A DNA stretch of 64,000 nt from Anaerolineae bacterium (lineage in GTDB: Bacteria; Chloroflexota; Anaerolineae; Promineifilales; Promineifilaceae), in contig JAHDWK010000003.1 of the NCBI GenBank assembly GCA_023382655.1, forward strand, positions 62,001 to 126,000, given 5' to 3'. The position numbers were made by a program, and so were the translations under genes. Below the pieces are notes generated by a model. The model made no database searches. It saw only the letters and a list, made by a program, of their open reading frames with translations, and had not been told where the DNA came from. Positions within the stretch are counted from its first letter, which is position 1. The number at the start of each line of letters is the position of its first letter. Below, in pieces: positions 1-64,000 of the stretch.

Positions 1-462
1 GAGCACGGCCGTTTCCATCACATTCGGCGTGATCAAATAAGCCAGCGGCATCAAGGCAACAACATAGTGCCACCGCACCGCCTCGGCAAACATCGGTTGC
101 CCACGATGGTTCACCAACACCGGGTCAACGACGATTTTCTGACAGCCGTACTGTTGTAATTTGCTGGCGATAACGAGGATGAGTTCAGTTTGACCGATAA
201 AGCCAGTTTTGATCGCCGCCGCGCCATAATCGGGCAGCACCGCATCCAGTTGGTCGGCCACAAATTCAGGCGACATGTACTGGACACGCTCGACGGAGAC
301 ACTGTTTTGGGCGGTTACGGCCGTGACCACACTCAGGCCATACGCCCCCAACACCGCCCATGTGCGCAAATCCGCCTGCAACCCCGCCGCCCCGCCGCTG
401 TCCGACCCGGCAATCGTCAACACTTTGGGGGGAACATTCACAGACTTACTCATATCATCCAT
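1..462 (-). CDS. thiD: Hydroxymethylpyrimidine/phosphomethylpyrimidine kinase (partial, runs off left edge)
   Basis: This is the N-terminal 154 codons of a ThiD-type kinase, which phosphorylates HMP and HMP-P in thiamine pyrimidine synthesis or salvage. The translation opens with the family signature TIAGSDSGGAAGLQADLRT at about residues 16-34, followed by the conserved KTGF segment near residue 87 and the VVDPVL segment near residue 112. The start at 462 is chosen because a GGAG lies nine bases upstream; a second in-frame ATG lies at 453. The gene continues beyond base 1, so the C-terminal anion-hole and catalytic region cannot be seen. It is divergent from the phosphofructokinase gene with a 164-base shared upstream region. 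One ACGGCCGT lies near its visible 3' end and another at codons near base 317. Confidence 0.9.
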   Translation of the reverse strand, partial: MDDMSKSVNVPPKVLTIAGSDSGGAAGLQADLRTWAVLGAYGLSVVTAVTAQNSVSVERVQYMSPEFVADQLDAVLPDYGAAAIKTGFIGQTELILVIASKLQQYGCQKIVVDPVLVNHRGQPMFAEAVRWHYVVALMPLAYLITPNVMETAVL

Positions 463-511
463 GCGACAAATCTCCTAAAAGCCTTTACAATGACGCCAAT
501 TCATACTGTCT

Positions 512-541
512 TTGGCAACGCGGCCGATAAAGCGTCATTAT
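512..541 (+). promoter_or_regulatory. Possible promoter of the phosphofructokinase gene
   Basis: TTGGCA at 512-517 and CATTAT at 536-541 are separated by 18 bases; an overlapping TATACT at 539-544 gives a poorer spacing. The downstream leader contains CTTTGCGTC-like short repeats. This is a motif match only. Confidence 0.3.
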
Positions 542-626
542 ACTGAATTTTTCTTGGCGCCGTCCTCTTTGCGTCTTTCACTTCTCTGCGCCTTTGCGTC
601 AAACTCAATGCTATCAGGAGGTAATC

Positions 627-1748
627 ATGGCAAAATATGTAGGCATTTTAACCGCTGGTGGCGATACGCCGGGACTCAATTCCGCCATTCGCGCCATTGG
701 TAAAACTGCCCTGGGCATGGGCATGAATGTGATTGGCTTCCGTGATGGCTTTCATGGGTTAGTGGGTGACCGCACCATGCGGCTGGACGGCCAAACACTG
801 TCAGGCATCTTAACCATCGGCGGCACCATTCTGGGCACCAGCCGGGACAAACCCCACAAGATGTTGATGGGCGGCAAAAAGCTAGATATGACCGACGCCA
901 TGATGGAGACCTACCGCAAACACAACCTGGACGTACTGGTTTGCCTGGGTGGCGGTGGCACGCTGAAGAATTCTTACCGCCTCACGCAAAAAGGGATGAA
1001 TATCATCAACCTGCCCAAAACCATTGACAATGACGTCGCCATGACTGATGTGACCTTTGGTTTTGACACGGCGCTGGGCATTGCCACCGAAGCCATTGAC
1101 CGGCTGCACAGCACGGCCCACAGCCACCACCGCATCATTGTGGTGGAAACGATGGGGCACAATACCGGCTGGCTGGCATTGGGGGCGGGGTTAGCCGGAG
1201 GGGCGGACGTGATCCTGATTCCAGAGATACCGTACAATGTAGAGATTGTGGCGGAAGCGATTAAACGGCGGCATCGTCACGGCCGTGGTTTTAGCATTGT
1301 GGCCGTTTCCGAAGGGGCTATGCCCCAGGGGATTGCCGCCGAACTACAAGCGGCGCAAGCTGAGCTGGAAAAAGCGAAAAACAAAGAAGCCCGCCTGAAG
1401 GCCAAAACACACATTGCCGAAGTTGAAGCGCGCCGTGCCCACAGCACTATGCATATGTCGGAGCAATTAGAAAAACTCACCGGCCTGGAATCGCGCGTGA
1501 CCATTTTGGGGCATGTGCAGCGGGGGGGCACGCCTTCGACCGTGGACCGGCTGTTGACCACCCAGTTAGGCTGCGCCTGCGTCCATTACATCAACGAAGG
1601 GCAATATGGAGTGATGGTAGCGGTGCGTGGTCAGGGAACAACGGCCGTGCCCATTGAACAAGTGGTAGGCAAACGCAAAGTGGTGCCCCTGGATCATCCC
1701 TGGGTGCAAAGCGCCCGCAATTTAGGAACCTGTCTGGGGGATCAATAA
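627..1748 (+). CDS. pfkA: 6-phosphofructokinase, hybrid ATP/PPi-type signature
   Basis: Predicted cytoplasmic enzyme of 373 residues phosphorylating fructose 6-phosphate in glycolysis. The phosphate-donor loop GGDTPGLN is at residues 11-18, the PKTIDND catalytic segment at 130-136 with the base Asp, and the HVQRGGTP sugar-phosphate motif near 296-303. The start at 627 is supported by AGGAGGT at 616-622. Two things are odd. The usual GGDGS or GGDDT motif reads GGGGT (108-112), so the Mg-binding Asp is replaced by Gly, while Lys in PKTIDND is typical of PPi-dependent or group III enzymes. Residues about 236-272 form a charged Ala/Glu/Lys-rich helix that looks like an insertion. The family assignment is firm; the phosphoryl donor cannot be decided from sequence alone. 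Confidence 0.88.
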
Positions 1749-1757
1749 GGTAAAAAA

Positions 1758-1790
1758 AGAAGCCCGGCTTTTGCGAAAAGCCGGGCTTCT
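1758..1790 (-). terminator. Intrinsic terminator between convergent pfkA and icd
   Basis: Fifteen-base perfect arms at 1758-1772 and 1776-1790 flank a three-base loop. On the minus strand the stem is followed by a run of Ts (1752-1757), so it should terminate icd; it may also end the pfkA transcript. The stem belongs to a dispersed AGAAG...CTTCT hairpin family seen again at 3791, 25750, 42663 and 61319. Confidence 0.8.
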
Positions 1791-1797
1791 GGAAAAG

Positions 1798-3036
1798 CTA
1801 CATGTTGTCCACAACAGCCTGCCCAAATTCCGAGCAGCTTAGTTTGGTGGCTCCTTCGATCTGGCGGTGAAGGTCGTAAGTGACAGTCTTGTTTTCGATG
1901 GTTTTGGTCATCGCCTTCACAATCAGATCGGCCGCTTCCTGCCAACCCATATACTCCAACATCATCACCCCACTGAGGATCAGACTGCCGGGGTTGACCA
2001 TATCTTTACCGGCATACTTGGGCGCAGTGCCGTGCGTGGCTTCAAACAGAGCTACACCATCGCCAATGTTGCCACCGGGGGCCATGCCCAGGCCACCGAC
2101 CTGCGCGGCAGCGGCATCGCTCATGTAATCGCCGTTCAGGTTCAAGGTAGCAATCACATCATAATCAACCGTGCGCGTCAGCAGTTGTTGCAGCATGTTG
2201 TCGGCAATCACATCTTTGATGACGATGTCCATGCCGCTGTTGGGGTTACGCAGCGTATGCCAGGGGCCGCCATCGAGCGGCTGCGCGCCAAACTCGTCCC
2301 GCGCCAGTTCATAGCCCCAATCGCGGAACGCGCCTTCGGTAAACTTCATAATGTTGCCCTTATGCACCAGGGTAACGCTGGGACGATTATGGTCAATGGC
2401 GTATTGGATGGCCTGACGCACCAGCCGTTTGGTGCCAAAGGCACTGACCGGCTTGATGCCGATGGCCGAATCCACGCGCACATTTTTGCCCAGCTTGTCA
2501 TTCATGAAGGCAATAATCGCCTTTGCTTCCTCTGACTCTGCCGGCCATTCCACGCCGGAATACACATCCTCCGTATTTTCGCGGAAGATGACGATGTCCA
2601 TCAATTCCGGCTGGCGCATGGGGCTGGGTGTGCCGGGGATGTAACGCACGGGGCGGACACAGGCGTACAGGTCAAGCACCTGGCGCAGCGTGACGTTCAA
2701 GCTGCGGAAGCCGCCCCCGATGGGGGTGGTCAACGGGCCTTTAATACCCACCAGATATTCGCGCATAGCATCGAAGGTTTCTTCGGGCATAAAGTTGCCA
2801 TCGTAGAGGGCGGCCGCTTTTTCGCCGGTGTAGATTTCCATCCAGGCAATTTTGCGTTTGCCACCGTAGGCTTTGGCTACGGCCGTGTTCCATACATGCA
2901 ATGACGCGGGAGTAATATCCACGCCAATGCCGTCACCTTCAATGTAAGCCACAATGGGGTTATCCGGCACGTGCAATTTGCCATTTTGATAACTGATTTT
3001 TTCGCCGTCCGGCACTTGTATTTTTGCAAAAGCCAT
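1798..3036 (-). CDS. icd: NADP-dependent isocitrate dehydrogenase
   Basis: A 412-residue protein matching the E. coli-type homodimeric isocitrate dehydrogenase, which oxidatively decarboxylates isocitrate to 2-oxoglutarate in the TCA cycle. Visible landmarks are YIEGDGIG near residues 31-38, the substrate-binding SLNVTLRQ segment containing the serine that AceK phosphorylates in E. coli, [17 protein letters not shown], and the C-terminal [10 protein letters not shown]-type nucleotide-binding segment. The start at 3036 has an AGGAGA a few bases upstream. The gene is alone on its strand, convergent with pfkA and separated from it by a strong hairpin. No aceK is nearby, so phosphorylation control is not implied. 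Length and motifs are normal for the family. Confidence 0.96.
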
Positions 3037-3111
3037 TTTGGTTCTCCTGATATAGAATGCGTTGGTTCTGTGGTTTTATCTAGCCACCGTCCCCTGAGGT
3101 ACAGACAAAGA

Positions 3112-3765
3112 TTAAGGTTGAACCATTGCCGTTTCAAAATATACTCCCACATTGGGGATATTCATGAAATTGTCGCCGCGATAAGGGAAAAGCTCTTCTA
3201 CCGATTGCTCGTACGTTTTGCCTTCTTCTAATGTGGCTAATCCTATGCCTACCCGATGCCCCTCAGGTAAAGGTGTTACAGAGATTGCAAAACGTCCTTC
3301 GTTGTCGCTGCCCCCTTGACCCAGAACAACACCATTAAATGTGATATCTATCACTGCTAACGACAGATTTGGTGGGGCGCTTCCTTCAAGCGTAGTCATG
3401 CCGGCTGTGAGTTCATTAGCAAACTGGAATCGCGGTTTGTCGGTAGCAATGGGTAAATCTGTAACAGCAGGGTAGGCCTGACCGTTATTGCTGGCTACTC
3501 CTTGAGATGGAGCCGGATAACTGTCTGTCTGGCTCACACCAGGAGCCGGGTAACTGTCTGTCTGGCTCACACCGGAAGTTGGGGAACTGTCTGTTTGGGC
3601 AATGGTTGCTCCTGGTGCAGCAGTTTGTGTATTGTTTTGGTTATTGTTTGATTGGTCGCAAGCAACCAACAGCCAGAGCAGTCCCAATGTAAGCAACAAA
3701 ATTGCAACACTTTTGCGGGTATATATGTGTGCCTTTTTTAATGAGATCATCTTATATTTATCCAC
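3112..3765 (-). CDS. Putative lipoprotein with Ser/Tyr/Pro-rich tandem repeats
   Basis: A 217-residue protein with a positively charged N-terminus, a hydrophobic segment at about residues 18-34 and a lipobox ending in LLVAC at about 32-36, so it is probably exported and lipid-anchored. It is followed by an Asn/Gln/Thr-rich spacer and about three copies of an 11-residue unit (GVSQTDSYPAP-like), encoded by 33-base tandem repeats. The C-terminal half (about 105-217) is a small beta-rich-looking domain that I do not recognise. An internal ATG at 3750 is an alternative start. It lies downstream of the secreted 472-residue protein but the hairpin at 3791 separates them. No function is proposed beyond surface localisation. 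Confidence 0.75.
   Translation of the reverse strand: MDKYKMISLKKAHIYTRKSVAILLLTLGLLWLLVACDQSNNNQNNTQTAAPGATIAQTDSSPTSGVSQTDSYPAPGVSQTDSYPAPSQGVASNNGQAYPAVTDLPIATDKPRFQFANELTAGMTTLEGSAPPNLSLAVIDITFNGVVLGQGGSDNEGRFAISVTPLPEGHRVGIGLATLEEGKTYEQSVEELFPYRGDNFMNIPNVGVYFETAMVQP
3509..3607 (-). repeat. 33-base tandem repeats inside the lipoprotein gene
   Basis: Two nearly identical 33-base units (3509-3541 and 3542-3574) and a third decayed one (3575-3607) encode the Ser/Tyr/Pro-rich linker. The unit length keeps the reading frame. Confidence 0.8.
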
Positions 3766-3790
3766 AGAAAAGAGTAGGTATCAGAAAAAA

Positions 3791-3820
3791 TAGAAGCCAC
3801 CGTTGGTGGCTTCTATTTTT
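3791..3820. terminator. Bidirectional intrinsic terminator
   Basis: The palindrome TAGAAGCCACC / GGTGGCTTCTA at 3791-3815 is followed by five Ts on the plus strand and by Ts on the minus strand too. On the minus strand it lies 29 bases beyond the stop of the 472-residue secreted protein and should end its transcript. Confidence 0.75.
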
Positions 3821-3848
3821 ATCATTGAATTAGCAATCCACAAAGGAC

Positions 3849-5267
3849 TTACTGGTTGAAACCAACATAGTTCTTGGTGTCTTGTGAGCTAACACCAGTG
3901 TAATTGCTTTCATTTGCAAGAGCCACAATGGGTTGATCAGAGGTAATAACAACACCATTCACTGTGCCATTGAGGTCACCTGCGTCACCGGTAATGTTAA
4001 TACCAGATGTACCGCCACCGTAGATACGATAGAAGGTCATGCTGGCACCAGCAGCAACTGGCGCCGCGTTTTCAACGACTACAGTGTCACCATTGTTTGT
4101 CGTATAGGTGAGGGTGAAGGTAGCCGGAGCACCGCCTACGTTCTGAACCTGTACACCCGTGGTGTTGTTAAAGAAGTCTTCTTTAACCAGCGGCAGGCTA
4201 ACCGCATCAGTCGCACTTCCAGCACCTAAACAAGCATAGGTCGTGAAACGTTTGGGGGTGGGGGCATCAGCGCGATCATTCGTGATGGCGGCAATGTCAC
4301 CAGTGGCCTCAACGGTGATGGCTGCAAGTTCACCATCATTCAAGTGATCGCTGGCCAGGAAGTTGGCAGAAGCGCCAGGAGCAACGCCGGTAACAGTGGG
4401 GACAACAACCGTACGCGCAGCGGGGAAAACAACATTGTAGGTTACGTCAATATCGACATTGCTGCCTCCAACATTTTGTACCTGCAGGCCGGTAGTGGTA
4501 TCCAAAGCGCCAAAACTGTAACGGGATAAGGGGCAATACACCGTAGTGTCATAATCGCCGGGTACAAAACCACGGGACGCTTGAAGATTAGCGGCCACTG
4601 TGGCTGTGTGTTCATGCTCTAATGAAGAACCAGCCAGCGCCTCTGTGCCGGTTACAACCAAGCCGCCTACACCTGTGCCGGTGCCCGTGGGGAAAACCGG
4701 GGTGGTATCCGCCGGGCTGACAATCACCATGGCATTTGCGGGTACATCATTATAGGTAGCCACATAGGCCTGGGCGTCACCAACACGACGGAAAGTGGCT
4801 GTGATATCGTTAACACTGCCACTGGCATTCTGAATATAGAAAGTAGTGGTGCGTCCAGCATGGTTGTGTTTCACCAGGGGGAAGTTAAGAGTAGTAGAAA
4901 CATCACCACCATCAGTACCCTCGTATTGCCCAGCGGCCGCGCCAACGGTACGGTTGTTCACGTTAACGACAGCAACAATGGGTTGATCAGAGCTGGCGAC
5001 GGCCGAACCTTCAAACCCGGCGGGGGCTGAACAGTTGGCAGGTAACCATGTAAACGATGCGCCTGGGGCCAGGGTTTGTGCATCGCAATCATAGTCTGTG
5101 CCGTCCTGTGCGTAAGCAGTCAAAAGAACATTTGCATTAGCTGCGCCCGCGTTTTGAATTTGCTGCCCACTTTCCCAACCACTGCCAGGTGGTTCTGTGC
5201 CTTGTGCAGCCACAATGCCTGCACCCGCCAAAAGAACAATCAATAAAACAACAAGTATCTTTTTCAT
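3849..5267 (-). CDS. Secreted beta-repeat protein of unknown function
   Basis: A 472-residue protein with a clear signal peptide (residues about 1-21, MKKILVVLLIVLLAGAGIVA, then AQG). The mature part consists of about four degenerate units of about 100 residues, each containing a Q-[IV]-Q-N-[VA]-G-G/A-type strand followed by alternating hydrophobic residues and an APGAS-type turn, and several SDQPIVA segments. The composition is Ala/Val/Thr/Gly/Asn rich with few charged residues and almost no Cys, as in surface-layer or adhesin-like proteins. No enzymatic motif was found. The ATG at 5267 has GGAGAG upstream. The region is free of ACGGCCGT although two one-base variants occur near 4940-5000. 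It is probably transcribed alone and ends at the hairpin at 3791. Confidence 0.8.
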   Translation of the reverse strand: MKKILVVLLIVLLAGAGIVAAQGTEPPGSGWESGQQIQNAGAANANVLLTAYAQDGTDYDCDAQTLAPGASFTWLPANCSAPAGFEGSAVASSDQPIVAVVNVNNRTVGAAAGQYEGTDGGDVSTTLNFPLVKHNHAGRTTTFYIQNASGSVNDITATFRRVGDAQAYVATYNDVPANAMVIVSPADTTPVFPTGTGTGVGGLVVTGTEALAGSSLEHEHTATVAANLQASRGFVPGDYDTTVYCPLSRYSFGALDTTTGLQVQNVGGSNVDIDVTYNVVFPAARTVVVPTVTGVAPGASANFLASDHLNDGELAAITVEATGDIAAITNDRADAPTPKRFTTYACLGAGSATDAVSLPLVKEDFFNNTTGVQVQNVGGAPATFTLTYTTNNGDTVVVENAAPVAAGASMTFYRIYGGGTSGINITGDAGDLNGTVNGVVITSDQPIVALANESNYTGVSSQDTKNYVGFNQ

Positions 5268-5370
5268 ATGTCTCTCCTTATTTTAATAGTGACATAAACG
5301 TTAATAGTAGTAATTCTAACAACTACGGGGGGGTTAATCAATAACTCATATGGAGTATTAAAAGCATTAT

Positions 5371-7056
5371 TTACCCCATATAACCTAATTTGCGCAGTTG
5401 CTCAGTGATTTCTGTTTCCATCTCATCATTCCAAACCGATTGATCATCTTCGACATGTTCTAAATGGGGATAGTCAGCATATTGAATGGGGTAGTATGTT
5501 TGGTGGCTTGCTGAAAGAATATCAGTAACAACTTTCCCATCCATACTTGAGGGAACGGGACATCCCAATAGATGCAGGCAAGTTGGGGCTAGATCTTGTA
5601 TGCTTACAGGTAACATATTTGTTCTACCTATATCTGGCCCAGAAGCAATCAGAATACCCTCTAAACGATGGCTACCTGTTTCGTGTGTATATGGCTGTGA
5701 AAGTAAGGCGCCACGTCTGGCTGCAAATTCATATCCTTTGCGTGTGATGTATGTAAAATTGCGCATAACACAAAGGAGGTCAGGCGCTTCCTGTAAGTGG
5801 CTACCATGATATAAATCTTTACGAAAATAGATGTGATCGATGAGTGGACGGCCGTCTGCTGGATCAACAATATCACGTAGATGGTTTGCAATTTCCTGGC
5901 ACAGCTTTTCATATTCTTCTCCTGGCTCAACAATTCCTTGCGGTTCACGCCCCCGCAAATTAATATAGATTTGTCCATAATAGCCAAAGCTGTAAGCTTT
6001 TGTCCGCGTCCAGTCTACGGCCGTCGTTAACTCTAACCTTTCATCACGTGGTAGTAATTGGATACGATCCCCCAACCGTTTTTTTATCTCAACTTCCACC
6101 CGATGTAGGTGCAACCGGGTAAGTGCATTGGAGATATTCTGACGGGTAATGCCCAAATGACGGAAAGTTGTTTGCCCCAAGTGATTACCGGCCATTTCTT
6201 CCTTCAGATGAAGCCACCCTTTTTGCCATAGCCATTCATTTAAGAACACATCCTTATATAAAGCGCCAGCGCCATGATCGGACATGACAAGAATGTTGAT
6301 ATCTTCGCCCGCAGTTTGAACCAGCTCGCCAACCCAGGTGTCTACTTGCTGATAAAAATCTCGAATGGCGTTTTTATATCTCTCAGGGGCTTGAGGATTG
6401 TGTGAAGGATGTGTTTCATCCATGTGGTGCCAGAAAAAATGGCAGATTTCATCCGTGTTCCGAAACACCATCATAAAAAAATCCCAGGGTTTTTCTTTTA
6501 ACAAACGTACCGCCGTTTGGGTGCGTCGGGCACTGGTATCATAAATATCTGCCAGCCATTCATCTTCTTTTCCCGGCTTAAAAAAGGCGTCCTTATTAAC
6601 ACGATACCCTTGCGCTTTTAGTTCATCGGTCAATTCTGGGGGATATGTATAAGTTACATAGTTGGGTGTCCCCAGCCCGCTGATGAGATAGCCGTTTACC
6701 GGTTCGGGTGGATAGGTCATTGGCACATTCATAATGCCTACCTGACGGCCGTGCATACTCAACCATCGCCATAAAGATACTCCTCCTATCTGATTAGCAC
6801 GAACAAATCGGAATTGATAACTGTCCTTCTCTCGTTTTACAAAATCAAACACGCCATGATTTCCAGGATTAAGCCCGGTCATAAAAGAGGCCCATGCTGT
6901 TGGCGAATGAACTGGCATGGTTGAACGCAATATGCCAAAACTACCTTGCTCAATCAGCCTGGCAAGATTCGGTAAGTATCCAGCCTGTGCCCAGTCTCGT
7001 ATTAATGGATATGGGGCTCCATCCAAACCAATTACTAACAATTTTCTAAAAGACAT
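5371..7056 (-). CDS. AlkP-superfamily phosphodiesterase/nucleotide pyrophosphatase-like hydrolase
   Basis: A 561-residue alkaline-phosphatase-fold protein. The first metal site is VIGLDGAPYPL near residues 8-18; the Thr nucleophile lies in SPTAWASFMTG near residues 51-61; a second metal motif MSDHGAGAL is near 258-266; and further His residues of the family (HFFWHH, HETGSHR) are present. It lacks an obvious signal peptide, so its location is unclear. It is the last gene of a six-gene minus-strand operon with a flippase and three glycosyltransferases, starting 19 bases after the flippase stop. Members of this family cleave phosphodiester or phosphate groups and are often found in polysaccharide clusters; the substrate cannot be named. 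Confidence 0.82.
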   Translation of the reverse strand: MSFRKLLVIGLDGAPYPLIRDWAQAGYLPNLARLIEQGSFGILRSTMPVHSPTAWASFMTGLNPGNHGVFDFVKREKDSYQFRFVRANQIGGVSLWRWLSMHGRQVGIMNVPMTYPPEPVNGYLISGLGTPNYVTYTYPPELTDELKAQGYRVNKDAFFKPGKEDEWLADIYDTSARRTQTAVRLLKEKPWDFFMMVFRNTDEICHFFWHHMDETHPSHNPQAPERYKNAIRDFYQQVDTWVGELVQTAGEDINILVMSDHGAGALYKDVFLNEWLWQKGWLHLKEEMAGNHLGQTTFRHLGITRQNISNALTRLHLHRVEVEIKKRLGDRIQLLPRDERLELTTAVDWTRTKAYSFGYYGQIYINLRGREPQGIVEPGEEYEKLCQEIANHLRDIVDPADGRPLIDHIYFRKDLYHGSHLQEAPDLLCVMRNFTYITRKGYEFAARRGALLSQPYTHETGSHRLEGILIASGPDIGRTNMLPVSIQDLAPTCLHLLGCPVPSSMDGKVVTDILSASHQTYYPIQYADYPHLEHVEDDQSVWNDEMETEITEQLRKLGYMG

Positions 7057-7074
7057 CTTTGGCCTCCACAGTAA

Positions 7075-8520
7075 CTATACCTGGCTACTCTTAACCAATT
7101 GACGAAAATATTGCCGATCTTCTCTCGGAATGACACCTAGTAACCAGATAACCACAAGATAAACAACCATACTCACTGCTCCGGCCCAGAAAAAGGAAAC
7201 GGTTTTTAAGTTCCATAAAACCACAATCATTACCGATGAAGCCACAAGAGGGCGCCATAACAGTGGCAAAATACCATCGGTAAGCAAATTGCGTTGTACA
7301 TAGATGTACATCATTGCAAAAAAAGCAAACGATGTCACTGTTCGCCCTAAAGCCGCACCAACGATACCATAACGCGGGATCAACCAGATGTTCAATGCCA
7401 AATTGATCGTCATGCTTAATCCGGTAATCCAACCCGCCTGCGATTGCCGGTTTGCAACCAGGGCTAGCCGCGCATTTGGTACCGTCAAGAAGGCAAAAAT
7501 GACGGTCCAAATCATTACCTGGAGCGCCGATATGGCTGGTTGAAATGCTTCTCCAAATAGCAGCATGATAAGCCAAGGCGCCATCACCATAACCGAGATA
7601 CAAACAGGAAATACGGCAGCTAATATATATCGGTTGGTACGATGGTAAAGTAGCGCCAGTTTTTGAGAATCTTCGTGATAATAGCGAGCCATTAAAGGGT
7701 AGATCGCCGTTCTAAACGCTGCGGGCATCATCAAAAAGCCCAATACAAAAATCTGGGCAGCGCCATAATAACCCAGACTGGTTTCATCCAGGTAAAAGGA
7801 AATTATCAAAGCATCCAGTTGAAAATCCATGGCAGTAAAAAAACTGATTAGGATGAACCCTGGCGCCAGGCGCAGTTGGTGGCGCATAAACAAAAAACTC
7901 AGACGTGTAGAAAGCAAATTGGTTCGACGTAATAACTGAATTAAGGAGGGGATAAGAACAACAGCACCAATGACGCCACCAAAGACCATAATCCAGGCTA
8001 AGCCAAGTGCATCTCCTCCTCGAATTAGAACCCAATATCCAGCCAGTAGTTTAAAAATACCATTGATAATAGCTGCTAAAGAGGGCATTAGCAGTTTTTC
8101 ATGCGCGGCAAAGAGCGCCTGAAACATCATAAAAATTGCTTCAGGGAATATAGCCAGCGATAAAACAGCAATGACCATTTTGGTCGTTTCTGTGTAAGGC
8201 AATGCAGTTTTAAGAAGCAGTATTAATAACCCATAGGTAAGCAAAGCCAATATCAAACGCAGGACAAGATAATTTGAAAGGTAATGGCCGCTTTCTTGGC
8301 GGCGTGGGGCAAGCTCCCGAACCAATAGTTCATGTAGCCCCCAACCAGACAGGGCCAACATAATCGTGAAGTAAGTGATCCCCAGGTTATACGTGCCCGC
8401 TACGGCCGGCCCTAACAAGCGCCCGATGAAGATAAATAACACCGTGTTACTTGCCTTGACAAAGACACTACTGATGTAGGTGAGCGCGGTATTACTGAGT
8501 AAACGTTGTGCTGTGTTCAT
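7075..8520 (-). CDS. Polysaccharide flippase (Wzx/MATE-like, MOP superfamily)
   Basis: A 481-residue multi-span membrane protein with about 12-14 hydrophobic segments, a typical oligosaccharide-lipid flippase. It begins MNTAQRLLSNTALTYISSVF, matching the usual N-terminal amphipathic helix of the family, and this is why I prefer the ATG at 8520 to an upstream one at 8640 that would overlap the preceding gene by about 150 bases. With the chosen start the overlap with the methyltransferase gene is 29 bases, implying coupled translation. It probably moves lipid-linked glycans built by the neighbouring GT2 and GT39 enzymes across the membrane. The local base composition is visibly AT-richer than elsewhere in the window. 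Confidence 0.85.
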   Translation of the reverse strand: MNTAQRLLSNTALTYISSVFVKASNTVLFIFIGRLLGPAVAGTYNLGITYFTIMLALSGWGLHELLVRELAPRRQESGHYLSNYLVLRLILALLTYGLLILLLKTALPYTETTKMVIAVLSLAIFPEAIFMMFQALFAAHEKLLMPSLAAIINGIFKLLAGYWVLIRGGDALGLAWIMVFGGVIGAVVLIPSLIQLLRRTNLLSTRLSFLFMRHQLRLAPGFILISFFTAMDFQLDALIISFYLDETSLGYYGAAQIFVLGFLMMPAAFRTAIYPLMARYYHEDSQKLALLYHRTNRYILAAVFPVCISVMVMAPWLIMLLFGEAFQPAISALQVMIWTVIFAFLTVPNARLALVANRQSQAGWITGLSMTINLALNIWLIPRYGIVGAALGRTVTSFAFFAMMYIYVQRNLLTDGILPLLWRPLVASSVMIVVLWNLKTVSFFWAGAVSMVVYLVVIWLLGVIPREDRQYFRQLVKSSQV

Positions 8521-9265
8521 CTGAAGATAATTTTTCGGCGATGCAAACCCAACCCATTGTATGATCCTTTGTTTTATCCAGGCGATCCAGGTAGAAAAAA
8601 ATGAGTGGTATGCACAAAAAGAAAACGAATTGTGTGACAAGTTTGAACGGCATCTGAACTAATTGCCAGAATAATGTGTTAGGTTTGGGAAAAAGCCAGT
8701 AGTGGAATAATTGTAAATTGAAAGAAAGAAACCAAAAATACCCCCCCATAGGCCGTATCTCAATGACACGCATTTTGCTGTTTTCAAGCAGATATTGAAA
8801 CCCAAACGATGTGTAACGAAAATAATCATGGGGCTTCTGGTGTTGGTGCCAGGCCATAGGAGCAGATAAATACAAACGGCCGTGTGGCTTTAGCACACGG
8901 CCTATCTCATTGATTACCCGCATTGGCTCATTGACATGCTCCAGGGTTTGAATACAAACAGCCGCATCCATACTTTCATCAGCAAAGGGCAAATAACATA
9001 AATCCCCTAAAGCATCCAGATTTGTATAATTCCAGGTGTTATCTCCTACCGCCAGATCAAAACCAATATAATTTGTATGCGCAAAGTAGTGCCTATATTG
9101 GCCTTCACCCGCGCCGGCATCCAACACCAGAGCGCCCTTAGGGATTTGTGCCTGGGCTTGTTCCAACAATCGGTAGCTTTCATAGCGGTTCACCTGAATG
9201 CGATCGCGCAGCCACTTGGGCATAGCCGCCAGCTGTTCGTCACGGCCAAAAGAAACTGGTTTCAT
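8492..9265 (-). CDS. Class I SAM-dependent methyltransferase
   Basis: A 257-residue protein with methyltransferase motif I VLDAGAGEGQYRHYF near residues 45-59, an acidic motif II (GFDLAVGD), the DAAVCIQTLEHV motif IV region near 105-116 and the LKPHGRLYLSAP post-motif. The C-terminal 60 residues are hydrophobic and may lie against the membrane. It resembles the methyltransferases of polysaccharide clusters that cap or decorate glycans or their lipid carriers; the acceptor is unknown. It lies between a GT2 gene (47 bases upstream) and the flippase, which it overlaps. Confidence 0.85.
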   Translation of the reverse strand: MKPVSFGRDEQLAAMPKWLRDRIQVNRYESYRLLEQAQAQIPKGALVLDAGAGEGQYRHYFAHTNYIGFDLAVGDNTWNYTNLDALGDLCYLPFADESMDAAVCIQTLEHVNEPMRVINEIGRVLKPHGRLYLSAPMAWHQHQKPHDYFRYTSFGFQYLLENSKMRVIEIRPMGGYFWFLSFNLQLFHYWLFPKPNTLFWQLVQMPFKLVTQFVFFLCIPLIFFYLDRLDKTKDHTMGWVCIAEKLSSDEHSTTFTQ

Positions 9266-9312
9266 TGTCCCTCACTCCCGATAGTATAGTATTCATTACA
9301 CAAACTTGTGGT

Positions 9313-10206
9313 TTATACCATTTTCCGCTGCATTTGCCATCCATCGTATAACCCACGCAGGTAAGCTCTGGCTACAGTCGCTTTTCCTGCTAATAACAAT
9401 TGGGCCACTATTTTGACGGCGCTACCCAATCTGAACAAGACAATGGCTCCTACACACCCGGCGCGAGCATGGCGCGAAAAAAATATGACACTGCTGCGTG
9501 CCAGGTAATAACGATGCAATGGTGAGTTTTCCCCACCAGAGCTAAGAGAAACACGATGGTATAAATGTGCTGCCCCAACAAAACGTAACCGATACCCGGC
9601 TTGCCTTAAACGAATAGACCAATCAAGGTCTTCATAATACATAAAGAAATGTTCATCCAAAAGACCGGCGTGGGCAACGGCCGTCACATTCACCAACAAA
9701 CCTGTTCCCACTAAGTAATCCACATCGCGTGAACCTGACCAGGCAGGGCTATCCGGTTCACCTCTACCGGTATCCCGCATTTCTAACAAACGTCTATCCT
9801 GCCGTCCACCTGCAAACCAGATGCGGGTGGGTGCCATTTCATAGAAAATTTTAGGGCACAGCAAGGCAATATCGTTGGCCGTTTCGGCCAGTAAAGAATC
9901 AAGCATATCTGGCGCTGGAAAAGCATCGTTATTCAATAACAAGGCATAATCATACCCAGCCTGCATTGCCTGACGCAGGCCACAATTCACGCCACCGGCA
10001 AACCCTAGATTTTCTGGCAGTGCTAACAGCGAAACATCAGGCGGTAATATCTGTAATTGCGTTATGCTGTCATCGCCAGAACCATTATCCACTACCAAAA
10101 CATCCACGCCGGATGTGTACATGGCGCGGACAGATTGTACGCATTCAATGGTTATTTCTGGCTGTTGCCAATTGAGGATGATGACCAGCACACGAATTTG
10201 ATTCAT
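9313..10206 (-). CDS. Glycosyltransferase family 2, rhamnosyltransferase-like
   Basis: A 297-residue GT-A enzyme. The N-terminal nucleotide-sugar fold shows VLVIILNWQ, then VLVVDNGSGDDS near residues 40-51 and the LLNNDAFP metal/sugar motif near 93-100; the EDLDWSIRLRQAG acceptor/base motif lies near 195-207. The start at 10206 forms a four-base ATGA overlap with the stop of the upstream GT2 gene, implying translational coupling. A longer start at 10239 would read back into that gene and is rejected. It likely adds a deoxy-sugar or similar residue in surface glycan assembly; donor unknown. Confidence 0.88.
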   Translation of the reverse strand: MNQIRVLVIILNWQQPEITIECVQSVRAMYTSGVDVLVVDNGSGDDSITQLQILPPDVSLLALPENLGFAGGVNCGLRQAMQAGYDYALLLNNDAFPAPDMLDSLLAETANDIALLCPKIFYEMAPTRIWFAGGRQDRRLLEMRDTGRGEPDSPAWSGSRDVDYLVGTGLLVNVTAVAHAGLLDEHFFMYYEDLDWSIRLRQAGYRLRFVGAAHLYHRVSLSSGGENSPLHRYYLARSSVIFFSRHARAGCVGAIVLFRLGSAVKIVAQLLLAGKATVARAYLRGLYDGWQMQRKMV

Positions 10207-11075
10207 CCCGGTTCTCGTTTCTGGGCCGCACCCCAACACCAGGCGATTTTAGTAAGAAAGACCCCAGGCCATACATGCCAAAAACGATAAACCAGTGCTG
10301 GCTGCCGCCACATAATTCGCATGGTAGCCCAGGCCGCAACAAATGGGGATAACAGCAAAACTAACCTGGGATAACGCAAAACGCCCGGCGCCTGCAATAG
10401 ATCGGCATGATGTAACCGTAGTCGGCGCATGTGGTAACCGGACAGAGCGCAATCACGCCACACCTGCCTGAAAGTTGTACGGCCGTGTTCATGTCTAATT
10501 GCCGCTTTCGGCCAGAAATAAGGCTGAATGCCAACCCGCCGCATACGTGTTGTCCAATCCACATCCTCCACCCGGTTGACGCGCTCATCCATGCCGCCAA
10601 CCTGGTCTATGACCGCTCTATCCACCGATAGATTAAGTGTCGCCAGATAATCACGCGGCCCACGTGGCGCCGAAGGCAGCAGTTCGTGAAATAGGGTCAG
10701 GTTATAGACCAGATGCCAATAGTTACGCCCTTCAAGTAAGACGCTGCCACTAACAACACGGTATCCCTCTTGGTGTGCAGCCAGGTGCCCAGCTAACCAT
10801 CCTGGTTCGGGTATACAGTCGCTGTCTAAATAAATGATCAAGTCAGCATCCGTAACAGACGTTCCTGTGTTCCGCGCAGCGGCCGCCAGAACTGGTTGAC
10901 CTGTATCTACAAACTGCACGCGGTCAGACGTTGGCACTGCACCTGCCTCATCTTTCCCAACTACGACCACCTTTTGAATGAACCCGGCTTCTGGTAATGA
11001 TAGAACGGCCGTGACTACCTGCGCAATCAACGGCGAATTTAAACTAGGGATGACAACAACCACCTGCTTTGTCAT
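10203..11075 (-). CDS. Glycosyltransferase family 2
   Basis: A 290-residue GT-A glycosyltransferase. Residues 1-12 give VVVVIPSLNSP; the DSD metal-binding motif is in IIYLDSDCIPEPGW near residues 75-88; the VEDVDWTTRMRRVG motif near 165-178 is the usual catalytic-base region. The C-terminal 70 residues are hydrophobic with one or two possible membrane helices. Its ATG overlaps the stop of the GT39 gene by four bases and its stop overlaps the start of the next GT2 by four bases, so three glycosyltransferases are translationally linked in series. Confidence 0.88.
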   Translation of the reverse strand: MTKQVVVVIPSLNSPLIAQVVTAVLSLPEAGFIQKVVVVGKDEAGAVPTSDRVQFVDTGQPVLAAAARNTGTSVTDADLIIYLDSDCIPEPGWLAGHLAAHQEGYRVVSGSVLLEGRNYWHLVYNLTLFHELLPSAPRGPRDYLATLNLSVDRAVIDQVGGMDERVNRVEDVDWTTRMRRVGIQPYFWPKAAIRHEHGRTTFRQVWRDCALSGYHMRRLRLHHADLLQAPGVLRYPRLVLLLSPFVAAWATMRIMWRQPALVYRFWHVWPGVFLTKIAWCWGAAQKREPG

Positions 11076-12616
11076 GGGGTCACTTTATATACCAGGATAT
11101 CGTGGTCGGGGCGGCCCACATATGGTCCGGTGAATGTGGCGACCAGTTCCATTTCTTGCCACAACGCTTCATACTGAGCTATCAGGTCTACGTACCGTTC
11201 CGGGTCACGCCATAGCACCCCATACCGTGCCTCAGCGAACACCAGATATTCAAAACCCTGTTGCCGATACCATTCCGCCGGATGCAAGTTCAAAGGGTCA
11301 ACCCGTTGCATCACCAGTTGTGTGTCTTCCAGGTCTGGCGCAAATAGTTCACGCGCCACCCGCGTTCCTGGTGGCAAGTTTTCTGTAATCCATTGACGCG
11401 CAGTTGTGCGCACATCTGTTTGCACCAATCGTTGATCAAACTGCACCACACGCACAGCTGGCTCTAGCAGCAACAAGACTCCTAACATAATCAGTAGGGG
11501 CTTATACCGGACTGGCGTCTTTTCTGCCAGAACCGCAAAGAAATAACCTGCCCCTACCGCTAACGGCGGTATCATTGGCACCAAAAACCGTTCAAAATGA
11601 ACCAGATTAGACGCCATACTCAGAAAATAAAACAAGACAAAGCTGCCCACCAACACCACAGGCCATTCACGTTTCCATGTTGCCCACACAAATCCGCAAA
11701 TTGCCATGATTGTTAACCAACGATCAGAACCGGTCAGCAGTTGATTCAAAAACCACCGCCCGCTATCTCCTTCGGCGCCAATGTGCCCTTTGATCTTATT
11801 ATGCTCCCATTCGTAGCGAAGATCGGTCACAAACTGATTGTTATTGAAAACGGAATAGGGTGTAGAAAAGAAAAATACCACAACGGCCGTGCCACCCATC
11901 AGAAGCAATGCCGGGTTAAAAAGACGAACAACACCACGTTTCCAGGCCAACAAATGGGCCAGCGCCACCGGTATTACCAACACATAGGCGCTATATTTGG
12001 TGCCAACGGCGAGTCCCACAAACAACCCCACCAACAGGTAATCCAACACATGACCCTTTTGCGCCAGACGGGCACAAAAATAAAGGGCAGCCATGATAAA
12101 CAAGGCTACTGGTGCGTCAGTGGCTATAAAATGGGATGAAGTGACATGAAAAATAGAGAGGGCTAAAAAAGCGGCAGCCAATATCGCTCCCGTCTGCCCA
12201 AACCATTCCCGGCACATTTTATAGACCAACCAGATGGTTAGTACACTTAGAATAACTGTTAACAAGCGGGCAAGTAAAAATTCAGCAGGTAGAGAGACAA
12301 GACCATCGAAATGGTAAGGCGGACGAAAAAGGTCTGCCATGCTGTGGAACTGACCTGCGACCACGCCCCAAGCATAATAAACAGCCAAAACAAAAGCCAC
12401 CATATAGGTATATAATGTGGGCTGATGGAACCAGCCTGGGTTAAGAGTACGCTCCTGTAACATGCCCACCGCAGCATAAAGATAACGTGGCTCATCTACA
12501 TGATACGCATAGGGCAAGCCAAAACCCAAGCCATATATTCGGACGATAACGGCCGTTACCAGCACCAGACCAATTGGCCCATATCGTTTTAGCCATTGCG
12601 CCAAAGTGTATGTCAA
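11072..12616 (-). CDS. GT39-type (PMT/ArnT-like) membrane glycosyltransferase
   Basis: A 514-residue integral membrane enzyme with about ten hydrophobic segments and a long C-terminal soluble part (about residues 390-514). The acidic first loop YHVDEPRYLY (about residues 38-47) carries the DE motif that is catalytic in the family. Such enzymes transfer a sugar from a polyprenyl-phosphate donor to a lipid, protein or glycan on the outer face. It is the first gene of the operon that runs to 5371. A TATAAT-like element lies about 43 bases upstream on the same strand. Substrate unknown. Confidence 0.85.
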   Translation of the reverse strand: MTYTLAQWLKRYGPIGLVLVTAVIVRIYGLGFGLPYAYHVDEPRYLYAAVGMLQERTLNPGWFHQPTLYTYMVAFVLAVYYAWGVVAGQFHSMADLFRPPYHFDGLVSLPAEFLLARLLTVILSVLTIWLVYKMCREWFGQTGAILAAAFLALSIFHVTSSHFIATDAPVALFIMAALYFCARLAQKGHVLDYLLVGLFVGLAVGTKYSAYVLVIPVALAHLLAWKRGVVRLFNPALLLMGGTAVVVFFFSTPYSVFNNNQFVTDLRYEWEHNKIKGHIGAEGDSGRWFLNQLLTGSDRWLTIMAICGFVWATWKREWPVVLVGSFVLFYFLSMASNLVHFERFLVPMIPPLAVGAGYFFAVLAEKTPVRYKPLLIMLGVLLLLEPAVRVVQFDQRLVQTDVRTTARQWITENLPPGTRVARELFAPDLEDTQLVMQRVDPLNLHPAEWYRQQGFEYLVFAEARYGVLWRDPERYVDLIAQYEALWQEMELVATFTGPYVGRPDHDILVYKVTP

Positions 12617-12658
12617 AAATTATGCCTCCACTCTAATATGTTTAACAAACGGTCATAG

Positions 12659-12664
12659 ATTATA
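12659..12664 (-). promoter_or_regulatory. Possible -10 element of the envelope-glycan operon
   Basis: TATAAT on the minus strand (12664-12659), 43 bases before the first start codon of the operon. No convincing -35 hexamer was found at 16-18 bases. Confidence 0.3.
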
Positions 12665-12772
12665 GCAAAAGCAATCAGGGGCACATTGACGGAATAGAAT
12701 TGTTTACCTGGCAGTTATATTTATGACAGAATGACATAGTTGAGAGCAAATTCCTCACCGGGAGAAAAGTTC

Positions 12773-14197
12773 GTGCAAAATAAACGCCCATTTTTCTACA
12801 TGCTAACTGTGTTGCTGTTGTTGATGACATTTTTTTACTTTGTGTTGTTACTGCCGGTCACGGCCGTATCCCGCACCACTTCTTACGCAAACCCGAATAG
12901 TCTCTCTCTCCCCCATATCATCTTCATCACGGTAGACGCAACCCGCGCCGATCATATCTCGGCTTATGGCTACGGCCGTGCCACAACGCCCAATGTAGAT
13001 GCACTGCTTGCTGAACAAGGCGCCTTGTTTACGCAGGCCACCACCCCCTCATCCTGGACATTCCCCTCCAACGCCGGTACTCTAACCGGCCGAATGCCCT
13101 CCACAATGGGCGTCAATTGGACAGATGATAACGCCCGCATCCCAGATAGCGAAATCATGCTGGCGGAATACCTGCAAAATATCGGCTATCACACCGCCGG
13201 TTTCATCAGCGCCCACTATGCGCGTGGGCAATTCGGCTTTGATCAAGGATTTAATGTTTATCAAGAATTAGTCGGCAATGGCGCAACAACAACGGATGCT
13301 GCCGAAATCAATGCCCTGGCAACAAACTGGTTGCAAACTGAGTGGCTGCCTGTTATTAGCGGTACACAACCCCTTTTCCTTTACCTCTACTATTATGATC
13401 CGCATACCTGGTACAACCCACCACCACCTTACGACACACTATATGATGCCACTTACACAGGGACACTTACTGCGGAAATATACCGGGACGGTCAGGACGT
13501 AGTCACTGGCGTTATTACCCCCACAGCCCGTGACATTGTCCATCTTCAAGCCTTGTACGATGGTGAAATAACCTACTGGGACAACGAGTTTGGCACTATG
13601 ATGGCTTATCTGGAAAGTCTGAGCCTGCTGGATAACAGCATTATCATTCTCACCAGTGACCATGGGCAGATGTTTGGCGAGCATGGCAAATGGGTACATC
13701 ACAATTCGGTATATGAAGAAGTGCTGCGTGTTCCTTTGATCATACGCTACACTGGCGTCATCTCACCCGGCACCGTCATCACCACACCGGTAACAACCAT
13801 TGATGTCACACCCACTGTTCTGGACTGGCTGGGTATTCCACTGCCAGGAAATATGCAGGGTATCAGTCTGGCGTTATTGATACAAGGTGAGGTTCGTTCT
13901 GGTGTACGCTCAATTTATAGCGAGACAGATGGCACCACAGATGTTAGCGCACCAGATTATTGGATTGCGCCAAGACACGATTTGCGGGCTGTTCGTTACG
14001 ATAATTGGAAGTACATTCATCAGGTTGTTTTTCAGGGAGAGGATGAGCTGTATGAGATGCAGACAGGTTCTCAATATGAAGTAAACAACGTGATTGACGA
14101 TGAACCAGACACGGCCGTAACCTTCCAGCAGATGCTCATAGACTATTTCGACCTGCCTACCAACTATCTGTTTTTGCCTGCCATCAGACGCAATTAG
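12773..14197 (+). CDS. Membrane-anchored sulfatase-like (AlkP superfamily) hydrolase with Thr in place of Cys
   Basis: A 474-residue protein with an N-terminal membrane anchor (about residues 7-33) and an extracytoplasmic sulfatase-fold domain. The metal site is FITVDATRADHISAYGYG near residues 51-68 and TSDHGQMFGEHGKW lies near 290-305. In the nucleophile region, TFPSNAGTLTGR (96-107) aligns with the canonical CxPSRxxLLTGR. Thr96 replaces the Cys that becomes formylglycine and Asn replaces Arg, so a sulfatase of the formylglycine type is unlikely; a phosphatase or phospho-transferase activity is more plausible. The GTG at 12773 is preferred because GGAG lies eight bases upstream; a TTG at 12740 has no such site. 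It is divergent from the glycan operon and overlaps the next convergent gene by four bases. Confidence 0.82.
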   Translation: MQNKRPFFYMLTVLLLLMTFFYFVLLLPVTAVSRTTSYANPNSLSLPHIIFITVDATRADHISAYGYGRATTPNVDALLAEQGALFTQATTPSSWTFPSNAGTLTGRMPSTMGVNWTDDNARIPDSEIMLAEYLQNIGYHTAGFISAHYARGQFGFDQGFNVYQELVGNGATTTDAAEINALATNWLQTEWLPVISGTQPLFLYLYYYDPHTWYNPPPPYDTLYDATYTGTLTAEIYRDGQDVVTGVITPTARDIVHLQALYDGEITYWDNEFGTMMAYLESLSLLDNSIIILTSDHGQMFGEHGKWVHHNSVYEEVLRVPLIIRYTGVISPGTVITTPVTTIDVTPTVLDWLGIPLPGNMQGISLALLIQGEVRSGVRSIYSETDGTTDVSAPDYWIAPRHDLRAVRYDNWKYIHQVVFQGEDELYEMQTGSQYEVNNVIDDEPDTAVTFQQMLIDYFDLPTNYLFLPAIRRN

Positions 14198-16728
14198 TCG
14201 TTCGGTAAATTGATGATGGGCAGCCAGCGCAGTTTGCCATTCACAATTTGGGTACGGCTGATGCCTTCACCTGTGGTGGTCTCTGTCAGCCAGGTGGTGT
14301 TCACTAAAGGCGGGATCAGTTCCGTTCCGGACAAAGCTGATGTGGCCTGGAACTGGAAGGTCATGTCTTCGTTTGCCAGTAGGGTACCCTGCCAGCTGAT
14401 GGCATGGGCAGTAGGACTGTAGACGGCTGGAGCGGTTAGTGTGCCTGTAATGTAGGTCATGGCTTCCGAGAGAGGATCCCATAACTGAACATTTAGGTTA
14501 GGAGCGGAGATGGTTATGGTATAGGTCATTATGTCATTGGCCGTTACTTCAGCCATGGGAGAAACAGTAGTGTGGAGAGCAAGTGGCAACGGCCGTTTGC
14601 TATACATTACACCACCCCTAATCCAGGCTACATGTGGACGACCGAGTGAGTCTGTAGCTATTTGTGGCAGGTAAGCATCGTTAGAATTGATCAATTCGTC
14701 ATACCAGTTGGCGTCTTTAGTATAAACATACCGCAACTGCCATCTTTGTGGCGCAATCTCGGTCACATAACTAATATGGGGCTGCTCATAGTTGTCAAGC
14801 ATCAGAGAAGGATAAGTGGCATTTATTAAGACAGTTTCAGACTGCCACTGACCGCCATTTTCCCACGTGTAGACAAGCCTGAGTTCATGATCCGTGTCAA
14901 CATACACAATATGGGGTTGATTTAATGCATCTAGTACAAGGTCATGGCTCACTCCACCTTCGCCGGGTTCGTTTATAGGTTCAATTTGCCAGATCGCGCC
15001 GTCTTTCCAAGCATGATTCAAAAGGTACTTTCCGTCGCCTGCTTCAAAGAATGTGACGTGTACACGCCCGTCGCTGCCCACCGCAATATCCCCAGCCAGC
15101 CAATAAGGGTAACTGTATATAGCTTCCTCCTGCCACGTTGTGCCATTAAACCAACCATGCATAATATGTTCAGTATCATGAAGGTAAAGTATATGTGGCT
15201 TGTTTTCTGGATCTAGGGCTAGTGCTATCTTTTCGTCAGAAACCCCAGAGAATAAAGCCTCAATCTGCCAATCAGCATTATCAAACCAGGCATACATCAG
15301 AAACCCTTCCTGCACATAGACGATATGGGGACGATCATGTGAGTCTATAGCTAAAGACACAGGTGCGTAGGCACAGGAGGACATATGGGATAGCAAAGTA
15401 TGTTGCCAATCACTGCCATCAAAAAACGTATGCCATACCTGGCAGGTATTATAAGACACAACGTAAGCAAGATGGGGTCGGTTCTGGCTATCGAGAGCAA
15501 AGGATTGTGCACGAGGTTGGCCACCATCTTCACGGATCCAAGATCCTTCCCAGCCATACGCATTTCGTAGGTGAAGCGAAAATATCATAATGCTATGGCT
15601 GTAGGTAACAATAAGAGGCTGTTCTCCTCGCAAGGCCAGTGATATACCTGAATACTCGGGAAGGATCCCCTCTGAAGCTACTTCTTCAACTATCCAGTGA
15701 TTACCGTCATATCGGGCGTGTTTCACTTTGAAATTGCGAAAATCAAAATACTCATCCACAAACTCATAATAACCAATGTGTACCTGTCCACTGCTGTCTA
15801 CTGCAATAGAGGATTGAGTTCCTGTTTTGCTGACGTACTCCACCGTTTCAAACTGCCACACATGGTTATCGCGCCAACCATATTGCAAGGTTTGGCCTAC
15901 TCCATCCATAAAACTTATATGCAAACGGTCGTCCTCATCAATCACCAGCGAGTGAGAAAAGCCCCATGGCCCAGAGTGGATCACACTTTCTGTCTGCCAG
16001 GTACTACCGTCATACCAGGCATATTTCAGGTAATAATCACCCCTGCCACTGGTTCCGTTAGTATTCACGTTATAGGTAACATGCATCTGGGCATTGGAGC
16101 CAAATACCAGTGAAGCACTGGCAATGTCTAATTCTGTAAGGGCAATGATTTCATTTACCCAAAGTCCGTTGCTATTCCGCCAGGCATGGCGAAGTTCTGT
16201 AGAGCCTGGGTAGACATAGGATATAAAGATAACATGCGGCACGTTGGCACTGTCGGTCGTTAATGTGAGTGGTCGTGGATTACCTTCTGCTAGAATTGTT
16301 TGAGTGATCCAACTATTATTTTGCTGGTAGGCAAACTTCATGGATCTATCGGCTGTATCATAATAGCCGGCGGTGGGCCGATCTTGAGTATCCAGCGCAA
16401 AAGCCATATATTCGAAGTGCTGCGCAGACACATCTATTAGTTCTCGCTGCCATTGGCTGCCATCATGCCAGCTATGGTAAAGTTCTCTAGAACCATAAAC
16501 CACATGCGGGTTGCCATCACTGTCTAGTCGCAATATCCGATCATTGTAAATTTGCCCCACGCTATCAGGACACTCGACACAATGGGTATCCCACCTGGCT
16601 GGAATCACTTCTGAGTTTATCGAGTTTAAGGCTACTGCTGGAGATAAGGCTTGGAAAAAAGAATTTACAAGCCAGACACCACAAAATAACGATACAACGA
16701 CTATGAAGAAACGATAGATAAGATTCAT
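14194..16728 (-). CDS. Secreted beta-propeller protein (14 repeats) with C-terminal DUF11-like domain
   Basis: An 844-residue protein with an N-terminal hydrophobic export signal (about residues 5-28). I count fourteen degenerate repeats of about 46-50 residues, each with a D-x-x-x-[RQN]-[PL]-H-[ILV]-x-[YF] core and a following W-containing strand, for example DSQNRPHLAYV and DALNQPHIVYV; fourteen is consistent with two seven-bladed propellers. The last 120 residues contain a TYTITISAPNLNV-type segment like DUF11/conserved-repeat domains that often sit near the cell wall. The ATG at 16728 lies nine bases after GGAGG. No catalytic Asp-box (SxDxGxTW) was seen, so a sialidase function is not supported. 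It is probably a surface binding protein; the gene is AT-richer than average. Confidence 0.8.
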   Translation of the reverse strand: MNLIYRFFIVVVSLFCGVWLVNSFFQALSPAVALNSINSEVIPARWDTHCVECPDSVGQIYNDRILRLDSDGNPHVVYGSRELYHSWHDGSQWQRELIDVSAQHFEYMAFALDTQDRPTAGYYDTADRSMKFAYQQNNSWITQTILAEGNPRPLTLTTDSANVPHVIFISYVYPGSTELRHAWRNSNGLWVNEIIALTELDIASASLVFGSNAQMHVTYNVNTNGTSGRGDYYLKYAWYDGSTWQTESVIHSGPWGFSHSLVIDEDDRLHISFMDGVGQTLQYGWRDNHVWQFETVEYVSKTGTQSSIAVDSSGQVHIGYYEFVDEYFDFRNFKVKHARYDGNHWIVEEVASEGILPEYSGISLALRGEQPLIVTYSHSIMIFSLHLRNAYGWEGSWIREDGGQPRAQSFALDSQNRPHLAYVVSYNTCQVWHTFFDGSDWQHTLLSHMSSCAYAPVSLAIDSHDRPHIVYVQEGFLMYAWFDNADWQIEALFSGVSDEKIALALDPENKPHILYLHDTEHIMHGWFNGTTWQEEAIYSYPYWLAGDIAVGSDGRVHVTFFEAGDGKYLLNHAWKDGAIWQIEPINEPGEGGVSHDLVLDALNQPHIVYVDTDHELRLVYTWENGGQWQSETVLINATYPSLMLDNYEQPHISYVTEIAPQRWQLRYVYTKDANWYDELINSNDAYLPQIATDSLGRPHVAWIRGGVMYSKRPLPLALHTTVSPMAEVTANDIMTYTITISAPNLNVQLWDPLSEAMTYITGTLTAPAVYSPTAHAISWQGTLLANEDMTFQFQATSALSGTELIPPLVNTTWLTETTTGEGISRTQIVNGKLRWLPIINLPND

Positions 16729-16757
16729 AATACACATCCTCCCTTCTCCCAAATGCT

Positions 16758-16928
16758 CTATGAGCTATCTTGGAAATCTATACAAAACAGACACTCACGG
16801 CCGTCCATCACCACCTCCCCCAATCCACCTACATCCGCCATAATCACCGGGTTGCCCCGGCCAGAGGCCAGTTGAACCACCGCGCTCTGCGAGGCCGAAC
16901 GGTAGGGCAGCACCACCCCATCAGGCGA
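16758..16928 (-). pseudogene. Remnant of a GT4-family glycosyltransferase (C-terminal part)
   Basis: Minus-strand reading from 16928 to the TAG at 16758-16760 gives about 55 codons with the second Rossmann-domain signature of GT4 enzymes: a VVLPYRSASQSAVVQLA segment, PVIMADVGGLGEVV and a final DG turn. There is no N-terminal domain and no start; the upstream side is replaced by the end of the zinc-ribbon gene, whose last codons overlap the fragment in another frame. This is a broken copy, not a functional gene. Confidence 0.6.
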
Positions 16929-17148
16929 GGAGAGACATGAGCCAGATGAGCAGGAGCAGGGTAACGGCCGTACTCACCCCCAGATACATCAACATTGCCC
17001 AGGAGATGGGGGGTGGTCCCGATTCATCTGTATCCGCCGCCGGGGTATCCGTCGTGCCTGGCGTCGGTATCAGCCGCGCCCCACATTGCCAGCAAACCGT
17101 CTCATCCGGCAATATCGTTTGTCCACACCGCTCACATTTTGCTGTCAT
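16921..17148 (-). CDS. Small zinc-ribbon membrane protein
   Basis: A 75-residue protein. Residues 5-24 form a double CxxC zinc ribbon (CERCGQ ... CWQCGAR), followed by a Pro/Thr/Asp-rich linker and one C-terminal transmembrane helix (about 51-74). The ATG at 17148 puts the first CxxC at the N-terminus as usual; an ATG at 17211 would add 21 unconvincing residues. Such proteins are common and of unknown function. Its 3' end overlaps the decayed glycosyltransferase remnant, suggesting a rearrangement here. Confidence 0.65.
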   Translation of the reverse strand: MTAKCERCGQTILPDETVCWQCGARLIPTPGTTDTPAADTDESGPPPISWAMLMYLGVSTAVTLLLLIWLMSLLA

Positions 17149-17336
17149 AAACGCCCTTCCACAAAATGGGTACACAAGTCCTATTGTTGTGACCGCACCC
17201 CATTCGTACACTCATTATTACGTGGAGAAGTAACCCCAAACATATCAAAATATCACAAACAAGTATAGTTGAATGGTCTAACTGCAAGCAATTATTTCGC
17301 ATTTATCCCCATATCCTCCTTTTTCTCCTCTTCCCG

Positions 17337-17368
17337 CAAAGAGCCTTGCTACCCGGCAAGGCTCTTTG
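17337..17368. other. Stem-loop upstream of histidine kinase gene
   Basis: Thirteen-base arms CAAAGAGCCTTGC (17337-17349) and their complement (17356-17368) with a six-base loop. No T-run follows, so termination is uncertain. The 291 bases between the zinc-ribbon and kinase genes contain nothing else convincing except a TACAAT at about 17391-17396. Confidence 0.5.
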
Positions 17369-17439
17369 TATTCCGCCGGTTTACACTTTTGTTACAATTT
17401 TTTCCTTCGCGGTTCAGGAATTTGGGCTACACTCTGACT

Positions 17440-18888
17440 ATGCTCAAGACATTACGCAGCCGGTTATTAGTATCCTATGTGGTGGTGATTCTCATTGCCC
17501 TGGTGGTAGTGGGGGCAGCCATGTTGGCCTTTGTATCCCGGCCCAATGTGCGCTACTTTTTCACCTTGCAGCGGCTGGATGACCTGAGCCGGGTCAGCCG
17601 GAATGAACTGGTACGGCTGCTGCGTGATGGGGCCAGCAATGAAACGATTATCCAGGTGCTAGATGAAACGGCCGTGCAAAACAACGTGCGTATTCTGGTG
17701 CTGGATGCCCGCACGCTGACGGTGATTTATGACAGCGACGTGAACGACGCCTGGCTGGGTGACACTATTCGCGCCGATGAAATTGACCGGCGTTTCCTGC
17801 CTTCCACCGACGCCAATACGGTCGCTGCTCGTTTCCAACATGAAAATGGCTCCACCTGGGTACTCTATTCGCGGGCGCTGTTGGCCAGCGCGGGTGTAGA
17901 CCTACAAATGGTCGTGTATGCTGTGCCTGAACCGACGCCGCGCGCCTTTTTTGATGAGTTGGGTTTTGGCCGGGCGCTGATTTGGGCCGGGCTGCTGGCG
18001 ATGGTAGTGGCGGCGTTGTTGGGGGTGTGGATTGCCCGGTCAGTGGTACGGCCGTTGCAAAAGTTGGTGGGCGCAGCCGAAGCCATCGCTGCCGGGGATT
18101 ATGAGCAGCAATTACCACTGCAAGGGCCGGAAGAGGTGCAGCGCGTCGCTGCCAGTTTCAACACCATGTCCACCGAAGTAACCAAAACGCGCAACGCCCA
18201 ACGCGATTTTGTGGCCAACGTTTCCCATGATTTGAAAACGCCCATTACGTCCATCCGGGGTTGGAGCCAGGCATTGTGGGATGGCACGGCCGTGACCGCC
18301 ACCGATCAACAACAAGCTGCCGGCGTCATCAATGCCGAATCGGAGCGGATGGAGCGCATGGTCAATGGATTACTCGATCTGGCGCGCATCGAATCAGGCC
18401 AGTTGACCTTGAAGCAAGAGCCGGTAGACCTGCAAGCGCTGTTGCAGCATATCCACCAGAGCTTTCTGCCCCGCGCTCAAGAGCACCAGATCACGTTGAC
18501 CCTGGCTGCGCCCTCGGCGCTGACCGTTTGGGGCGACCATGACCGGTTGGTGCAAGTCTTAAGCAATCTGCTAGATAATGCGCTGGCACACACCCCGCCG
18601 GGTGGGGAGGTGCAGCTAGGGCTGGCGCTTTATGGTGAACAGGAGGTAGATGTGTGGGTGCAGGACACCGGCAAAGGCATCCCCGCCGCCGAATTGAGCC
18701 GCATCTTTGAGCGGTTTTACCAGGTGGAAAAGTCACGGATGCGCGGCGACGGCCGTGATGGTTCCGGTCTGGGGCTGGCAATTGTGCAGGAGTTGGTGCA
18801 GTTGCATCACGGCCGTGTGCTGGCCCGCAGCGAAGTGGGCAAAGGCAGTCAGTTTATTGTTCGGCTGCCATTGCCGCGTGAACCGTAA
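17440..18888 (+). CDS. Sensor histidine kinase (HAMP, HisKA, HATPase_c)
   Basis: A 482-residue two-TM sensor kinase. TM1 is at about residues 10-32, the extracytoplasmic sensor region at about 33-180, TM2 at about 182-205 and HAMP at about 206-258. The H-box FVANVSHDLKTPITSIRGW carries the phospho-accepting His near residue 270; the N-box (VLSNLLDNALAHT), G1 (VQDTGKGIP), F-box (IFERFYQVEKSR) and G2 (GSGLGLAIVQELV) boxes are all intact. No response regulator gene adjoins it, so it is an orphan here. The stop codon lies within a 7-base repeat array. The ATG at 17440 lacks a strong ribosome binding site; longer starts add a nonconserved tail. Confidence 0.93.
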   Translation: MLKTLRSRLLVSYVVVILIALVVVGAAMLAFVSRPNVRYFFTLQRLDDLSRVSRNELVRLLRDGASNETIIQVLDETAVQNNVRILVLDARTLTVIYDSDVNDAWLGDTIRADEIDRRFLPSTDANTVAARFQHENGSTWVLYSRALLASAGVDLQMVVYAVPEPTPRAFFDELGFGRALIWAGLLAMVVAALLGVWIARSVVRPLQKLVGAAEAIAAGDYEQQLPLQGPEEVQRVAASFNTMSTEVTKTRNAQRDFVANVSHDLKTPITSIRGWSQALWDGTAVTATDQQQAAGVINAESERMERMVNGLLDLARIESGQLTLKQEPVDLQALLQHIHQSFLPRAQEHQITLTLAAPSALTVWGDHDRLVQVLSNLLDNALAHTPPGGEVQLGLALYGEQEVDVWVQDTGKGIPAAELSRIFERFYQVEKSRMRGDGRDGSGLGLAIVQELVQLHHGRVLARSEVGKGSQFIVRLPLPREP

Positions 18889-18941
18889 TCCGTGAACCGT
18901 AGTCGGACTACGGTTCACGGATTACGAATTACGGCTCATGG
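18881..18941. repeat. Inverted 7-base repeat array at the kinase stop codon
   Basis: About eight 7-base units (CCGTAAT, CCGTGAA, CCGTAGT, then complementary CGGACTA, CGGTTCA, CGGATTA) form near-perfect 19-base arms at 18886-18904 and 18906-18924. The kinase TAA (18886-18888) is inside it. It lies between convergent genes and could act as a terminator. Confidence 0.85.
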
Positions 18942-20300
18942 ATGCCAGGGTAACGAAGGGGGCACGGCCGTTTGGGCATACGGCCCATTGCGCAGATCGT
19001 CAAAAAAGCCGCGTGTATACAACCCGCCGTAGGAGAAAATGGCATGGCCGGCCGTGCCTAACTGCCGCGCCATCTGGATGCGGGCGACAATCTCGTTGAA
19101 GTCATCATAGCTGCCATTGATACCGGGCACGATGTAACGGCCGTTGGCATCCCCCTGAAAGTTTTGCACCAATGTATACCAGCGCGACTGGCCATATAGC
19201 GGCCCATCCCATGTAGTGCCGCCGTAAATCATGGGGGAGATAGCGTCAATGTAGCCGCCACCCACCCACGCTTTAGAATCCTGGTAATAATTGTGGTAGC
19301 CTTCCGAAGCGCCCCAACCCCAATAATCTATATACACCGGCCATACCGCTGCCGTCAGCCAAAAATTGGGTTTATCGGCGATTCCGTTCGCACCATAGAG
19401 CAAATCATAAAACTTGCTCACCGTGCCATTCACCTGCGCCCGCTGCCAATCCTGGTAGCTGTTATAACCGGCGGGCGGCGCCGAGAAACAGGGCACACCG
19501 GCCGCCCCCGCACTTACCGGATCACAGGAGGTGCTGATGTGCCCATACCGAATGTGATCCAGGTGGATGCCGTCAATGTCGTAGCGCGTGACCAGATCGG
19601 CAGCTACCGAAAGGATATGATCGTCAAAAAAGACAGAAGCGGGGGTGGCCCGCCAGTAAGAACTACAATGCACCTGACCGCTCGTCGTCCATTGTAAACC
19701 GTTGGGTCTACCACCGGATGTGCCATGATAGTTGACCAGCCGCCAGTATAGGGGTAAAGGCGTTACGTCAGGGTCAGGCGGCGTGGTGCAGTTATCCCAC
19801 ACCGGATAGACATTGATGTAGGCGTGTACCTGAATATTTTGGGCATGGGCGCGGTCAATCATGTAGGCCAGCGGGTCCCAGTACGGGTTGGGCGGCACAC
19901 CTAGCCCTTGTGCGCTGACGCGGTAGGCCCAGGGTTCAATCGGGGAATCATAGTAAGCATCGCCCGCGCCGCGCACCTGGAAGAAGATAGCGTTGAAACC
20001 GGCATAGGCGGCATTGTTGACGATCTCGTCAATTTTGGCCGGGCTGGCAGGATTGTTGTAATCGGTCCAATCAAAGCGCGTCACCCATAGACCACGCATT
20101 TCTACCATCTGTCCGGGTGGGGTGGCAGTGGGAGTCGGTGTGGGCGTGGGGGTGGGTGTAGGCGTAAAGGTGGGCGTGGGCATGGGGCGCATCACCAGCG
20201 GCAGGTAGGTGGGAGGGGGCGGCGTTTGGGCGAGTACGGCCGTGACCAAGCCGCCAATAAACAGGAGCAAGATGATGATCGCTGTCAGTTGAGATTTCAT
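18936..20300 (-). CDS. Secreted GHL10-type (DUF187) glycoside-hydrolase-like protein
   Basis: A 454-residue protein with a signal peptide (about residues 1-24), a Pro/Thr-rich linker of repeated TP pairs (about 38-62) and a TIM-barrel-like domain starting MRGLWVTRFDW near residue 68. The family landmarks AGFNAIFFQVRGAGDAYY, IDRAHAQNIQVHAYIN, a GIHLDHIRY segment with acidic residues and a YGG-type C-terminal strand are present. Members are extracellular hydrolases acting on polysaccharides; the exact substrate is not known. The linker suggests display at the surface. It is the last gene of the minus-strand run that begins with yebC and starts only seven bases after the ruvA stop. Confidence 0.85.
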   Translation of the reverse strand: MKSQLTAIIILLLFIGGLVTAVLAQTPPPPTYLPLVMRPMPTPTFTPTPTPTPTPTPTATPPGQMVEMRGLWVTRFDWTDYNNPASPAKIDEIVNNAAYAGFNAIFFQVRGAGDAYYDSPIEPWAYRVSAQGLGVPPNPYWDPLAYMIDRAHAQNIQVHAYINVYPVWDNCTTPPDPDVTPLPLYWRLVNYHGTSGGRPNGLQWTTSGQVHCSSYWRATPASVFFDDHILSVAADLVTRYDIDGIHLDHIRYGHISTSCDPVSAGAAGVPCFSAPPAGYNSYQDWQRAQVNGTVSKFYDLLYGANGIADKPNFWLTAAVWPVYIDYWGWGASEGYHNYYQDSKAWVGGGYIDAISPMIYGGTTWDGPLYGQSRWYTLVQNFQGDANGRYIVPGINGSYDDFNEIVARIQMARQLGTAGHAIFSYGGLYTRGFFDDLRNGPYAQTAVPPSLPWHP

Positions 20301-20306
20301 AGCAGG

Positions 20307-20888
20307 CTATCCCTGATCCAGATATTGCAGCGCCAACTGCACCCGCTCGTCTACCGTTTTGGCTTCACGGGGCAGCCGTTGCAAGGCGGCCTGCGCCTCC
20401 ACAATGCTGAAGCCCAGACCGGTGAGGAAATCAATCACATCGGCATCCACATCACTGACAAAGGGCACGGCCGTGCCCGCCTGGCTCATATCCATTTTGT
20501 CCCGCAGTTGGAACATGATGCGTTCGGCCGTCTTTTTGCCAATACCGGGGACGCGCTGGAGTACGGCCGTTTCCTCCCGCAAAATGGCGCTTTTCAGTAG
20601 CTCCGGGCTGAGGGTAGATAAAATGGACAGCGCTACCTTTGGCCCCACGCCGTTTACCCCCAGCAACACCTCAAACAACTGCAAATCATCCGTCGTTTCA
20701 AAGCCATACAGCGCCAACTCCTGCTCACGGACAATCAGGTGCGTGTGTAGATGAATGGAGCGGCCTACGCCGCCCACGTCTTCCAACACCGTGCGCGGCA
20801 CAAACACCCGCACCCCTACCCCGCCCACAGCGATGATGAGGGCAGCGTTTTCAATTCTTTGGATTGAGCCGGAAATGGATGCGATCAT
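20307..20888 (-). CDS. ruvA: Holliday junction ATP-dependent DNA helicase subunit RuvA
   Basis: A 193-residue RuvA. The N-terminal OB fold starts MIASISGSIQRIE; the central helix-hairpin-helix motifs (LLGVNGVGPKVALSIL and LQRVPGIGKKTAERI) bind the junction; the C-terminal UBA-like domain that contacts RuvB is at about 145-193. RuvA tetramers hold the four-way junction while RuvB migrates it. The ATG at 20888 gives the standard N-terminus; an upstream ATG at 20927 would only translate the repeat array. No ruvB is in the window. It follows ruvC in a conserved order. Confidence 0.95.
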   Translation of the reverse strand: MIASISGSIQRIENAALIIAVGGVGVRVFVPRTVLEDVGGVGRSIHLHTHLIVREQELALYGFETTDDLQLFEVLLGVNGVGPKVALSILSTLSPELLKSAILREETAVLQRVPGIGKKTAERIMFQLRDKMDMSQAGTAVPFVSDVDADVIDFLTGLGFSIVEAQAALQRLPREAKTVDERVQLALQYLDQG

Positions 20889-20934
20889 AAGGTAATTGGG
20901 TAATTGGGTAATTACGTAATTACCCAATTACTCA
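20889..20934. repeat. 8-base repeat array between ruvC and ruvA
   Basis: GTAATTGG-like 8-base units repeated about three times and then inverted (GTAATTAC, CCAATTAC), overlapping the last codons of ruvC and ending directly at the ruvA start codon, where no ribosome binding site is visible. Confidence 0.8.
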
Positions 20935-21416
20935 TACAGACTCTCAAACCGTTGATAATGATAATGCGTAATCGCCACTGCCAGGCCGTCGGCGGCGTCG
21001 TCGGGGCGGGGCGTCTCTTCCAGGTCGAGCAGGTTGCGCACCATGAGCTGCACCTGTTTTTTGTCTGCCTTGCCGTAGCCGGTGACGGCGTCTTTGATTT
21101 TAGGCGGAGAGTATTCGGCGATGGGCAGGCCGGCGTTTGCCAACGTTAGCAGTAGCACACCCCGTGCCTGACCTACGGTGATGGCGGTAGTGATGTTACG
21201 GCCGAAGAACACTTCTTCCACACCGGCCGTGTCTGGCTGATACTCGTCAATCAACTGTTGTAACTCACGCTGGATGGTTTGCAGGCGGTGGGGCATGGGG
21301 GCGTCGGAGGGGGTGGAGATGACGCCGTAGGTCACGGCCGTGAACTGCCCCTCTATCACATCAATAATCCCATATCCGGTGGTTGCCGTCCCCGGGTCCA
21401 GCCCAATAATTCTCAT
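20928..21416 (-). CDS. ruvC: Crossover junction endodeoxyribonuclease RuvC
   Basis: A 162-residue Holliday-junction resolvase. The four acidic active-site positions are visible: Asp in GLDPGTATTG near residue 7, Glu in GVEEVFF near 66, and the Asp pair in RPDDAADGLAVA near 138-141. RuvC cuts the junction symmetrically in the RuvABC resolvasome. It lies between yebC and ruvA, the usual order in many phyla; the spacer to yebC is a 7-base repeat array. The last codons are written by the 8-base array at 20889. Confidence 0.96.
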   Translation of the reverse strand: MRIIGLDPGTATTGYGIIDVIEGQFTAVTYGVISTPSDAPMPHRLQTIQRELQQLIDEYQPDTAGVEEVFFGRNITTAITVGQARGVLLLTLANAGLPIAEYSPPKIKDAVTGYGKADKKQVQLMVRNLLDLEETPRPDDAADGLAVAITHYHYQRFESLYE

Positions 21417-21418
21417 TA

Positions 21419-21491
21419 GTGAGGAATTATGAATTGTGAATTATGAATTATGAAAAAGAGATTCCTTCATAATTCCTAATTCATAATTTTT
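21419..21491. repeat. Inverted 7-base repeat array between yebC and ruvC
   Basis: GAATTAT-type units (four on one side, about three in inverted orientation on the other) fill the 74-base spacer. The arms can pair, making a long hairpin in the ruv mRNA. Confidence 0.85.
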
Positions 21492-22240
21492 CAGGCTGCT
21501 TCTAAAGCGGCCATCGTTTCGTCGCTCATGTCGAGGGCGGAGTAGACGTTTTGCACGTCATCCAGGTCTTCCAGCGCTTCCACGCATTTCATCACCTGCA
21601 TGGATTCGCTGAGCGACAGCCCCAACGGATTGTTGGGGTCATAAATCATGCTGGCTTCCGTCAGGTTATAGCCGCTCTTTTGCAAATGGTTGCGCACACT
21701 TTGGAATTTATCCAGTTCGACGTAAATTTCGGCCGCGCCATCTTCAAACTGCACATCTTCCGCCCCCATTTCGGCGGCGGCCATAAACAGTTCGTCCTGG
21801 TCAAATTTGCCCTCAACGGCAATGTACCCTTTACGGGTGAACTGCCAGGAAACGGAACCGGCTTCAGCCATATTCCCATTGTTCTTGCCCAGGGCGTGGC
21901 GAATGTCGGCCACCGCCCGGTTGCGATTGTCGGTCACGGTTTCGATGAGGATGCCCACACCATGCGGCCCATATGCTTCGTACATCACCGACTCCAACTG
22001 CCCGCCTTCCAATTCGCCGGTGCCTCGTTTGATGGCCCGTTCGATGTTGTCTTTGGGCATGTTGTCGGCTTTGGCTTTGTCTATGGCCAGGGCCAGGGCG
22101 TTGTTAAAGTTGGGGTCGCCGCCGCCTTCGCGGGCGGCAATGGTGATGTCTTTTGCCAAGCGGGTGAAAATTTTGCCCCGTTTTTTATCGGTGGCGGCTT
22201 TTTTGTGTTTAATGGTTGCCCATTTTGAATGACCAGACAT
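21491..22240 (-). CDS. yebC: YebC/PmpR family transcriptional/translational regulator
   Basis: A 249-residue YebC protein starting with the invariant MSGHSKWATIKHKKAA, followed by GKIFTRLAKDITIAAREGGGDP and the TDNRNRAVADIRHAL segment. The three-domain length is normal. YebC-family proteins bind DNA or, as shown for some members, help ribosomes on difficult peptide motifs. It opens the yebC-ruvC-ruvA group. Upstream is a short 7-base repeat array, and GGAGATC lies in front of the start. Confidence 0.95.
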   Translation of the reverse strand: MSGHSKWATIKHKKAATDKKRGKIFTRLAKDITIAAREGGGDPNFNNALALAIDKAKADNMPKDNIERAIKRGTGELEGGQLESVMYEAYGPHGVGILIETVTDNRNRAVADIRHALGKNNGNMAEAGSVSWQFTRKGYIAVEGKFDQDELFMAAAEMGAEDVQFEDGAAEIYVELDKFQSVRNHLQKSGYNLTEASMIYDPNNPLGLSLSESMQVMKCVEALEDLDDVQNVYSALDMSDETMAALEAA

Positions 22241-22270
22241 TGTTGATCTCCTGTTTGGGTGGGCGTCGTC

Positions 22271-22304
22271 CGGTAATCCGTAATCCGTAATCGGTGAATT
22301 GTCA
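22271..22304. repeat. Short 7-base repeat array upstream of yebC
   Basis: About four units of TAATCCG/TAATCGG between the GT8-like gene and yebC. Confidence 0.75.
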
Positions 22305-22350
22305 GGTAGCCCACATTTTAGTTAATTTGCGAAGGAGGATTATATCACAG

Positions 22351-23400
22351 TCAGGGTTTGCGGGAACGAGCACGGCCGTCCCCCTTCCCCTTCTTTCTCG
22401 CCACTTTCTTATCTAGCGCGGGGGGCGTCCCCATAGAGGGCTGGAACTTTTCAATATCCGCCTGCAAGCTACGCAGCTTTTTGAAGGTGAGCAGTTCCGG
22501 GTAGGCGCGGGTCATCTGGCGGTAGGTAGTGTGCCATAGTTGAAAGTCGGCGCGACGGCCGTAGCGCGCCATACTGCCCTCCTTGCGAAACTGCCAGGGC
22601 TTGAAGCCGGTGTAATGAATGCCCCACAACACGGCCGGGTCAGGGTAGCCATTCAGGCTGTGAAAACGCAAATCCACATTCGTCCAGTGACCCGACCAGC
22701 GCAGCGTCAGATATTGCATCTCCGGCCATTCAAACTGGTTACTCACCATGTCGCGGACTTCCGGCCGTTCTAAATCCTGCAAAATTACCCGGAACTCTAC
22801 TAACGACGGCTCAATGACCAGCAGCGAACTGATGACACCCATGTTGGTGGGGTCAGCCGCTACCCGGTCGGTGATGGTTTTAGGGATGGGCTGCCCATGT
22901 GGGCAATCGGCGTAGATGTGATGCCAGTTCCAGGTGCCATCCTGCGCCACACTCTCAGGGATAATAAAGTTGCCATCCGCGCCCCACTCCATGACGTGTG
23001 TTTTGTGTTCATTGATCGTCCCGGCGGGGGTGGGCAGGCTGAAAAGCTGGTCGTACCGTTTCAGCGGCAGCAGGTCGGCGTCCAGCAGGCAAATTTTGTC
23101 ATAGTGCAGACCCAAATCGCCGTCGGCCCCCAGGCGCAGGGCGTGGAATTTGGTAAAGACGAGGGGGAGATACGGCCGTGACCCCGCCAGTTTGTGTGAG
23201 ATGACAATTGGCTCCACTTCCAACACCCGGTCATACAACAGCGCCAGCGCCTTCCGCGTCGTGCCGGTAATTTCCCGCGTCACCAGACAAATGATGTCTG
23301 CCTGCGTCTTCTGCCGCCGCAGCCCATACGCCAGCAGCAGCACGGCCGGCAGGTAACTGTCATTGAGGGTAAAGAGGGTGACAAAGGCGAAATGGGGCAT
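22351..23400 (-). CDS. Glycogenin-like / GT8-family glycosyltransferase
   Basis: A 349-residue protein with the GT8 layout: an N-terminal strand FVTLFTLNDSYLPAVLLLAYGLRR, the DxD metal-binding motif in KICLLDADLLPL near residues 98-109, and a later HYTGFKPW segment (about 261-268) corresponding to the HYxGxxKPW motif of glycogenin and galactinol synthases. The C-terminal tail is Lys/Arg-rich. It probably transfers a sugar from a nucleotide donor in the cytoplasm; acceptor unknown. It sits 59 bases after the GH1 gene with only repeats between, so the two may be co-transcribed. No ribosome binding site is evident. Confidence 0.85.
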   Translation of the reverse strand: MPHFAFVTLFTLNDSYLPAVLLLAYGLRRQKTQADIICLVTREITGTTRKALALLYDRVLEVEPIVISHKLAGSRPYLPLVFTKFHALRLGADGDLGLHYDKICLLDADLLPLKRYDQLFSLPTPAGTINEHKTHVMEWGADGNFIIPESVAQDGTWNWHHIYADCPHGQPIPKTITDRVAADPTNMGVISSLLVIEPSLVEFRVILQDLERPEVRDMVSNQFEWPEMQYLTLRWSGHWTNVDLRFHSLNGYPDPAVLWGIHYTGFKPWQFRKEGSMARYGRRADFQLWHTTYRQMTRAYPELLTFKKLRSLQADIEKFQPSMGTPPALDKKVARKKGKGDGRARSRKP

Positions 23401-23468
23401 GATGGAGATTGAGAGGTTGAGAGATTGAGAGGTTGAGAGATTGGCTTCGCGCCAATCTCCTAATCTCC
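23401..23468. repeat. Inverted 8-base repeat array between GH1 and GT8 genes
   Basis: TTGAGAGA/TTGAGAGG units alternate about five times, then after a short loop the complementary TAATCTCC-like units follow and enter the last codons of the GH1 gene. Confidence 0.85.
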
Positions 23469-24875
23469 TGATCTCCCCATCTCCATTGCGGCCACCGGCG
23501 CTTCGCCGGGAAACATCGTGGCCATTAATTCTGGCGCGTACTGTTCGGCCATGTCGCTGCTGATGCCGCGCTGATGGCAGATGGCGGTGTATAGTTCGCC
23601 GCTGCGGCGCAGGCGGCGGGTTTGTGTTTCCGGGTCCAGTTCAATCAGGCCAAAGCGCTGCGTCCAGCCGCGATCCCATTCAAAGTTATCCACCAGGCTC
23701 CAGTGGTAGTAACCCATTACCGGGTAACAAAAGCTGACGGCCCGCCAGATTTCGCGCAGGTGGGTGAGGAGGAAGGACGGCCGTAACCGATCATCCGCAT
23801 CAGGCACTCCATTTTCGGTGATGTACAGGGGCTTGTTGTATTTCAGCACGCGCTGGATGGCCCGGTACAAGCCCGCCGGGTACACCTCGCCGTAGTTACC
23901 ATCGCTGACCACTGCCTCCGGCGTCCATTCCGTCTCAAAAAAGGTTTTGGGCGGGGGGAAACGCAGGTAAAAGCGGGTGTAATAATTGACGCCGATGAAA
24001 TCATAACTACCGGCCAGCCCTTTGATTTTGGTGGAGCCGAGGGGGGTGCGCATACGGCCGTCGGCCACCGCGTTCAGCCACATGCCGTTAAATAGCCCAT
24101 CCATCCGCCGCGTCCACCACTTGCTCACGAAGGAACTGCCCGGCTTGGGTTCCAGGATGGGGATATTTTTAGCATATCCTACTTCGGCTTCCGGGTATTT
24201 GGTTTTGATCACCTCATACGCGGCGGCATGGCACATCAGCATATGTTTGGCCGCTTCCAGCCCGGCGCGCAGCCCCATCTGCTGCGGTGCGGGGAAAACG
24301 CCGCCCATATACCGGGCAAACACATACACCATCGGCTCGTTAATGGTAATCCATTTGGGGATCAGGTCGCCTAGCACATCCGCCACCTTGCTCACGTATC
24401 GCTGGAAGTATTCCACCACGATCTGGCGGTTGAAGTCACCCTTTTCCACCAGCCACAGCGGATTACTGAAATGGTGCAATGTCACCATCGGCTCTATGCC
24501 CCGATTGTGCATCGCCTGGAGAATCTGGCGGTACCGATCCAGGGCATCGTCGTCAAAAACGCTTGGTTCTGGCTCGATGCGGCTCCATTCCAGCGACAGG
24601 CGGTGGGCGTTGGTGCCCATCTCGGCGGCGGCGTCCAGGTCGCTTTCGGCGTCCGCCCACCAGTTGCAGGCCAGACCAGAGCGATGGTTTTGCCGGATAC
24701 GGCCCGAAGCCACTTCGGATTCGCCCGAAGCCGCTGCGTGGCTGCCACGCCGTTCGCCGTCGCCCTGCTCCCAGGCCCACCAATCACTGTTTGTATTATT
24801 CCCTTCCACCTGGTAGGCGGCCGTAGCCGTCCCCCAACGAAAGTCGGTCGGGAATAACATGTGTGCCTTTGCCAT
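23460..24875 (-). CDS. Family 1 glycoside hydrolase (beta-glucosidase-like)
   Basis: A 471-residue GH1 enzyme hydrolysing beta-linked glycosides with retention. The N-terminal FPTDFRWGTATAAYQVEG, the acid/base Glu in TINEPMVY (about residue 178) and the nucleophile Glu in YITENGVPD (about 345) are present, as is the NYYTRFY segment. No signal peptide, so it is cytoplasmic. Residues about 36-68 form an unusual Ser/Gly/Arg-rich insertion (around GSHAAASGESEVASG) before the ACNWWADAESD segment. GGAGG lies upstream of the ATG at 24875. The gene is divergent from the V4R gene, with a 7-base repeat array in the shared region. Confidence 0.93.
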   Translation of the reverse strand: MAKAHMLFPTDFRWGTATAAYQVEGNNTNSDWWAWEQGDGERRGSHAAASGESEVASGRIRQNHRSGLACNWWADAESDLDAAAEMGTNAHRLSLEWSRIEPEPSVFDDDALDRYRQILQAMHNRGIEPMVTLHHFSNPLWLVEKGDFNRQIVVEYFQRYVSKVADVLGDLIPKWITINEPMVYVFARYMGGVFPAPQQMGLRAGLEAAKHMLMCHAAAYEVIKTKYPEAEVGYAKNIPILEPKPGSSFVSKWWTRRMDGLFNGMWLNAVADGRMRTPLGSTKIKGLAGSYDFIGVNYYTRFYLRFPPPKTFFETEWTPEAVVSDGNYGEVYPAGLYRAIQRVLKYNKPLYITENGVPDADDRLRPSFLLTHLREIWRAVSFCYPVMGYYHWSLVDNFEWDRGWTQRFGLIELDPETQTRRLRRSGELYTAICHQRGISSDMAEQYAPELMATMFPGEAPVAAMEMGRSGD

Positions 24876-24884
24876 CTCGCCTCC

Positions 24885-24952
24885 GTAATCCGTAGCCCGT
24901 TATCCGTAGTTCGTAATCCGTAATCCGTGATCCGATTACGGGTCACGCGCAA
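24885..24952. repeat. 7-base repeat array in the GH1/V4R divergent region
   Basis: About eight CCGTAAT-like units (CCGTAGC, CCGTTAT, CCGTAGT, CCGTGAT) then an inverted end (CCGATTA, CGGGTCA). It occupies most of the 147-base divergent intergenic region. Confidence 0.85.
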
Positions 24953-25022
24953 GAGTAACACGCCGTTTTGCCCATGCCAAATAGCTTGTTATACTTGTAA
25001 CATCTTTGCCACCTGTCCTGTA

Positions 25023-25745
25023 ATGATGGAGAAACAGGGTGGCGCTTCACAACAAAATGCATTTCTTCAGACATACCATTCACAGTTAAGGCGCCGTTGG
25101 AGTGTTTTTGTGAAAGACCTGGTACCCCCAAGCGGTTACTATTATCCCAACAAAATGGGCCGTATCCTTCTCATTTCTATGGAAGAAGTCATGGGTAGAA
25201 ATGGTCTGAACGCCTTGTTAAATCTCATTGATTTACGTGACTACATGCAAGATTTGCCGCCAGATAATTTAGAGCGGGAATTTGATTTTGCCCACATCAG
25301 CAATCTAAACAAATCATTGCGCGAAATCTATGGGCCACGGGGGGGGCGTGGTCTGGCTTTGCGGGGTGGGCGGGCTATCTTTTCGCGGGGGCTGCGTCAA
25401 TTTGGCGCATTGGCCGGCGTTAGCGACCTGGCCTTCAAAGTGCTGCCCCTCAAGACCAAACTCAAAATTGGCGTCCCGGCCGTAGCCCGCATTTTTACCC
25501 AATTTAGCGATCAGACCAGCCATGTAGAAGAAATGGATGACCATTTTTTGTATACTATCGAACGCTGTTCGGAATGTTGGCAGCAGACAAGTGACCGGGC
25601 GGTATGTTATATTGCCGTCGGCATTTTGCAAGAAACGCTGCGCTGGGTCAGCGGTGGATTGGAATTTCGGGTAGACCAGGTAGCTTGTAAGGCCATGGGA
25701 CACGAAGCCTGCGTTTTTAGAATTGACAAAGACCCAATCAAGTAA
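25023..25745 (+). CDS. V4R-domain (4-vinyl-reductase-like) sensory protein
   Basis: A 240-residue soluble protein. The C-terminal third (about 160-235) is a V4R domain: a CSECW segment, then GILQETLRWVSGG and the pair of Cys in QVACKAMGHEACVF, which are the small-ligand and metal-binding positions of the family. The N-terminal part resembles the helical region found with V4R in other bacterial sensors. It is followed 63 bases later by a response regulator and is probably its partner or sensor. The start is uncertain: ATGs at 25023 and 25026 have no clear ribosome binding site and an upstream start at 24927 would read through the repeat array. Confidence 0.75.
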   Translation: MMEKQGGASQQNAFLQTYHSQLRRRWSVFVKDLVPPSGYYYPNKMGRILLISMEEVMGRNGLNALLNLIDLRDYMQDLPPDNLEREFDFAHISNLNKSLREIYGPRGGRGLALRGGRAIFSRGLRQFGALAGVSDLAFKVLPLKTKLKIGVPAVARIFTQFSDQTSHVEEMDDHFLYTIERCSECWQQTSDRAVCYIAVGILQETLRWVSGGLEFRVDQVACKAMGHEACVFRIDKDPIK

Positions 25746-25749
25746 AGTA

Positions 25750-25782
25750 AGAAGTCGGGTTTTTTAAAGAAACCCGACTTCT
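25750..25782. terminator. Stem-loop between V4R and response regulator genes
   Basis: Thirteen-base perfect arms at 25750-25762 and 25770-25782, loop of seven. No T-run follows, so it may attenuate rather than stop the transcript. Same AGAAG...CTTCT family as 1758. Confidence 0.55.
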
Positions 25783-25808
25783 AGCGGGCTTTTGAAGGAA
25801 CAAAGCAC

Positions 25809-26675
25809 GTGACTGACGAAAAGAAAGGACACAAAATTTTCATTGTCGAAGACGATCTCGATCTGTCGGAGATGTTGAGCGCTTATTTCCGGGTACAGGG
25901 CTACGAGGTAGAAACTGCCTCGCATGGTGAAGATGCAGTGGAGGCGATCAGCCGGGAGATTCCCGATGTAGCCGTTCTGGACATTCGCTTGCCGGATATT
26001 GATGGGTACGAAGTGTGCCGTCGGCTGCGCCGTACCCGGCGTACCCAAAACCTGCCGGTCATCTTCCTCACCGAAAAGCGGGACCGGGATGATAAGTTGG
26101 CCGGTCTGGAATTGGGGGCAGTGGATTATATTACGAAGCCGTTTGATATTCAGGAACTGCGGCTGCGGGTGCGCAACGCCCTGCGGCGGGCGCACCTGAG
26201 TACGCTGCAAAACCCGGTAACGGGACTACCCGAAGGCGTCCTGGTGCGGGAACGGCTGGGACAGATGTTGAAGCAGCCGGAATGGGGCATTGTACTGGCG
26301 GGCATACACGGCCTGAGCCGCTTCCGGGATAAGTTTGGTTTTGTGGCCGCTGATGATGTGTCTCGTGCGGTCACGTTGATGATTTCAAATGCGGTGCAGG
26401 AAAGTGGGGCCGGTGAAGATTTCATCGGTCATACGGATTCGGGGGATTTTGTGATCATCACGGCCGTAGACCGCAGCCACAAACTCGCCGAACGCTGCCT
26501 GGTGCGCTTGCAACCTTCTATCCAATACTTCTACCCGGCACTGGAACGGCAGCGGTTACATGAACTGCCGGAGGCAGAGCGGTTGACGGTGCGGGTTTCT
26601 AGTTTAACGTCGCGGGAAAAACAGGTGGGGTCGCTAGAGGATTTGTTTGAGACGTTGGCAAATCGGCGGCTATAA
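25809..26675 (+). CDS. Response regulator with degenerate GGDEF domain
   Basis: A 288-residue protein. The receiver domain (about 8-125) has the acidic pair in IVEDDLD, the phospho-acceptor Asp in AVLDIRLPDIDGYE near residue 59, and the Lys of the YITKPFD loop near 110. A GGDEF-like domain follows from about 137 (NPVTGLPEG), but the signature loop reads DSGDF instead of GGDEF, so diguanylate cyclase activity is not expected; a regulatory nucleotide-binding or dimerisation role is more likely. GTG at 25809 is the start, with AAGGA upstream. The stop lies in the first unit of a 22-base tandem repeat. Confidence 0.87.
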   Translation: MTDEKKGHKIFIVEDDLDLSEMLSAYFRVQGYEVETASHGEDAVEAISREIPDVAVLDIRLPDIDGYEVCRRLRRTRRTQNLPVIFLTEKRDRDDKLAGLELGAVDYITKPFDIQELRLRVRNALRRAHLSTLQNPVTGLPEGVLVRERLGQMLKQPEWGIVLAGIHGLSRFRDKFGFVAADDVSRAVTLMISNAVQESGAGEDFIGHTDSGDFVIITAVDRSHKLAERCLVRLQPSIQYFYPALERQRLHELPEAERLTVRVSSLTSREKQVGSLEDLFETLANRRL

Positions 26676-26729
26676 AAGCCTTTTTCGGCGGCTATAAAAG
26701 CCTCTTTCGGCGGCTATAAGCCTGTTTTG
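26664..26729 (+). repeat. 22-base tandem repeat, about three copies
   Basis: Units start at 26664, 26686 and 26708 (CGGCGGCTATAAAAGCCT core). Each contains a small GGCTATAAAAGCC palindrome. The response-regulator stop codon is in the first unit. Confidence 0.8.
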
Positions 26730-26782
26730 GCGCTTTTTCTCCCTCTTGTTTTTGATAAAATCGCACACGGTTACTAGCCAGA

Positions 26783-26814
26783 CCCTAAGGGTTTCAGAAA
26801 ACCCTTAGGGTTTT
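26783..26814 (+). terminator. Intrinsic terminator abutting the fusion-gene start codon
   Basis: Arms CCCTAAGGGTTT (26783-26794) and AAACCCTTAGGG (26799-26810), loop of four, then TTTT. It ends only six bases before the ATG at 26821, leaving no room for a normal leader. Confidence 0.75.
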
Positions 26815-26820
26815 CCATTT

Positions 26821-29800
26821 ATGAATTTTCTCAAATCGTACCGGCTTGATTTTCTGATTATTTGTGGCTTTTTTGTGCTACCCCTGCTGCTATTTTGGGA
26901 TGTGACGGTGGGAGGCCAGACGATGTTGCCGGTGGATAATTTGTGGCAGTGGGCGCCGTGGGCGGCGAACACGGCCATAACCACCCCACCACAAAACCCC
27001 CTCATCACTGACCTGATTATCCAAAACTACGCCTGGAAGCAGTTCATCCGCGAAAATATCAGCACGCCTACCCAACTGTTGTGGAATCCCTATCTATTTG
27101 GCGGTGTGCCCTTTCTGGCGGCCGGGCAGCATGGCGCGTATTACCCGTTTAGCCTGCTGTTCCTCATCTTGCCGCTGAGTAAGGCGTATGGCTGGTATGC
27201 CGTCAGCCAGATATGGCTGGCGGGGGTGCTGATGTATGTATACGGCCGTACCGTTGGGATGCGGCGCAGTTCGGCGGCGTTGGCCGGGCTGGTTTACCAG
27301 GGCGGCGGGTATCTGGTTGTCAGCGCGGTTGTTTTCCCGATGATCAGCGGGGCCGTCGTATGGCTGCCGCTGCTGCTGGCCTGTATTGACAAAGTGATCA
27401 GCGGCTCTATCCGTCGCGCCCGCTCAACCTGGCTGTGGCTCATGCTCGGCGCGGCGGCGCTGGGCACACAAATCCCGGCGGGGCATATTGAGTTTACCAT
27501 TTACACACTGCTGGTCATGGCGGTGTATGCACTCTGGCAAGTAGTGGCTGGTGGTTGGTGGCTAGTAGCTGGTGGAACCGATTACCGATTACGGATTACC
27601 GATTACGGGTTACGGCCGTTGCTTTATCTGACCGGCATGGTGTTGTTAGGTCTCATGTTGGGGGCCATCCAACTCATTCCACTTTATGAACTGGGGCAGG
27701 CCAACTTCCGCGAGGCGGCGTCCAGTCTGGCCGAGGTGCGTGGGTATGCCTTTCCCATGCGGCAGGCGGTGACGCTGGCGCTGCCCAACTTTTTTGGCAA
27801 TCCGGCCCATCAGGAAGTGGTGGACGTGTTCAGCAGGCAGACGATCCCCATCACCCAAAATTATTACGGCCAACCCATTTCTACAACGGAATGGAGCACA
27901 AAGAATTATGTGGAAGGGGGCATTTACCTGGGTATCTTGCCGTTGTTCCTGGCAATTTTGGGGATTTACGGCGGGTTGCGGAAAGTAGTAAGCAGTAAGC
28001 AGTTAGCAGTGAGGGGTCGCCGCGGGTTGACCAGTTTTTATCTGTTGTTAGCTTTTTTTTCGCTGACGTTTATCTTTGGCACGCCGTTGTATGCGTTGTT
28101 GTATTATGGGCTGCCGTTTGTGAATCAGTTGCACACGCCGTTTCGTTGGGTGTTTCCGTTGTCGCTGGCGGTGGCGGTGCTGGCCGGATTCGGCGCAGAT
28201 TATCTGGCGGCGACGCGCAAGTGGCAGACGATTGAAGTGTGGAAAACATACCGCCAATCCTTCGACAAGGCTCAGAACAAGTCTCCGGTCGCTAATCTCC
28301 AATCTCAAAACGTTTTTGCCAGTGACAGCAGTGTGGTCTGGTGGCTACGGCCGTTTGTCCTTTGGGGCACACCGTCCATTATCACCGGGCTGGCGGGGGT
28401 GGCGTTTTGGGCGGGCACGGCCGTGTTAATCGGCCTATTTATTTCCAAAATACTCTATGCACAAATTGCGCCGTTGGTGGAGCGTACGTTTCTGGGGCTG
28501 GCGCTGGCGGCCTATGCGTTCCCCGATGCCCAAACCTTTTACAGCTATGAATACCGGCAGGTTTTTCTGTTCGGGTTGATGCTGGTGGGAACGGGGGCGA
28601 CCCTGCGCGTCAGCCGCTGCCCCATTTTTGCGGGACGATGGGGTGGACGATGGCCGTTGTGGTTATTCATGGCTGCCGGGCTGATTGTGCTGGACATCTG
28701 GGCGGCCAACCGGGGCTTTCACGCGGCCAACGACCCGGCGCTGCTGGTCCACAAGCCAGAACTGGTGGAATGGCTGGAAGCACAACCCGGTCTATGGCGG
28801 CTGACCAGCTTTGCCCCCCATGGCGACAAACCGTTTAACGCGAATTCCGGCTGGCTGTTTGATCTGCCCGATGTGCGTGGCTACGACTCGATTATCCCCA
28901 AACAGTACACCAACTATATGAGCGCCATTGAACCGCAGAACGAACTGCCGTTCAACCGGGTGCAACCTATCGTCAACTGGCAGTCGCTCAATTCTCCGCT
29001 GTTGGATGTATTGGGGGTGAAGTATGTGATCACGGCGGAGACAATCGAACTGCCCAAGTACCACCTTGCCTGGCAAGGCGAGGGACTGAACGTCTATGAG
29101 AATCTGGGCGTGGCTCCCCGCGCCTACACACTGCCACAAAAACAAACGGCCGTTGTCCCCGACCCCCTCGCCGCCCTGACTACGCAATACGACCCACGCC
29201 AATTCGTCGTCATCGCCGAGAACAACACCGGATTACCGATTACCAATTACCGATTACCGATTACCAATTACCAACCCGCCGACATCATCGCCAACAGCAA
29301 CATTGAGGTGACTGTCCAAACGGCCGTGACCAAACCCTCCTGGCTCATCCTCAATGACAGCTACTTTCCTGGCTGGAAAGCGTTTGTCAAACAGGTGGGG
29401 GCGGGTGAGGATGCCGAGCAGCAAGTAGACATAACGCTGGTGAACGGCAATTTTCGCGGCGTCCGGCTGGAGCCCGGGGAATGGGAGGTGCGCTTCCGGT
29501 ACAGCCCGCTCAGTTTCCAGCTAGGCGGGCTGGCGAGTGCGATGGCAGTGGTGATCTTGATGTTTGGCACGGCCGTGTGGGGTTGGCGCATCTTTTATAA
29601 TCCCAGCGGCGACCTCTCCAAAACGCACAGCATCGCCAAAAACAGCCTGGCCCCCATGGCCCTGAACCTGTTTAACAAGTTCATAGATTTTGTCTTTGCT
29701 ATGTTTTATCTGCGGGCACTGGGGCCGGCGGGGGCCGGCAGCTTCCAAACCGCCATCGTCACCGCCGGGATATTTGACATTGTGGCCAACTACGGCCTGG

Positions 29801-31092
29801 ACCTGCTTTTCATCCGCGATGTGTCCCATGACCGCCGCAAAACATCCAGCTACCTGCTGAACACCACCGTTTTGCGCATCGGGCTGGCCTTTTTTGCCGC
29901 CCTGCCCGTCTTTGTCCTCATCTTTGTCACTAATCGCCTGCCGGACAGCAACCCGCTCACGCCCGCCGAAATCCTGGCAACAATTTTGATCATGGCGGGC
30001 ATGGTCTTCTCTGGCATGAGCAAAGGCGTCACCGGCCTGTTTTACGTGCATGAAGAAGCAGAAACTCCGGCAGCGATGACCACCGCCACCACCATTATGA
30101 AGGTGGGTTTTGGCGTACTGGTGCTTCTGGCAGGTTACAGTTTTTTGGGGCTGGCGGCCGTATCCATTCTCACCAACGTCCTCACCCTGTTCATTCTCGT
30201 TGTCCTGGCTTTGCGGAAATATGACCTGCCCGGTCCCTGGCGGCTGGATTGGGGCTTGCAGCGGCGGATGCTGCGCCTGGGCTTCCCGCTCATGCTCATC
30301 CACCTGCTGCAAACCATTTTCATCTCCATTGACACCTACCTGCTGCGGGTGATGCTGCCCAACGGCCAGGAGGTGGCGGGCTGGTACAGCAGCGCCTACA
30401 AATGGTTTAATGCCTTGCAAATTATCCCCTCGTTCTTCACCCTGGCGCTGTTCCCCATCATCACCCGCGAAATTCAGCAATCGCCGGAGTCGGCGCGGCG
30501 CATGTATGGCATGGCGATCAAGATCATGTATCTGCTGGCACTGCCGGTCGCGGCCGTCACCTGGTATCTGGCTGTGCCCCTGGTGCGCATCGTTGGTGGG
30601 CCGGAGTTTTTGCCGCATGGAGCCATTGCCCTGCAAATCGTCATCTGGTCAATCCCCATTGGCTGGATGAACAGCGTCACCAATTATGTGCTGATCGGCC
30701 TGGGGCTGGAAGGCAAGCAGCCGCGGGCGTTCACAACCGGGGTGCTGTTTAACATCGTCACCAATCTCCTGTTCATCCCCCTGTTTACCTATGTGGCGGC
30801 GGGGGTGACGACGATTTTGTCGGAGGTGGTGCTGCTGCTGGTGTTTGCCTATTACCTGGGGCAGCGGATGCCGGGTGTGGGTTGGCGATTTATGGTGAAG
30901 CCGGGGGTGATCACGGCCGTGACCGTTCTCATCATGTATCTGGGCGGGCAAATTCATCTACTGGTGGGCGTATGGGGCATTTTGCTCTACCCCGCGGGGC
31001 TGCTGCTGCTGCGGGTGGTGGGGCCGGCCGAACGCAAAATCCTGGCCGACATCCTGCCTGCGCCCCTTGCCCGACGACTGCGGTTGGTTTAA
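26821..31092 (+). CDS. YfhO-type membrane glycosyltransferase fused to a Wzx-like flippase
   Basis: A 1423-residue membrane protein that joins two normally separate proteins. Residues about 1-925 are YfhO-like: many TM helices, an early loop with WQWAPWA and WNPYLFGGVPFLA, a large extracytoplasmic segment and a final beta domain (SYFPGWKAFV). Residues about 940-1423 are a polysaccharide flippase with the usual SIAKNSLAPMALNLFNKFIDF start and about 12-14 helices. Three 7-base repeat arrays are translated in frame: near residues 241-266, 388-399 and 803-819. No ribosome binding site is visible and a terminator lies just upstream, so translation may be leaderless. It probably modifies and exports a lipid-linked glycan in one polypeptide. 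The continuous reading frame through both halves is direct; the activities are inferred from family. Confidence 0.85.
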   Translation: MNFLKSYRLDFLIICGFFVLPLLLFWDVTVGGQTMLPVDNLWQWAPWAANTAITTPPQNPLITDLIIQNYAWKQFIRENISTPTQLLWNPYLFGGVPFLAAGQHGAYYPFSLLFLILPLSKAYGWYAVSQIWLAGVLMYVYGRTVGMRRSSAALAGLVYQGGGYLVVSAVVFPMISGAVVWLPLLLACIDKVISGSIRRARSTWLWLMLGAAALGTQIPAGHIEFTIYTLLVMAVYALWQVVAGGWWLVAGGTDYRLRITDYGLRPLLYLTGMVLLGLMLGAIQLIPLYELGQANFREAASSLAEVRGYAFPMRQAVTLALPNFFGNPAHQEVVDVFSRQTIPITQNYYGQPISTTEWSTKNYVEGGIYLGILPLFLAILGIYGGLRKVVSSKQLAVRGRRGLTSFYLLLAFFSLTFIFGTPLYALLYYGLPFVNQLHTPFRWVFPLSLAVAVLAGFGADYLAATRKWQTIEVWKTYRQSFDKAQNKSPVANLQSQNVFASDSSVVWWLRPFVLWGTPSIITGLAGVAFWAGTAVLIGLFISKILYAQIAPLVERTFLGLALAAYAFPDAQTFYSYEYRQVFLFGLMLVGTGATLRVSRCPIFAGRWGGRWPLWLFMAAGLIVLDIWAANRGFHAANDPALLVHKPELVEWLEAQPGLWRLTSFAPHGDKPFNANSGWLFDLPDVRGYDSIIPKQYTNYMSAIEPQNELPFNRVQPIVNWQSLNSPLLDVLGVKYVITAETIELPKYHLAWQGEGLNVYENLGVAPRAYTLPQKQTAVVPDPLAALTTQYDPRQFVVIAENNTGLPITNYRLPITNYQPADIIANSNIEVTVQTAVTKPSWLILNDSYFPGWKAFVKQVGAGEDAEQQVDITLVNGNFRGVRLEPGEWEVRFRYSPLSFQLGGLASAMAVVILMFGTAVWGWRIFYNPSGDLSKTHSIAKNSLAPMALNLFNKFIDFVFAMFYLRALGPAGAGSFQTAIVTAGIFDIVANYGLDLLFIRDVSHDRRKTSSYLLNTTVLRIGLAFFAALPVFVLIFVTNRLPDSNPLTPAEILATILIMAGMVFSGMSKGVTGLFYVHEEAETPAAMTTATTIMKVGFGVLVLLAGYSFLGLAAVSILTNVLTLFILVVLALRKYDLPGPWRLDWGLQRRMLRLGFPLMLIHLLQTIFISIDTYLLRVMLPNGQEVAGWYSSAYKWFNALQIIPSFFTLALFPIITREIQQSPESARRMYGMAIKIMYLLALPVAAVTWYLAVPLVRIVGGPEFLPHGAIALQIVIWSIPIGWMNSVTNYVLIGLGLEGKQPRAFTTGVLFNIVTNLLFIPLFTYVAAGVTTILSEVVLLLVFAYYLGQRMPGVGWRFMVKPGVITAVTVLIMYLGGQIHLLVGVWGILLYPAGLLLLRVVGPAERKILADILPAPLARRLRLV
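27541..27617 (+). repeat. Two adjacent in-frame 7-base arrays in the fusion gene
   Basis: GTGGCTG/GTGGTTG units (27543-27573) followed directly by CCGATTA/CGGATTA units (27576-27613). They are translated as part of an inter-helix loop with a repeating D-Y-x-L-x-I-T heptapeptide. Confidence 0.85.
27985..28016 (+). repeat. In-frame 7-base array in the fusion gene
   Basis: Four AGTAAGC-like units (AGTAAGC, AGTAAGC, AGTTAGC, AGTGAGG) in a predicted loop between membrane helices. Confidence 0.75.
29230..29276 (+). repeat. In-frame 7-base array in the fusion gene
   Basis: Six ATTACCG/ATTACCA units coding for a heptapeptide repeat (LPITNYR-like) at about residues 803-819, in the extracytoplasmic part of the YfhO half. 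Confidence 0.85.
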
Positions 31093-31103
31093 GAAGGAAA
31101 CCA

Positions 31104-31154
31104 ATGAGTGATCTTCATGCGCAAGTGATGGAAAAAGTTTGTAGTAGGCGATAA
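31104..31154 (+). pseudogene. Possible truncated gene start interrupted by a palindromic element
   Basis: After an AGGAAA ribosome binding site, an ATG at 31104 opens MSDLHAQVMEKV, then runs into the GTAGTAGGCG palindrome and stops at 31152. It looks like the 5' end of a lost gene, but 16 codons are too few to be sure. Confidence 0.3.
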
Positions 31155-31170
31155 CGCGCCTACTACAAAC
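31137..31170. terminator. GTAGTAGGCG stem-loop between convergent genes
   Basis: Fourteen-base perfect arms at 31137-31150 and 31157-31170, loop of six. It lies between the fusion gene and the anti-sigma gene, which converge. A related element overlaps the feoA stop at 61589. Confidence 0.6.
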
Positions 31171-31178
31171 TGAAAACC

Positions 31179-33728
31179 CTACTCAGTCGCTTCGATATAG
31201 ATTTTGTAACGGACCGAACCGTCAGGACTACGGCTGTGAAGCAACCAAACCGGGCGCGCCGTCTGTTCGTCGGCTAAGGGGGGCGATGTGGCGATATTGC
31301 TGTTGGAGGAAACGGCCGTGTGGTCATACACCGGCTCGTAATAATACACCAACTCCATCCGTTCCAGCACCATATTCTCGGCCATCGTCAACGGGTCTTG
31401 AAAACGGCTGTAGGGGATGATCTGCGCTTTGGTTTCCAGCGGGAATTCAGACACATCCTCTGCCTGGGCAATACGCGTATCAAATGAGGTGGAGCGCATG
31501 ATGAGAACGGGCAGCCCGGCCACTGTTTTATCTGGGCTAATGATACCCACCAACAAAATTTGTGGCTGATCTTTCAGGTAGTCAAATTCTCCATACACAC
31601 CGGCGCGTTGGGCAACCAGATAACGAGTATCAGTGGCGTGATCCACAAAAACGGCCGTTTCCACCCCCTCCACCATCTCTAGTTCAATATGCCCCAGGAA
31701 GTTTTGTAAAGTTGCTTCGGGGTAAACGGCCGTATGCGCCGCCACCGCCAGCGCCAAACCCGGCCACTCGTCGGCCGTTTCCATGACGCCGCTCACCCGC
31801 AGGAAACGGCCGTGATACGCCGCCAGTTCCGTCAGCACTTCCGGTACGGCCGTGAGCGGCACACTGCCATTCATCAAGCCCCGCTCGTCCAACAGTTGCA
31901 GCGAAATCTGATAACGCTGGCTGCCATCCGCTTCTTCAAAAATGAGCGCGTCCACCATGCCCGTCAGCGTGGCCGATTCGCCGATGGCATATTGTTCGGC
32001 CAGGGTCGCTTCCGGGCTGTTGGGGGCCAGGTGGAGACCACCACTGCTTATCACCGTGCCGCTGCCACCGCTACCGCCGCCACCGCCGGAAACAACTGTT
32101 TCCACGACCACCATATTCCCCATCGTGCCGGTTATGGGGAGTGGGGTTGGTATGTCCACTTGGCGTTCTACTTCGACGGCCGTTGTCATCATACTCACCC
32201 CACCCTCCGACATCGGCGCTTCGGAGGCGGGTGGCCGGGTGATGTTTTGCCAGACCATCGCCTCCCCCGCTTCCGGGGCGGCTTCCATGCACGCTTCAAT
32301 CCGGTCGCCGTCATTCAATTTGACGGGTGCGTCCGGCAGTTGGTACCGTTCATTTTCGTCCGTCGTCAGCCAGTAGCCGTCCGTTTCGCGGCTGAATGTT
32401 CCTTTCAGGCAGGTGAAGGGCGCATAGGAGCTATACGCCGGGCGGCCTTCTTCCCAGTCGGTGAGGCTGATTTCCCATTCGTTGGGGCCAGGTGCGGCCG
32501 TGATCACCCCCCGCACAATCAACTCACCCGCCATCATCTCCAGTCCGGCCAACTCCTTCGCTTTCTCGCCCACCAGATGGTAAACGCCAGCGGTGGAATT
32601 GCCGTACAGCATCGCCCGCACGTCATCGCCATCGGCCGCGACCAGCACGTTCGGCCAGCCCTTCACCTCCACCTCATCCCCCACCTGGTAAACGGGCGGC
32701 GGCGGGCTAAAACTCTCCACCGGCGACATGGGGCCACTGGCGATTGTCTCCATCATAAATGAAGAGAGTTCCCCGCTTTGGTAGGCTTCATATGCTTCTT
32801 GGGCCGAGAGAATGGACACCGCTTGCCCTGGCGCAAAGCTGGCGCGGGCAAAGTTGCCAAACAGTACGTCCCCTTCCGGCCCAATGCGCAGGTTGATGAC
32901 TGGCTCGCCGTAGCTGGTCAAGGGATAACCCGGTGTTGGTTCCGGCAAGACAGAGACGACACGCATCCCGTTGTGCCCGGAATCCCGGCCTTCCACCACT
33001 TGATATTGTGTTGGCAGCAGGTTGTGGGCCACCAGAAATTCGATGGCAATATCGGCCGCTGTTGCAAAAGGCAATGGCTCTTTCGTGACGTCTATCTCCA
33101 GTCCATATGCCGTGCCTTGATTCGTGGAATAATAAACCGAATCCGGCCCATACATATGAAAGGTCAGTGATTCGTTGTTGCTGCCGAAAACCTGAAACTG
33201 TCCTGGCAGGCGGGGGTCGGTGAAGGCTTGGGGGTCGGGGAGGCCAAAGTCGGCCGCCCAGGCTACCGCTTCCTCCGGCGTGGTGGGCAGTGGGGCAAAT
33301 TCGATCTGGTGGAGTGGCAGTTCGGCGGGGGCATCGGGGAAGGGGTTGGCTGATGTGGTATCGCGCGCTGTCACCGGAATGGCGTCGCCGCTGAGAACGG
33401 GTTCTGTTTCCGGGTTGGCCCATTGCTGCCACAATTTGGGCGCGCCCCACACAACCAGGGCGATGAGGCCGACGACGGCCGTGACCCCCACCACACGCGG
33501 CACAAACCGCAGCACCAACCAGTCCCCCAGCGAACGGGGTGTGTTGGTCTGCCGCGCTTCTGCCTGCAAGCGGGACGACAATTCCTGGACAAACTGCGGG
33601 CGCGGCTCCACCTGTTCCGCCTGCTGCCGCAGATGGCCTACCACCTGCTCCGTCGCCGCATCCGGGGCAGCATTGCGCTCCGGGTCATCGAGATAATCGT
33701 TCAATTGATTCGCATCTTTTCCATTCAT
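31179..33728 (-). CDS. Putative anti-sigma factor with very large extracytoplasmic region
   Basis: An 849-residue protein with a charged cytoplasmic N-terminus (about 1-72), one transmembrane helix (about 74-98, ending VVGLIALVVWGAP) and some 750 residues outside. It directly follows the ECF sigma gene on the same strand, which is the main reason for the anti-sigma call. The cytoplasmic part has no HxxxCxxC zinc anti-sigma motif. The ectodomain is acidic, Pro/Thr-rich in its middle (a Gly/Ser-rich stretch near residue 555) and has no domain I can name. The stop is nine bases beyond the hairpin with the fusion gene. It may sense an envelope signal and release the sigma factor; alternatively it is an unrelated membrane protein co-transcribed with it. 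Confidence 0.7.
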   Translation of the reverse strand: MNGKDANQLNDYLDDPERNAAPDAATEQVVGHLRQQAEQVEPRPQFVQELSSRLQAEARQTNTPRSLGDWLVLRFVPRVVGVTAVVGLIALVVWGAPKLWQQWANPETEPVLSGDAIPVTARDTTSANPFPDAPAELPLHQIEFAPLPTTPEEAVAWAADFGLPDPQAFTDPRLPGQFQVFGSNNESLTFHMYGPDSVYYSTNQGTAYGLEIDVTKEPLPFATAADIAIEFLVAHNLLPTQYQVVEGRDSGHNGMRVVSVLPEPTPGYPLTSYGEPVINLRIGPEGDVLFGNFARASFAPGQAVSILSAQEAYEAYQSGELSSFMMETIASGPMSPVESFSPPPPVYQVGDEVEVKGWPNVLVAADGDDVRAMLYGNSTAGVYHLVGEKAKELAGLEMMAGELIVRGVITAAPGPNEWEISLTDWEEGRPAYSSYAPFTCLKGTFSRETDGYWLTTDENERYQLPDAPVKLNDGDRIEACMEAAPEAGEAMVWQNITRPPASEAPMSEGGVSMMTTAVEVERQVDIPTPLPITGTMGNMVVVETVVSGGGGGSGGSGTVISSGGLHLAPNSPEATLAEQYAIGESATLTGMVDALIFEEADGSQRYQISLQLLDERGLMNGSVPLTAVPEVLTELAAYHGRFLRVSGVMETADEWPGLALAVAAHTAVYPEATLQNFLGHIELEMVEGVETAVFVDHATDTRYLVAQRAGVYGEFDYLKDQPQILLVGIISPDKTVAGLPVLIMRSTSFDTRIAQAEDVSEFPLETKAQIIPYSRFQDPLTMAENMVLERMELVYYYEPVYDHTAVSSNSNIATSPPLADEQTARPVWLLHSRSPDGSVRYKIYIEATE

Positions 33729-33752
33729 GGTTTATGTACCTGTCCTGAAAAT

Positions 33753-33814
33753 AATCAAAGATTGCGCAGATTGCGCAGATTTTCTAATCGGTGAAATCTG
33801 CGTAATCTTTGATT
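33753..33814. repeat. Imperfect palindrome in the sigma/anti-sigma spacer
   Basis: Arms at 33753-33773 and 33794-33814 (AATCAAAGATT outer part), with AGATTGCGC units of 9-base period inside. It fills most of the 87-base spacer and could set the ratio of the two products. Confidence 0.65.
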
Positions 33815-33815
33815 T

Positions 33816-34370
33816 TCAACTCACACACTTTTCCTTTAATTCGGCAATGGCGCGGGAGACGAGCATTTTGACGGCCGCTTCGCTTTTGCGCATGGCCGCA
33901 GCCGTTTCGGCCACACTCAGCCCGCCCCAAAAGCGCAGATAGATCGCTTCGCGCCGGTCGGGGCTGCCCGCGTCCAACGTTTGGTGAATGCAATCCAGCA
34001 CCCCCCGACGATATACCTGCTGTTCCAGGGGTGGGATGTCGGGGTCGGGCAGGGTCACGGCCGTGTCCAACCCCTCTTCCGGTTTACGATACCGCCCCCG
34101 GTGGAAGTCGGCGCACTTGCGCCGGGCAATGCCAAACAGCCAGGCGGCAAATGACCCCCGCCCGTTATAGCGGGGCAGCGCCGCCCACGCCGCCAGGAAA
34201 ATTTGGGAGGTCAGCTCTTCGGCTTCGGTGGGGCAGTTCGTCTGGGAAAAACAGTAGCGGTACACGGCCGTGACATGCCGCCGGTATAACAGATCAAACG
34301 CCTGCGCATCTGTCCGCGCCGCTCGCGCCAATTGCCCGTCGTTATAGTTTTGTACCTGTTCAACAATCAT
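33816..34370 (-). CDS. ECF-family RNA polymerase sigma factor
   Basis: A 184-residue group IV sigma factor. Region 2 spans about residues 20-92, including FDLLYRRHVTAVYRYCF and the -10-recognising FLAAWAALPRYNGRGSFAAWLFGIARR; region 4 spans about 125-180 with an EAIYLRFWGGLSVAETAAAMRKS helix-turn-helix. No region 3 or 1.1 is present. The ATG at 34370 is chosen because GGAGG lies five bases upstream; an ATG at 34418 is less likely. The next gene is a large single-TM protein that probably holds the sigma factor at the membrane. Confidence 0.93.
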   Translation of the reverse strand: MIVEQVQNYNDGQLARAARTDAQAFDLLYRRHVTAVYRYCFSQTNCPTEAEELTSQIFLAAWAALPRYNGRGSFAAWLFGIARRKCADFHRGRYRKPEEGLDTAVTLPDPDIPPLEQQVYRRGVLDCIHQTLDAGSPDRREAIYLRFWGGLSVAETAAAMRKSEAAVKMLVSRAIAELKEKCVS

Positions 34371-34456
34371 CAAACCTCCAGATTTAGAACGTTCCACCCT
34401 ATTTGTCGCTGCACTCACAGAAAGGTAACATCTGCCACAACAATATACCCACAGAT

Positions 34457-34499
34457 TCCCCAGATTTCACAGATTAAAATAATCTGTGAAATCTGGGGA
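34457..34499. repeat. Perfect 19-base-arm palindrome in the divergent sigma/hydrolase promoter region
   Basis: TCCCCAGATTTCACAGATT (34457-34475) and its exact complement (34481-34499) with a five-base AAAAT loop. It lies midway between the divergent sigma-factor and serine-hydrolase genes. Confidence 0.85.
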
Positions 34500-34520
34500 T
34501 TACCTCCGAGGAGAATCCAC

Positions 34521-35921
34521 ATGAACAATCAATGGCAAGAGGATACGGCCGTGCGCTCCGGCATTGACCTCTTTTCCGCCTGGGTAGACGCGCAGATGGC
34601 ATACAAAAATTTGCCGGGACTGGCGGCGGGCATTGTGGTGGACAAAGAACTGGTGTGGGCGCAGGGGTTTGGTTATGCGGATGTAGCCCGACAAATTCCG
34701 GCCACGCCGGACACCATTTACCGCATTGCCAGCATCACCAAATTGTTCACGGCCGTGGCTATTCTGCAACTGCGCGACCAGGGTAAATTGCAACTGGATG
34801 ACCCGGTAGCCAGCCATCTGCCCTGGTTTGCGCTCCAAAACAGCTATGCCGATGCGCCGGTCATTACCATTCGCCACCTGCTGACGCACACCGCCGGGCT
34901 GCCCCGCGAAGCCCAATTCCCGTATTGGACAGATGGGAAATTCCCCACCTTGAGCCAGATTCAAGAGAGCGTGGGGCAGCAGGCAACGGCCGTGCCCCCC
35001 GAAACCCGCTTCAAATACTCCAACCTGGGCCTTTCCCTGGCGGGCGCTATTGTGGCCCAGGTATCCGGGCAGACGTATGAGGAATATGTGCAGGAGCAAC
35101 TTTTACGGCCGTTGGGCATGAGCAGTACCTTCGTAGAAACCCTTGATTCCCATCATGAACGGTTGGCGGTGGGGTACGGCCGTCGCCTGCCCGGCAAGTT
35201 GGAGCGCGAGATTATGCCCTTCACCGACTGCCAGGGCATTACCCCCGCCGCCAACATGGCGACCACCGTGTCCGACCTGGCCCGGTTTGCCATCTTCCAC
35301 CTGAGTGACGGCATGGCCGGTGATACCCGTCTGCTGCGCCAAAGTACGCTGCGCGAGATGCAGCGCGTCCACTGGCTGAACCCGGATTGGCAAACGGGAT
35401 GGGGGCTGGGTTTCAGCATCGTCCGCCAGAAGGAGAAGACCTACATCGGGCATGGCGGCGCGGTGTTGGGCTACCGTACCCAGTTGCGCCTGTGCCCGGC
35501 GGAGGGTACGGCCGTCGTCGTCCTGACCAACGCCGACGATGGCGACCCGCTGGCCTACGCGGAGAAGTTGTTTGCCTGGGTGGTACCCCCGCTGCTGGCC
35601 GCGATACGGCCGTCGCCCACACCCGCCCAACCCGACCCGGCCTGGCAGCGGTACGTGGGCAAATATCGGGACGCCTGGGGTGATATGCAAATTTTGCTGC
35701 ATAAGGGGGCGTTGACGGCCGTTGACCCCTCGCAGCCCGACCCGCTGCTGGCCACGATACAGTTCGTTCCCGTCGGCGAACACACCTTCCGCATGGAAAC
35801 GGAAAACAGCTTTTTAGCGCCCGGTGAACTGGCAATTTTTGAGGTGGAGGCAGAAGGGGACGGCCGTGTCACCCGCGTCCGCCTGGGCAACACCTTCATG
35901 GAGCGGGTGGAAGGGTGGTAA
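34521..35921 (+). CDS. Serine hydrolase of the beta-lactamase class C / PBP4* (AmpH-like) family
   Basis: A 466-residue penicillin-recognising-fold protein. The nucleophile motif SITK is at residues 71-74, the YSN motif at 166-168 and the HGG motif (third element, in GHGGAVLGYRT) near 308-310. No signal peptide, so it appears cytoplasmic or exported another way. A C-terminal lipocalin-like beta domain (about 370-466) is typical of the family's long form. Members act as esterases, D-aminopeptidases or carboxypeptidases; the substrate is not predictable. GGAG lies about nine bases before the ATG at 34521. Nine ACGGCCGT copies lie within this gene, one of the densest runs in the window. Confidence 0.9.
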   Translation: MNNQWQEDTAVRSGIDLFSAWVDAQMAYKNLPGLAAGIVVDKELVWAQGFGYADVARQIPATPDTIYRIASITKLFTAVAILQLRDQGKLQLDDPVASHLPWFALQNSYADAPVITIRHLLTHTAGLPREAQFPYWTDGKFPTLSQIQESVGQQATAVPPETRFKYSNLGLSLAGAIVAQVSGQTYEEYVQEQLLRPLGMSSTFVETLDSHHERLAVGYGRRLPGKLEREIMPFTDCQGITPAANMATTVSDLARFAIFHLSDGMAGDTRLLRQSTLREMQRVHWLNPDWQTGWGLGFSIVRQKEKTYIGHGGAVLGYRTQLRLCPAEGTAVVVLTNADDGDPLAYAEKLFAWVVPPLLAAIRPSPTPAQPDPAWQRYVGKYRDAWGDMQILLHKGALTAVDPSQPDPLLATIQFVPVGEHTFRMETENSFLAPGELAIFEVEAEGDGRVTRVRLGNTFMERVEGW

Positions 35922-35935
35922 TGTGGTGAAAGACC

Positions 35936-36859
35936 ATGAATGATGCCAAAGCAAAAATCGTGATCACCGGTGGGTCTGGGTTTTTAGGAACCAATCTCGC
36001 CCAGGCCCTGAGTGAGGCAAATGATGATGTGTGCCTCATTGCCCGGCATCCACCGGAGATCAAAGGTGCTTGGCGGTTTGTCCGTTGGGATGCGCGTTCA
36101 CCGGGTGAATGGGTCAATGAATTGGACGGCGCGGCAGCCATCGTGAATCTGGCCGGCCGCTCGGTGGATTGCATCAAAACGCCGGATAATTGCGACGTGA
36201 TTTTGCGTTCCAGAGTGGAAACGACGCGGCTCATTGGGCAGGCCATCCGCCAGGTGCAAACGCCACCGCCCGTCTGGGTACAAATGTCCACCGCCCACAT
36301 TTACGGCGACCCGCCAGAAGCCATCTGCACCGAAGATTCCCCATTTGGGTACGGGCTGGCCCCCTTTGTGGGGCAGGCGTGGGAACAGGCGTACCAGGAA
36401 GCGGTGCTGCCCCCTATGCGCCAGGTGATCTTGCGCACCAGCTTTGTGTTGGGGCGCAGCGGGGGCGCACTGCCGCGTCTGGCGTCACTGGTAAAAATGG
36501 GGTTGGGCGGTAAAGCAGGGCACGGCCGTCAGGGGATTAGCTGGCTGCATGAAGAAGATATGAACAGGCTTTTCATCCGGGCTATTACAGACGAGAATAT
36601 GCAAGGCGTTTATGTCGCCACCGCGCCCAACCCGGTCTCCAATGCCGAATTTATGCGCCAGTTACGAAAGGCCATTGGCGTCCCCATCGGTTTACCGGCG
36701 CTAACTTGGATGGTCAACATCGGCGCACCGTTGTTTTTGAAAACAGACCCGGAACTGGCGTTGTACGGCCGTTATTGCCTCTCCCACCGATTAGAAGCAG
36801 AAGGCTTTGCATTCAACTATCCCCACATTGACGCCGCTTTACGGGCGATCTTCCTATAA
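35936..36859 (+). CDS. TIGR01777/SDR39U1-type NAD(P)-binding epimerase-like protein
   Basis: A 307-residue Rossmann-fold protein with the nucleotide-binding [16 protein letters not shown] at residues 10-25, the NLAGRSVD segment near 65, [13 protein letters not shown], and an SDR39U1-type C-terminal domain ([25 protein letters not shown]). These proteins are widespread, relate to SulA-type sugar-nucleotide epimerases by name only, and have no agreed reaction. It lies 14 bases after the serine hydrolase and is probably co-transcribed with it. Confidence 0.88.
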
Positions 36860-36877
36860 TTTGGCAGGTAACACATC

Positions 36878-37150
36878 GTGAGGTACAAGAGTATGGAGGA
36901 TGAATATGATTTCTCAAATGGCAAACGAGGCGCGATCTTCTCCAGTAAGGGAAAAACGCGCATAACGATTTATCTTGATGACACTGTTCTGGAAGAGTTT
37001 CGTTCCAGAGCGGAGGTTGCGGGAACGGGCTACCAGACATTGATCAATGAGGCGTTCAGAGAGTATCTGAACCAAAATTCCGAAAAGCCTGTGACCGAGT
37101 CCGTGTTGCGCCGCATTCTTCAAGAGGAATTTTCGCAAATGGGCAGATGA
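36878..37150 (+). CDS. BrnA-like antitoxin without adjacent BrnT
   Basis: A 90-residue protein with the BrnA layout: an acidic EYDFSNGKRGAIF N-terminus, a ribbon-helix-helix core starting KTRITIYLDDTVLEEF, and GYQTLINEAFREYL. BrnA normally represses its own operon and neutralises BrnT, a RelE-like RNase. Here the preceding gene is an epimerase and no BrnT is present, so it is an orphan or has swapped partner. The GTG at 36878 has AGGT upstream; an ATG at 36893 would remove five residues. The following 122 bases contain no gene I can support. Confidence 0.75.
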   Translation: MRYKSMEDEYDFSNGKRGAIFSSKGKTRITIYLDDTVLEEFRSRAEVAGTGYQTLINEAFREYLNQNSEKPVTESVLRRILQEEFSQMGR

Positions 37151-37275
37151 GAAGCCCTGCTCCCTGTCCTTGATACTCTGGACCAATCCCATTGCACTTT
37201 TGCCCGAAAACAGCACCACTTGCTGCCCATAAAGTTTTGCAGAAACGGCCGTGTTGTTACTAACGTAGGAGAATG

Positions 37276-38040
37276 ATGCAGCAGATAATCAGTTTAGAGA
37301 TTGGGAATACACTGGAAATGAACAGCGAGGGACTGTTTGCTGCCGAAGAAAGTGCGACATTCTGGCTTTGGGCATATCCTTCGCTACTCAACTGGCCAGG
37401 GAAACTTGAATGGTTGTTTTCGCCTGTTGTCGGCAATAGTGATTATCCCGGGGATTTATGGGGGATTGATGATAGCGGGAATTTATTGTTAATAGAAACT
37501 AAACGCGGGAAACGCACCGATCCCTTTCAGGATTTCGTCAATTTCGAGAAAAGCGGTATGAAGACGGCCGTCAGCGTTGAAAAAGTAGCCAAAAGGTGGA
37601 AGAATCTTTATGAGAGCGAGAGGCGTTTCTGGCAAAATCACGAGACCGATTTGCGCCGTCAAAGCCTTGAGCAAATTACTGCTAAAGGTGTTGTACCCTA
37701 TTCGAGCAAACGATATGCTACACGGAGATGGCCTGCTTTGTATGCAGAGGTGATAGCCCCTCGTTTGTTTAGTGAGCCTACCTATGCTGAGAACGTGGGT
37801 CACTACCTGGAAATACGAAATCAATCAAACATAACAACGATTTATTATGTCGGATTGGTTCTTGTAAACGAACCGAATCTGCTCACATTATCAACAAAAG
37901 GTCATGACCATTACCTTAAGTTGATGTCCCTGGTTGGCAATGAGCGTGTTATTCTAACGGGCATTACAGCGTGGAAATCACAAGTTGAACAAGGTGTGGT
38001 GTTGCAGGCATGGCAAGCCAATACCGGCTGCGCCTTATAG
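37276..38040 (+). CDS. PD-(D/E)xK nuclease-like protein of unknown role
   Basis: A 254-residue protein. Around residues 60-80 the string PGDLWGIDDSGNLLLIETKRG fits the PD-(D/E)xK fold: an Asp before the second strand, then E-x-K in LLIETK (Glu and Lys about 10 residues later). This is typical of restriction-like or NucS-like nucleases. The rest, about 90-254, is unfamiliar. Two start codons adjoin; ATG 37276 lies four bases after AGGAG, ATG 37273 only one. It follows the orphan BrnA-like gene by 125 bases. A nuclease function is inferred from the motif only. Confidence 0.6.
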   Translation: MQQIISLEIGNTLEMNSEGLFAAEESATFWLWAYPSLLNWPGKLEWLFSPVVGNSDYPGDLWGIDDSGNLLLIETKRGKRTDPFQDFVNFEKSGMKTAVSVEKVAKRWKNLYESERRFWQNHETDLRRQSLEQITAKGVVPYSSKRYATRRWPALYAEVIAPRLFSEPTYAENVGHYLEIRNQSNITTIYYVGLVLVNEPNLLTLSTKGHDHYLKLMSLVGNERVILTGITAWKSQVEQGVVLQAWQANTGCAL

Positions 38041-38082
38041 CTGTAGATAGGTATCTACCAAGTCGTACCTGGTTCCTGAAGT

Positions 38083-38478
38083 ATGAAACAATCTATTATC
38101 CATGTGGCGCTGGTGGTGCGGGAGTATGATGAGGCAATTGCGTTTTTTTGCCAGAAGCTCCGTTTCACGCTGGTGGAGGACACCTACCAGCCGGAACAGG
38201 ACAAACGCTGGGTGGTGGTTGCCCCGCCGGGTTCCAGCGGCACAAACCTGCTGTTAGCCCGCGCGACGACGCCTGAGCAAACGGCCGTCATCGGCCAACA
38301 AACGGGCGGTAGAGTCTTCCTCTTTTTGCAAACCGATGACTTCTGGCGCGATTACCACGAGATGCTGGCGGCCGGCATCCACTTTGTCCGCCCGCCCAAA
38401 AGTGAACCATACGGCACAGTAGCGGTGTTCACCGACCTGTACGGCAATCTGTGGGACCTTATTGAACGGCACGGTTAG
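38083..38478 (+). CDS. VOC-family (glyoxalase/dioxygenase-like) protein
   Basis: A 131-residue vicinal-oxygen-chelate protein with two beta-alpha-beta-beta-beta modules. The first metal ligand is in IIHVALVVREYDEAI (His near residue 7); the C-terminal strand TVAVFTDLYGNLWDLIER carries the usual DxxGNxxxL-like pattern with Glu near 128. The family includes glyoxalase I, fosfomycin-resistance and extradiol enzymes; the reaction here cannot be stated. It lies 42 bases after the PD-(D/E)xK-like gene and 27 before a GT39 gene. Confidence 0.88.
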   Translation: MKQSIIHVALVVREYDEAIAFFCQKLRFTLVEDTYQPEQDKRWVVVAPPGSSGTNLLLARATTPEQTAVIGQQTGGRVFLFLQTDDFWRDYHEMLAAGIHFVRPPKSEPYGTVAVFTDLYGNLWDLIERHG

Positions 38479-38505
38479 TCACCATGCCCAATCTGTGGTC
38501 GCCTG

Positions 38506-40527
38506 ATGCGTAGCTTCGTTACACACAAACTCCTGCTCGCCCTGATCTTACTGGTGGCCTTCGCGCTGCGTATTGTGGGCGTGGGGGGCCAGTCGCCGCC
38601 CGGCGTGGCCCATGATGAGGTGGCTCATTGGCTCATTGCCCGTGACATTCTGGCAGGCAACCATGCCGTTTACTTCACGGCCGCTTACGGCCATGAAGCG
38701 GGGTACCATTACCTGGAAGCTATTTTCCTCCTGTTACTCAGTGATAATTTGTTGGCGCTGCGGCTGCTGGCGGCGTTTTGTGGGCTGCTCGGTGTGGCCG
38801 TGACCTATGCGCTGGCCAGGCGGTTGTTTGGAGAGACGGTGGCCTTGTTGGCAGCAGGATTGTTGGCGGTGTTGTTTTGGCCGGTGTTTTACGGCCGTCT
38901 GGCCCTGCGCGCCATCTCTTTACCGGTAGTCGCCGGGTTATCTGCCATTTTCTGGTGGCAGGCATGGCAAAGCGACAGGATGACAAGGTGGCAAGGTGAC
39001 AAGGGGCAGACATCCCAGCAATTCACCTTGTCACCCCTTCACCTCTTCACCGTGTCAGGTCTTTTCGCCGGGCTAAGTCTGTATACCTATCTGGCAGCGC
39101 GGGCGGTACCGATATTTTTTTTGTTGTTCATCTTGTATCTGGCTTTGGTGCATCGGCAGGAGCTGAAGGTGCGGTGGCGGGGTGTGGGGGCGTTCACGGC
39201 CGTATTCCTGCTCACCGCCTTCCCCCTCTTTTACTATCTGCAAACCCACCCTGGTGCGGAATTTCGCGTGGCCGAAGTCAGCCAACCTCTCACCGATTTG
39301 CTGGCAGGCAATCCGCTGCCGGTGCTGCAAAACGGGCTGAAGCTGGCCGGTATGTTTGGCGTAGTGGGCGACCCCTTGTGGCGGGAAGGGGTGCCTGGCG
39401 CGCCTGTGTTTGAGCCGGTGCTAGCCTTGCTTTTTTATGGGGGAGTGTTCCTGAGTCTGTGGCGGTGGCGCGACGGCCGTTACGCCTTCATTTTGCTCTG
39501 GCTACTGGTCAGTTTACTCCCCAGTCTGGTCACCATTAACGCTCCCAGTCACATCCGCAGTATCAATGCTTTGGTCGTTATGTCAATCTTCCCGGCGCTA
39601 CTTATTCACAATTTGGGTGAGTTATCCACAGATTTCCCCCGGTTATCCACAAAAGGGGTAAAACTCGGTTTGACAATCCTGGCCTTCACGTTCTTTTTAC
39701 TCTATGCCGGTCGCACCCTCTATTTGACGTTTCAGGTATGGCCGACCGGCGGGGATATACCCTTTGCCTGGCAGACAGCATTTGCTGAAGTAGCGGCTAT
39801 TTTAGATGAATCAGACGGCACGGCCGTGGCCCTCGCCGGTTGGTCGCCAGACACCATGGACAGTCCCACCATGACGCTCCTGCGCCAAAACGACGCCCCC
39901 CCCATCAGCCATTTCAATCCGCAAGAAGGGACGCTGATCATCCCGCCAACTGGGCAAATCATACGGCCGTCTACCCTCCCCCTCGATCCCTATTGGGAAA
40001 CCCAACTCGCCGCCTGGGGCGTGTTAACCACCACCCACCAACACACCACCCACTACACCCTCCCCACCGCCCCCCTCCCCGCACCCCAATTCCCCGCCAA
40101 CACCTCATTTGGCAACGAACTTGTTTTTCTGGGGCACGATTTTACTTGTCACCCTGTCACCCTGTCACCGTCCGATGGCTGCCATCGGCGTCACCTTGTC
40201 ACCTACTGGCGCGTCACGGCCGTGCCCGCCCACGCCCGCCGCCTGTTCATCCACTTTTTGGACGAAAACGGACAGCAAATCGGTGATGCTTACGCCTTTG
40301 ACACGGCCGATCCCCAATCCCTCTGGTTCCCCCACTGGCAGCCCGGCGACCTCATCCTGCAAAAACAGGAAATCCCCATCCCCCTGACTGACGTCGCCCA
40401 CATCCGCCTGGGCTGGTTTGACCCCTATTCCTGCGATCCCGGCCCCTGCCAAAATCTGCTCACCCCGGCCGGCGCCCCCTTTCTCGTCCTACCGCTTGAT
40501 CTTTCTCTGATTAACGCTTCTCCATAG
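38506..40527 (+). CDS. GT39-type membrane glycosyltransferase with 8-base repeat insertions
   Basis: A 673-residue integral membrane glycosyltransferase. The catalytic-type acidic loop is PPGVAHDEVAHW at residues 31-42; about ten helices follow, and the C-terminal region (about 430-673) is soluble and extracytoplasmic. Residues 155-184 in the loop before SGLFAGLSLYTYLAAR are encoded by an 8-base repeat array, and a second array lies near residues 548-568. A paralogue at 51308-53299 has a different, 7-base array at the same loop. Probably uses a polyprenyl-phosphate sugar to glycosylate an external acceptor. No strong ribosome binding site precedes the ATG. Confidence 0.87.
   Translation: MRSFVTHKLLLALILLVAFALRIVGVGGQSPPGVAHDEVAHWLIARDILAGNHAVYFTAAYGHEAGYHYLEAIFLLLLSDNLLALRLLAAFCGLLGVAVTYALARRLFGETVALLAAGLLAVLFWPVFYGRLALRAISLPVVAGLSAIFWWQAWQSDRMTRWQGDKGQTSQQFTLSPLHLFTVSGLFAGLSLYTYLAARAVPIFFLLFILYLALVHRQELKVRWRGVGAFTAVFLLTAFPLFYYLQTHPGAEFRVAEVSQPLTDLLAGNPLPVLQNGLKLAGMFGVVGDPLWREGVPGAPVFEPVLALLFYGGVFLSLWRWRDGRYAFILLWLLVSLLPSLVTINAPSHIRSINALVVMSIFPALLIHNLGELSTDFPRLSTKGVKLGLTILAFTFFLLYAGRTLYLTFQVWPTGGDIPFAWQTAFAEVAAILDESDGTAVALAGWSPDTMDSPTMTLLRQNDAPPISHFNPQEGTLIIPPTGQIIRPSTLPLDPYWETQLAAWGVLTTTHQHTTHYTLPTAPLPAPQFPANTSFGNELVFLGHDFTCHPVTLSPSDGCHRRHLVTYWRVTAVPAHARRLFIHFLDENGQQIGDAYAFDTADPQSLWFPHWQPGDLILQKQEIPIPLTDVAHIRLGWFDPYSCDPGPCQNLLTPAGAPFLVLPLDLSLINASP
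38968..39057 (+). repeat. In-frame 8-base array in GT39 loop
   Basis: GGTGGCAA/GGTGACAA units followed by inverted CACCTTGT, CACCCCTT, CACCTCTT, CACCGTGT units. It codes for residues 155-184. Confidence 0.8.
40148..40208 (+). repeat. Second in-frame 8-base array in the same GT39 gene
   Basis: CTGTCACC units repeated three times, then a palindromic spacer (CCGATGGCTGCCATCGG) and two more TTGTCACC units. Confidence 0.75.
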
Positions 40528-40588
40528 CCGGCATAGAATTAGCGCTGAACTAGCATACGATCCCCTCCCTGTAGCCGCCAAACAAACG

Positions 40589-40984
40589 CTACCCATACAG
40601 TTCAAAATTGGCTTCGGTTGTCAGGACGGAGGCTAATTTTTTATCGCGGGTGAGCAGGGGGATTTGGGCAGATTGGGCGGTAGCGGTGATCAATGCGTCC
40701 ATCCAGCCCAGACCGGTAGCCTGGTACGTTTGCATCCAGCTTCCGGCCAGGCGAGCGGCGTCTGAACTCAACGGTAGAACGGTAAACCGGGCAAACAGGG
40801 CTTCATGCCGGGCCACTTCTCCGGGACGCAGCCCACGCCACAACTCGGCTTCGGTGATAACAGAAAGATACGGCCGTATTCCACCCCCCACGATCTCATC
40901 AAAATAAGGTCTGATGCACTCACGGCCGTGATAAATATCCAGTACGCAGCCGGTGTCGAAAAACAGTTCACGTCCCTTACTCAT
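40589..40984 (-). CDS. PIN-domain toxin (VapC-like)
   Basis: A 131-residue PIN-domain RNase toxin. Acidic metal ligands are visible in LFFDTGCVLDIYHG (Asp near residue 9), TEAELWRGL (Glu near 46) and GWMDALITATAQ (Asp near 96). The ATG at 40984 overlaps the antitoxin stop by four bases, the classic antitoxin-first, coupled toxin-antitoxin arrangement. It probably cleaves a specific RNA when released; the target is not predictable. It converges on the GT39 gene. Confidence 0.88.
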   Translation of the reverse strand: MSKGRELFFDTGCVLDIYHGRECIRPYFDEIVGGGIRPYLSVITEAELWRGLRPGEVARHEALFARFTVLPLSSDAARLAGSWMQTYQATGLGWMDALITATAQSAQIPLLTRDKKLASVLTTEANFELYG

Positions 40985-41277
40985 CCAACCACATCCAACC
41001 ACTCACTTTGCCAACGCGAACGGCCGTCAGCCAGCCACGCATCATCCAGTTCAGGGCGATTGGCCCACATACCAAAGCTGCTTTGCACCGCTTGCGCCTC
41101 TGCCGACGAAAGCGGCTTCAAGGCAAAAGCGCGGTTATACTCATCAATCGTCAGGATGACCGCAACCGGTTTGGCGTCTTTCTCCACAATAATCGGGCCG
41201 CCCGTGAGGGATAGTTCTCGTAGAATCCCGCCAAAACGATTTTTCACTTCTGTTGCCGAAAAGGTCTTTTGAGACAT
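40981..41277 (-). CDS. Phd/YefM-type antitoxin
   Basis: A 98-residue antitoxin. The N-terminal KTFSATEVKNRFGGILREL is the Phd/YefM DNA-binding and dimerisation motif; GPIIVEKDAKPVAVILTIDEY follows; the acidic, Trp-rich C-terminus (about 65-98) should wrap the PIN toxin. The ATG at 41277 is six bases after GGAG; ATG 41280 and 41298 are alternatives. A TAGCCAAA ... TTTGGCTA inverted repeat upstream at 41292-41330 is a likely autoregulatory operator. Confidence 0.88.
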   Translation of the reverse strand: MSQKTFSATEVKNRFGGILRELSLTGGPIIVEKDAKPVAVILTIDEYNRAFALKPLSSAEAQAVQSSFGMWANRPELDDAWLADGRSRWQSEWLDVVG

Positions 41278-41291
41278 CATTCGCTCCAAGA

Positions 41292-41330
41292 TAGCCAAAT
41301 ATTTTAGCTAGAGTATAAGCTGTTTGGCTA
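41292..41330. promoter_or_regulatory. Candidate operator of the toxin-antitoxin operon
   Basis: Inverted repeat TAGCCAAA (41292-41299) and TTTGGCTA (41323-41330) with inner AGCT elements, in front of the antitoxin start. Phd/YefM antitoxins bind such palindromes. Confidence 0.45.
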
Positions 41331-41358
41331 AGGTAAACAATACACAGGCCATTTTTTC

Positions 41359-41387
41359 TTGACGCGCTTGGGGGAGAGTGTTATGCT
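41359..41387 (+). promoter_or_regulatory. Promoter of the pheST leader
   Basis: TTGACG at 41359-41364 and TATGCT at 41382-41387 are separated by exactly 17 bases. Transcription should start near 41394, only a few bases before the leader-peptide ATG at 41397, so the leader peptide may be translated from a leaderless message. Confidence 0.7.
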
Positions 41388-41396
41388 TCGCCCACC

Positions 41397-41477
41397 ATGA
41401 ACGGTAGACGATTTTTTGGCTTCTTTTTTATGTGCCCCACCCGCGCCGTGTTTGCGCAGGAGCGTGGTTCTGCCTGA
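41397..41477 (+). CDS. Phe-rich leader peptide of the pheST operon
   Basis: A 26-codon reading frame. Residues 6-11 read FFGFFF, five of six codons being Phe (TTT, TTT, TTC, TTT, TTT), and a further Phe is at residue 19; the stop is TGA at 41475-41477. It lies between a good promoter and a strong terminator, directly upstream of pheST. E. coli pheST is controlled the same way by the PheM leader, but no resemblance beyond the Phe run is expected or seen. A five-codon frame starting at 41383 overlaps its start by four bases and could be coincidental. Functional meaning is inferred from the arrangement. Confidence 0.75.
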   Translation: MNGRRFFGFFFMCPTRAVFAQERGSA

Positions 41478-41532
41478 AAAGAAGCAGCCAACCGAATTTC
41501 CTGAAAGACGCGGCGCAGCCCGCGTCTTTTTT
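41441..41532 (+). promoter_or_regulatory. Transcription attenuator of pheST with alternative pairing
   Basis: Terminator: arms 41504-41513 (AAAGACGCGG) and 41520-41529, six-base loop, T-run 41527-41532. Antiterminator: leader bases 41443-41453 can pair with 41506-41516, 11 pairs including two G-U, which removes the left terminator arm. A small hairpin (41466-41493) holds the leader stop codon in its loop. Stalling at the Phe codons (41412-41429) would leave 41443-41453 free. Pairings are seen directly; the control logic is inferred. Confidence 0.72.
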
Positions 41533-41630
41533 GTTGGTCAGAGCAGGCAGCGGTAAGATTGGGTGGCAGGTTGCAAGTGGCACGTATTTACCTGCAACTT
41601 GCCACGAATCACATGTTGAGGAAGCGAAGT

Positions 41631-42656
41631 ATGTTAGAAGAACTGGAAACTTTATACACAGAAGCATTGGCAAAACTCGAGCAGGTGGACAACACGGGCG
41701 TACTCGAAATCTGGTACCACGACACCCTCGGCCGCAAAGGTGCCGTCTACCTGCTGACGCGGCAGGTAGGGCAAATGGACCCGGCCACCCGCCCCGCCTT
41801 TGGCAAACGGCTCAACGAGGTAAAGAGTGCATTACAGGCAGCGTATGACGGCCGTCTGGCTGCCCTCAAAACCGCCGAACTGGAAGCCGCCATTGCCGGG
41901 TCAGCGCTGGATGTGACCTTACCGGGACGGCCGTTGCCCACCGGCAGCCTGCACATCATCACCCAAACCCTGCGTGACACCTATCGCATCTTTGGCGACA
42001 TGGGCTTCCAGGTCTACCGCTCACCAGACGTAGACACCGACGCCAATAACTTTGAACTGCTCAACTTTCCGCCCCACCACCCGGCGCGGGAGATGCAAGA
42101 CAGCTTCTACACTACTAAACCAGATGTCATTTTGCGCACCCACACCAGCGCCGGGCAAATCCGGGCCATGCACGAGTATTACCCCGAACCCGTGCGTGTC
42201 ATCCTGCCCGGCATGTGCTACCGCAACGAGCAAATCACCACCCGCAGCAGCATCCAGTTCACCCAGGTCGAAGGGTTGGCTGTCGGCCACAACATCAGCA
42301 TGGCCGACCTGAAAGGCACACTGACCGAATTTGCCCGGCGCATGTTTGGCACCAACCGGCAAACCCGCTTCCGCGCCAGCTACTTCCCCTTCACCGAACC
42401 CAGCGCCGAAATGGACATCACCTGCTTCCTCTGCGAATCAAAGGGCTGCCAGGTGTGCAAATACACCGGCTGGCTGGAAATCTTGGGCAGCGGCATGGTA
42501 CACCCGAACGTGTTGCGCAACGGCGGCTACGACCCGGACGTGTACACCGGCTTCGCCTTCGGCATGGGGCCGGAACGCATCGCCATGCTCAAATACGGCA
42601 TTGACGACATTCGCCAGTTCTGGGCGAATGATCTGCGGTTTTTGCAACAGTTTTAA
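41631..42656 (+). CDS. pheS: Phenylalanyl-tRNA synthetase alpha subunit
   Basis: A 341-residue catalytic subunit. After the N-terminal helical coiled-coil (about 1-85) come the class II motifs: motif 1 region near LHIITQTLRDTYRIFGDMGF, motif 2 in RVILPGMCYRNEQITTR (about 190-206), and motif 3 in GFAFGMGPERIAML (about 308-321). A CFLC ... CQVC cluster near 264-276 could bind zinc. With PheT it charges tRNA-Phe. The ATG at 41631 is preceded by GAGGAAG; a longer frame back to 41559 would start inside the leader region and is rejected. Regulated by the attenuator upstream. Confidence 0.96.
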   Translation: MLEELETLYTEALAKLEQVDNTGVLEIWYHDTLGRKGAVYLLTRQVGQMDPATRPAFGKRLNEVKSALQAAYDGRLAALKTAELEAAIAGSALDVTLPGRPLPTGSLHIITQTLRDTYRIFGDMGFQVYRSPDVDTDANNFELLNFPPHHPAREMQDSFYTTKPDVILRTHTSAGQIRAMHEYYPEPVRVILPGMCYRNEQITTRSSIQFTQVEGLAVGHNISMADLKGTLTEFARRMFGTNRQTRFRASYFPFTEPSAEMDITCFLCESKGCQVCKYTGWLEILGSGMVHPNVLRNGGYDPDVYTGFAFGMGPERIAMLKYGIDDIRQFWANDLRFLQQF

Positions 42657-42662
42657 CACTTG

Positions 42663-42710
42663 AGAAATCCGATTTCTCAAGCAACCTATGGTTGCGGAAA
42701 TCGGATTTCT
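42663..42710 (+). other. Stem-loop between pheS and pheT
   Basis: AGAAATCCGATTT (42663-42675) pairs with 42698-42710, with an inner GCAACC/GGTTGC stem. It fills the 70-base spacer. No T-run; it may stabilise or tune rather than stop the message. Member of the AGAAG/AGAAA hairpin family. Confidence 0.65.
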
Positions 42711-42726
42711 GACATACGGAGTTTCC

Positions 42727-45252
42727 ATGCTTGTACCACTATCCTGGCTCAAAGATTTTGTGACCATAGACCGCCCGGTGGCCGAGGTTGACCGCATCCT
42801 CACTAATGCCGGGTTGGAAGTGAAAACCATTGAATTCATCGGCATCCCCGGCGCAGACCTGGTGTGGGATCGTGACCTTATTGTCCTGGGGCACATCCTC
42901 AAGGTGGAGCAGCACCCCAATGCGGACAAACTGGTGCTGGCCACGGTGGAGTATGGCGCTGACGCGCCCGAAGTCGTCGTCACCGGCGCGCCCAACCTGT
43001 TTGAATTTGTGGGGCAGGGTGATATTAGCAGCCGGGGGTTGTATTCGCCGCTGGCGCTGGAAGGGGCGGAACTGTATGATGGGCACAAAGACGGCCGTAG
43101 CAAAATGAAATTGAAGGGACGGCCGTTGCGCGGCATCCACAATCGCTGCATGGTCTGTTCCGAAAAAGAGCTGGGCATCAGCGACGAACACGAAGGCATC
43201 ATCCTCATCACCAAAGATGAATGGTCGCCCGATTATGTGGCCGGGACACCCTTGCAAGATGTTCTCGGCGATGCTGTGCTGGAAATTGACATCATCCCCA
43301 ACATCGCCCGTTGCGCCTCCATGCTCGGCGTCGCCCGCGAATACGCCGCCCTTACCAACCAGCCGCTGCGCCTGCCTGACTACCACGTCATCATGGACGG
43401 CCCGCCGGTCGAGGGTAAGGTACTCATCACCACCGACGAGCCGGAACTCAATCCCCGCTTCGTGGGCATGGTCATCAACAACGTGCAGCAAATTGACAGT
43501 CCCTACTGGATGCAATACCGTCTGCGGTTGGCCGGGATGCGCCCCATCAACGTCGTCGTGGACATCAGCAACTACGTTATGCTGGAAATGGGCCAGCCCA
43601 ACCATACCTTCGACTACGACTTCCTGCGCCAGCGGGCTAACGAATACGCACCTGATGGCCCCATTCACATCCATACCCGCCTGCCCCGACCCGGCGAAAC
43701 GCTGACCACGCTGGACGAAAAAGTCCACAAGTTGCCCCCCCACGCCATCCTGGTCACAGATCCACTCAGCAATCTCAGTCTGGGTGGCATCATGGGCGGG
43801 CTGGACAGCGAAATCAAGCCGGAGACGCAAAACGTGCTGCTGGAAGCGGCCGCCTGGAACTTCATCAACATCCGTCGCACCAGCACCGCCTTAGGTATTC
43901 ACAGCGACGCTGCCTTTCGTTTCAGCCGGGGGGTGCATCCCAGCCAGGCACTGTTGGGCGCACAGCGCGCCGCCGAATTGATGCGGCGGCTGGCGGGTGG
44001 CACGGTGGCGCAGGGCCTTGTAGATTACTATCCCAACCCACCGCAGCCAACGGCCGTGACACTGAAATATGAGTATACCCGGCGACTGAGCGGGCTGGAT
44101 TTGTCTGGGGAAGCGATGGCCGACCTGCTGCGTCGCCTGGAATTTGCGGTGACGGTGGAGGGTGATCATCTCGTGGCGACTGTACCTGACCATCGCCTGG
44201 ACATTGAAGGCCCTCACGATTTGGTAGAGGAAATTTGCCGCGTTTACGGCTATGACAATATCCCCAATACCATCCTCTCTGACCCCCTGCCGCCGCAGCG
44301 GGGTAACCCCAAACTGGAACAGGAGGAGCGCATCAAGGATGGGCTGGTGCAGGCCGGTTTGCAGGAACTGATTACCTTTCGCCTGACCTCGCCAGCGTAT
44401 GAGGCAAAGCTACTGCCAGGGAGCGAGGGGGATGCACGGCCATATGTCAGCCTCACCAACCCCAACTCCGCGGAACGGGCCGTCATGCGCCACTCGCTGC
44501 TGGCCTCCGTGCTGGAAATTGCCGCCCACAACAGCCGCTACCAGGAGCGCATCGCCATTTTCGAGATTGGCCCCATCTTCATCGAAGACGAGGAGGAAAT
44601 CCTACCCACCGAACAGACGCGGCTATCGCTGGCGCTCACCGGGCAGCGTGGCGTCCCTGGTTGGCAGGGCGATAATACCGGGCAGTACGACTTCTTCGAT
44701 CTAAAGGGCATCCTGGAAACGCTGTTCGGCGAGCTACATGTCCCCATCAGCTTCGAAGCAGCGCAGCACCCCTCCTACCGGCCTGGGCGCACGGCGCGGC
44801 TGCTGTTGAACGGGCAGCAAATCGGTGTGATGGGTGAATTGCACCCGCTGGTAGCCGAGCGGCTCGACCTGCGCCTGGAACGGGACCAGCCCGTGCTGGC
44901 AGCCGATATTGATCTGGACGCTCTCATCCCGCACATCCCGCCCTACTATCCTTACGCCCCCATCTCACCCTACCCGCCGATTGAGGAGGATTTGGCGGTG
45001 GTGGTGGATGTGGGAGTCACGGCCGTGACTGTCGAAGAAACCATCCGCCAGGCTGGCGGCAACCTGCTCAAAGATGTGCGCCTCTTTGACGTGTACGAAG
45101 GGGAACAAATCGGCAAAGGCAAACGCAGCCTAGCCTACCATCTCACCTTCCAGGCTGCCGACAAAACGCTCAACGACAAAGCCGTCGCCAAACAGCGCCA
45201 GCGCATCATCGCCACGTTAGCGCAGCGGCTCAACGCTAAAATCCGGGAATGA
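42727..45252 (+). CDS. pheT: Phenylalanyl-tRNA synthetase beta subunit
   Basis: An 841-residue PheT with the full domain set: EMAP-type tRNA-binding domain (about 42-170, IVLGHILKVEQHPNADKL), B3/B4 editing domain (about 220-400), B5 (about 410-480, TAVTLKYEYTRRLSG onward), catalytic-like core (about 490-720) and FDX-ACB anticodon domain at the end (YPPIEEDLAVVVDVGV, LFDVYEGEQIGKGKRSLA). The ATG at 42727 gives the standard MLVPLSWLKDFV start with GGAG upstream; an ATG at 42688 would translate the stem-loop. Forms the (alpha-beta)2 enzyme with pheS. Confidence 0.96.
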   Translation: MLVPLSWLKDFVTIDRPVAEVDRILTNAGLEVKTIEFIGIPGADLVWDRDLIVLGHILKVEQHPNADKLVLATVEYGADAPEVVVTGAPNLFEFVGQGDISSRGLYSPLALEGAELYDGHKDGRSKMKLKGRPLRGIHNRCMVCSEKELGISDEHEGIILITKDEWSPDYVAGTPLQDVLGDAVLEIDIIPNIARCASMLGVAREYAALTNQPLRLPDYHVIMDGPPVEGKVLITTDEPELNPRFVGMVINNVQQIDSPYWMQYRLRLAGMRPINVVVDISNYVMLEMGQPNHTFDYDFLRQRANEYAPDGPIHIHTRLPRPGETLTTLDEKVHKLPPHAILVTDPLSNLSLGGIMGGLDSEIKPETQNVLLEAAAWNFINIRRTSTALGIHSDAAFRFSRGVHPSQALLGAQRAAELMRRLAGGTVAQGLVDYYPNPPQPTAVTLKYEYTRRLSGLDLSGEAMADLLRRLEFAVTVEGDHLVATVPDHRLDIEGPHDLVEEICRVYGYDNIPNTILSDPLPPQRGNPKLEQEERIKDGLVQAGLQELITFRLTSPAYEAKLLPGSEGDARPYVSLTNPNSAERAVMRHSLLASVLEIAAHNSRYQERIAIFEIGPIFIEDEEEILPTEQTRLSLALTGQRGVPGWQGDNTGQYDFFDLKGILETLFGELHVPISFEAAQHPSYRPGRTARLLLNGQQIGVMGELHPLVAERLDLRLERDQPVLAADIDLDALIPHIPPYYPYAPISPYPPIEEDLAVVVDVGVTAVTVEETIRQAGGNLLKDVRLFDVYEGEQIGKGKRSLAYHLTFQAADKTLNDKAVAKQRQRIIATLAQRLNAKIRE

Positions 45253-45326
45253 CAGGGTGGCAAGGTGAAAGGGTGACAAGGTGAATTTTGTCGCCCCTTC
45301 ACCCAGTCACCTTGTCACCTTGTCAA
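45252..45326. repeat. Inverted 8-base array between pheT and the acyltransferase
   Basis: GGTGGCAA, GGTGAAAG, GGTGACAA, GGTGAATT units, then complementary CACCTTGT units ending right at the ATG of the next gene. It fills the whole spacer. Confidence 0.85.
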
Positions 45327-46039
45327 TGAAACTACTCGTCCGTCTGCTTGCCTACCTCATCGGATACCCACTGTTTCATACGGTGATGAAAGTCAAGGTG
45401 GTGGGGCGAGAGAATTTGCCGCCGAAGAGAGAGCCGTTCATCCTCATTTGTAATCACTTTAGCTGGTTTGAGGTGCCGCTGTTGATTGGTAGACTGCCCT
45501 ATAAAATTGTTATTTTGGGATCGGCGGAGGTGTGGCAGCATCCGGTGGGCAAATGGTTGGCGTGGGCGTTTGAGGGCATTCCCATTCAGCGGGGACAGGT
45601 GGATCGGGAACCGCTCAAACGGGCGTTGGCGGTGCTGGCCGAAGGTGGGGTGCTGGGCATTTTTCCAGAGGGGGGGATTGATCCGGCGTTACGGCCGTTG
45701 ACCGATGCCGGTATCAACGTAGCCGGGCTTCCCGGACAGACGGCGCGCATTCCCGGCACGCTTATTGAGGCCAGGCCTGGGGCGGCATATCTGGCAGTGA
45801 AAAGTGGGGCAAAGGTGCTACCGACGGCCGTGACCGGCGCCGAGTACGTCTGGCAAAACCTGCGTCGTTGGCGGCGTACCCCCGTTACCCTGCACATCGG
45901 CCCTCCCTTTGGCCCCCTCACCGTTGACTCTCACCTGAAAAACGCCGACAAACGCGCCGCCATTGACGCTTGCGGTGACGAGATGATGCACCATATCGCC
46001 ACCCTCCTCCCCCCCCACCAACGCGGCTATTACGCTTGA
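45326..46039 (+). CDS. plsC: PlsC-like 1-acyl-glycerol-3-phosphate acyltransferase
   Basis: A 237-residue membrane-associated acyltransferase. The first block reads FILICNHFSWFEVPLLI (about 40-56), i.e. NHxxxxE where the family normally has NHxxxxD; the second block (EGIPIQRGQVDRE, Arg near 91) and third block FPEGG near 117-121 are normal. Acts in phospholipid synthesis, acylating the sn-2 position, if active. The ATG at 45326 gives the natural MKLLVRLLAY start; a longer frame would translate the repeat array. The Glu may keep activity or change it. Confidence 0.85.
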   Translation: MKLLVRLLAYLIGYPLFHTVMKVKVVGRENLPPKREPFILICNHFSWFEVPLLIGRLPYKIVILGSAEVWQHPVGKWLAWAFEGIPIQRGQVDREPLKRALAVLAEGGVLGIFPEGGIDPALRPLTDAGINVAGLPGQTARIPGTLIEARPGAAYLAVKSGAKVLPTAVTGAEYVWQNLRRWRRTPVTLHIGPPFGPLTVDSHLKNADKRAAIDACGDEMMHHIATLLPPHQRGYYA

Positions 46040-46074
46040 TTTCTATCCACAGATTTCACAGGTGAATCATCTGC

Positions 46075-46968
46075 TTACATGACGAATTCGCCGATGCGGG
46101 CGATGGCCTGGCGGCTTTCGGGGATCAGGGCGGCCAGGGCGTGCCAGACGTGTACCATATCCGGCCACACTTCCAGGGTCACGTCTACGCCGTCGGCGCG
46201 GGCACGGGCCAACAGGCGGGTGGCGTCGTCCAGCAAGATTTCGTTCTCGCCCACCTGAATGAGCAGGCGCGGCAGCCCGGCCAACGAGGCGTAGAGCGGG
46301 GAGATGAGCGGATGGGTCAGGTCACGGCCGTCCGCATACCACCGGGCATACCGCGCCAACAGTTCCGGCGTCAGCAGTACATCCACCTGCCGCTTGCCGG
46401 TCATGGAATCGCCGGTTCCGGCCAGATCAGTCCAGGGGGAGATGCACACGGCCGTGCCCGGCAATCGCTCCCCCGCATCCCGTAGCGCCACCAACGCCGC
46501 CAGCGCCAACCCACCACCGGCCGAGTCCCCCATAATGGTCAGATTTTCCGGTTTATATCCGGCCGCCAGCAGCCAGCGATACGCCGCCACCGCGTCGTCA
46601 ACCGCTGCCGGGAAAGGGTGTTCTGGGGCCAGGCGATAGTCGGGCAGCAGCACCCGACTTTGCACCGCGCGGGCCGCATACCCGCCCAAAAAGCGATGGG
46701 AGCGGGCCGAACCCAGGCAATACGCACCGCCGTGCAGGTAGAGGATGGCACGGCCGTCCGCAACCTGAGCAGGAATCACCCATTCCGCGGCTAAAGAACC
46801 AATGCTCACCGATTCAGCCCGGCAATCGGCGGGCAGCCTGGCCCGCGCCCCCAGTTTCTCCATGCTGCGCCGGGTTTCGGCTATATCCTCATGCAGCCGC
46901 CCGGCCGTTTGCTTTTGCAACCGCCCCGCCAACATCGCCCACAGCATCCGAAATTGCCAGCTTGCCAT
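46075..46968 (-). CDS. Alpha/beta hydrolase fold-3 (HSL-type esterase/lipase)
   Basis: A 297-residue hormone-sensitive-lipase-family esterase. The oxyanion motif HGGAY lies near residues 76-80, the nucleophile Ser in LTIMGDSAGGGLAL near 145, the acid residue in the QVGENEILLDDA segment near 238-249 and the catalytic His in DMVHVWHAL near 270. No signal peptide, so it is cytoplasmic. The family hydrolyses short-chain esters and similar molecules; natural substrate unknown. Divergent from the GT4 gene with a 7-base repeat array between. Confidence 0.92.
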   Translation of the reverse strand: MASWQFRMLWAMLAGRLQKQTAGRLHEDIAETRRSMEKLGARARLPADCRAESVSIGSLAAEWVIPAQVADGRAILYLHGGAYCLGSARSHRFLGGYAARAVQSRVLLPDYRLAPEHPFPAAVDDAVAAYRWLLAAGYKPENLTIMGDSAGGGLALAALVALRDAGERLPGTAVCISPWTDLAGTGDSMTGKRQVDVLLTPELLARYARWYADGRDLTHPLISPLYASLAGLPRLLIQVGENEILLDDATRLLARARADGVDVTLEVWPDMVHVWHALAALIPESRQAIARIGEFVM

Positions 46969-47011
46969 CTATTGTTTTCCCTTGAAGTCAATCAAAAATC
47001 AATCACCGCTC

Positions 47012-47076
47012 ACGCATCACCGATTACCGATTACGGATTACCGATTACCGATTACCGATTACCGATTACGGGTTAC
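47012..47076. repeat. 7-base repeat array between HSL and GT4 genes
   Basis: About eight CCGATTA units with single CGGATTA and CGGGTTA variants, in the 151-base divergent region. Confidence 0.88.
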
Positions 47077-47119
47077 AGAATTGTCGCCTATTTCCCCAGA
47101 TCGTGGTACACATCCGGTT

Positions 47120-48292
47120 GTGCGCGTGGCGATGATTGGGCCGTTTGGCCTGCACCCCAAACAGACGATGCGCAGCCGGGCGCTGCCGCTGGCCAAAGAA
47201 CTAACCCGACGCGGCCATCAGGTCTGCCTGTTCATGCCTCCCTGGCACACGCCGGCCGAGGCAGACAAAACGTGGCAGGAGGATGGCGTGACGCTGCGTT
47301 ATGTGCCCCTGGGCGGTGGTGTCCCCGGCATCACCTGGCGGCTGGTGCGCGAGGCGCTGGCCTGGCAGCCGGATGTGGTGCATGGTTTTAAGCCGAAGGC
47401 GTACAGCGGGCTGGCCTTGTGGTGGCTCTGGCAGTTTCACCGCCGCCGCCTGCGGCTGGTGTTGGATACGGATGATTGGGAGGGCTGGGGTGGCTGGAAT
47501 GAGCGCGAACCGTACACGGCCGTGCAAAAACATTTCTTCGCCTGGCAGGAACGGTGGGGTCTCACCCATTGCCACACCCTCACCGTCGCCAGCCGCGCCC
47601 TGCAAACCATCGCCCTGAGCCGGGGCGTGCCGCCGGAGCGGTTGGTGTATGTGCCCAATGGGCCGGGTATCAGTAATCGGTTATCGGTTATCGGTTATCG
47701 GTCAACTGATTACCGATTACCGATTACCGATTACCGTCCTACCCTCCTCCTCTACAGCCGTTTCTTTGAGTTTGAGGTCTCGCGGTTGGCGGCGGTTTTA
47801 CAGGGAGTGCATACGGCCGTGCCTCATTTGCGCATCCTATTGGTGGGGCAAAGCCTGTTTGACGCCGATGCTGCCCAATTTCAACAACTGCTGGCGGTAG
47901 GCGGGGTGTTGGAGGCGATTACAGATGCGGGTTGGGTAGAGCCGGACAGATTGCCGGAGGTGCTGGCACAGGCAGATGTGGGCATTTACCTGATGGATGA
48001 CACATTGCTGAACCGGACGAAGTGCCCGGTGAAACTGGGGGATATGCTGGCAGTGGGGCTGCCGGTGGTGGCGGAGGCGGTGGGACAGGTGGGGGAATAT
48101 GTGGTGCACGGCCGTACCGGTCTGCTACGGCCGTCTGGTGATGTGGCCGGTTTGGTGACCGACCTGGTCCACCTGCTGCAAAACCCGGCCGAGCGCCAAC
48201 AGTTGGCCGCCAATGCCAGCGCCCACATTCAGACCCATTTTTCCTGGGAAAAATTAGCCATCACGCTGGAAAGTGCTTACAGCACGTTGTAA
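47120..48292 (+). CDS. Glycosyltransferase family 4 with an in-frame 7-base repeat linker
   Basis: A 390-residue GT-B enzyme. The N-terminal domain shows VAMIGPFGLHPKQTM and DTDDWEGWGGW; after the hinge YVPNG the C-terminal domain has LLLYSRFFEFE, ILLVGQSLF, DAGWVEPDRLPEVLAQADVGIYLMDD and the donor-binding CPVKLGDMLAVGLPVVAEAVGQVGEYV. About 24 residues at the hinge (184-208) are encoded by the repeat array at 47672. The GTG at 47120 fits the usual MRVAMIGPFG start; ATG 47132 is an alternative, and starts upstream would cross the other array and overlap the HSL gene. Likely adds a hexose in surface polysaccharide synthesis. Confidence 0.88.
   Translation: MRVAMIGPFGLHPKQTMRSRALPLAKELTRRGHQVCLFMPPWHTPAEADKTWQEDGVTLRYVPLGGGVPGITWRLVREALAWQPDVVHGFKPKAYSGLALWWLWQFHRRRLRLVLDTDDWEGWGGWNEREPYTAVQKHFFAWQERWGLTHCHTLTVASRALQTIALSRGVPPERLVYVPNGPGISNRLSVIGYRSTDYRLPITDYRPTLLLYSRFFEFEVSRLAAVLQGVHTAVPHLRILLVGQSLFDADAAQFQQLLAVGGVLEAITDAGWVEPDRLPEVLAQADVGIYLMDDTLLNRTKCPVKLGDMLAVGLPVVAEAVGQVGEYVVHGRTGLLRPSGDVAGLVTDLVHLLQNPAERQQLAANASAHIQTHFSWEKLAITLESAYSTL
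47672..47740 (+). repeat. Inverted 7-base array inside the GT4 gene
   Basis: Four GGTTATC-type units and then four ATTACCG units face each other, so a hairpin could form. It codes for the interdomain hinge of the enzyme and keeps the frame. Confidence 0.87.
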
Positions 48293-48301
48293 GGACGCCC
48301 C

Positions 48302-49216
48302 TTACGCGGCAGTGATGTCCAACAATGTCGGCAAATCAAAATCGGTGTGGTGGTGGGGGCCGCCCACAATCATGCCCACTTCCGGCAGCGGGGCATAATC
48401 CAGAAACGCTTTGGCCAGTTCATACGATTCCTGAATTCGCGCCGGGATATTGGAAAAGTCCAGCAACCCTTTGGACACGGAGCAGGGCGAAGGCAGATAG
48501 AGGACGGGAAGCTGCTCGGCGATGGCCGGCGCTTCCACCAAGGCCCGTTGGCGCAGGGCAGCGTGTAACGCCCACGTCACCATTTCGGCCACGTGGCGCG
48601 GCGGAGCGGTACGCTGGCAGGCATCGCCCACATCCAGCACCACCAGCGAGGCCGCACCCATCTGGATGGCTGCGCTCATGGGCACATAAGCCGTCAACGC
48701 GCCATCTACATACAGCTTGCCGCGAATTTCCACCGGCGGGAAGACGCCGGGGATGGCCGTGCTGGCTAACAACGCCTGGTATAAATCCCCTTTGGTGAAG
48801 AGTGCGCCATGATAGGTCATCACTTCGGTAGCTACCGCGCCGAAGGGGATGGCGAGTGCTTCAAACTCACGGGTGGGCAGGGTGCGCACTCCCAGATCAA
48901 TCAAGTTGTGGTTGGGGAAGATGCTGGTGCGGTTGCTGAGGAAGTGGCGCGCCTGATCCAGTTTGCCGCCGGGGAAAATGGCTTCCCGGGTGATGTAGGG
49001 CCACACGGCCGCTAGACTCCGCACCCCATCTGCCATTCCCCAACAGGCAATCACCGCCCCGTTTAATGCGCCCACCGACGCGCCTACAATCAGGTCGGGC
49101 TGCAAACCGGCTCCGTGCAGGGCTTGTAACATGCCCACCTGCACCGCCCCGGAACCGGCCCCGGCGGAGAAAACAAAAGCGATGGGTTTAGGGAGGGAAT
49201 GCCAACGGTTGTCCAT
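48302..49216 (-). CDS. Patatin-like phospholipase
   Basis: A 304-residue patatin-fold lipid hydrolase with a Ser-Asp dyad. The GAGSGAVQVGMLQAL segment (about 19-33) forms the oxyanion loop, the Ser nucleophile lies in VGASVGALNGA (about residue 46) and the Asp in KLYVDGALTAYVP (about 180). The ATG at 49216 is used because an upstream one at 49255 would translate a tandem repeat. It is convergent with the GT4 gene, the two stops being ten bases apart. Substrate probably membrane lipids or stored lipids. Confidence 0.9.
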   Translation of the reverse strand: MDNRWHSLPKPIAFVFSAGAGSGAVQVGMLQALHGAGLQPDLIVGASVGALNGAVIACWGMADGVRSLAAVWPYITREAIFPGGKLDQARHFLSNRTSIFPNHNLIDLGVRTLPTREFEALAIPFGAVATEVMTYHGALFTKGDLYQALLASTAIPGVFPPVEIRGKLYVDGALTAYVPMSAAIQMGAASLVVLDVGDACQRTAPPRHVAEMVTWALHAALRQRALVEAPAIAEQLPVLYLPSPCSVSKGLLDFSNIPARIQESYELAKAFLDYAPLPEVGMIVGGPHHHTDFDLPTLLDITAA

Positions 49217-49218
49217 AA

Positions 49219-49299
49219 TGTAGAGACGTTGCAATGCAACGTCTTTACCAGGCAACGTCTTTACCAGGCAACGTCTTTACAATGCAACGTCTCTACAAT
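49219..49299. repeat. 16-base tandem repeat with inverted end
   Basis: Four 16-base units start at 49236, 49252, 49268 and 49284 (GCAACGTCTTTACCAG consensus). A GTAGAGACGTTGC arm at 49220-49232 is complementary to the last unit. It fills the spacer before the patatin gene. Confidence 0.85.
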
Positions 49300-49308
49300 A
49301 CACCGTTC

Positions 49309-50583
49309 TCACTCTTTTGGGGCGGTGGCGAGGGAAAAGTAGAGTGGTCTTTTAGTCCCATCGGGGCGCAGCAGGCTGTAGCCAGATTCGGAGAAGGCAG
49401 TCCCCAACAGGGGGCCGAAGTTGAGATTCCACAAAATCATTGGGCCGATCATGCCTTCGGTTTGTCCCCATTCAAAGGCACGCAAGGTGTATTCGGCTTG
49501 CTGCCATTCACCGACGTCGGCCATAAACGCCGCTTCGTCGGGAGGCGCGGAGGCGATGTTTTCAAAGCTGCCCCAGCCAAACTCTGTCACCCACAGGGGC
49601 AAAGTGGTCCCGTGTTCGGCCAGGAGGTGGCGGTAATCGTTCAAAGTGTCGGCGAAGAAGAAGCTGGGGTGGTTGTTGTGGCTGCGGGGGAGGGGGGAGG
49701 GGTGTACGGCCGTGCTATCCGGCGGATTACCATAGCCATACGGATGTACGCCAAGCGCATCTACCAGACCGGCCGCCCCGGCCTGGAGCATTTCCTGGAG
49801 AAAGAGGCGGTCATCTACGGCCGTGCCCCGATCATTGATGCCCGTCACGGCCGGCGCGCCGGCAATCAACACCGCGTCCGGGTCGGCCGCCCGCGCCCCT
49901 GTCGCCCCTGCCCGCAACAATTCTCCAAACGCCGCCCCGCCCATGGGGAAACCGTTCCATTCCCGCTGCAAATTCGGCTCATTCCATAATTCATAGGCCG
50001 CCACCCGCCCCCGGTAACGAGACGCCAGCGTGTGCATAAACTGTTCGTACAGGGCAAAGTCAGACGGTGGGCCATCCATCTCGGTAGTGGGGCGGCTCCA
50101 CTCCGGCGCTTTGCTCACACTCAGCAGCACATTCAAGCCCTGCGCGTTGGCCCGGTTGACAAAAGCATCCAATTCGGCAAAACGTTCAGGGTGCAGTTGG
50201 CCTGGTTCCGGTTCATACAACTTCCAGGAAACCTGCACCTTCACCCAGCCCACACCCAAAGCGGCCAGATGTACAAAAATCTCGTCCTGATCCCGCTCCA
50301 TCAAATGAATTTGCACACCCAACAGGTCACGGCGCAGCGGTGGGCCGGTGTAAGCGGGGAATGATGGTGTGGGGGTGGGCGTGGGCGATGGGGACATCGT
50401 GGGGTGAACGGGTGACACGGTGACACGGTGAAGGGGTGAGGGTGTCACCATATCATCTGGCGTGGCTGTCACCTTGTCACCTTGCCACCGTCCGATTGGT
50501 GAAATCGGCGTCACCGTGTCATTACGGCAGGCAGCCAACAGCAGACAGAGTAAGAGTAAAAGGAAGGGAAGGCTCACACGCAT
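49309..50583 (-). CDS. Secreted lipoprotein glycoside hydrolase (clan A TIM barrel)
   Basis: A 424-residue protein. A signal peptide with lipobox LLLAAC (Cys at about residue 19) is followed by a Thr/Pro/Ser-rich linker (about 25-75) largely written by an 8-base repeat array. The catalytic domain shows the acid/base Glu in YELWNEPNLQ near residue 200 and the nucleophile Glu in LWVTEFGWGS near 330, the clan GH-A pattern (GH5/GH39-like). It is probably a lipid-anchored extracellular glycosidase; the family number and substrate are not certain. Confidence 0.87.
   Translation of the reverse strand: MRVSLPFLLLLLCLLLAACRNDTVTPISPIGRWQGDKVTATPDDMVTPSPLHRVTVSPVHPTMSPSPTPTPTPSFPAYTGPPLRRDLLGVQIHLMERDQDEIFVHLAALGVGWVKVQVSWKLYEPEPGQLHPERFAELDAFVNRANAQGLNVLLSVSKAPEWSRPTTEMDGPPSDFALYEQFMHTLASRYRGRVAAYELWNEPNLQREWNGFPMGGAAFGELLRAGATGARAADPDAVLIAGAPAVTGINDRGTAVDDRLFLQEMLQAGAAGLVDALGVHPYGYGNPPDSTAVHPSPLPRSHNNHPSFFFADTLNDYRHLLAEHGTTLPLWVTEFGWGSFENIASAPPDEAAFMADVGEWQQAEYTLRAFEWGQTEGMIGPMILWNLNFGPLLGTAFSESGYSLLRPDGTKRPLYFSLATAPKE
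50405..50522 (-). repeat. In-frame 8-base arrays in the lipoprotein linker
   Basis: GGTGACAC-like units (50407-50450) and inverted TTGTCACC-like units (50468-50520) lie in the linker between the lipobox and the catalytic domain. Confidence 0.8.
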
Positions 50584-50637
50584 GGGGCGATTCTAGGACA
50601 GGTGGCAGGGGGGCGCAACGGCCGTTACAATTCCCTC

Positions 50638-51273
50638 ATGTCCACCCCATACCCCATCCCGGCGGCAGAGACGCGCGTGGAAATTGCGGTCAAAAATTCG
50701 CGGTTTATGGCCACGGCCGTGCCCGTTTTCACCGTAGACGAAGCCAAAGTATTCATCGCCCGCATGAAGGCCGAGTTCAGCGACGCCAGCCATAATGTGC
50801 CCGCTTTTCTGGTCGGGTTTGGGGCGTCGGTGACGGCGCATTGCAGCGATGATGGCGAACCGGCAGGCACGGCCGGACGGCCGTTGCTGGCCGTGTTACA
50901 AGGCAGCGGTTTGGGCGATGTGGCCGTGGTGGTGACGCGCTATTTTGGGGGCACCAAACTGGGCACGGGTGGGCTGGTGCGGGCTTACACCGACGCGGGC
51001 AAAGCGGTGCTGACGGCCGTGCCCCGCGCCGAAAAAGTGCCCACCCATACGGTGTTGACGGTCGTGCCCTACCCCTTGTTGGAGCGGGTACGATTGCTGG
51101 TGGGGCAGTTTGACGGCCGTGTCCTGGAAGAAGAGTTCGCCGCCGACATCACCATCACCGCCCAGTTTCGGGTAATGCGCTTCCCCGCTTTTCAAGAGGC
51201 GCTGCGCGAGCTTTCACATGGGGCGCTGGCCGCCGAAATTGTAGAGACAACCACCCAGATTCACCGCCTGTAG
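50638..51273 (+). CDS. yigZ: IMPACT/YigZ family protein
   Basis: A 211-residue protein of the YigZ/IMPACT family. The N-terminal domain shows IAVKNSRFMATAVP, HNVPAFLVGFG (a variant of the HxCxAF motif), CSDDGEPAGTAGRPLL and VVVTRYFGGTKLGTGGLVRAY; the C-terminal DUF1949 domain is at about 140-211. It is thought to bind RNA or ribosomes and relates to a eukaryotic translation regulator; its bacterial role is unsettled. The ATG at 50638 gives the standard length. It is divergent from the lipoprotein gene by 54 bases and carries five ACGGCCGT copies. Confidence 0.92.
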   Translation: MSTPYPIPAAETRVEIAVKNSRFMATAVPVFTVDEAKVFIARMKAEFSDASHNVPAFLVGFGASVTAHCSDDGEPAGTAGRPLLAVLQGSGLGDVAVVVTRYFGGTKLGTGGLVRAYTDAGKAVLTAVPRAEKVPTHTVLTVVPYPLLERVRLLVGQFDGRVLEEEFAADITITAQFRVMRFPAFQEALRELSHGALAAEIVETTTQIHRL

Positions 51274-51307
51274 CAATTTTTAGAGGTAATCCGGTCAAGC
51301 CAACAAT

Positions 51308-53299
51308 TCAAGGAGTGTGGACAACCAGAGGAGGCGCGTTGATTTTGTCATCCACAGGTTCATTGGCATCATTCCACACAGGCAGGCGCACGCCGGAAGC
51401 GCGGTCATATACGCCAATGATGGCCGGGTATTCACCCGGCGCAGCGTCGGCGGGAATGGGTAGGGCGTGGATTTGCAAGATCACATCGCCACGCTGCCAA
51501 CTCCAGGAGGGCGCTTCCAGGGAGTCACGTTGGGCAAAAGGACGGCCGTCTGCGCCCAACACCTGTGTAAACATGACCACATCGGTGGTAAAGGCGGGCG
51601 GCACAATTGGCCCCACCCGCGCCGGGTCTTGCACCTGCCAGATGGTTAGTAGTTCGGCCACCCCACCTGGTTCTACGGATTCGGCCAGCCAGATGACATG
51701 ACGCAGAGTGAGGGCGTCGTTCAGGTTCACGGCCGTGACCCAGTCCCCCATTTCCAATGCAGCCAACTCAACCAGCGTAAATGACGGGTCTAAATCATCT
51801 GGGCGCAGGGGGATGGTTTGCTGCGGCTGTGCTATCGCCGCAAACAGGGGATGCAGCGGTGTGGAGGCGGGAATAATCGCCAGTATCTCCTTTCCATCCG
51901 GCATCACGAGGGCATAACGTGCATCGGCCCAGCGGAAATCGGCGTCACCTGCCAACACCAGGGCAATGGAGGGATCATGCACCGGGCCGGGGTAAACGGT
52001 GGAGAGCAATACCGGCCCGTTTATCTCCTGGCCATCCAGATAAGCCAGCGCCTCCACCAGATTGCGCTGGTACGCGCCGCGCACCTCCGGCGACTGTCCC
52101 CAGCGGATGAAGTAATCGTTGATGGTGGTAGCGCCTACCCAGAGCAACCAGACGGTGAGGGCAACGGCCGTGACCCACCACCCCGTACGCGGCCAACGCG
52201 CCGCAGCCCAGCCCGCCACAGCCCAAAAGCCGATGGCCGGCAGTATAAACACGGCTGGCAGCGCCGCCAGATTGCGCGTGGTGTTGGCTGTGGCCCCGGT
52301 GATGAGTGAGGGCAGGATGCCCACGCCAAACCAGAGCAGCAGAAAGGCGGCCTGAGGCTGCCGCCAGCGCCACAGGCAAACAGCGACACCAACGAGAAAG
52401 AAGGCGGCCGTGACCGCCTCAAACACTGGCCGCCCCGGAAGGTTATACGCCAGAAATTGATCCCCCTGCCCCGGCCAGACAAAGGCCAACAGCGCCCCGG
52501 TCACATTACGCGCCAGCGGCAGCAGGTTCCCCTGCCGCAAATCGTTGAGCGGCCTGTCTAGCATATCCAGCCGCGTCAGGGCATAGGGGTAACGTTCCAG
52601 GTAAAGGAACATGGGCGTCACCAGCAACGCTGCCAGCAGCAGCCCCGCCAGCGTCGGCCGCCACATTCGCCAGAAATGGGGCCGATGCACCAACAGCAGA
52701 TATAGCAAAAACAGAGGAAACAGCAGCCAGGCCACCCGCGCCGCCAGATAAATATGCAGCGTCACCGCCACGCACACCCCAAACCCAATGACCAATGACC
52801 AATGACCAATGACCGATGACCGATGACCGATGACCGATGACCGATGATTGAACAGTTGCCAGAAAAACCAGACTGCCAACGTCATAAACAGGGGCAGCAG
52901 CCCGGCGCGGAGGGCTTCGCGGCTGGTAGCCAGGGGCCAAAAGGAGAGGGCGAGCAGCACGGCCGTGACCAATGCCACCCGTCTATCAAAAGCACGATTG
53001 GCCCAGGCATACACAGCGGCGATCACGGCCGTACCCGCCATCACATTCACCAGCCGCAGCGCCAGCAGCCCTTCGCCCAGCAGCGCCATGAACCCGGCGA
53101 CGGTGTAGCTGTAGAGCGGTTCGCTGCCGTAGTTGAGGGGAAAGTAGAAGAGCCAGATGCCGTTTAAGATGCCGATGGCTTCACGGCCGTGATTGGCTTC
53201 ATCGTGCGTCAGGCCGGGTGGCAGGTCGGTGAGCGCCGCCAGCCGCAGGCCAAACGCCAGCAGCAAAATGAGCAGAATGGGACCATATCGTTTCCACAT
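51308..53299 (-). CDS. GT39-type membrane glycosyltransferase with 7-base repeat insertion
   Basis: A 663-residue paralogue of the enzyme at 38506-40527. The acidic loop PPGLTHDEANHG is at residues 28-39; about ten helices follow and the C-terminal region (about 410-663) is soluble. Residues 151-172 (repeating SSVIGHR) are written by a 7-base array and occupy the same loop as the 8-base array in the paralogue. The ATG at 53299 gives the conserved start; an earlier one at 53356 is less likely. Likely donor is a polyprenyl-phosphate sugar. It lies 59 bases after the RlmL-like gene start region on the same strand. Confidence 0.87.
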   Translation of the reverse strand: MWKRYGPILLILLLAFGLRLAALTDLPPGLTHDEANHGREAIGILNGIWLFYFPLNYGSEPLYSYTVAGFMALLGEGLLALRLVNVMAGTAVIAAVYAWANRAFDRRVALVTAVLLALSFWPLATSREALRAGLLPLFMTLAVWFFWQLFNHRSSVIGHRSSVIGHWSLVIGFGVCVAVTLHIYLAARVAWLLFPLFLLYLLLVHRPHFWRMWRPTLAGLLLAALLVTPMFLYLERYPYALTRLDMLDRPLNDLRQGNLLPLARNVTGALLAFVWPGQGDQFLAYNLPGRPVFEAVTAAFFLVGVAVCLWRWRQPQAAFLLLWFGVGILPSLITGATANTTRNLAALPAVFILPAIGFWAVAGWAAARWPRTGWWVTAVALTVWLLWVGATTINDYFIRWGQSPEVRGAYQRNLVEALAYLDGQEINGPVLLSTVYPGPVHDPSIALVLAGDADFRWADARYALVMPDGKEILAIIPASTPLHPLFAAIAQPQQTIPLRPDDLDPSFTLVELAALEMGDWVTAVNLNDALTLRHVIWLAESVEPGGVAELLTIWQVQDPARVGPIVPPAFTTDVVMFTQVLGADGRPFAQRDSLEAPSWSWQRGDVILQIHALPIPADAAPGEYPAIIGVYDRASGVRLPVWNDANEPVDDKINAPPLVVHTP
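52784..52852 (-). repeat. In-frame 7-base array in the second GT39 gene
   Basis: About nine TGACCAA/TGACCGA units, read as a heptapeptide repeat in residues 151-172, in the loop equivalent to that at 38968-39057. Confidence 0.9.
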
Positions 53300-53358
53300 G
53301 CGGGTGGCATTATACCGGCAACGGCTGCAAACAGGCATGTAGGTTTGAAGCGGCAAGA

Positions 53359-54498
53359 TCAGAGAGCAGGTGGTTTTTCCCCATGATATTGGTAGTAGTT
53401 CACCTGAATGTTGCCGTTGTATAGTTTGCGGACGCGGTCGGGCTGGGCGCGTTTGAAGTAATGGGGAAACTGGGGATCGGCCGTGAGAATGTACACCGAC
53501 CAGCCTGTTTTTTTGCGGAATATCTTGTTCAGGGCGATGTAAATCTGATTCATCGCCTGGTAGTCGGCCAGGCGCACACCGTATGGCGGGTTGGAGATGA
53601 GAATGCCATACTGCTGGTCAATCCACAAATCACGCACATCTTTTTGCCGGAATTGAATGTCCTGGCCCACGCCGGCTTTGGCGGCGTTTTGTTGGGCAAT
53701 GGTGATGCTGGTGGGGTCGCTGTCATAGCCTAGCAATTGCAGGGGGGTAGTGTGGTCTACCGCCGTACCCGCCTCTACCCGCGCCTCTTGCCACACCTCG
53801 GTCGGCATAACGGGCCACTGTTCCGCGGCAAAGGAACGGTGGAGACCAGGGGCCATGTTGCGGCCAATGAGGGCCGCTTCAATCAAAATGGTACCCGAAC
53901 CACACAGCGGATCCAGCAGCAGTCGCTCTTTGTTCCAAAAGCTGAGCATCACCAGCGCCGCCGCCAGCGTCTCTTTCAGCGGCGCTTCGCCCGCTTCAGC
54001 GCGGTAACCACGTTTGTGCAGCCCCACGCCGGACGTGTCCAGCGTCAGCAGGGCCACATCATGGTGCAGGGAAAGCTGAATGGTGAATTCCGGCCCGGTT
54101 TCGGCGAACCAGTCGGTGTGGTAATGCGTTTTCAGACGTTCCACCACCGCTTTTTTGACGATGGCCTGGCAGGTGCGTTCACTTTGCAGTTGGGATTTCA
54201 CGGCCGTCGCCTTCACCGTAAACTTGCCATCCTGGGTGATCCATTCTTCCCAGGGCAGCGCCTTGCTTTGCTCAAACAAGTCATCGAAGGTGGTAGTGGG
54301 GAATTCGGCCATTTTCAGCAACACGCGGTCGGCCGTGCGCAGCCACAGGTTGGCGAGGGGGATGTCGGCGAGGGTGGCGGGGAATTGCACACGGCCGTTG
54401 CCCACCTGCAAATCCGCATAGCCCAGCGCCAGCAGCTCCTGCTTCACCAGCAGTTCCAGCCCAAACCGGGCGGTAGCAATCAGGGTAATGTTATCCAT
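53359..54498 (-). CDS. rlmL: THUMP-domain RNA methyltransferase (RlmL-like, N2-guanine)
   Basis: A 379-residue protein with an N-terminal ferredoxin-like/THUMP region (about 1-165) and a class I methyltransferase domain. Motif I is in LLLDPLCGSGTILIEAA (about 204-220), the target-base motif ISNPPYGVRL is near 303-312. This is the RlmL-half architecture without the RlmK half of the E. coli fusion. It probably methylates a guanine N2 in 23S rRNA, but a tRNA target cannot be excluded. The ATG at 54498 is preferred over 54585, which would enter the palindrome at 54523. It lies 59 bases upstream of the GT39 gene on the same strand. Confidence 0.88.
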   Translation of the reverse strand: MDNITLIATARFGLELLVKQELLALGYADLQVGNGRVQFPATLADIPLANLWLRTADRVLLKMAEFPTTTFDDLFEQSKALPWEEWITQDGKFTVKATAVKSQLQSERTCQAIVKKAVVERLKTHYHTDWFAETGPEFTIQLSLHHDVALLTLDTSGVGLHKRGYRAEAGEAPLKETLAAALVMLSFWNKERLLLDPLCGSGTILIEAALIGRNMAPGLHRSFAAEQWPVMPTEVWQEARVEAGTAVDHTTPLQLLGYDSDPTSITIAQQNAAKAGVGQDIQFRQKDVRDLWIDQQYGILISNPPYGVRLADYQAMNQIYIALNKIFRKKTGWSVYILTADPQFPHYFKRAQPDRVRKLYNGNIQVNYYQYHGEKPPAL

Positions 54499-54522
54499 GA
54501 CCAGGGATTGTATTCTCCAGGC

Positions 54523-54586
54523 AGTGCCAGGCAAGGGGCAAAACCACTTCGATTGACCAACGCCGTACAGCCCCTTGCCTGGCACT
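54523..54586. repeat. Inverted repeat with 17-base perfect arms
   Basis: AGTGCCAGGCAAGGGGC at 54523-54539 and its exact complement at 54570-54586, 30 bases apart. It lies between the divergent rlmL-like and iron-permease genes and resembles a small miniature element. Confidence 0.75.
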
Positions 54587-54600
54587 ACCCATCACAATTT

Positions 54601-54614
54601 TTAACGCTGGTTAA
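54601..54614. promoter_or_regulatory. Possible operator in front of the iron ABC transporter
   Basis: TTAACGCTGGTTAA is an inverted repeat TTAAC-N4-GTTAA in the upstream region of the iron transporter. It only weakly resembles known metal-regulator boxes. Confidence 0.25.
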
Positions 54615-54675
54615 TTCCATATGTACCCATCGGTAAACTTCCAAATTAACAACTGCCCTTGTGTCATCCTTTATA

Positions 54676-54725
54676 ACTGCCATAATCACCTGTAGTTTGT
54701 GAAAACTACAGGTGATTATGGCAGT
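54676..54725 (+). other. Perfect 23-base stem-loop enclosing the permease start codon
   Basis: Arms at 54676-54698 and 54703-54725 pair perfectly across a four-base GTGA loop. The candidate start codons GTG 54712 and ATG 54718 lie inside the right arm, so the hairpin would hide them. Confidence 0.85.
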
Positions 54726-56400
54726 AAATGAACTTGGCAGGGTGCGCACCCTGCCCCAACCAGGGATCCACCTACAACGCTGGCGGCACGGCCGTCACCT
54801 ATCCCCTTTTCATCTCCTGTTAATCGGCTCGGCGGTGGTTGTCTCCGCACTGGTCTTGCTGGTGCCGGCCTACTTGCTGCTGCGCACCGCTACCGGCTGG
54901 CAGAATGCCGCCGACACGCTGCTCCGCCCGCAAACCTGGCAGGTCTTGGGCAATACACTCTGGCTGGCGCTGACAGTCACAGTGGCTACGGCCGTGCTGG
55001 CTGTCCCCCTGGCCTGGCTCACCTCCTGCACCGATCTGCCCGGTCGGCGCATCTGGGCCATCCTGCTGGCGCTGCCGCTGGTCATCCCCAGCTACGTGGC
55101 CGCCTTCCTCTTCGTCTCCATGATGACGCCCAAAGGGTTGTTGCAGCAGTTGACCTATCCGCTGTTGGGCATTGAACGTTTCCCCAATGTCTATGGCTTC
55201 CCCGGCGCATTTTTTGTCCTGACCATCATCAGCTACCCCTTCACCTTTCTGACGGTGCGGGCGGCGCTGCGGCGGATGGACCCGGCGCTGGTGGAAGCGG
55301 CCCGCAGCCTGGGGCTGTCGCCCCGCGAAGCCTTTTTCCGGGTGACGCTGCCGTATCTACGGCCGTCAATCCTGGCGGGCAGTCTCCTGGTGGCGTTGTA
55401 TGTGCTGCGTGACTTTGGCGTCGTTACCCTGCTGCAATACTCCACCTTCACCCGCATCATCTACAACCGCTACACCGCTTATAAACTGGACGCGGCGGCG
55501 GCGCTGGCGTTGGTGCTGGTGCTGGTCACGGCCGTGATCCTCTACTTTGAGTACAAGAGCCGGGGGCGCGCCCGCTATGAACGCATTTCCATTGGCGCGG
55601 CACGGCGGATGCGCCCCACGCCGTTGGGCGCCTGGCGCATCCCGGCGCTGGCCTTTGTTTCCGGTGTGGTGGTGGCGGCGCTCATTATCCCCACCGGCGG
55701 GCTGCTTTACTGGTTCTGGCGCGGTTGGAACCAGGATTTTGGCGTGAAAGAACTCGGCGCGGCGCAAAGTAATCTGGCTTCCCTCTCTACTCTGGTGCAG
55801 CCGGCAGTCAACTCCTTCACGGCGTCGCTGGCAGGGGCCGGGCTGGCCATGCTGCTGGCGCTGCCTATTGCCATATTGGCGGTGCGCCGTCGCGGTAAGA
55901 TCAGCGCCTTTTTTGAACGGCTGACCTATGCCAGTTATGCCCTGCCGGGTATTGTGGTGGCGCTGGCTTTTGTCTTTTTTGGCATTAACTATGCCCGCCC
56001 ACTGTACCAGACGTTGCCCATGCTGCTGCTGGCGTATGTGATATTGTTCCTGCCGCAGGCGGTGGGCGCGCAGCGCAGCTCCTTGCTGCAACTGTCGGCC
56101 GGGCTGGAAGAGGCGGCGCGTAGTTTGGGCAAACGGCCGTCCGCCGTCTTCACCCGCATTACCCTGCCCCTGGTCAAACCGGGCATGATGGCCGGGGCCG
56201 CGCTCGTGTTCCTCACCTGCATGAAAGAGCTGCCTGCCACCCTCATCCTCAGCCCCATCGGATTTAACACCCTGGCGGTGCAGGTGTGGGCCAACATCAG
56301 CGAAGCGTTCTTCGCCCGCGCCGCCGCCCCCGCGCTGCTCCTCCTCTTGCTCTCCTCCATTCCCCTGGCGTGGATGACGCTAAGGGAGAGGGAATTATGA
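54718..56400 (+). CDS. fbpB: Iron(III) ABC transporter permease, FbpB-type double-length
   Basis: A 560-residue membrane protein made of two fused permease halves with about 12 helices. Each half has an EAA loop: EAARSLGLSPREAFFRV near residue 195 and EAARSLGKRPSAVFTRI near 465, where the ATPase docks. This is the FbpB/SfuB/AfuB-type architecture for ferric iron. ATG 54718 or GTG 54712 may be the start; neither has a visible ribosome binding site and both are in a hairpin arm. The next gene is the ATPase; no periplasmic iron-binding protein gene is next to them in this window. Confidence 0.88.
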   Translation: MAVNELGRVRTLPQPGIHLQRWRHGRHLSPFHLLLIGSAVVVSALVLLVPAYLLLRTATGWQNAADTLLRPQTWQVLGNTLWLALTVTVATAVLAVPLAWLTSCTDLPGRRIWAILLALPLVIPSYVAAFLFVSMMTPKGLLQQLTYPLLGIERFPNVYGFPGAFFVLTIISYPFTFLTVRAALRRMDPALVEAARSLGLSPREAFFRVTLPYLRPSILAGSLLVALYVLRDFGVVTLLQYSTFTRIIYNRYTAYKLDAAAALALVLVLVTAVILYFEYKSRGRARYERISIGAARRMRPTPLGAWRIPALAFVSGVVVAALIIPTGGLLYWFWRGWNQDFGVKELGAAQSNLASLSTLVQPAVNSFTASLAGAGLAMLLALPIAILAVRRRGKISAFFERLTYASYALPGIVVALAFVFFGINYARPLYQTLPMLLLAYVILFLPQAVGAQRSSLLQLSAGLEEAARSLGKRPSAVFTRITLPLVKPGMMAGAALVFLTCMKELPATLILSPIGFNTLAVQVWANISEAFFARAAAPALLLLLLSSIPLAWMTLREREL

Positions 56401-56465
56401 ATTATGAATTATGAATTAGGAAAAGCAGCCCGTTCATAATTCATAATTCATCCTTCATAATTCCC
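56398..56465. repeat. Inverted 7-base array between permease and ATPase genes
   Basis: Three ATGAATT units, spacer, then complementary TTCATAA/TTCATAATT units. It starts in the permease stop codon and ends one base before the region of the ATPase ATG. Confidence 0.87.
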
Positions 56466-56466
56466 C

Positions 56467-57510
56467 ATGTCCACCGTCACCTGCCGCCACCTCACCAAAG
56501 CATTTGATAACCAGCCGGTCGTGTCCGGGGTGAGCTTTGATGTGCAGCCGGGGCAGATTTTGGCGCTATTGGGGCCGAGTGGTTGTGGCAAGACCACCAC
56601 GCTGCGGCTGATTGCCGGGTTTGAACAGTTGGACGGCGGCCTGATTGAGATTGATGGGCAGGTGGTGGCCGACGGCCGTACCCATATCCCCCCCGAACGC
56701 CGCCGTGCCGGTATCGTCTTCCAGGATTACGCCATCTTCCCCCACCTGAGCGTGGCCGAAAACGTCGGTTTTGGGCTGGAGAAACGGGGGCGCACGGAGC
56801 GCGTCGCCGGGATGCTGGACTTTGTGGGACTGCCCGGATTGGGGGAGCGGATGCCCCATGAACTATCTGGCGGACAGCAGCAGCGGGTGGCGCTGGCGCG
56901 GGCGCTGGCCCCGCAGCCGGTGGTGCTGCTGCTGGATGAACCGTTCTCGAACCTGGATGCGGCGCTGCGGGCGGAGATGCGCCGGGAGGTGCGCCAGTTG
57001 TTGAAGCGCGGCGGCGTCACGGCCGTGTTCGTGACCCATGATCAAGAAGAGGCACTCTTCATGGGAGATGCGGTGGCCGTGATGAACCGGGGCCGCATCG
57101 AGCAGATCGGCACGCCGGAGATGGTGTTCCACCAGCCGCGCACCCGTTTTGTGGCCGATTTCCTGGGGAATACGGACTTTGTACCCGGTACAGTCACGGC
57201 CGTCGGCGTGGAAACGCCCCTGGGCCTGCTGCCGCAACGCCCCGCCCTGCCGCCGGGCACGGCCGTGACCATTGCCGTGCGCCCGGATGATGTGCAGTTG
57301 GTGGCAGACGCGGCGGGCAACGGCCGGGTCACCAACCGCCGCTTTATTGGCATTGCCTTCATTTACGAGGTGACGCTGGCCGACGGCACGGTGGTGCATA
57401 GCTGGCAGTCACACCAGACACAGTTGGCCGAGGGCACGGCCGTGCAGGCCACCTTTGATGACGCCCATTCGTTGGTGCTGTTTGCAGGGGAGACGGCCGT
57501 GTTGGCCTGA
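56467..57510 (+). CDS. fbpC: Iron(III) ABC transporter ATP-binding protein, FbpC-type
   Basis: A 347-residue ABC ATPase. Walker A GPSGCGKTT is near residues 36-44, the signature LSGGQQQRVALARAL near 134-148, Walker B VVLLLDEPFSNLD near 154-166, and the switch His in VFVTHDQEEA near 190-199. A C-terminal TOBE-like region (about 240-347) is as in FbpC/AfuC. It energises import through the FbpB-type permease. Six ACGGCCGT copies lie in the gene. Confidence 0.93.
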   Translation: MSTVTCRHLTKAFDNQPVVSGVSFDVQPGQILALLGPSGCGKTTTLRLIAGFEQLDGGLIEIDGQVVADGRTHIPPERRRAGIVFQDYAIFPHLSVAENVGFGLEKRGRTERVAGMLDFVGLPGLGERMPHELSGGQQQRVALARALAPQPVVLLLDEPFSNLDAALRAEMRREVRQLLKRGGVTAVFVTHDQEEALFMGDAVAVMNRGRIEQIGTPEMVFHQPRTRFVADFLGNTDFVPGTVTAVGVETPLGLLPQRPALPPGTAVTIAVRPDDVQLVADAAGNGRVTNRRFIGIAFIYEVTLADGTVVHSWQSHQTQLAEGTAVQATFDDAHSLVLFAGETAVLA

Positions 57511-57657
57511 CACGGTGACACGGTGACAGGGTGAGGGGGTGGAACCCGCGACCCCACCGTCTGTCATTCCGAGCGAAGTCTTCGGAGCGAGGAATCCCGC
57601 TCCTCTTGTCATGCCCATGCCTCTGGGATTCCTCGTCGCAGACTCCTCGGAATGACA
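57511..57657. repeat. 8-base array followed by a long palindromic dispersed element
   Basis: CACGGTGA-type units at 57511-57540, then an inverted pair TGTCATTCCGAG (57562-57573) / CTCGGAATGACA (57646-57657) with GAGGAATCCC/GGGATTCCTC inside. The element resembles the TGTCATTCCGAG repeats found in many bacterial genomes. Together with the following 190 bases it makes a 336-base gene-free region. Confidence 0.75.
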
Positions 57658-57674
57658 TGTTGACTTGCCCCTCT

Positions 57675-57702
57675 TTGTCATTGCCCTGGTTGCCGTTACA
57701 AT
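57675..57702 (+). promoter_or_regulatory. Candidate promoter of the STAND gene
   Basis: TTGTCA (57675-57680), 16-base spacer, TACAAT (57697-57702). The leader then contains an AGGGGCAGGC/GCCTGCCCT stem-loop at 57756-57779. Confidence 0.5.
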
Positions 57703-57846
57703 GGACGGCAGTGGTTGGAACCTACCCAGCTTGTTTTGTAGACCGAGGACGCGGTAGGGGCAGGCCTTGTGCCTGCCCTCTGAATGGCCGCCCTTACGTT
57801 GATCACCGGCAAGCCTGGGTTGGTGGTGTGCAATGGAGGACATGCC

Positions 57847-60069
57847 GTGCCGGGAACAACAGTGCTTGCCCAACTGGCTGACTTGATCAGCGACCATTTT
57901 AGCGAGCAGGAACTGCGTGATCTATGCCTGGAATTGGGTGTGAATTATGAACACCTGAGCGGGGATAACACGCGGGCTAAGTCGCGGGAATTGGTACAGT
58001 GGGCGCAACGGCATGGCACGCTGCCCGCATTGCTGGAACAGGTGAAAACGCACCGTCCCCACCTGGCAGAGCAGATTGGCCACCTGGCAGTGAACCTGCC
58101 CCAACCGCCAACACCCCCGCGCCTGCACCACATTCCCTACCACCGCAACCCGCTGTTTACGGGGCGGGAGGAGTGGTTGGCGGCACTGCACGCGCAGTTG
58201 GGGCAGCGGGGCACAGTGGCCGTGACCCAGGCGGTGGCCGGGCTGGGCGGCATGGGCAAGACGCAGCTCGCGCTGGAATACTGCTACCGCCATGTGGCCG
58301 AGTATGACCTGATCTATTGGCTGCGGGCGGATGAGGCGGCGACGCTGGCGGGGGAGATGGCCGAACTGGCCTACCGGCTGGGGGCGGCCCCGCGCCATGT
58401 GACCGACCAGACGGCGCTGCGGGCAGCGGCGCTGGATTGGCTGCACGGTACGGCGCGGCGCTGGCTGCTGGTCTTTGACAATGTGGATTTGCTGGAACCG
58501 GCCGACCTGCAACCTTATTTACCCCGGCTGGGCAATGGCGGCAGCCTGATTACGTCGCGGAACCCGCGTTGGGAAGGGCTGGCGCGGACGGTGCGGCTGA
58601 AAGAACTGCCGCCGGAGGAGGCGGTGGCCTTTTTGCGGCAGGCAAAACCGGATGCACCGGAAGCGGAAGCGGCCCACCTGGCCCATTTGCTCGGTTATTT
58701 GCCGCTGGCGCTGGAACATGCGCGGGCGTTTGTGGCGGCAACGGGCTGTACGCTGGCGGAGTATGCCCACTATTTGGAGACGGCGCGGCGGGAACTGTGG
58801 GCGGGGGTGGACGCGCCGGTGGCGTATGACCGGCGGACGATTACGACGACGTGGGAAGTGGCCTTTGCGCGGGCGCGGCAGGTGCAAGGAGCGGCGGCGC
58901 TGCTGAATTTGTGCTGTTTTTTAGACCCCGAAGCCATTCCCCTGGCGCTGCTGCGGCGGGCGGCGGAGACGCCAGGCTTTTTGGAAAAGCCTGGCCCCCT
59001 GGCGCTGGAGGCGGCATTGAGGGAACTGGGGCGGTATTCATTGGTGCAGCGGGAAGGGGAGGGGGTGCGGCTGCACCGGCTGGTGCAGATGGTGGCCCGC
59101 GACCAGATGCCGCCGGAAACAGCCCAAAACACGGTGGCGGCGGCCGTAGAACTGCTGGCGGCAGCCTGGCCGTATGACCAACAGGACATGAACACCTGGC
59201 CCGCCAGCGCCGACCTGCTGCCGCACCTGCTGGCGGCCGCGGCGGCGGGGGAACGGGCGGAGTCGATACCTCACCGGACAGGGTATTTATGGAATCAGGC
59301 CGGTTTTTATCTGCATCACCGCGCTGTTTATACTCAGGCGGGGGATTGTTACCGCCGCGCCCTGGCGATTGATGAAAAAGCACTTGGCCCCGACCATCCG
59401 ACCGTAGCCACTCGCCTCAACAATCTGGGGATGCTGCTGAAAGATGAGGGGGATTTGGCCGGGGCACGGCCGTACCTGGAACGCGCCCTGGCGATTGATG
59501 AAAAAGCACTTGGCCCTGACCATCCCGAAGTAGCGATTCGCCTTAACAATCTGGGGATGCTGCTGCAAGCGGAGGGGGATTTGACCGGGGCACGGCCGTA
59601 CCTGGAACGCGCCCTGGCGATTGATGAAAAAGCACTTGGCCCTGACCATCCCGAAGTAGCGATTCGCCTTAACAATCTGGGGATGCTGCTGCAAGCGGAG
59701 GGGGATTTGACCGGGGCACGGCCGTACCTGGAACGCGCTCTGGCGATTTGGGAAAAAGCGCTCGGTTCTGACCACCCCCAAGTAGCTATAGGCAGCAGCA
59801 ATCTGGGGACACTGATGCAAGATGAGGGGGATCTGGCCGGGGCACGGCCGTACCTGGAACGCGCCCTGGCAATTGATGAAAGAGCTTATGGCCCTGACCA
59901 TCCCGAAGTGGCGACAGACCTCAACAATCTGGGGATACTGATGCAAGATGAGGGGGATTTGGCCGGGGCACGTGTGCATCTGGAACGTGCCCTGGCGATT
60001 TGTGAGGCGAGGCTGGGGCCAGAACACCCCCACACGCGCACGACACGCCATAATCTGGCGAATTTATAG
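57847..60069 (+). CDS. STAND NTPase: effector-associated domain, NB-ARC, kinesin-light-chain-type TPRs
   Basis: A 740-residue NLR-like protein. Residues about 1-75 are a helical effector-associated-type adaptor (QELRDLCLELGVNYEHLSG ... KSRELVQWAQRHG). The NB-ARC ATPase follows: GREEW near 106-110, P-loop GLGGMGKTQ 132-140, Walker B LLVFDNVD 207-214, TSR sensor 236-238, GYLPLAL 283-289, and a winged-helix end with LHRLVQ near 420. TPR repeats of 42 residues run from about 500 to the end. Such proteins oligomerise on ligand binding and are often conflict or anti-phage systems; no effector enzyme domain is fused here, so a partner is expected to bind the adaptor. GTG 57847 is six bases after GGAGGA; an ATG at 57784 is a longer alternative. 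Confidence 0.85.
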   Translation: MPGTTVLAQLADLISDHFSEQELRDLCLELGVNYEHLSGDNTRAKSRELVQWAQRHGTLPALLEQVKTHRPHLAEQIGHLAVNLPQPPTPPRLHHIPYHRNPLFTGREEWLAALHAQLGQRGTVAVTQAVAGLGGMGKTQLALEYCYRHVAEYDLIYWLRADEAATLAGEMAELAYRLGAAPRHVTDQTALRAAALDWLHGTARRWLLVFDNVDLLEPADLQPYLPRLGNGGSLITSRNPRWEGLARTVRLKELPPEEAVAFLRQAKPDAPEAEAAHLAHLLGYLPLALEHARAFVAATGCTLAEYAHYLETARRELWAGVDAPVAYDRRTITTTWEVAFARARQVQGAAALLNLCCFLDPEAIPLALLRRAAETPGFLEKPGPLALEAALRELGRYSLVQREGEGVRLHRLVQMVARDQMPPETAQNTVAAAVELLAAAWPYDQQDMNTWPASADLLPHLLAAAAAGERAESIPHRTGYLWNQAGFYLHHRAVYTQAGDCYRRALAIDEKALGPDHPTVATRLNNLGMLLKDEGDLAGARPYLERALAIDEKALGPDHPEVAIRLNNLGMLLQAEGDLTGARPYLERALAIDEKALGPDHPEVAIRLNNLGMLLQAEGDLTGARPYLERALAIWEKALGSDHPQVAIGSSNLGTLMQDEGDLAGARPYLERALAIDERAYGPDHPEVATDLNNLGILMQDEGDLAGARVHLERALAICEARLGPEHPHTRTTRHNLANL
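59356..60060 (+). repeat. 126-base near-identical TPR-coding repeats, six copies
   Basis: Units begin at 59356, 59482, 59608, 59734, 59860 and 59986. The second and third (59482-59607, 59608-59733) are identical by eye over 126 bases. Four copies contain ACGGCCGT. Confidence 0.9.
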
Positions 60070-60430
60070 CGGGCACGGCCGCCGCATGGTAGGGGCGAAG
60101 CGGTTGGGTGGTGTGTTGGCGGTTCACCAATGCCCGGTCACCAACCGCTTCGCCCTCCCCGGCGGCATAAATGGTTTCCTATCTGGCGTGGGGGGCGAGG
60201 CAGGCGGTGAATACATTTATGCGTTTGCCGCATTTGATTTCCCGCCTGCCTCGCCCCTACGGGGGATGACGCATCGTTGGGGTGGGACGGTTGGGTGAAA
60301 TGTTGGCGGTTTACCAATGCACTTTCCCCAACCGTCTCGCCCTGGTGGTCGGGTATGCCATAGGGAGGGCAAGACGGCGCGGGCACAGGCCCATCGTTTT
60401 GGCCCAGGCCACACCGCACCGTCCTGCCCC
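60070..60430. repeat. Gene-free region with several imperfect palindromes
   Basis: Two related elements of about 58 bases at 60098-60156 and 60287-60345 share a TGTTGGCGGTT[CT]ACCAATGC loop and CCAACCG arms; between them GGGGCGAGGCAGGCGG and its complement form another stem (about 60190-60262). No ribosome binding site or coding frame of note was seen in these bases. Confidence 0.7.
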
Positions 60431-60433
60431 TAC

Positions 60434-60470
60434 GGGTCACGTATCACGGGTCACGCATCACGGGTCACGC
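60434..60470. repeat. 7-base repeat array
   Basis: Alternating GGGTCAC and GTATCAC/GCATCAC units, about five. Confidence 0.85.
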
Positions 60471-60546
60471 CTCCCCATTCCCATGACATCCATCACGCCA
60501 AAGCCTGCCTAAATTCACTCACCCAACCCCACCTGAAAAGATAATA

Positions 60547-60560
60547 TAAGGTCAGCCTTA
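60547..60560. promoter_or_regulatory. Candidate DtxR-type operator/promoter of the feo operon
   Basis: TAAGGTCAGCCTTA, an interrupted palindrome resembling the AGGTnAGnCT core of DtxR/MntR boxes, with AT-rich ATAATATAAG just before it that could be the -10. It lies 99 bases upstream of a DtxR-family gene. Confidence 0.45.
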
Positions 60561-60589
60561 AACCTGGGTTTGGGGCGGCGTTTAGAAAC

Positions 60590-60655
60590 GGCGTGAGGCG
60601 TGATACGTGATGCGTGACCGGAGCGGCATCACGTATCACGCCTCACGCATCACGG
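60590..60655. repeat. Inverted 7-base array just before the dtxR start
   Basis: Left arm 60592-60613 and right arm 60626-60647 are perfectly complementary over 22 bases, built of GCGTGAT-like units. It replaces any ribosome binding site within 12 bases of the ATG. Confidence 0.88.
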
Positions 60656-60658
60656 ACT

Positions 60659-61354
60659 ATGAAACACGATTCGTTCAACGAAAGCGCGGAGATGTATTTG
60701 AAAACGGTCAGCGAACTGGCCGATGGCGATGAGCCGATCTCCATTGCCGCCATTGCCGGGCGGCTGGGCATTTCCTCCGTCTCGGCCACGGAGATGGTGC
60801 ATCGCCTGAAGGATCGCGGGCTGCTGGAACACACACCGTACAAAGGGGTGCATCTCACGGCCAAGGGGCAGCGCAAAGCCAATGCCCTTATCCGCGCCCA
60901 TCATTTGTGGGAAGTGTTGCTGGTGGAGCGGCTGCACATCCCCTGGGCGCAGGCGCACGACTATGCCTGCCGGTTGGAACATGCCACGGACACGGCCGTG
61001 ACCGAAGCGCTGGCTGCCTACCTGAACCACCCTGCTGCCTGCCCCCACGGCAACCCCATCCCCACCGCCGACGGGGCCATCGCCCCGCCCGCTGACCAAC
61101 CCTTAACAGAACTGACGCCGGGACAGAGCGGCGTCATCAGCCGCATTGCCCCGGAGAGTGCGCTGTTGTTTGAGTATCTGGCGGCGCGGGGATTGGTGCC
61201 GGGCACGGCCGTGAGCATCGAAGAAATCGCCCCGTTCAACGGCCCGCTCATGGTGGCCTGCGGCGAGGCCATTCACCCCCTGGGGCAGGAAGCAGCGGGG
61301 CATATTTTTGTGGAGAGACAGACATCCGATTTTTTGGAAAAATCGGATGTCTAA
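60659..61354 (+). CDS. DtxR/MntR-family metal-dependent repressor
   Basis: A 231-residue metalloregulator. The winged helix-turn-helix is at about 1-70 (ISIAAIAGRLGISSVSATEMVHRLKDRG), the dimerisation and metal domain at about 71-140 with His residues in the LIRAHHLWE and RLEHATDT segments, and a C-terminal SH3/FeoA-like domain at about 155-226. When bound to Fe(II) or Mn(II) it should repress iron-import genes. It heads a dtxR-feoA-feoB-feoC cluster. The ATG at 60659 gives the conserved MKHDSFNESAEMYLK start. A hairpin overlaps its stop. Confidence 0.92.
   Translation: MKHDSFNESAEMYLKTVSELADGDEPISIAAIAGRLGISSVSATEMVHRLKDRGLLEHTPYKGVHLTAKGQRKANALIRAHHLWEVLLVERLHIPWAQAHDYACRLEHATDTAVTEALAAYLNHPAACPHGNPIPTADGAIAPPADQPLTELTPGQSGVISRIAPESALLFEYLAARGLVPGTAVSIEEIAPFNGPLMVACGEAIHPLGQEAAGHIFVERQTSDFLEKSDV
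61319..61352 (+). terminator. Stem-loop at the end of dtxR
   Basis: AGACATCCGATTTTTT and GGAAAAATCGGATGTCT form a nearly perfect hairpin covering the last codons and the stop of the dtxR gene. Same family as 42663. No T-run; probably partial attenuation before feoA. Confidence 0.5.
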
Positions 61355-61367
61355 CGGAAACAGGTAT

Positions 61368-61592
61368 ATGACGACAACATTAGCCACCACTCCCACCGGC
61401 CAGAATGTACGGCTGGTGGGGATTCAAGCGGAAGAGAAGCTGGCGCGGCGGTTGAGGGCATTGGGCATGACGCCGGGCGTGGAATTGGCGATTTTGCAGA
61501 ATACGGGCAGCGCCCTGGTGCTGGCGGTGCGTGGCTCGCGCATTGCCCTGGGGCAGCCCATTGCCCACGATTTACTGGTGGAGCGTTTGTAG
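61368..61592 (+). CDS. feoA: Ferrous iron transport protein FeoA
   Basis: A 74-residue SH3-like FeoA protein. It has the ALGMTPGVELAILQ turn and the LVLAVRGSRIALGQPIAHDLLV beta-hairpin of the family. FeoA is a small cytoplasmic partner of FeoB. The ATG at 61368 gives the standard length; a longer frame reads back into the hairpin. Its TAG stop lies inside a GTAGTAGGCG palindrome. Confidence 0.92.
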   Translation: MTTTLATTPTGQNVRLVGIQAEEKLARRLRALGMTPGVELAILQNTGSALVLAVRGSRIALGQPIAHDLLVERL

Positions 61593-61635
61593 TAGGCGAT
61601 TTGTCGCCGTCAGAAGGCGATGAATCGCCTACTAC
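61589..61635. repeat. GTAGTAGGCGAT palindrome overlapping the feoA stop
   Basis: Arms at 61589-61600 and 61624-61635 are complementary. It contains the feoA stop and lies in the feoA-feoB spacer. Related to 31137-31170. Confidence 0.75.
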
Positions 61636-61642
61636 GAACCTT

Positions 61643-63886
61643 ATGCCCATGGATACGATGACCATTGCGCTGGCGGGCAACCCGAATGCGGGCAAGACGT
61701 CGCTTTTTAATGCGCTGACCGGCTTCCGGCAGCATGTGGGCAACTGGCCGGGCAAGACGGTGGAGAAGAAGAGCGGGCAGGTACGGCTAAACGGCCGTAC
61801 CCTTGAACTGATTGACCTGCCCGGCACGTACAACCTCACCCCCTTTTCCCCCGAAGAGGTGATCACCCGCACCTATTTGCTGGAAGAAAGGCCGGATATA
61901 GTCATCTGCGTCCTGGATGCGGCCAACCTGGAGCGCAACCTGTACCTGACGGTGCAGATTTTGGAGATGGGGCAGCCAGTGATCATTGCCCTGAACATGA
62001 TGGATGCGGCCCAGGCGCGGGGGTTACAGATTGACACCCAAACGCTCAGCGCCCGGTTGGGTGTGCCGGTGATCCCTACCGTCGCCAGCCGCGCCCAGGG
62101 GATGGAGGGATTGTTGCAGGCGGCAAATGGGGCAACCACGAGGGTTGCCCGTACAGGGGCGGAGTGGCGGTTGGATTACGGCCGTGACCTGGAAACGGAA
62201 ATCGCGCGGTTGTGCCAAATCATGTCCCAATACCCGACCATCGGCCAACAATACCCGGCGCGCTGGTTGGCGCTGAAGCTGCTGGAACAAGACCAGGAGT
62301 TACAAACCGTCCTGCTGCAAGTGCTCGGCGGCCCGGCGCTGCTGACCCACGCGCAAATGAGCCTGCACCAGTTGTCCCAGACCGTCGGCGAAGACGTGGA
62401 CGTACTGATTGCCGACCGGCGCTACACCTGGATTCACGGGCTGGTGCAGGAAACCGTGACGCAAACGCGCCCGCACAGCGCCAGCCTGTCTGACCGGCTG
62501 GATCGCCTCGTGATGCACCGCTGGTGGGGCATCCCCATCTTTCTGGCGCTGATGTGGGTGGTATTCAAAATCACCGCGGAAAGTTCCGCGCCATTGGTAG
62601 ATTGGATTGATGGGGTGGTGAATGGGCCGGTGGCGCGGTGGGGAGTGGTGGTGTTGACGGCCGTAGGCCTGCAAGAGACCTGGCTGGCTTCCCTCTTTGT
62701 GGATGGGCTGATTGCCGGCGTGGGCGGCGTGTTGGTCTTTATTCCCGTGTTGGTTTTCCTCTATCTGGCGCTGGCCGCGTTGGAGGATTCGGGTTACATG
62801 GCCCGCGCTGCCTTTGTGATGGACCGCTGGATGAGCCGTCTGGGGCTGCACGGCAAAAGTTTCCTGCCGATGTTAGTGGGCTTTGGGTGCAGTGTGCCCG
62901 CCATTTACGCCACGCGCACGTTGGAAAATGAAAAAGACCGCATCCTTACCGGGCTGTTGGTGCCGTTTATGAGCTGCGGGGCGCGGCTGCCGGTGTATGT
63001 TTTGTTTGCCGCGATCTTTTTCCCGCAACAGGCAGGGCTGGTCATTTTTGGGCTGTATCTGTTGGGTATTGTCACGGCCGTGCTGCTGGGCATTTTGCTT
63101 AAACACACCCTTTTTCACGGCCAGGAACAGTCCGGGCTGGTGATGGAACTGCCGCCCTACCGCCTGCCATCCTTGCGTGGCCTCTGGTTCCACACCTGGG
63201 CGCGGGTGCGCGCCTTTTTGCGCCACGCCGCCACCCTGATCTTGCTGGCCAGCCTGGTCATCTGGTTTTTGAAGGCGATACCGGTGCGGGGGGAGAGCGG
63301 GTTTGGGGACACGGCCACTTCGGCTGTGCTCAGTGCAGGCGTGCCGGACAGCCTCTTTGCCACCGTTTCGCAAACGCTCACGCCTGTCCTGGAACCGTTG
63401 GGATTTGGTAGCTGGCAGGCCAGCGGCGCGCTGCTCACCGGGCTGGTGGCCAAAGAAGTGGTCATCACTACCCTGGCGCAAACGTATGCCATTCCCGACG
63501 AAGCCGCCGACGAAGCGGCCCCCACCTTCCTGGAGGATGTGCTGTGGATTGGGCAAAGTTTTGTCCAGGCGATTATAGACACGCTCAAGACACTGCCGGG
63601 CATCCTGGGCATCAACCTGTTTGGCGAGGAGGCGGAACCGGAACCAACAGCACTGATGACGGCCATTCAACAAGAATTTACCCAGACCAGCAGCGGACAC
63701 GCGGCCGCGGCCGGGCTGGCCTTTATGGTATTTATCCTCATCTACACCCCCTGCGTCGTGGCCATTTCCGCCGAAAAGCAGGAGTTGGGCGCCCGCTGGA
63801 TGTGGCTCAGCATCGGCGGCCAACTACTGCTGGCCTGGCTGCTGGCGTGGCTGGTGTTTCAGGTGGGGAAGGTATTACTGGCGTAA
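61643..63886 (+). CDS. feoB: Ferrous iron transport GTPase FeoB
   Basis: A 747-residue Fe(II) importer. The N-terminal G domain has G1 GNPNAGKT at residues 12-19, G3 DLPGTYNLTPFSPEE near 62-76 and G4 in ALNMMDAAQ near 122. The helical GDI domain follows, then the membrane core with about 8-11 helices: the Gate motifs FLPMLVGFGCSVPAIYATRTLE and SCGARLPVYVLF are intact, including the Cys near residue 415 and 450. The C-terminal segment YTPCVVAI is as in the family. ATG 61643, 61649 or 61658 may start translation; none has a clear ribosome binding site. Confidence 0.95.
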   Translation: MPMDTMTIALAGNPNAGKTSLFNALTGFRQHVGNWPGKTVEKKSGQVRLNGRTLELIDLPGTYNLTPFSPEEVITRTYLLEERPDIVICVLDAANLERNLYLTVQILEMGQPVIIALNMMDAAQARGLQIDTQTLSARLGVPVIPTVASRAQGMEGLLQAANGATTRVARTGAEWRLDYGRDLETEIARLCQIMSQYPTIGQQYPARWLALKLLEQDQELQTVLLQVLGGPALLTHAQMSLHQLSQTVGEDVDVLIADRRYTWIHGLVQETVTQTRPHSASLSDRLDRLVMHRWWGIPIFLALMWVVFKITAESSAPLVDWIDGVVNGPVARWGVVVLTAVGLQETWLASLFVDGLIAGVGGVLVFIPVLVFLYLALAALEDSGYMARAAFVMDRWMSRLGLHGKSFLPMLVGFGCSVPAIYATRTLENEKDRILTGLLVPFMSCGARLPVYVLFAAIFFPQQAGLVIFGLYLLGIVTAVLLGILLKHTLFHGQEQSGLVMELPPYRLPSLRGLWFHTWARVRAFLRHAATLILLASLVIWFLKAIPVRGESGFGDTATSAVLSAGVPDSLFATVSQTLTPVLEPLGFGSWQASGALLTGLVAKEVVITTLAQTYAIPDEAADEAAPTFLEDVLWIGQSFVQAIIDTLKTLPGILGINLFGEEAEPEPTALMTAIQQEFTQTSSGHAAAAGLAFMVFILIYTPCVVAISAEKQELGARWMWLSIGGQLLLAWLLAWLVFQVGKVLLA

Positions 63887-63938
63887 TCCGTTATCGGTAA
63901 TCGGTTCACGGATTACGGCTCACGGGTTACGGTTCACC
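63886..63938. repeat. 7-base array between feoB and feoC-like gene
   Basis: Units TAATCCG, TTATCGG, TAATCGG, TTCACGG, ATTACGG, CTCACGG, GTTACGG, TTCACC fill the whole spacer up to the next ATG. Confidence 0.87.
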
Positions 63939-64000
63939 ATGTTACATCAAGTGCTTCACGAAATAGAACGGGCCACAGGCCCCATCACCATCCAGGAATT
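63939..64000 (+). CDS. feoC: FeoC-like winged-helix protein (partial, cut by right edge)
   Basis: Twenty codons are visible, reading MLHQVLHEIERATGPITIQE, which matches the first helix and turn of FeoC-type small helix-turn-helix regulators. It directly follows feoB. The remainder is outside the window, so the call rests on position and this short match. Confidence 0.55.
   Translation, partial: MLHQVLHEIERATGPITIQE

Follow-up and report, generated by a model that had tools for sequence, protein, structure and literature searches.

We detected in the genome of an Anaerolineae bacterium a gene in which a predicted YfhO-type GT-C glycosyltransferase is joined, in one frame, to a predicted flippase of the MOP/Wzx type. 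The fusion is conserved in many Chloroflexota bacteria, and across many families it shows strong linkage to a gene resembling polyprenyl-phosphate-sugar synthases. It lies in a stretch of 64,000 nucleotides that was analysed as a whole (the window; C3:62001-126000 of a 7.70-Mb genome in 64 contigs), and its features are listed in Table 1.

Table 1. Features of the fusion gene, with positions counted from the first nucleotide of the window.
Feature	Position	Strand	Basis or remark
Fusion gene, predicted YfhO-type GT-C glycosyltransferase joined to MOP/Wzx-type flippase	26821..31092	+	1423 aa; single frame, Pfam, relatives
Predicted GT-C (YfhO) half, residues 1-925, including C-terminal extracellular beta domain and last TM helix	26821..29595	+	PF09586, AF2 model, folds
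Asp39, candidate acidic residue, first extracellular loop (predicted)	26935..26937	+	Acidic in 75/75 rows with a letter
Asp64, candidate catalytic residue, first extracellular loop (predicted)	27010..27012	+	Asp in 75/75 rows
In-frame heptamer array ACCGATT/GATTACG	27577..27615	+	7-bp units, Tandem Repeats Finder; variable loop
Weaker third array, AGTAAGCAGT-like	about 27986-28010		Seen by eye; missing from Tandem Repeats Finder list
Extracellular beta-rich domain (predicted), residues 731-896 of GT-C half	29011..29508	+	Strands in AF2 model
In-frame heptamer array GATTACC	29231..29272	+	7-bp units, Tandem Repeats Finder; variable loop
Last TM helix of GT-C half, residues 897-925 (predicted)	29509..29595	+	Model helix; recognisable remnant in L061, L062
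Short linker, residues 926-939, about 14 residues, predicted cytoplasmic	29596..29637	+	Near-constant length in 78 aligned proteins
Predicted flippase half, residues 940-1423, MOP superfamily, Polysacc_synt/Wzx type	29638..31089	+	PF01943, MurJ/WzxE fold, basic residues

Integrity of the fusion gene

The reading frame starts at an ATG and meets no interrupting stop. The original prediction of one uninterrupted frame of 1423 residues joining a YfhO-like half to a full Wzx-like flippase was borne out by the ORF and by Pfam, where a scan of the full length together with one of the N-terminal half alone placed both domains (PF01943 and PF09586) over their curated cut-offs. That prediction had also allowed for a frameshift or assembly join near positions 29590-29640, or for relatives with two separate genes and a stop between them, and neither was found. 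The same single frame recurs in 77 of the 80 named relatives, and the other three (L116, L139, and L162) run off contig ends. The linker region (positions 922-942) is near-constant, with 20-25 residues in all 78 aligned proteins. Measured against three close relatives, dN/dS is 0.12-0.13 overall and 0.04-0.13 across the junction, which is under purifying selection like the rest of the protein. We reject both a frameshift and an assembly join as explanations of the junction.

A separate internal start for the flippase is not supported by the alignment of relatives. Some in-frame ATG is found between residues 905 and 948 in 74 of 77 relatives, but the linker (928-945) has no conserved Met column, while Met946 is Met in only 37 of 78 proteins and sits inside a flippase helix. 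Two genomes whose rows were flagged with an internal stop (G314 and G069) each proved to have one frame once the DNA was read (L191 and L192). An apparent triple fusion of synthase, transferase, and flippase (L127, 1588 aa) was rejected, as a run of N marking a scaffold gap joins two genes there.

The full-length fusion is present in a single copy in the genome of the window, and the remaining matches are partial, being separate YfhO-like frames or separate flippases. A 1412-aa frame on contig C35 of the same genome (L190 1749-5987, minus strand) was considered as a second fusion and set aside; its N-terminal part is YfhO-like, and by eye the part that follows resembles a second membrane glycosyltransferase, not a flippase. 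Elsewhere in the window, the minus strand has a separate flippase-like frame (7105-8598; C3:69105-70598; 527 aa) with 23% identity to the flippase half.

Occurrence among Chloroflexota

Matches at E <= 1e-20 were found for 58 of 59 relatives, many as single frames of 1300-1600 residues. Counts of named loci refer to the best 80 of 479 relatives kept from the genome collection. Among these best 80, the titles include Ardenticatenaceae, Ardenticatenales, Promineifilum, Anaerolineales, Thermoflexus, Aggregatilineales, and other Chloroflexota; 79 name a Chloroflexota group or an Anaerolineae, Thermoflexia, or Ardenticatenia taxon, and the remaining one (L149) is titled simply uncultured bacterium. 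In an even sample of 120 genomes of the same class, 107 had a match at E <= 1e-60 (80/86 among the good-quality genomes). An even sample of 400 genomes of the phylum yielded 116 with a match at E <= 1e-40. Counted by hand from the rows listed, genomes with both halves in one frame number about 42 of the 400, 20 of them in the same class and 22 in other classes; in many others the only form is a stand-alone flippase, about 480-620 residues long. Plasmid records gave six matches out of 72,556, all to the flippase half only and at less than 30% identity.

The glycosyltransferase half

PF09586 (YfhO) scored 46.1 bits against a cut-off of 28.5 when the N-terminal half was scanned alone, was unlisted at E <= 1 in the full-length scan, and matched the N-terminal halves of 52 of 54 relatives at E <= 0.1. 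The AF2 model of this half, built with 54 sequences, has a mean pLDDT of 91.9. Foldseek ranked AftD first (E 1.1e-6) and then ArnT (6.4e-4), and VIA, a second aligner, returned STT3 (Z 21.5; 4.4 A over 452 residues), AftD (Z 20.7; 5.4 A over 591 residues), ArnT (Z 15.9), and Pmt4 (Z 15.7). Among PDB sequences, only chance-level rows were returned. By profile and model, this half is a predicted YfhO-family glycosyltransferase with a GT-C fold.

YfhO-family proteins are described, in the accessible part of PMC8035078, as having acidic DxD or modified DxD residues in an extracellular loop. In the present protein, Asp39 and Asp64 form no DxD motif, and their position outside the membrane is a prediction; the GT-C fold and their conservation make both candidates for a role in catalysis. 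Acidic residues at 39, 64, 224, 290, 365, 625, 689, and 866 and basic residues at 297, 314, 442, 660, and 767 are kept in all rows with letters. Residues 1-730 are under strong purifying selection (dN/dS 0.12-0.14). The beta-rich domain seen in the model may bind the acceptor; residues 766-895 have weak matches (Z 5.6) to domains of carbohydrate-active enzymes, and the AftD match continues through the domain, spanning residues 9-920.

The linker and the flippase half

PF01943 (Polysacc_synt) matches residues 939-1216 with 81.6 bits against a cut-off of 28.2. The AF2 model of residues 560-1423 has a pLDDT of 87 and a pTM of 0.70, and its flippase part aligns with MurJ (6nc6; Z 30.1, 3.1 A over 443 residues) and WzxE (9g9n; Z 29.3, 3.0 A over 400). 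Sequence relatives of this half in the PDB were limited to chance-level rows. Family match and modelled structure together identify the C-terminal half as a predicted Polysacc_synt/Wzx flippase with a MOP fold. Its conserved basic residues are K940, K953, R965, R999, R1019, and R1216, and Lys or Arg is kept in all rows with letters at 940, 953, 965, 999, 1019, and 1234. The MurJ profile (PF03023) has no match at the fusion gene, and its search of the same genome gave three strong matches and one weak match elsewhere. Replacement of MurJ by the fusion was rejected, as the genome has three separate MurJ genes.

MOP flippases start at the cytoplasmic end, where the linker is predicted to meet the flippase half. 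In the model, the last helix of the GT-C half would return the chain to the cytoplasm, and there the Lys/Arg-rich linker (region 922-942, mean of 4.2 Lys/Arg vs 2.0 Asp/Glu) would meet the start of the flippase. The join would thus need no extra helix.

Repeat arrays

Three repeat arrays had been noticed in the gene; two are confirmed by Tandem Repeats Finder, the third was seen by eye only, and none is part of the conserved protein, since all fall at loops whose length varies among relatives. At the loop near residue 396, the site of the third array, two relatives carry an in-frame minisatellite with a unit of about GETGGNGGVSFEQGHARQQE (L111 7177-7438 and L043 6556-6877). The same heptamers recur elsewhere in the window, where further arrays of the GATTACC/GATTACG kind or of related 7- and 14-bp units were observed at 24882-24934, 47005-47076, 47664-47736, and 63902-63937. 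The window also contains a 126-bp tandem repeat of 5.1 copies (59356-60000) in coding-like sequence, with a RALAIDEKALGPDHPEVA-like motif that we take to be typical of TPR repeats.

Gene context and the neighbouring GT2

A GT2 of about 250 residues recurs directly upstream in 12 of the 42 fusion loci taken with flanks (L050, L052, L053, L054, L056, L057, L084, L086, L089, L090, L093, and L095). Four further loci (L063, L079, L092, and L097) have members of the same cluster that by eye are different GT2s. The upstream GT2 belongs to PF00535, and the solved structure that comes closest to it is that of the Pyrococcus furiosus dolichol-P-mannose synthase (5mlz; E 9.2e-33), followed by undecaprenyl-P-Ara4FN transferase (6.4e-11). 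It reached none of the NCBIfam equivalog cut-offs and had sub-cut-off matches to polyprenyl- and dolichyl-phosphate sugar transferases only; its sugar is therefore not named.

Among the 77 named fusions, a GT2 of dolichol-P-mannose-synthase (DPM) type is located at most 300 bp upstream, on the same strand, in 32 and about 1.2 kb upstream in four, and it is never on the opposite strand. Some pairs overlap by 4 bp. It is absent within 2 kb in 41, six of which have less than 1 kb of upstream DNA, leaving 35. In the class sample, 105 of 120 genomes have the GT2 at E <= 1e-55, and 93 hold both genes; the two are adjacent in at least 51 of the 93, in 23 families, a lower bound as 73 of the 93 were tabulated by hand. 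The other 14 of the 107 fusion-bearing genomes have no synthase match at that threshold.

In the genome of the window (G000), the best synthase relative (C1:286772-287470) lies on another contig, unlinked to the fusion, and adjoins other glycosyltransferase-like genes. In the family of the window, the fusion is usually preceded by genes for a V4R protein and a response regulator and followed by one for a PMT_2-type GT-C. A 752-aa frame on a further contig (G000:C8:63526-64578), comprising a GT2 part (35% identity to the synthase query) and then a GtrA-like part, is another joined donor-synthase and flippase-like arrangement.

A 15-pair hairpin was observed directly before the start codon of the fusion (window 26780-26813; -22.4 kcal/mol for 26771-26840). 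It is kept in L109 and L111; in L110, L113, and L119, T runs near the start follow different hairpin-like sequences. Possible roles of this hairpin are termination of the response-regulator operon upstream or a leader function. A 22-bp unit, TCGGCGGCTATAAAAGCCTCTT, is present in three copies that occupy the 3′ end of the response-regulator gene and the sequence beyond it (window 26663-26732).

History of the fusion

A tree of 62 flippase domains was built from 44 fusions and 18 stand-alone proteins and rooted at the midpoint; the two stand-alone rows from the genome of the window are poor, with long branches. Stand-alone flippases of other Chloroflexota nest among the fusions, and one family (f34) has both kinds. 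The tree needs at least seven changes between fusion and stand-alone labels, five of them forced by well-supported branches. As rooted, it would allow both a single gain followed by losses and several gains.

Two proteins bear on this choice. L062 (6930-9584, 884 aa) has a YfhO part cut to about 400 residues (profile E 3.7e-21) followed by the flippase, and it is an apparent intermediate between fusion and stand-alone flippase. L061 is a stand-alone flippase that begins with a helix and linker resembling the end of the GT-C half. A profile of the last GT-C helix and linker recognises both (E 5.3e-7 for L061 and 4.1e-15 for L062) and gives 0.017 or worse on five other flippases. Ten of the 18 stand-alone proteins have a TM-like segment ahead of the flippase, in eight of them with unrecognisable sequence. 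In addition, a gene family that is leucyl aminopeptidase-like by eye (cluster 12) neighbours both stand-alone flippases (L063, L065, L066, and L068) and a fusion locus (L091). Because stand-alone proteins nest in the tree, L061 and L062 keep remnants of the transferase half, and the cluster 12 neighbour is shared, the evidence favours an old fusion that would have lost its transferase half several times. A split operon was rejected as the ancestor, as a YfhO-like gene accompanies the flippase on the stretch taken in only one of the 18 stand-alone loci (L063), at a distance of about 6 kb.

Proposed mechanism and alternatives

We consider it probable, with moderate confidence, that the synthase and the fused chain together supply, flip, and transfer a lipid-linked monosaccharide. 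By homology, a cytoplasmic GT2 of the dolichol-phosphate-mannose-synthase type would make a polyprenyl-monophosphate sugar, most likely mannose. The C-terminal Wzx/MOP half, as its fold suggests, would move the lipid-linked sugar from the inner to the outer leaflet. The N-terminal YfhO/GT-C half would then take the sugar from the lipid in an outward-facing active site (Asp39/Asp64 in the first extracellular loop) and, judging by fold and conservation, pass it to an envelope acceptor. Fusion would keep donor supply and transfer together. In the genome of the window, the synthase relative on the other contig (49% identity) would act in trans. The original prediction of a protein that both modifies and exports a lipid-linked glycan stands as far as the two-half fusion is concerned; the order of events is revised, with the flippase supplying a monosaccharide donor and the transferase decorating outside. 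This order is favoured because a DPM-like GT2 lies upstream in many relatives and because published multi-component systems, in the accessible part of PMC8035078, are of this kind.

Several observations stand against the proposed mechanism. The synthase is unlinked in the genome of the window, and none lies within 2 kb in 35 of the 77 loci. The 14 fusion-bearing class genomes with no synthase match weigh on the same side, as do the want of a sequence relative among solved structures for either half and the sub-cut-off NCBIfam scores of the GT2. Such systems usually rely on a GtrA-family flippase, and 27 of 30 relatives have proteins of that family, so another flippase could serve instead. In fold, STT3, which uses diphosphate-linked oligosaccharides, comes as near as AftD (Z 21.5 and 20.7), and on the modelled structure the GT-C fold does not separate users of monophosphate sugars from users of diphosphate glycans. 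We put forward only tentatively a narrower proposal, in which the C-terminal half is specialised in flipping polyprenyl-monophosphate mannose (or another monophosphate hexose) for the enzyme to which it is fused.

The flippase half might alternatively export, in the manner of Wzx, a lipid-linked oligosaccharide made by other glycosyltransferases, which the GT-C half would decorate outside. The C-terminal half does belong to the Polysacc_synt/Wzx family and is as close to WzxE as to MurJ, and YfhO-type GT-C halves are described as decorating polymers outside (PMC8035078, accessible part). However, the gene that recurs beside the fusion resembles a monosaccharide donor synthase, no recurring polysaccharide cluster was found near the fusion in the gene clusters of the 60 loci compared, and the flanks in the window are the V4R protein, the response regulator, and an unrelated gene on the opposite strand. 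We regard this alternative as unlikely. The top Z score of the STT3 subunit of oligosaccharyltransferase could potentially be explained by a GT-C half that acts like an oligosaccharyltransferase or ligase and hands a whole glycan, brought by the fused flippase, from polyprenyl diphosphate to protein or lipid. This seems quite improbable, as the monosaccharide transferase AftD is tied with STT3 over a longer alignment, AftD and ArnT lead the Foldseek ranking, the sequence places the half in the YfhO family, and the linked GT2 would by homology make monophosphate donors.

It is very improbable that the halves no longer form one machine, with the flippase serving several envelope glycosyltransferases and the GT-C half carried along as a dispensable passenger. 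The strong purifying selection on the GT-C half of the fusions and its invariant acidic residues speak against such a passenger, while the nesting of stand-alone flippases among fusions and the shortened GT-C half of L062 would be in keeping with it.

If the tentative proposal of a specialised monophosphate-sugar flippase is true, a MOP-type flippase would be linked, by genome evidence, to a step for which the ER protein is not known. The movers of dolichol-P-mannose and dolichol-P-glucose in the ER were described as unknown as of 2021 (PMC7809446, accessible part), and a 2025 review describes the Dol-P-Glc flippase as still unclear (PMC13247534, accessible part). The same proposal would make the arrangement ancestral in a phylum, the transferase half having been lost later. 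A conserved fusion with a synthase next door lets sequence alone point to a candidate substrate of a flippase, something seldom achievable for a promiscuous-looking family, and having the flippase and its user enzyme in one bacterial chain would permit a direct assay of both steps. It also opens a way into the little-known envelope chemistry of Anaerolineae.

Comparison with known systems

The original prediction knew of no described example of such a fusion, and none came to light in searches of PMC full text, judged by the titles and abstracts of the papers listed. The accessible parts of PMC8035078 and PMC7389260 mention no flippase/GT-C fusion. A review groups CsbB-GtcA-YfhO and GacI-GacK-GacL as multi-component transmembrane glycosylation systems, for which a Wzx-type flippase has already been proposed. 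Such systems comprise a GT-A donor synthase, a flippase of the GtrA or Wzx type (e.g., GacK), and a GT-C such as YfhO (PMC8035078). The flippase and the GT-C transferase are both present here in one protein, and the donor synthase is represented in relatives by the adjacent GT2 and, in the genome of the window, only by an unlinked relative. The flippase and GT-C are separate proteins in all rows of table 1 of PMC8035078, whereas here they share one frame.

CsbB-GtcA-YfhO of B. subtilis and S. aureus likewise has a GT-A-fold synthase, a flippase, and a YfhO-type GT-C, and its polyprenyl-monophosphate sugar donor and transfer outside are what we propose for the fusion (PMC8035078, PMC7389260; accessible parts). 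Its flippase is a small GtrA-family protein encoded by a separate gene, whereas the present one is a flippase of the 14-helix MOP class fused to the YfhO half, and the synthase here is a linked short GT2 of the dolichol-P-mannose-synthase type. GacI/GacJ-GacK-GacL of S. pyogenes is alike in combining a Wzx-type flippase and a GT-C for a monosaccharide donor, and differs in having separate proteins, a GT-C of the PMT-2 type instead of YfhO, and GlcNAc as its sugar (PMC8035078, accessible part).

Among solved structures, the mycobacterial arabinofuranosyltransferase AftD (6w98) shares with the N-terminal half the GT-C fold and, by prediction, carbohydrate-binding parts outside; it differs in having no flippase half, and the identity in the alignment is 13%. 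MurJ and WzxE share the MOP fold of the C-terminal half at 12-13% identity, and neither is fused to a glycosyltransferase. The fusion is real and conserved, and its novelty lies in the joining of flippase and GT-C transferase, together with a linked synthase, from parts known in separate-protein systems.

Follow-up and report, generated by a model that had tools for sequence, protein, structure and literature searches.

Two membrane-protein genes within one 64,000-nucleotide stretch of an Anaerolineae genome (the window, to which positions refer unless a contig is named) carry short repeat arrays of different unit in the same inter-helix loop. The locus therefore raises the question of whether this loop is unusually tolerant of inserted sequence or whether array insertion is targeted to a structure there, as the first-pass annotation framed it. 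We argue below that tolerance of the loop, combined with heavy production of arrays by the genome, probably explains its recurrent colonization.

Both proteins, P0001 and P0002, score above the gathering threshold of the PMT_2 family (PF13231; 35.8 and 28.3 bits against 26.1 bits) and are 37% identical across P0001 residues 12-497, i.e., most of the membrane part. They had been described as GT39 paralogues. Their paralogy stands at the level of PMT_2, but the strict GT39 assignment does not, since PF02366 (PMT) reaches only 19.8 bits in P0002 against a gathering score of 22.7 and leaves P0001 unmatched. The acidic H-D-E motif after TM1 (H36 D37 E38) is invariant in the alignment of P0001 orthologues, in keeping with PMT_2 membership. 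Each protein has an orthologue in all five congeners (74-88% identity for P0001 and 70-88% for P0002), and the orthologue sets, with orthology taken as best match, extend to about 20 further genera. The source genome is a draft assembly of 7.7 Mb, 97.5% complete and 5.5% contaminated. An AF2 model of P0001, weak overall (mean pLDDT 59.6, built from 9 sequences), gives residues 158-174 a pLDDT below 50 between helices 132-161 and 177-194; a PDB sequence search with the 9-row profile returned no match at E values up to 1. General GT-C topology, with the H-D-E motif after TM1, and the positive residues in the short loops suggest that the TM4-TM5 loop faces the cytosol.

Array 1 (38968-39057, plus strand) codes for P0001 residues 155-184, and array 2 (52784-52852, minus strand) for P0002 residues 150-172. 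These positions and those of both genes agree with the first-pass annotation, which started array 2 at residue 151. Array 2 is a plain 7-base array, as had been claimed. A simple 8-base array is ruled out for array 1 by its inverted arms: it is a convergent octamer pair, (GGTGACAA)n ... (TTGTCACC)n, laid out as GACAGGATGACAAGGTGGCAAGGTGACAAGG, a spacer, and then TTCACCTTGTCACCCCTTCACCTCTTCACCGTGTCA, and the end of its right arm codes for the start of TM5 (FTVSG). Its RNA folds at -41.4 kcal/mol (z = -3.4), beating 200 of 200 shuffles. When as many as 2 mismatches are allowed, the 18-mer GGTGACAAGGTGACAAGG matches 154 times genome-wide, against 0 for the reversed pattern. Congeners either lack the second octamer array of the P0001 gene or carry a shorter version of it. 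Table 1 collects the features discussed.

Table 1. Positions in the window of the two PMT_2 genes, their arrays and the comparator arrays
Feature	Position	Strand	Remarks
P0001, 673-aa PMT_2 (GT-C) membrane protein	38506..40527	+	PF13231 E 1.2e-8
P0002, 663-aa PMT_2 (GT-C) membrane protein	51308..53299	-	PF13231 E 2.4e-6
Array 1 left arm, G-rich octamers (GGTGACAA-type, one unit GGTGGCAA)	38974..39004	+	Part of residues 155-184; sequence, 18-mer pattern matches
Array 1 right arm, C-rich octamers (TTGTCACC/CCTTCACC), convergent to left arm	39022..39057	+	Sequence, RNA hairpin
Array 2, heptamers CATCGGT / CATTGGT on coding strand, about nine units, one orientation	52784..52852	-	TRF score 99
Second octamer array of the P0001 gene (TGTCACCC x3, palindrome, GTCACCTTGTCACC)	40147..40205	+	Variable C-terminal domain
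Three heptamer array sites in one 1423-aa ORF (27544-27615, 27983-28010, 29231-29272)	27544..29272	+	Comparator
Convergent octamer pair filling a whole intergenic gap	45250..45325	+	Comparator; TGTTCAGG unit instead in genome G002
Convergent heptamer pair (CGGTTAT / GATTACC), interdomain loop of a GT4-like glycosyltransferase ORF	47664..47736	+	Comparator

The loop is indeed shared. In the joint alignment of both orthologue sets, the two arrays fall in a single gap-rich segment between the FWW/WFFW helix (TM4) and the LYTYLAAR/LHIYLAAR helix (TM5), and neither this alignment nor that of the paralogues places them at different topological positions. Ten PMT_2 paralogues from the same genome align over the TM4-TM5 loop; five carry 7- or 8-mer arrays there (P0001, P0002, and L003, L005 and L009, the last three being located at C27:50300, C27:47973 and C4:361381), and five have short array-free loops (L004, L006, L007, L008 and L011). 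This is an enrichment over the 48 of 725 ORFs with any internal array (Fisher p = 3e-4), although a post hoc one, as two of the five prompted the question. Among P0001 orthologues, the loop holds an array in 18 of 28 and none in the other 10, and about 14 unit families are represented: GGTGACAA, CCCCCTCA, GTGTCAA, GCAGAGGC, AAGGAGAC, GGGTGAAG, ACGCATT, TTACCCAA, CCCCATT, GGGGAGCA, AAGGCGGA and GTCTCTC are among the units found. On an orthologue tree built without the loop columns, array presence must have changed at least 6 times (well-supported branches force 4 of these changes), and the unit state 16 times or more. Array insertion in this loop is therefore both independent and recurrent, which bears out the earlier proposal of separate in-frame insertions into one place. 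Arrays are less frequent in P0002 orthologues (about 8 of 30); three congeners have CGGTNAN heptamers and two have GCAGAGTC octamers. Growth in situ from one ancestral array by point change fits poorly with the occurrence of GGTGACAA, GCAGAGGC and AAGGAGAC among relatives; it may account for closer pairs such as TCATCGG and TCGGTTA. As a separate observation, the loop of one orthologue (L048, genome G003) combines octamers with CCCTGAGTCTGACGAAGGG, which resembles another kind of dispersed palindromic repeat.

The genome supplies such arrays in large numbers. In the 864 kb surveyed (about 11% of the 7.7-Mb genome), TRF detected 222 arrays of heptamers and 81 of octamers, against 3 and 6, respectively, in a first-order Markov shuffled copy. 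Of these 303 arrays, 82 lie inside ORFs, 120 at ORF edges and 101 between ORFs, even though the ORFs, delimited with a simple caller, cover 92% of the sequence; arrays are thus depleted inside genes, as selection against coding insertions entails. Close pairs (less than 60 nt apart) run G-rich then C-rich in 50 of 65 cases, and their left arms share 6-mers with the reverse-complemented right arms at 0.48, a value that falls to 0.08 when partners are shuffled and to 0.008 when the arms are compared in direct orientation. By abundance, dispersal outside gene interiors and inverted pairing, these are convergent heptamer/octamer simple repeats of the Rehm-type SSR/STRR class. The octamer-pair unit itself is narrowly distributed, unlike the class: a phylum scan of 301 genomes found it only here and in 3 genomes of one distant genus.

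The array type is thus already known. Heptameric G-rich repeats (GGGAATC and GGGGA(C/T)T) were described in Xanthomonas and Nostoc by Rehm et al. 2015 (PMC4692102); convergent inverted GGGAATC pairs number 70-75 per Xanthomonas genome, and 83% occupy the same position in a related species (PMC4692102). The arrays here share with them 7-nt G-rich units, short and degenerate arrays, a dispersed and mainly intergenic distribution, convergent pairing, and recurrence at corresponding positions in relatives. They differ in that one genome combines a large number of unit families with two periods (7 and 8), the unit is often swapped between congeners, one protein loop has been colonized repeatedly, and G tracts in units such as GGTGACAA do not exceed GG. 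The same paper cites cyanobacterial short tandemly repeated repetitive (STRR) heptamers, three of them reported in Calothrix (PMC4692102). As far as that account describes them, they are likewise dispersed degenerate heptamer arrays of large genomes, though in a different phylum. Some of the units found here (GGGGAGCA, CCCCATT and GGTCATT) presumably resemble STRR heptamers in sequence.

Other known repeats are less close. Borg elements have a "conserved aaTR hotspot", where homologous proteins bear unrelated repeat units in the same gene region (PMC9879509); independent origin and fast evolution are further common points. Borg genic repeats are, however, A-rich, near-perfect and under strong selection, with perfect amino acid repeats, whereas those described here are degenerate, 7-8 nt long, G-rich/C-rich and paired, and so do not qualify as Borg-type. 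Rickettsia palindromic elements also lie in frame within many unrelated genes (reviewed in PMC10969869), but they measure about 150 bp and encode a conserved peptide; our arrays vary in insert length, unit and peptide and thus fall outside that class. The TAACTGA repeats of Beggiatoaceae are abundant, mainly intergenic 7-nt direct repeats (PMC4679880), yet they form one unit family located upstream of start codons and almost never inverted.

Further observations concern array sites and repeats outside the PMT_2 genes. At 45250-45325, the array opens with the stop codon TGA of the upstream gene and ends immediately before the ATG of the downstream gene. The orthologous stretch in one congener (L135; G004:C52, ~12.5-13.1 kb) has arms GAGCAGGTGA... 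/ ...CACCTGCTC flanking an insert of about 500 bp, whose ORF, judged by eye, reads like a four-helix-bundle (S23/Avd-like) protein. Opposite 50402-50489, genome G001 (L145-L146; G001:C49) has an 884-bp stretch with an apparent antitoxin/PIN-toxin pair at the array site, and similar small modules seem to occur in G002 at sites 21424 and 57508, again by eye. In a 761-aa ORF (57784-60069), a 126-bp unit of 42 codons is repeated five times in tandem at 59356-60000 (87% matches). With 1645 copies in 864 kb, the palindrome ACGGCCGT far exceeds the 19 that dinucleotide frequencies predict and recalls HIP1 of cyanobacteria; most of this excess resides in its inner words, as the maximal-order expectation is 1413.

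How tolerant, then, is the loop? Across the 10 P0001 orthologues without an array, the TM4-TM5 segment ranges from 21 to 41 residues (SD 5.55), while the other inter-helix segments between residues 71 and 427 have SDs of 0 to 1.8, most exactly 0; before residue 71 the alignment starts raggedly, which blurs the segments there. Even without arrays, no other inter-helix segment of the membrane domain varies as much in length, although old decayed arrays could themselves have caused that variability. The other array positions in the protein lie at residues ~511-519 and 547-576, in or beside variable stretches of the C-terminal domain. A GT4-like ORF (46802-48292, with homology from ~47117) provides a parallel: its array occupies the interdomain loop after VPNG, with two unit families among five genomes of the genus (GTGAGCA/ACCGCTC in three congeners) and others in three more distant genomes. 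Because the GT4-like loop shows the same recurrence and arrays occur in other variable segments, the pattern is not protein-specific. Of the two earlier alternatives, an unusually tolerant loop is thus supported by its length variability, by the other variable segments and by the GT4-like loop, while targeting of a structure, and of PMT_2 genes in particular, is not, as these other places behave alike. A reading-frame filter is also evident: length differences between congeners are multiples of 3 in 46 of 51 comparisons at genic array sites and in 10 of 33 at nongenic ones. Of 48 simple internal arrays, 39 have a unit that is free of stops on the coding strand, a proportion partly forced by the definition of an ORF.

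We therefore favor as the probable explanation a genome that would produce dispersed 7- and 8-nt-unit arrays at a very high rate, typically as convergent pairs in which a G-rich array would be followed, after a short spacer, by a C-rich reverse-complementary one. Arrays would arise at many places, selection would remove those that break genes, and the survivors would build up between genes and in those parts of proteins where additional residues are tolerated. The TM4-TM5 loop of PMT_2 would be such a segment, being unconserved, variable in length and presumably outside the catalytic periplasmic part. Since neither 7 nor 8 shares a factor with 3, tiling a unit of either length yields one cycle of 7 or 8 residues whichever frame is read, and a stop-free unit stays open in any phase; the only constraint left on such an array is a total length that is a multiple of 3. 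A tolerant loop and units open in any phase would together let many different arrays settle there independently. The arrays are probably neutral for the enzyme, and they are likely made and replaced by slippage and/or hairpin-templated copying.

The behavior of array sites across the genus qualifies this explanation. Orthologous stretches in congeners could be compared for 42 array sites: an array was present in 52 of 84 comparisons, whereas random control positions gave 3 of 150 within genes and 5 of 60 between them. The 52 array-bearing comparisons comprise 30 with the same unit, 20 with a different unit and 2 mixed, as classified by shared 7-mers and TRF calls, with some of the 64 sites being coding microrepeats rather than true arrays. 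Swaps include GAGATTGA versus CCCAATTA at 23405, GATTACC versus CCAATCTC at 29231, and TGACAAGG versus TGTTCAGG at 45250. Such persistence suggests a poor fit with tolerance alone, which predicts free alternation of empty and filled loops, and could mean a site memory (seeding or conversion) beyond tolerance.

The most serious rival, which we nonetheless consider rather unlikely, is that insertion or replacement is directed to the site, an existing array, a hairpin or a chance unit-like sequence at the helix start (such as TTCACCTTGTCAGG, coding for FTLSG, or GGTCATTGG, for VIG) seeding (micro)homologous copying from elsewhere in the genome. The 20 array-bearing comparisons with a different unit speak for it, as do mixed arrays at one site (e.g., GGGGAGATTG-CCCAATTACCCAATTACC) and the occurrence of FTLSG in array carriers at the place of FALAG/FLLAG in array-free orthologues. 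However, units as unlike as AAGGAGAC, GCAGAGGC and CCCCATT share the loop, which makes a common seed unneeded, and near-saturated array production over few tolerable sites could equally give persistence, the data fitting this and replacement alike. A tentative extension, to which we likewise give only a minor chance, holds that array positions are lasting sites whose unit family is exchanged wholesale by hairpin-directed copying, so that the site is inherited and the sequence is not. If true, the PMT_2 loop would be one of many cassette sites, happening to be intragenic.

It is improbable that the arrays are kept for a function, be it an mRNA hairpin or G-rich structure slowing translation between TM4 and TM5 or a useful flexible cytosolic linker. 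The stability of the array 1 fold and the rule of convergent pairing speak for such a function. Against it, the loop is free of arrays in 10 of the 28 orthologues and in 5 of the 10 paralogues, L077, L075 and others carry single-orientation arrays with no stem, and the encoded peptides are completely different. Still less credible are transposase-moved mobile elements (MITE, REP or RPE-like) with the inverted arms as ends, because, despite that inversion and the ORF between matching arms in one congener at 45250, element length is not fixed, arm sequence varies by site, one-orientation arrays are common and no common end sequence was seen among the arrays compared. Loop tolerance with abundant array supply thus remains our preferred reading.

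The P0001 gene also contains three DnaA-box-like 9-mers, TTATTCACA, TTATCCACA and TTATCCACA, at 39602, 39622 and 39643 (39602-39651; spacing of 20 and 21 nt). Boxes 2 and 3 are exactly TTATCCACA in 23 and 24 of 30 P0001 orthologues, a spelling of Leu-Ser-Thr that the codon usage of these genes predicts in 0.4% of cases. The spaced box pair occurs with zero mismatches once in the 7.7-Mb genome. The 5-Mb genome G028 has a single copy of the triplet, again within this gene. The dnaA gene is located elsewhere, with no exact boxes within 1.5 kb of it. The sequence is most naturally read as a candidate intragenic DnaA-binding site for titration or initiation; in Escherichia coli, DnaA boxes are concentrated near the origin as a titration device (PMC12371093). 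Outside the window, a degenerate DnaA-box pair (L200, G000:C3:167184-167213) coincides with a jump in GC skew from ~0 to +0.14 over the next 16 kb and marks a possible replication origin ~65 kb from the P0001 boxes. Genome G012 has eight TTATNCACA boxes within 2.2 kb at C1:117758.

To conclude, a lineage-specific insertion in a PMT_2 enzyme calls for a test before it is taken to be a functional adaptation. The TM4-TM5 loop amounts to a natural replicate experiment, in which one loop has been struck many times in relatives of graded distance and with known units. Two questions thereby become accessible to testing: by what route arrays of 7- and 8-nt units spread through bacterial genomes and change their unit, and how noncoding repeats turn into protein sequence while the protein stays intact.
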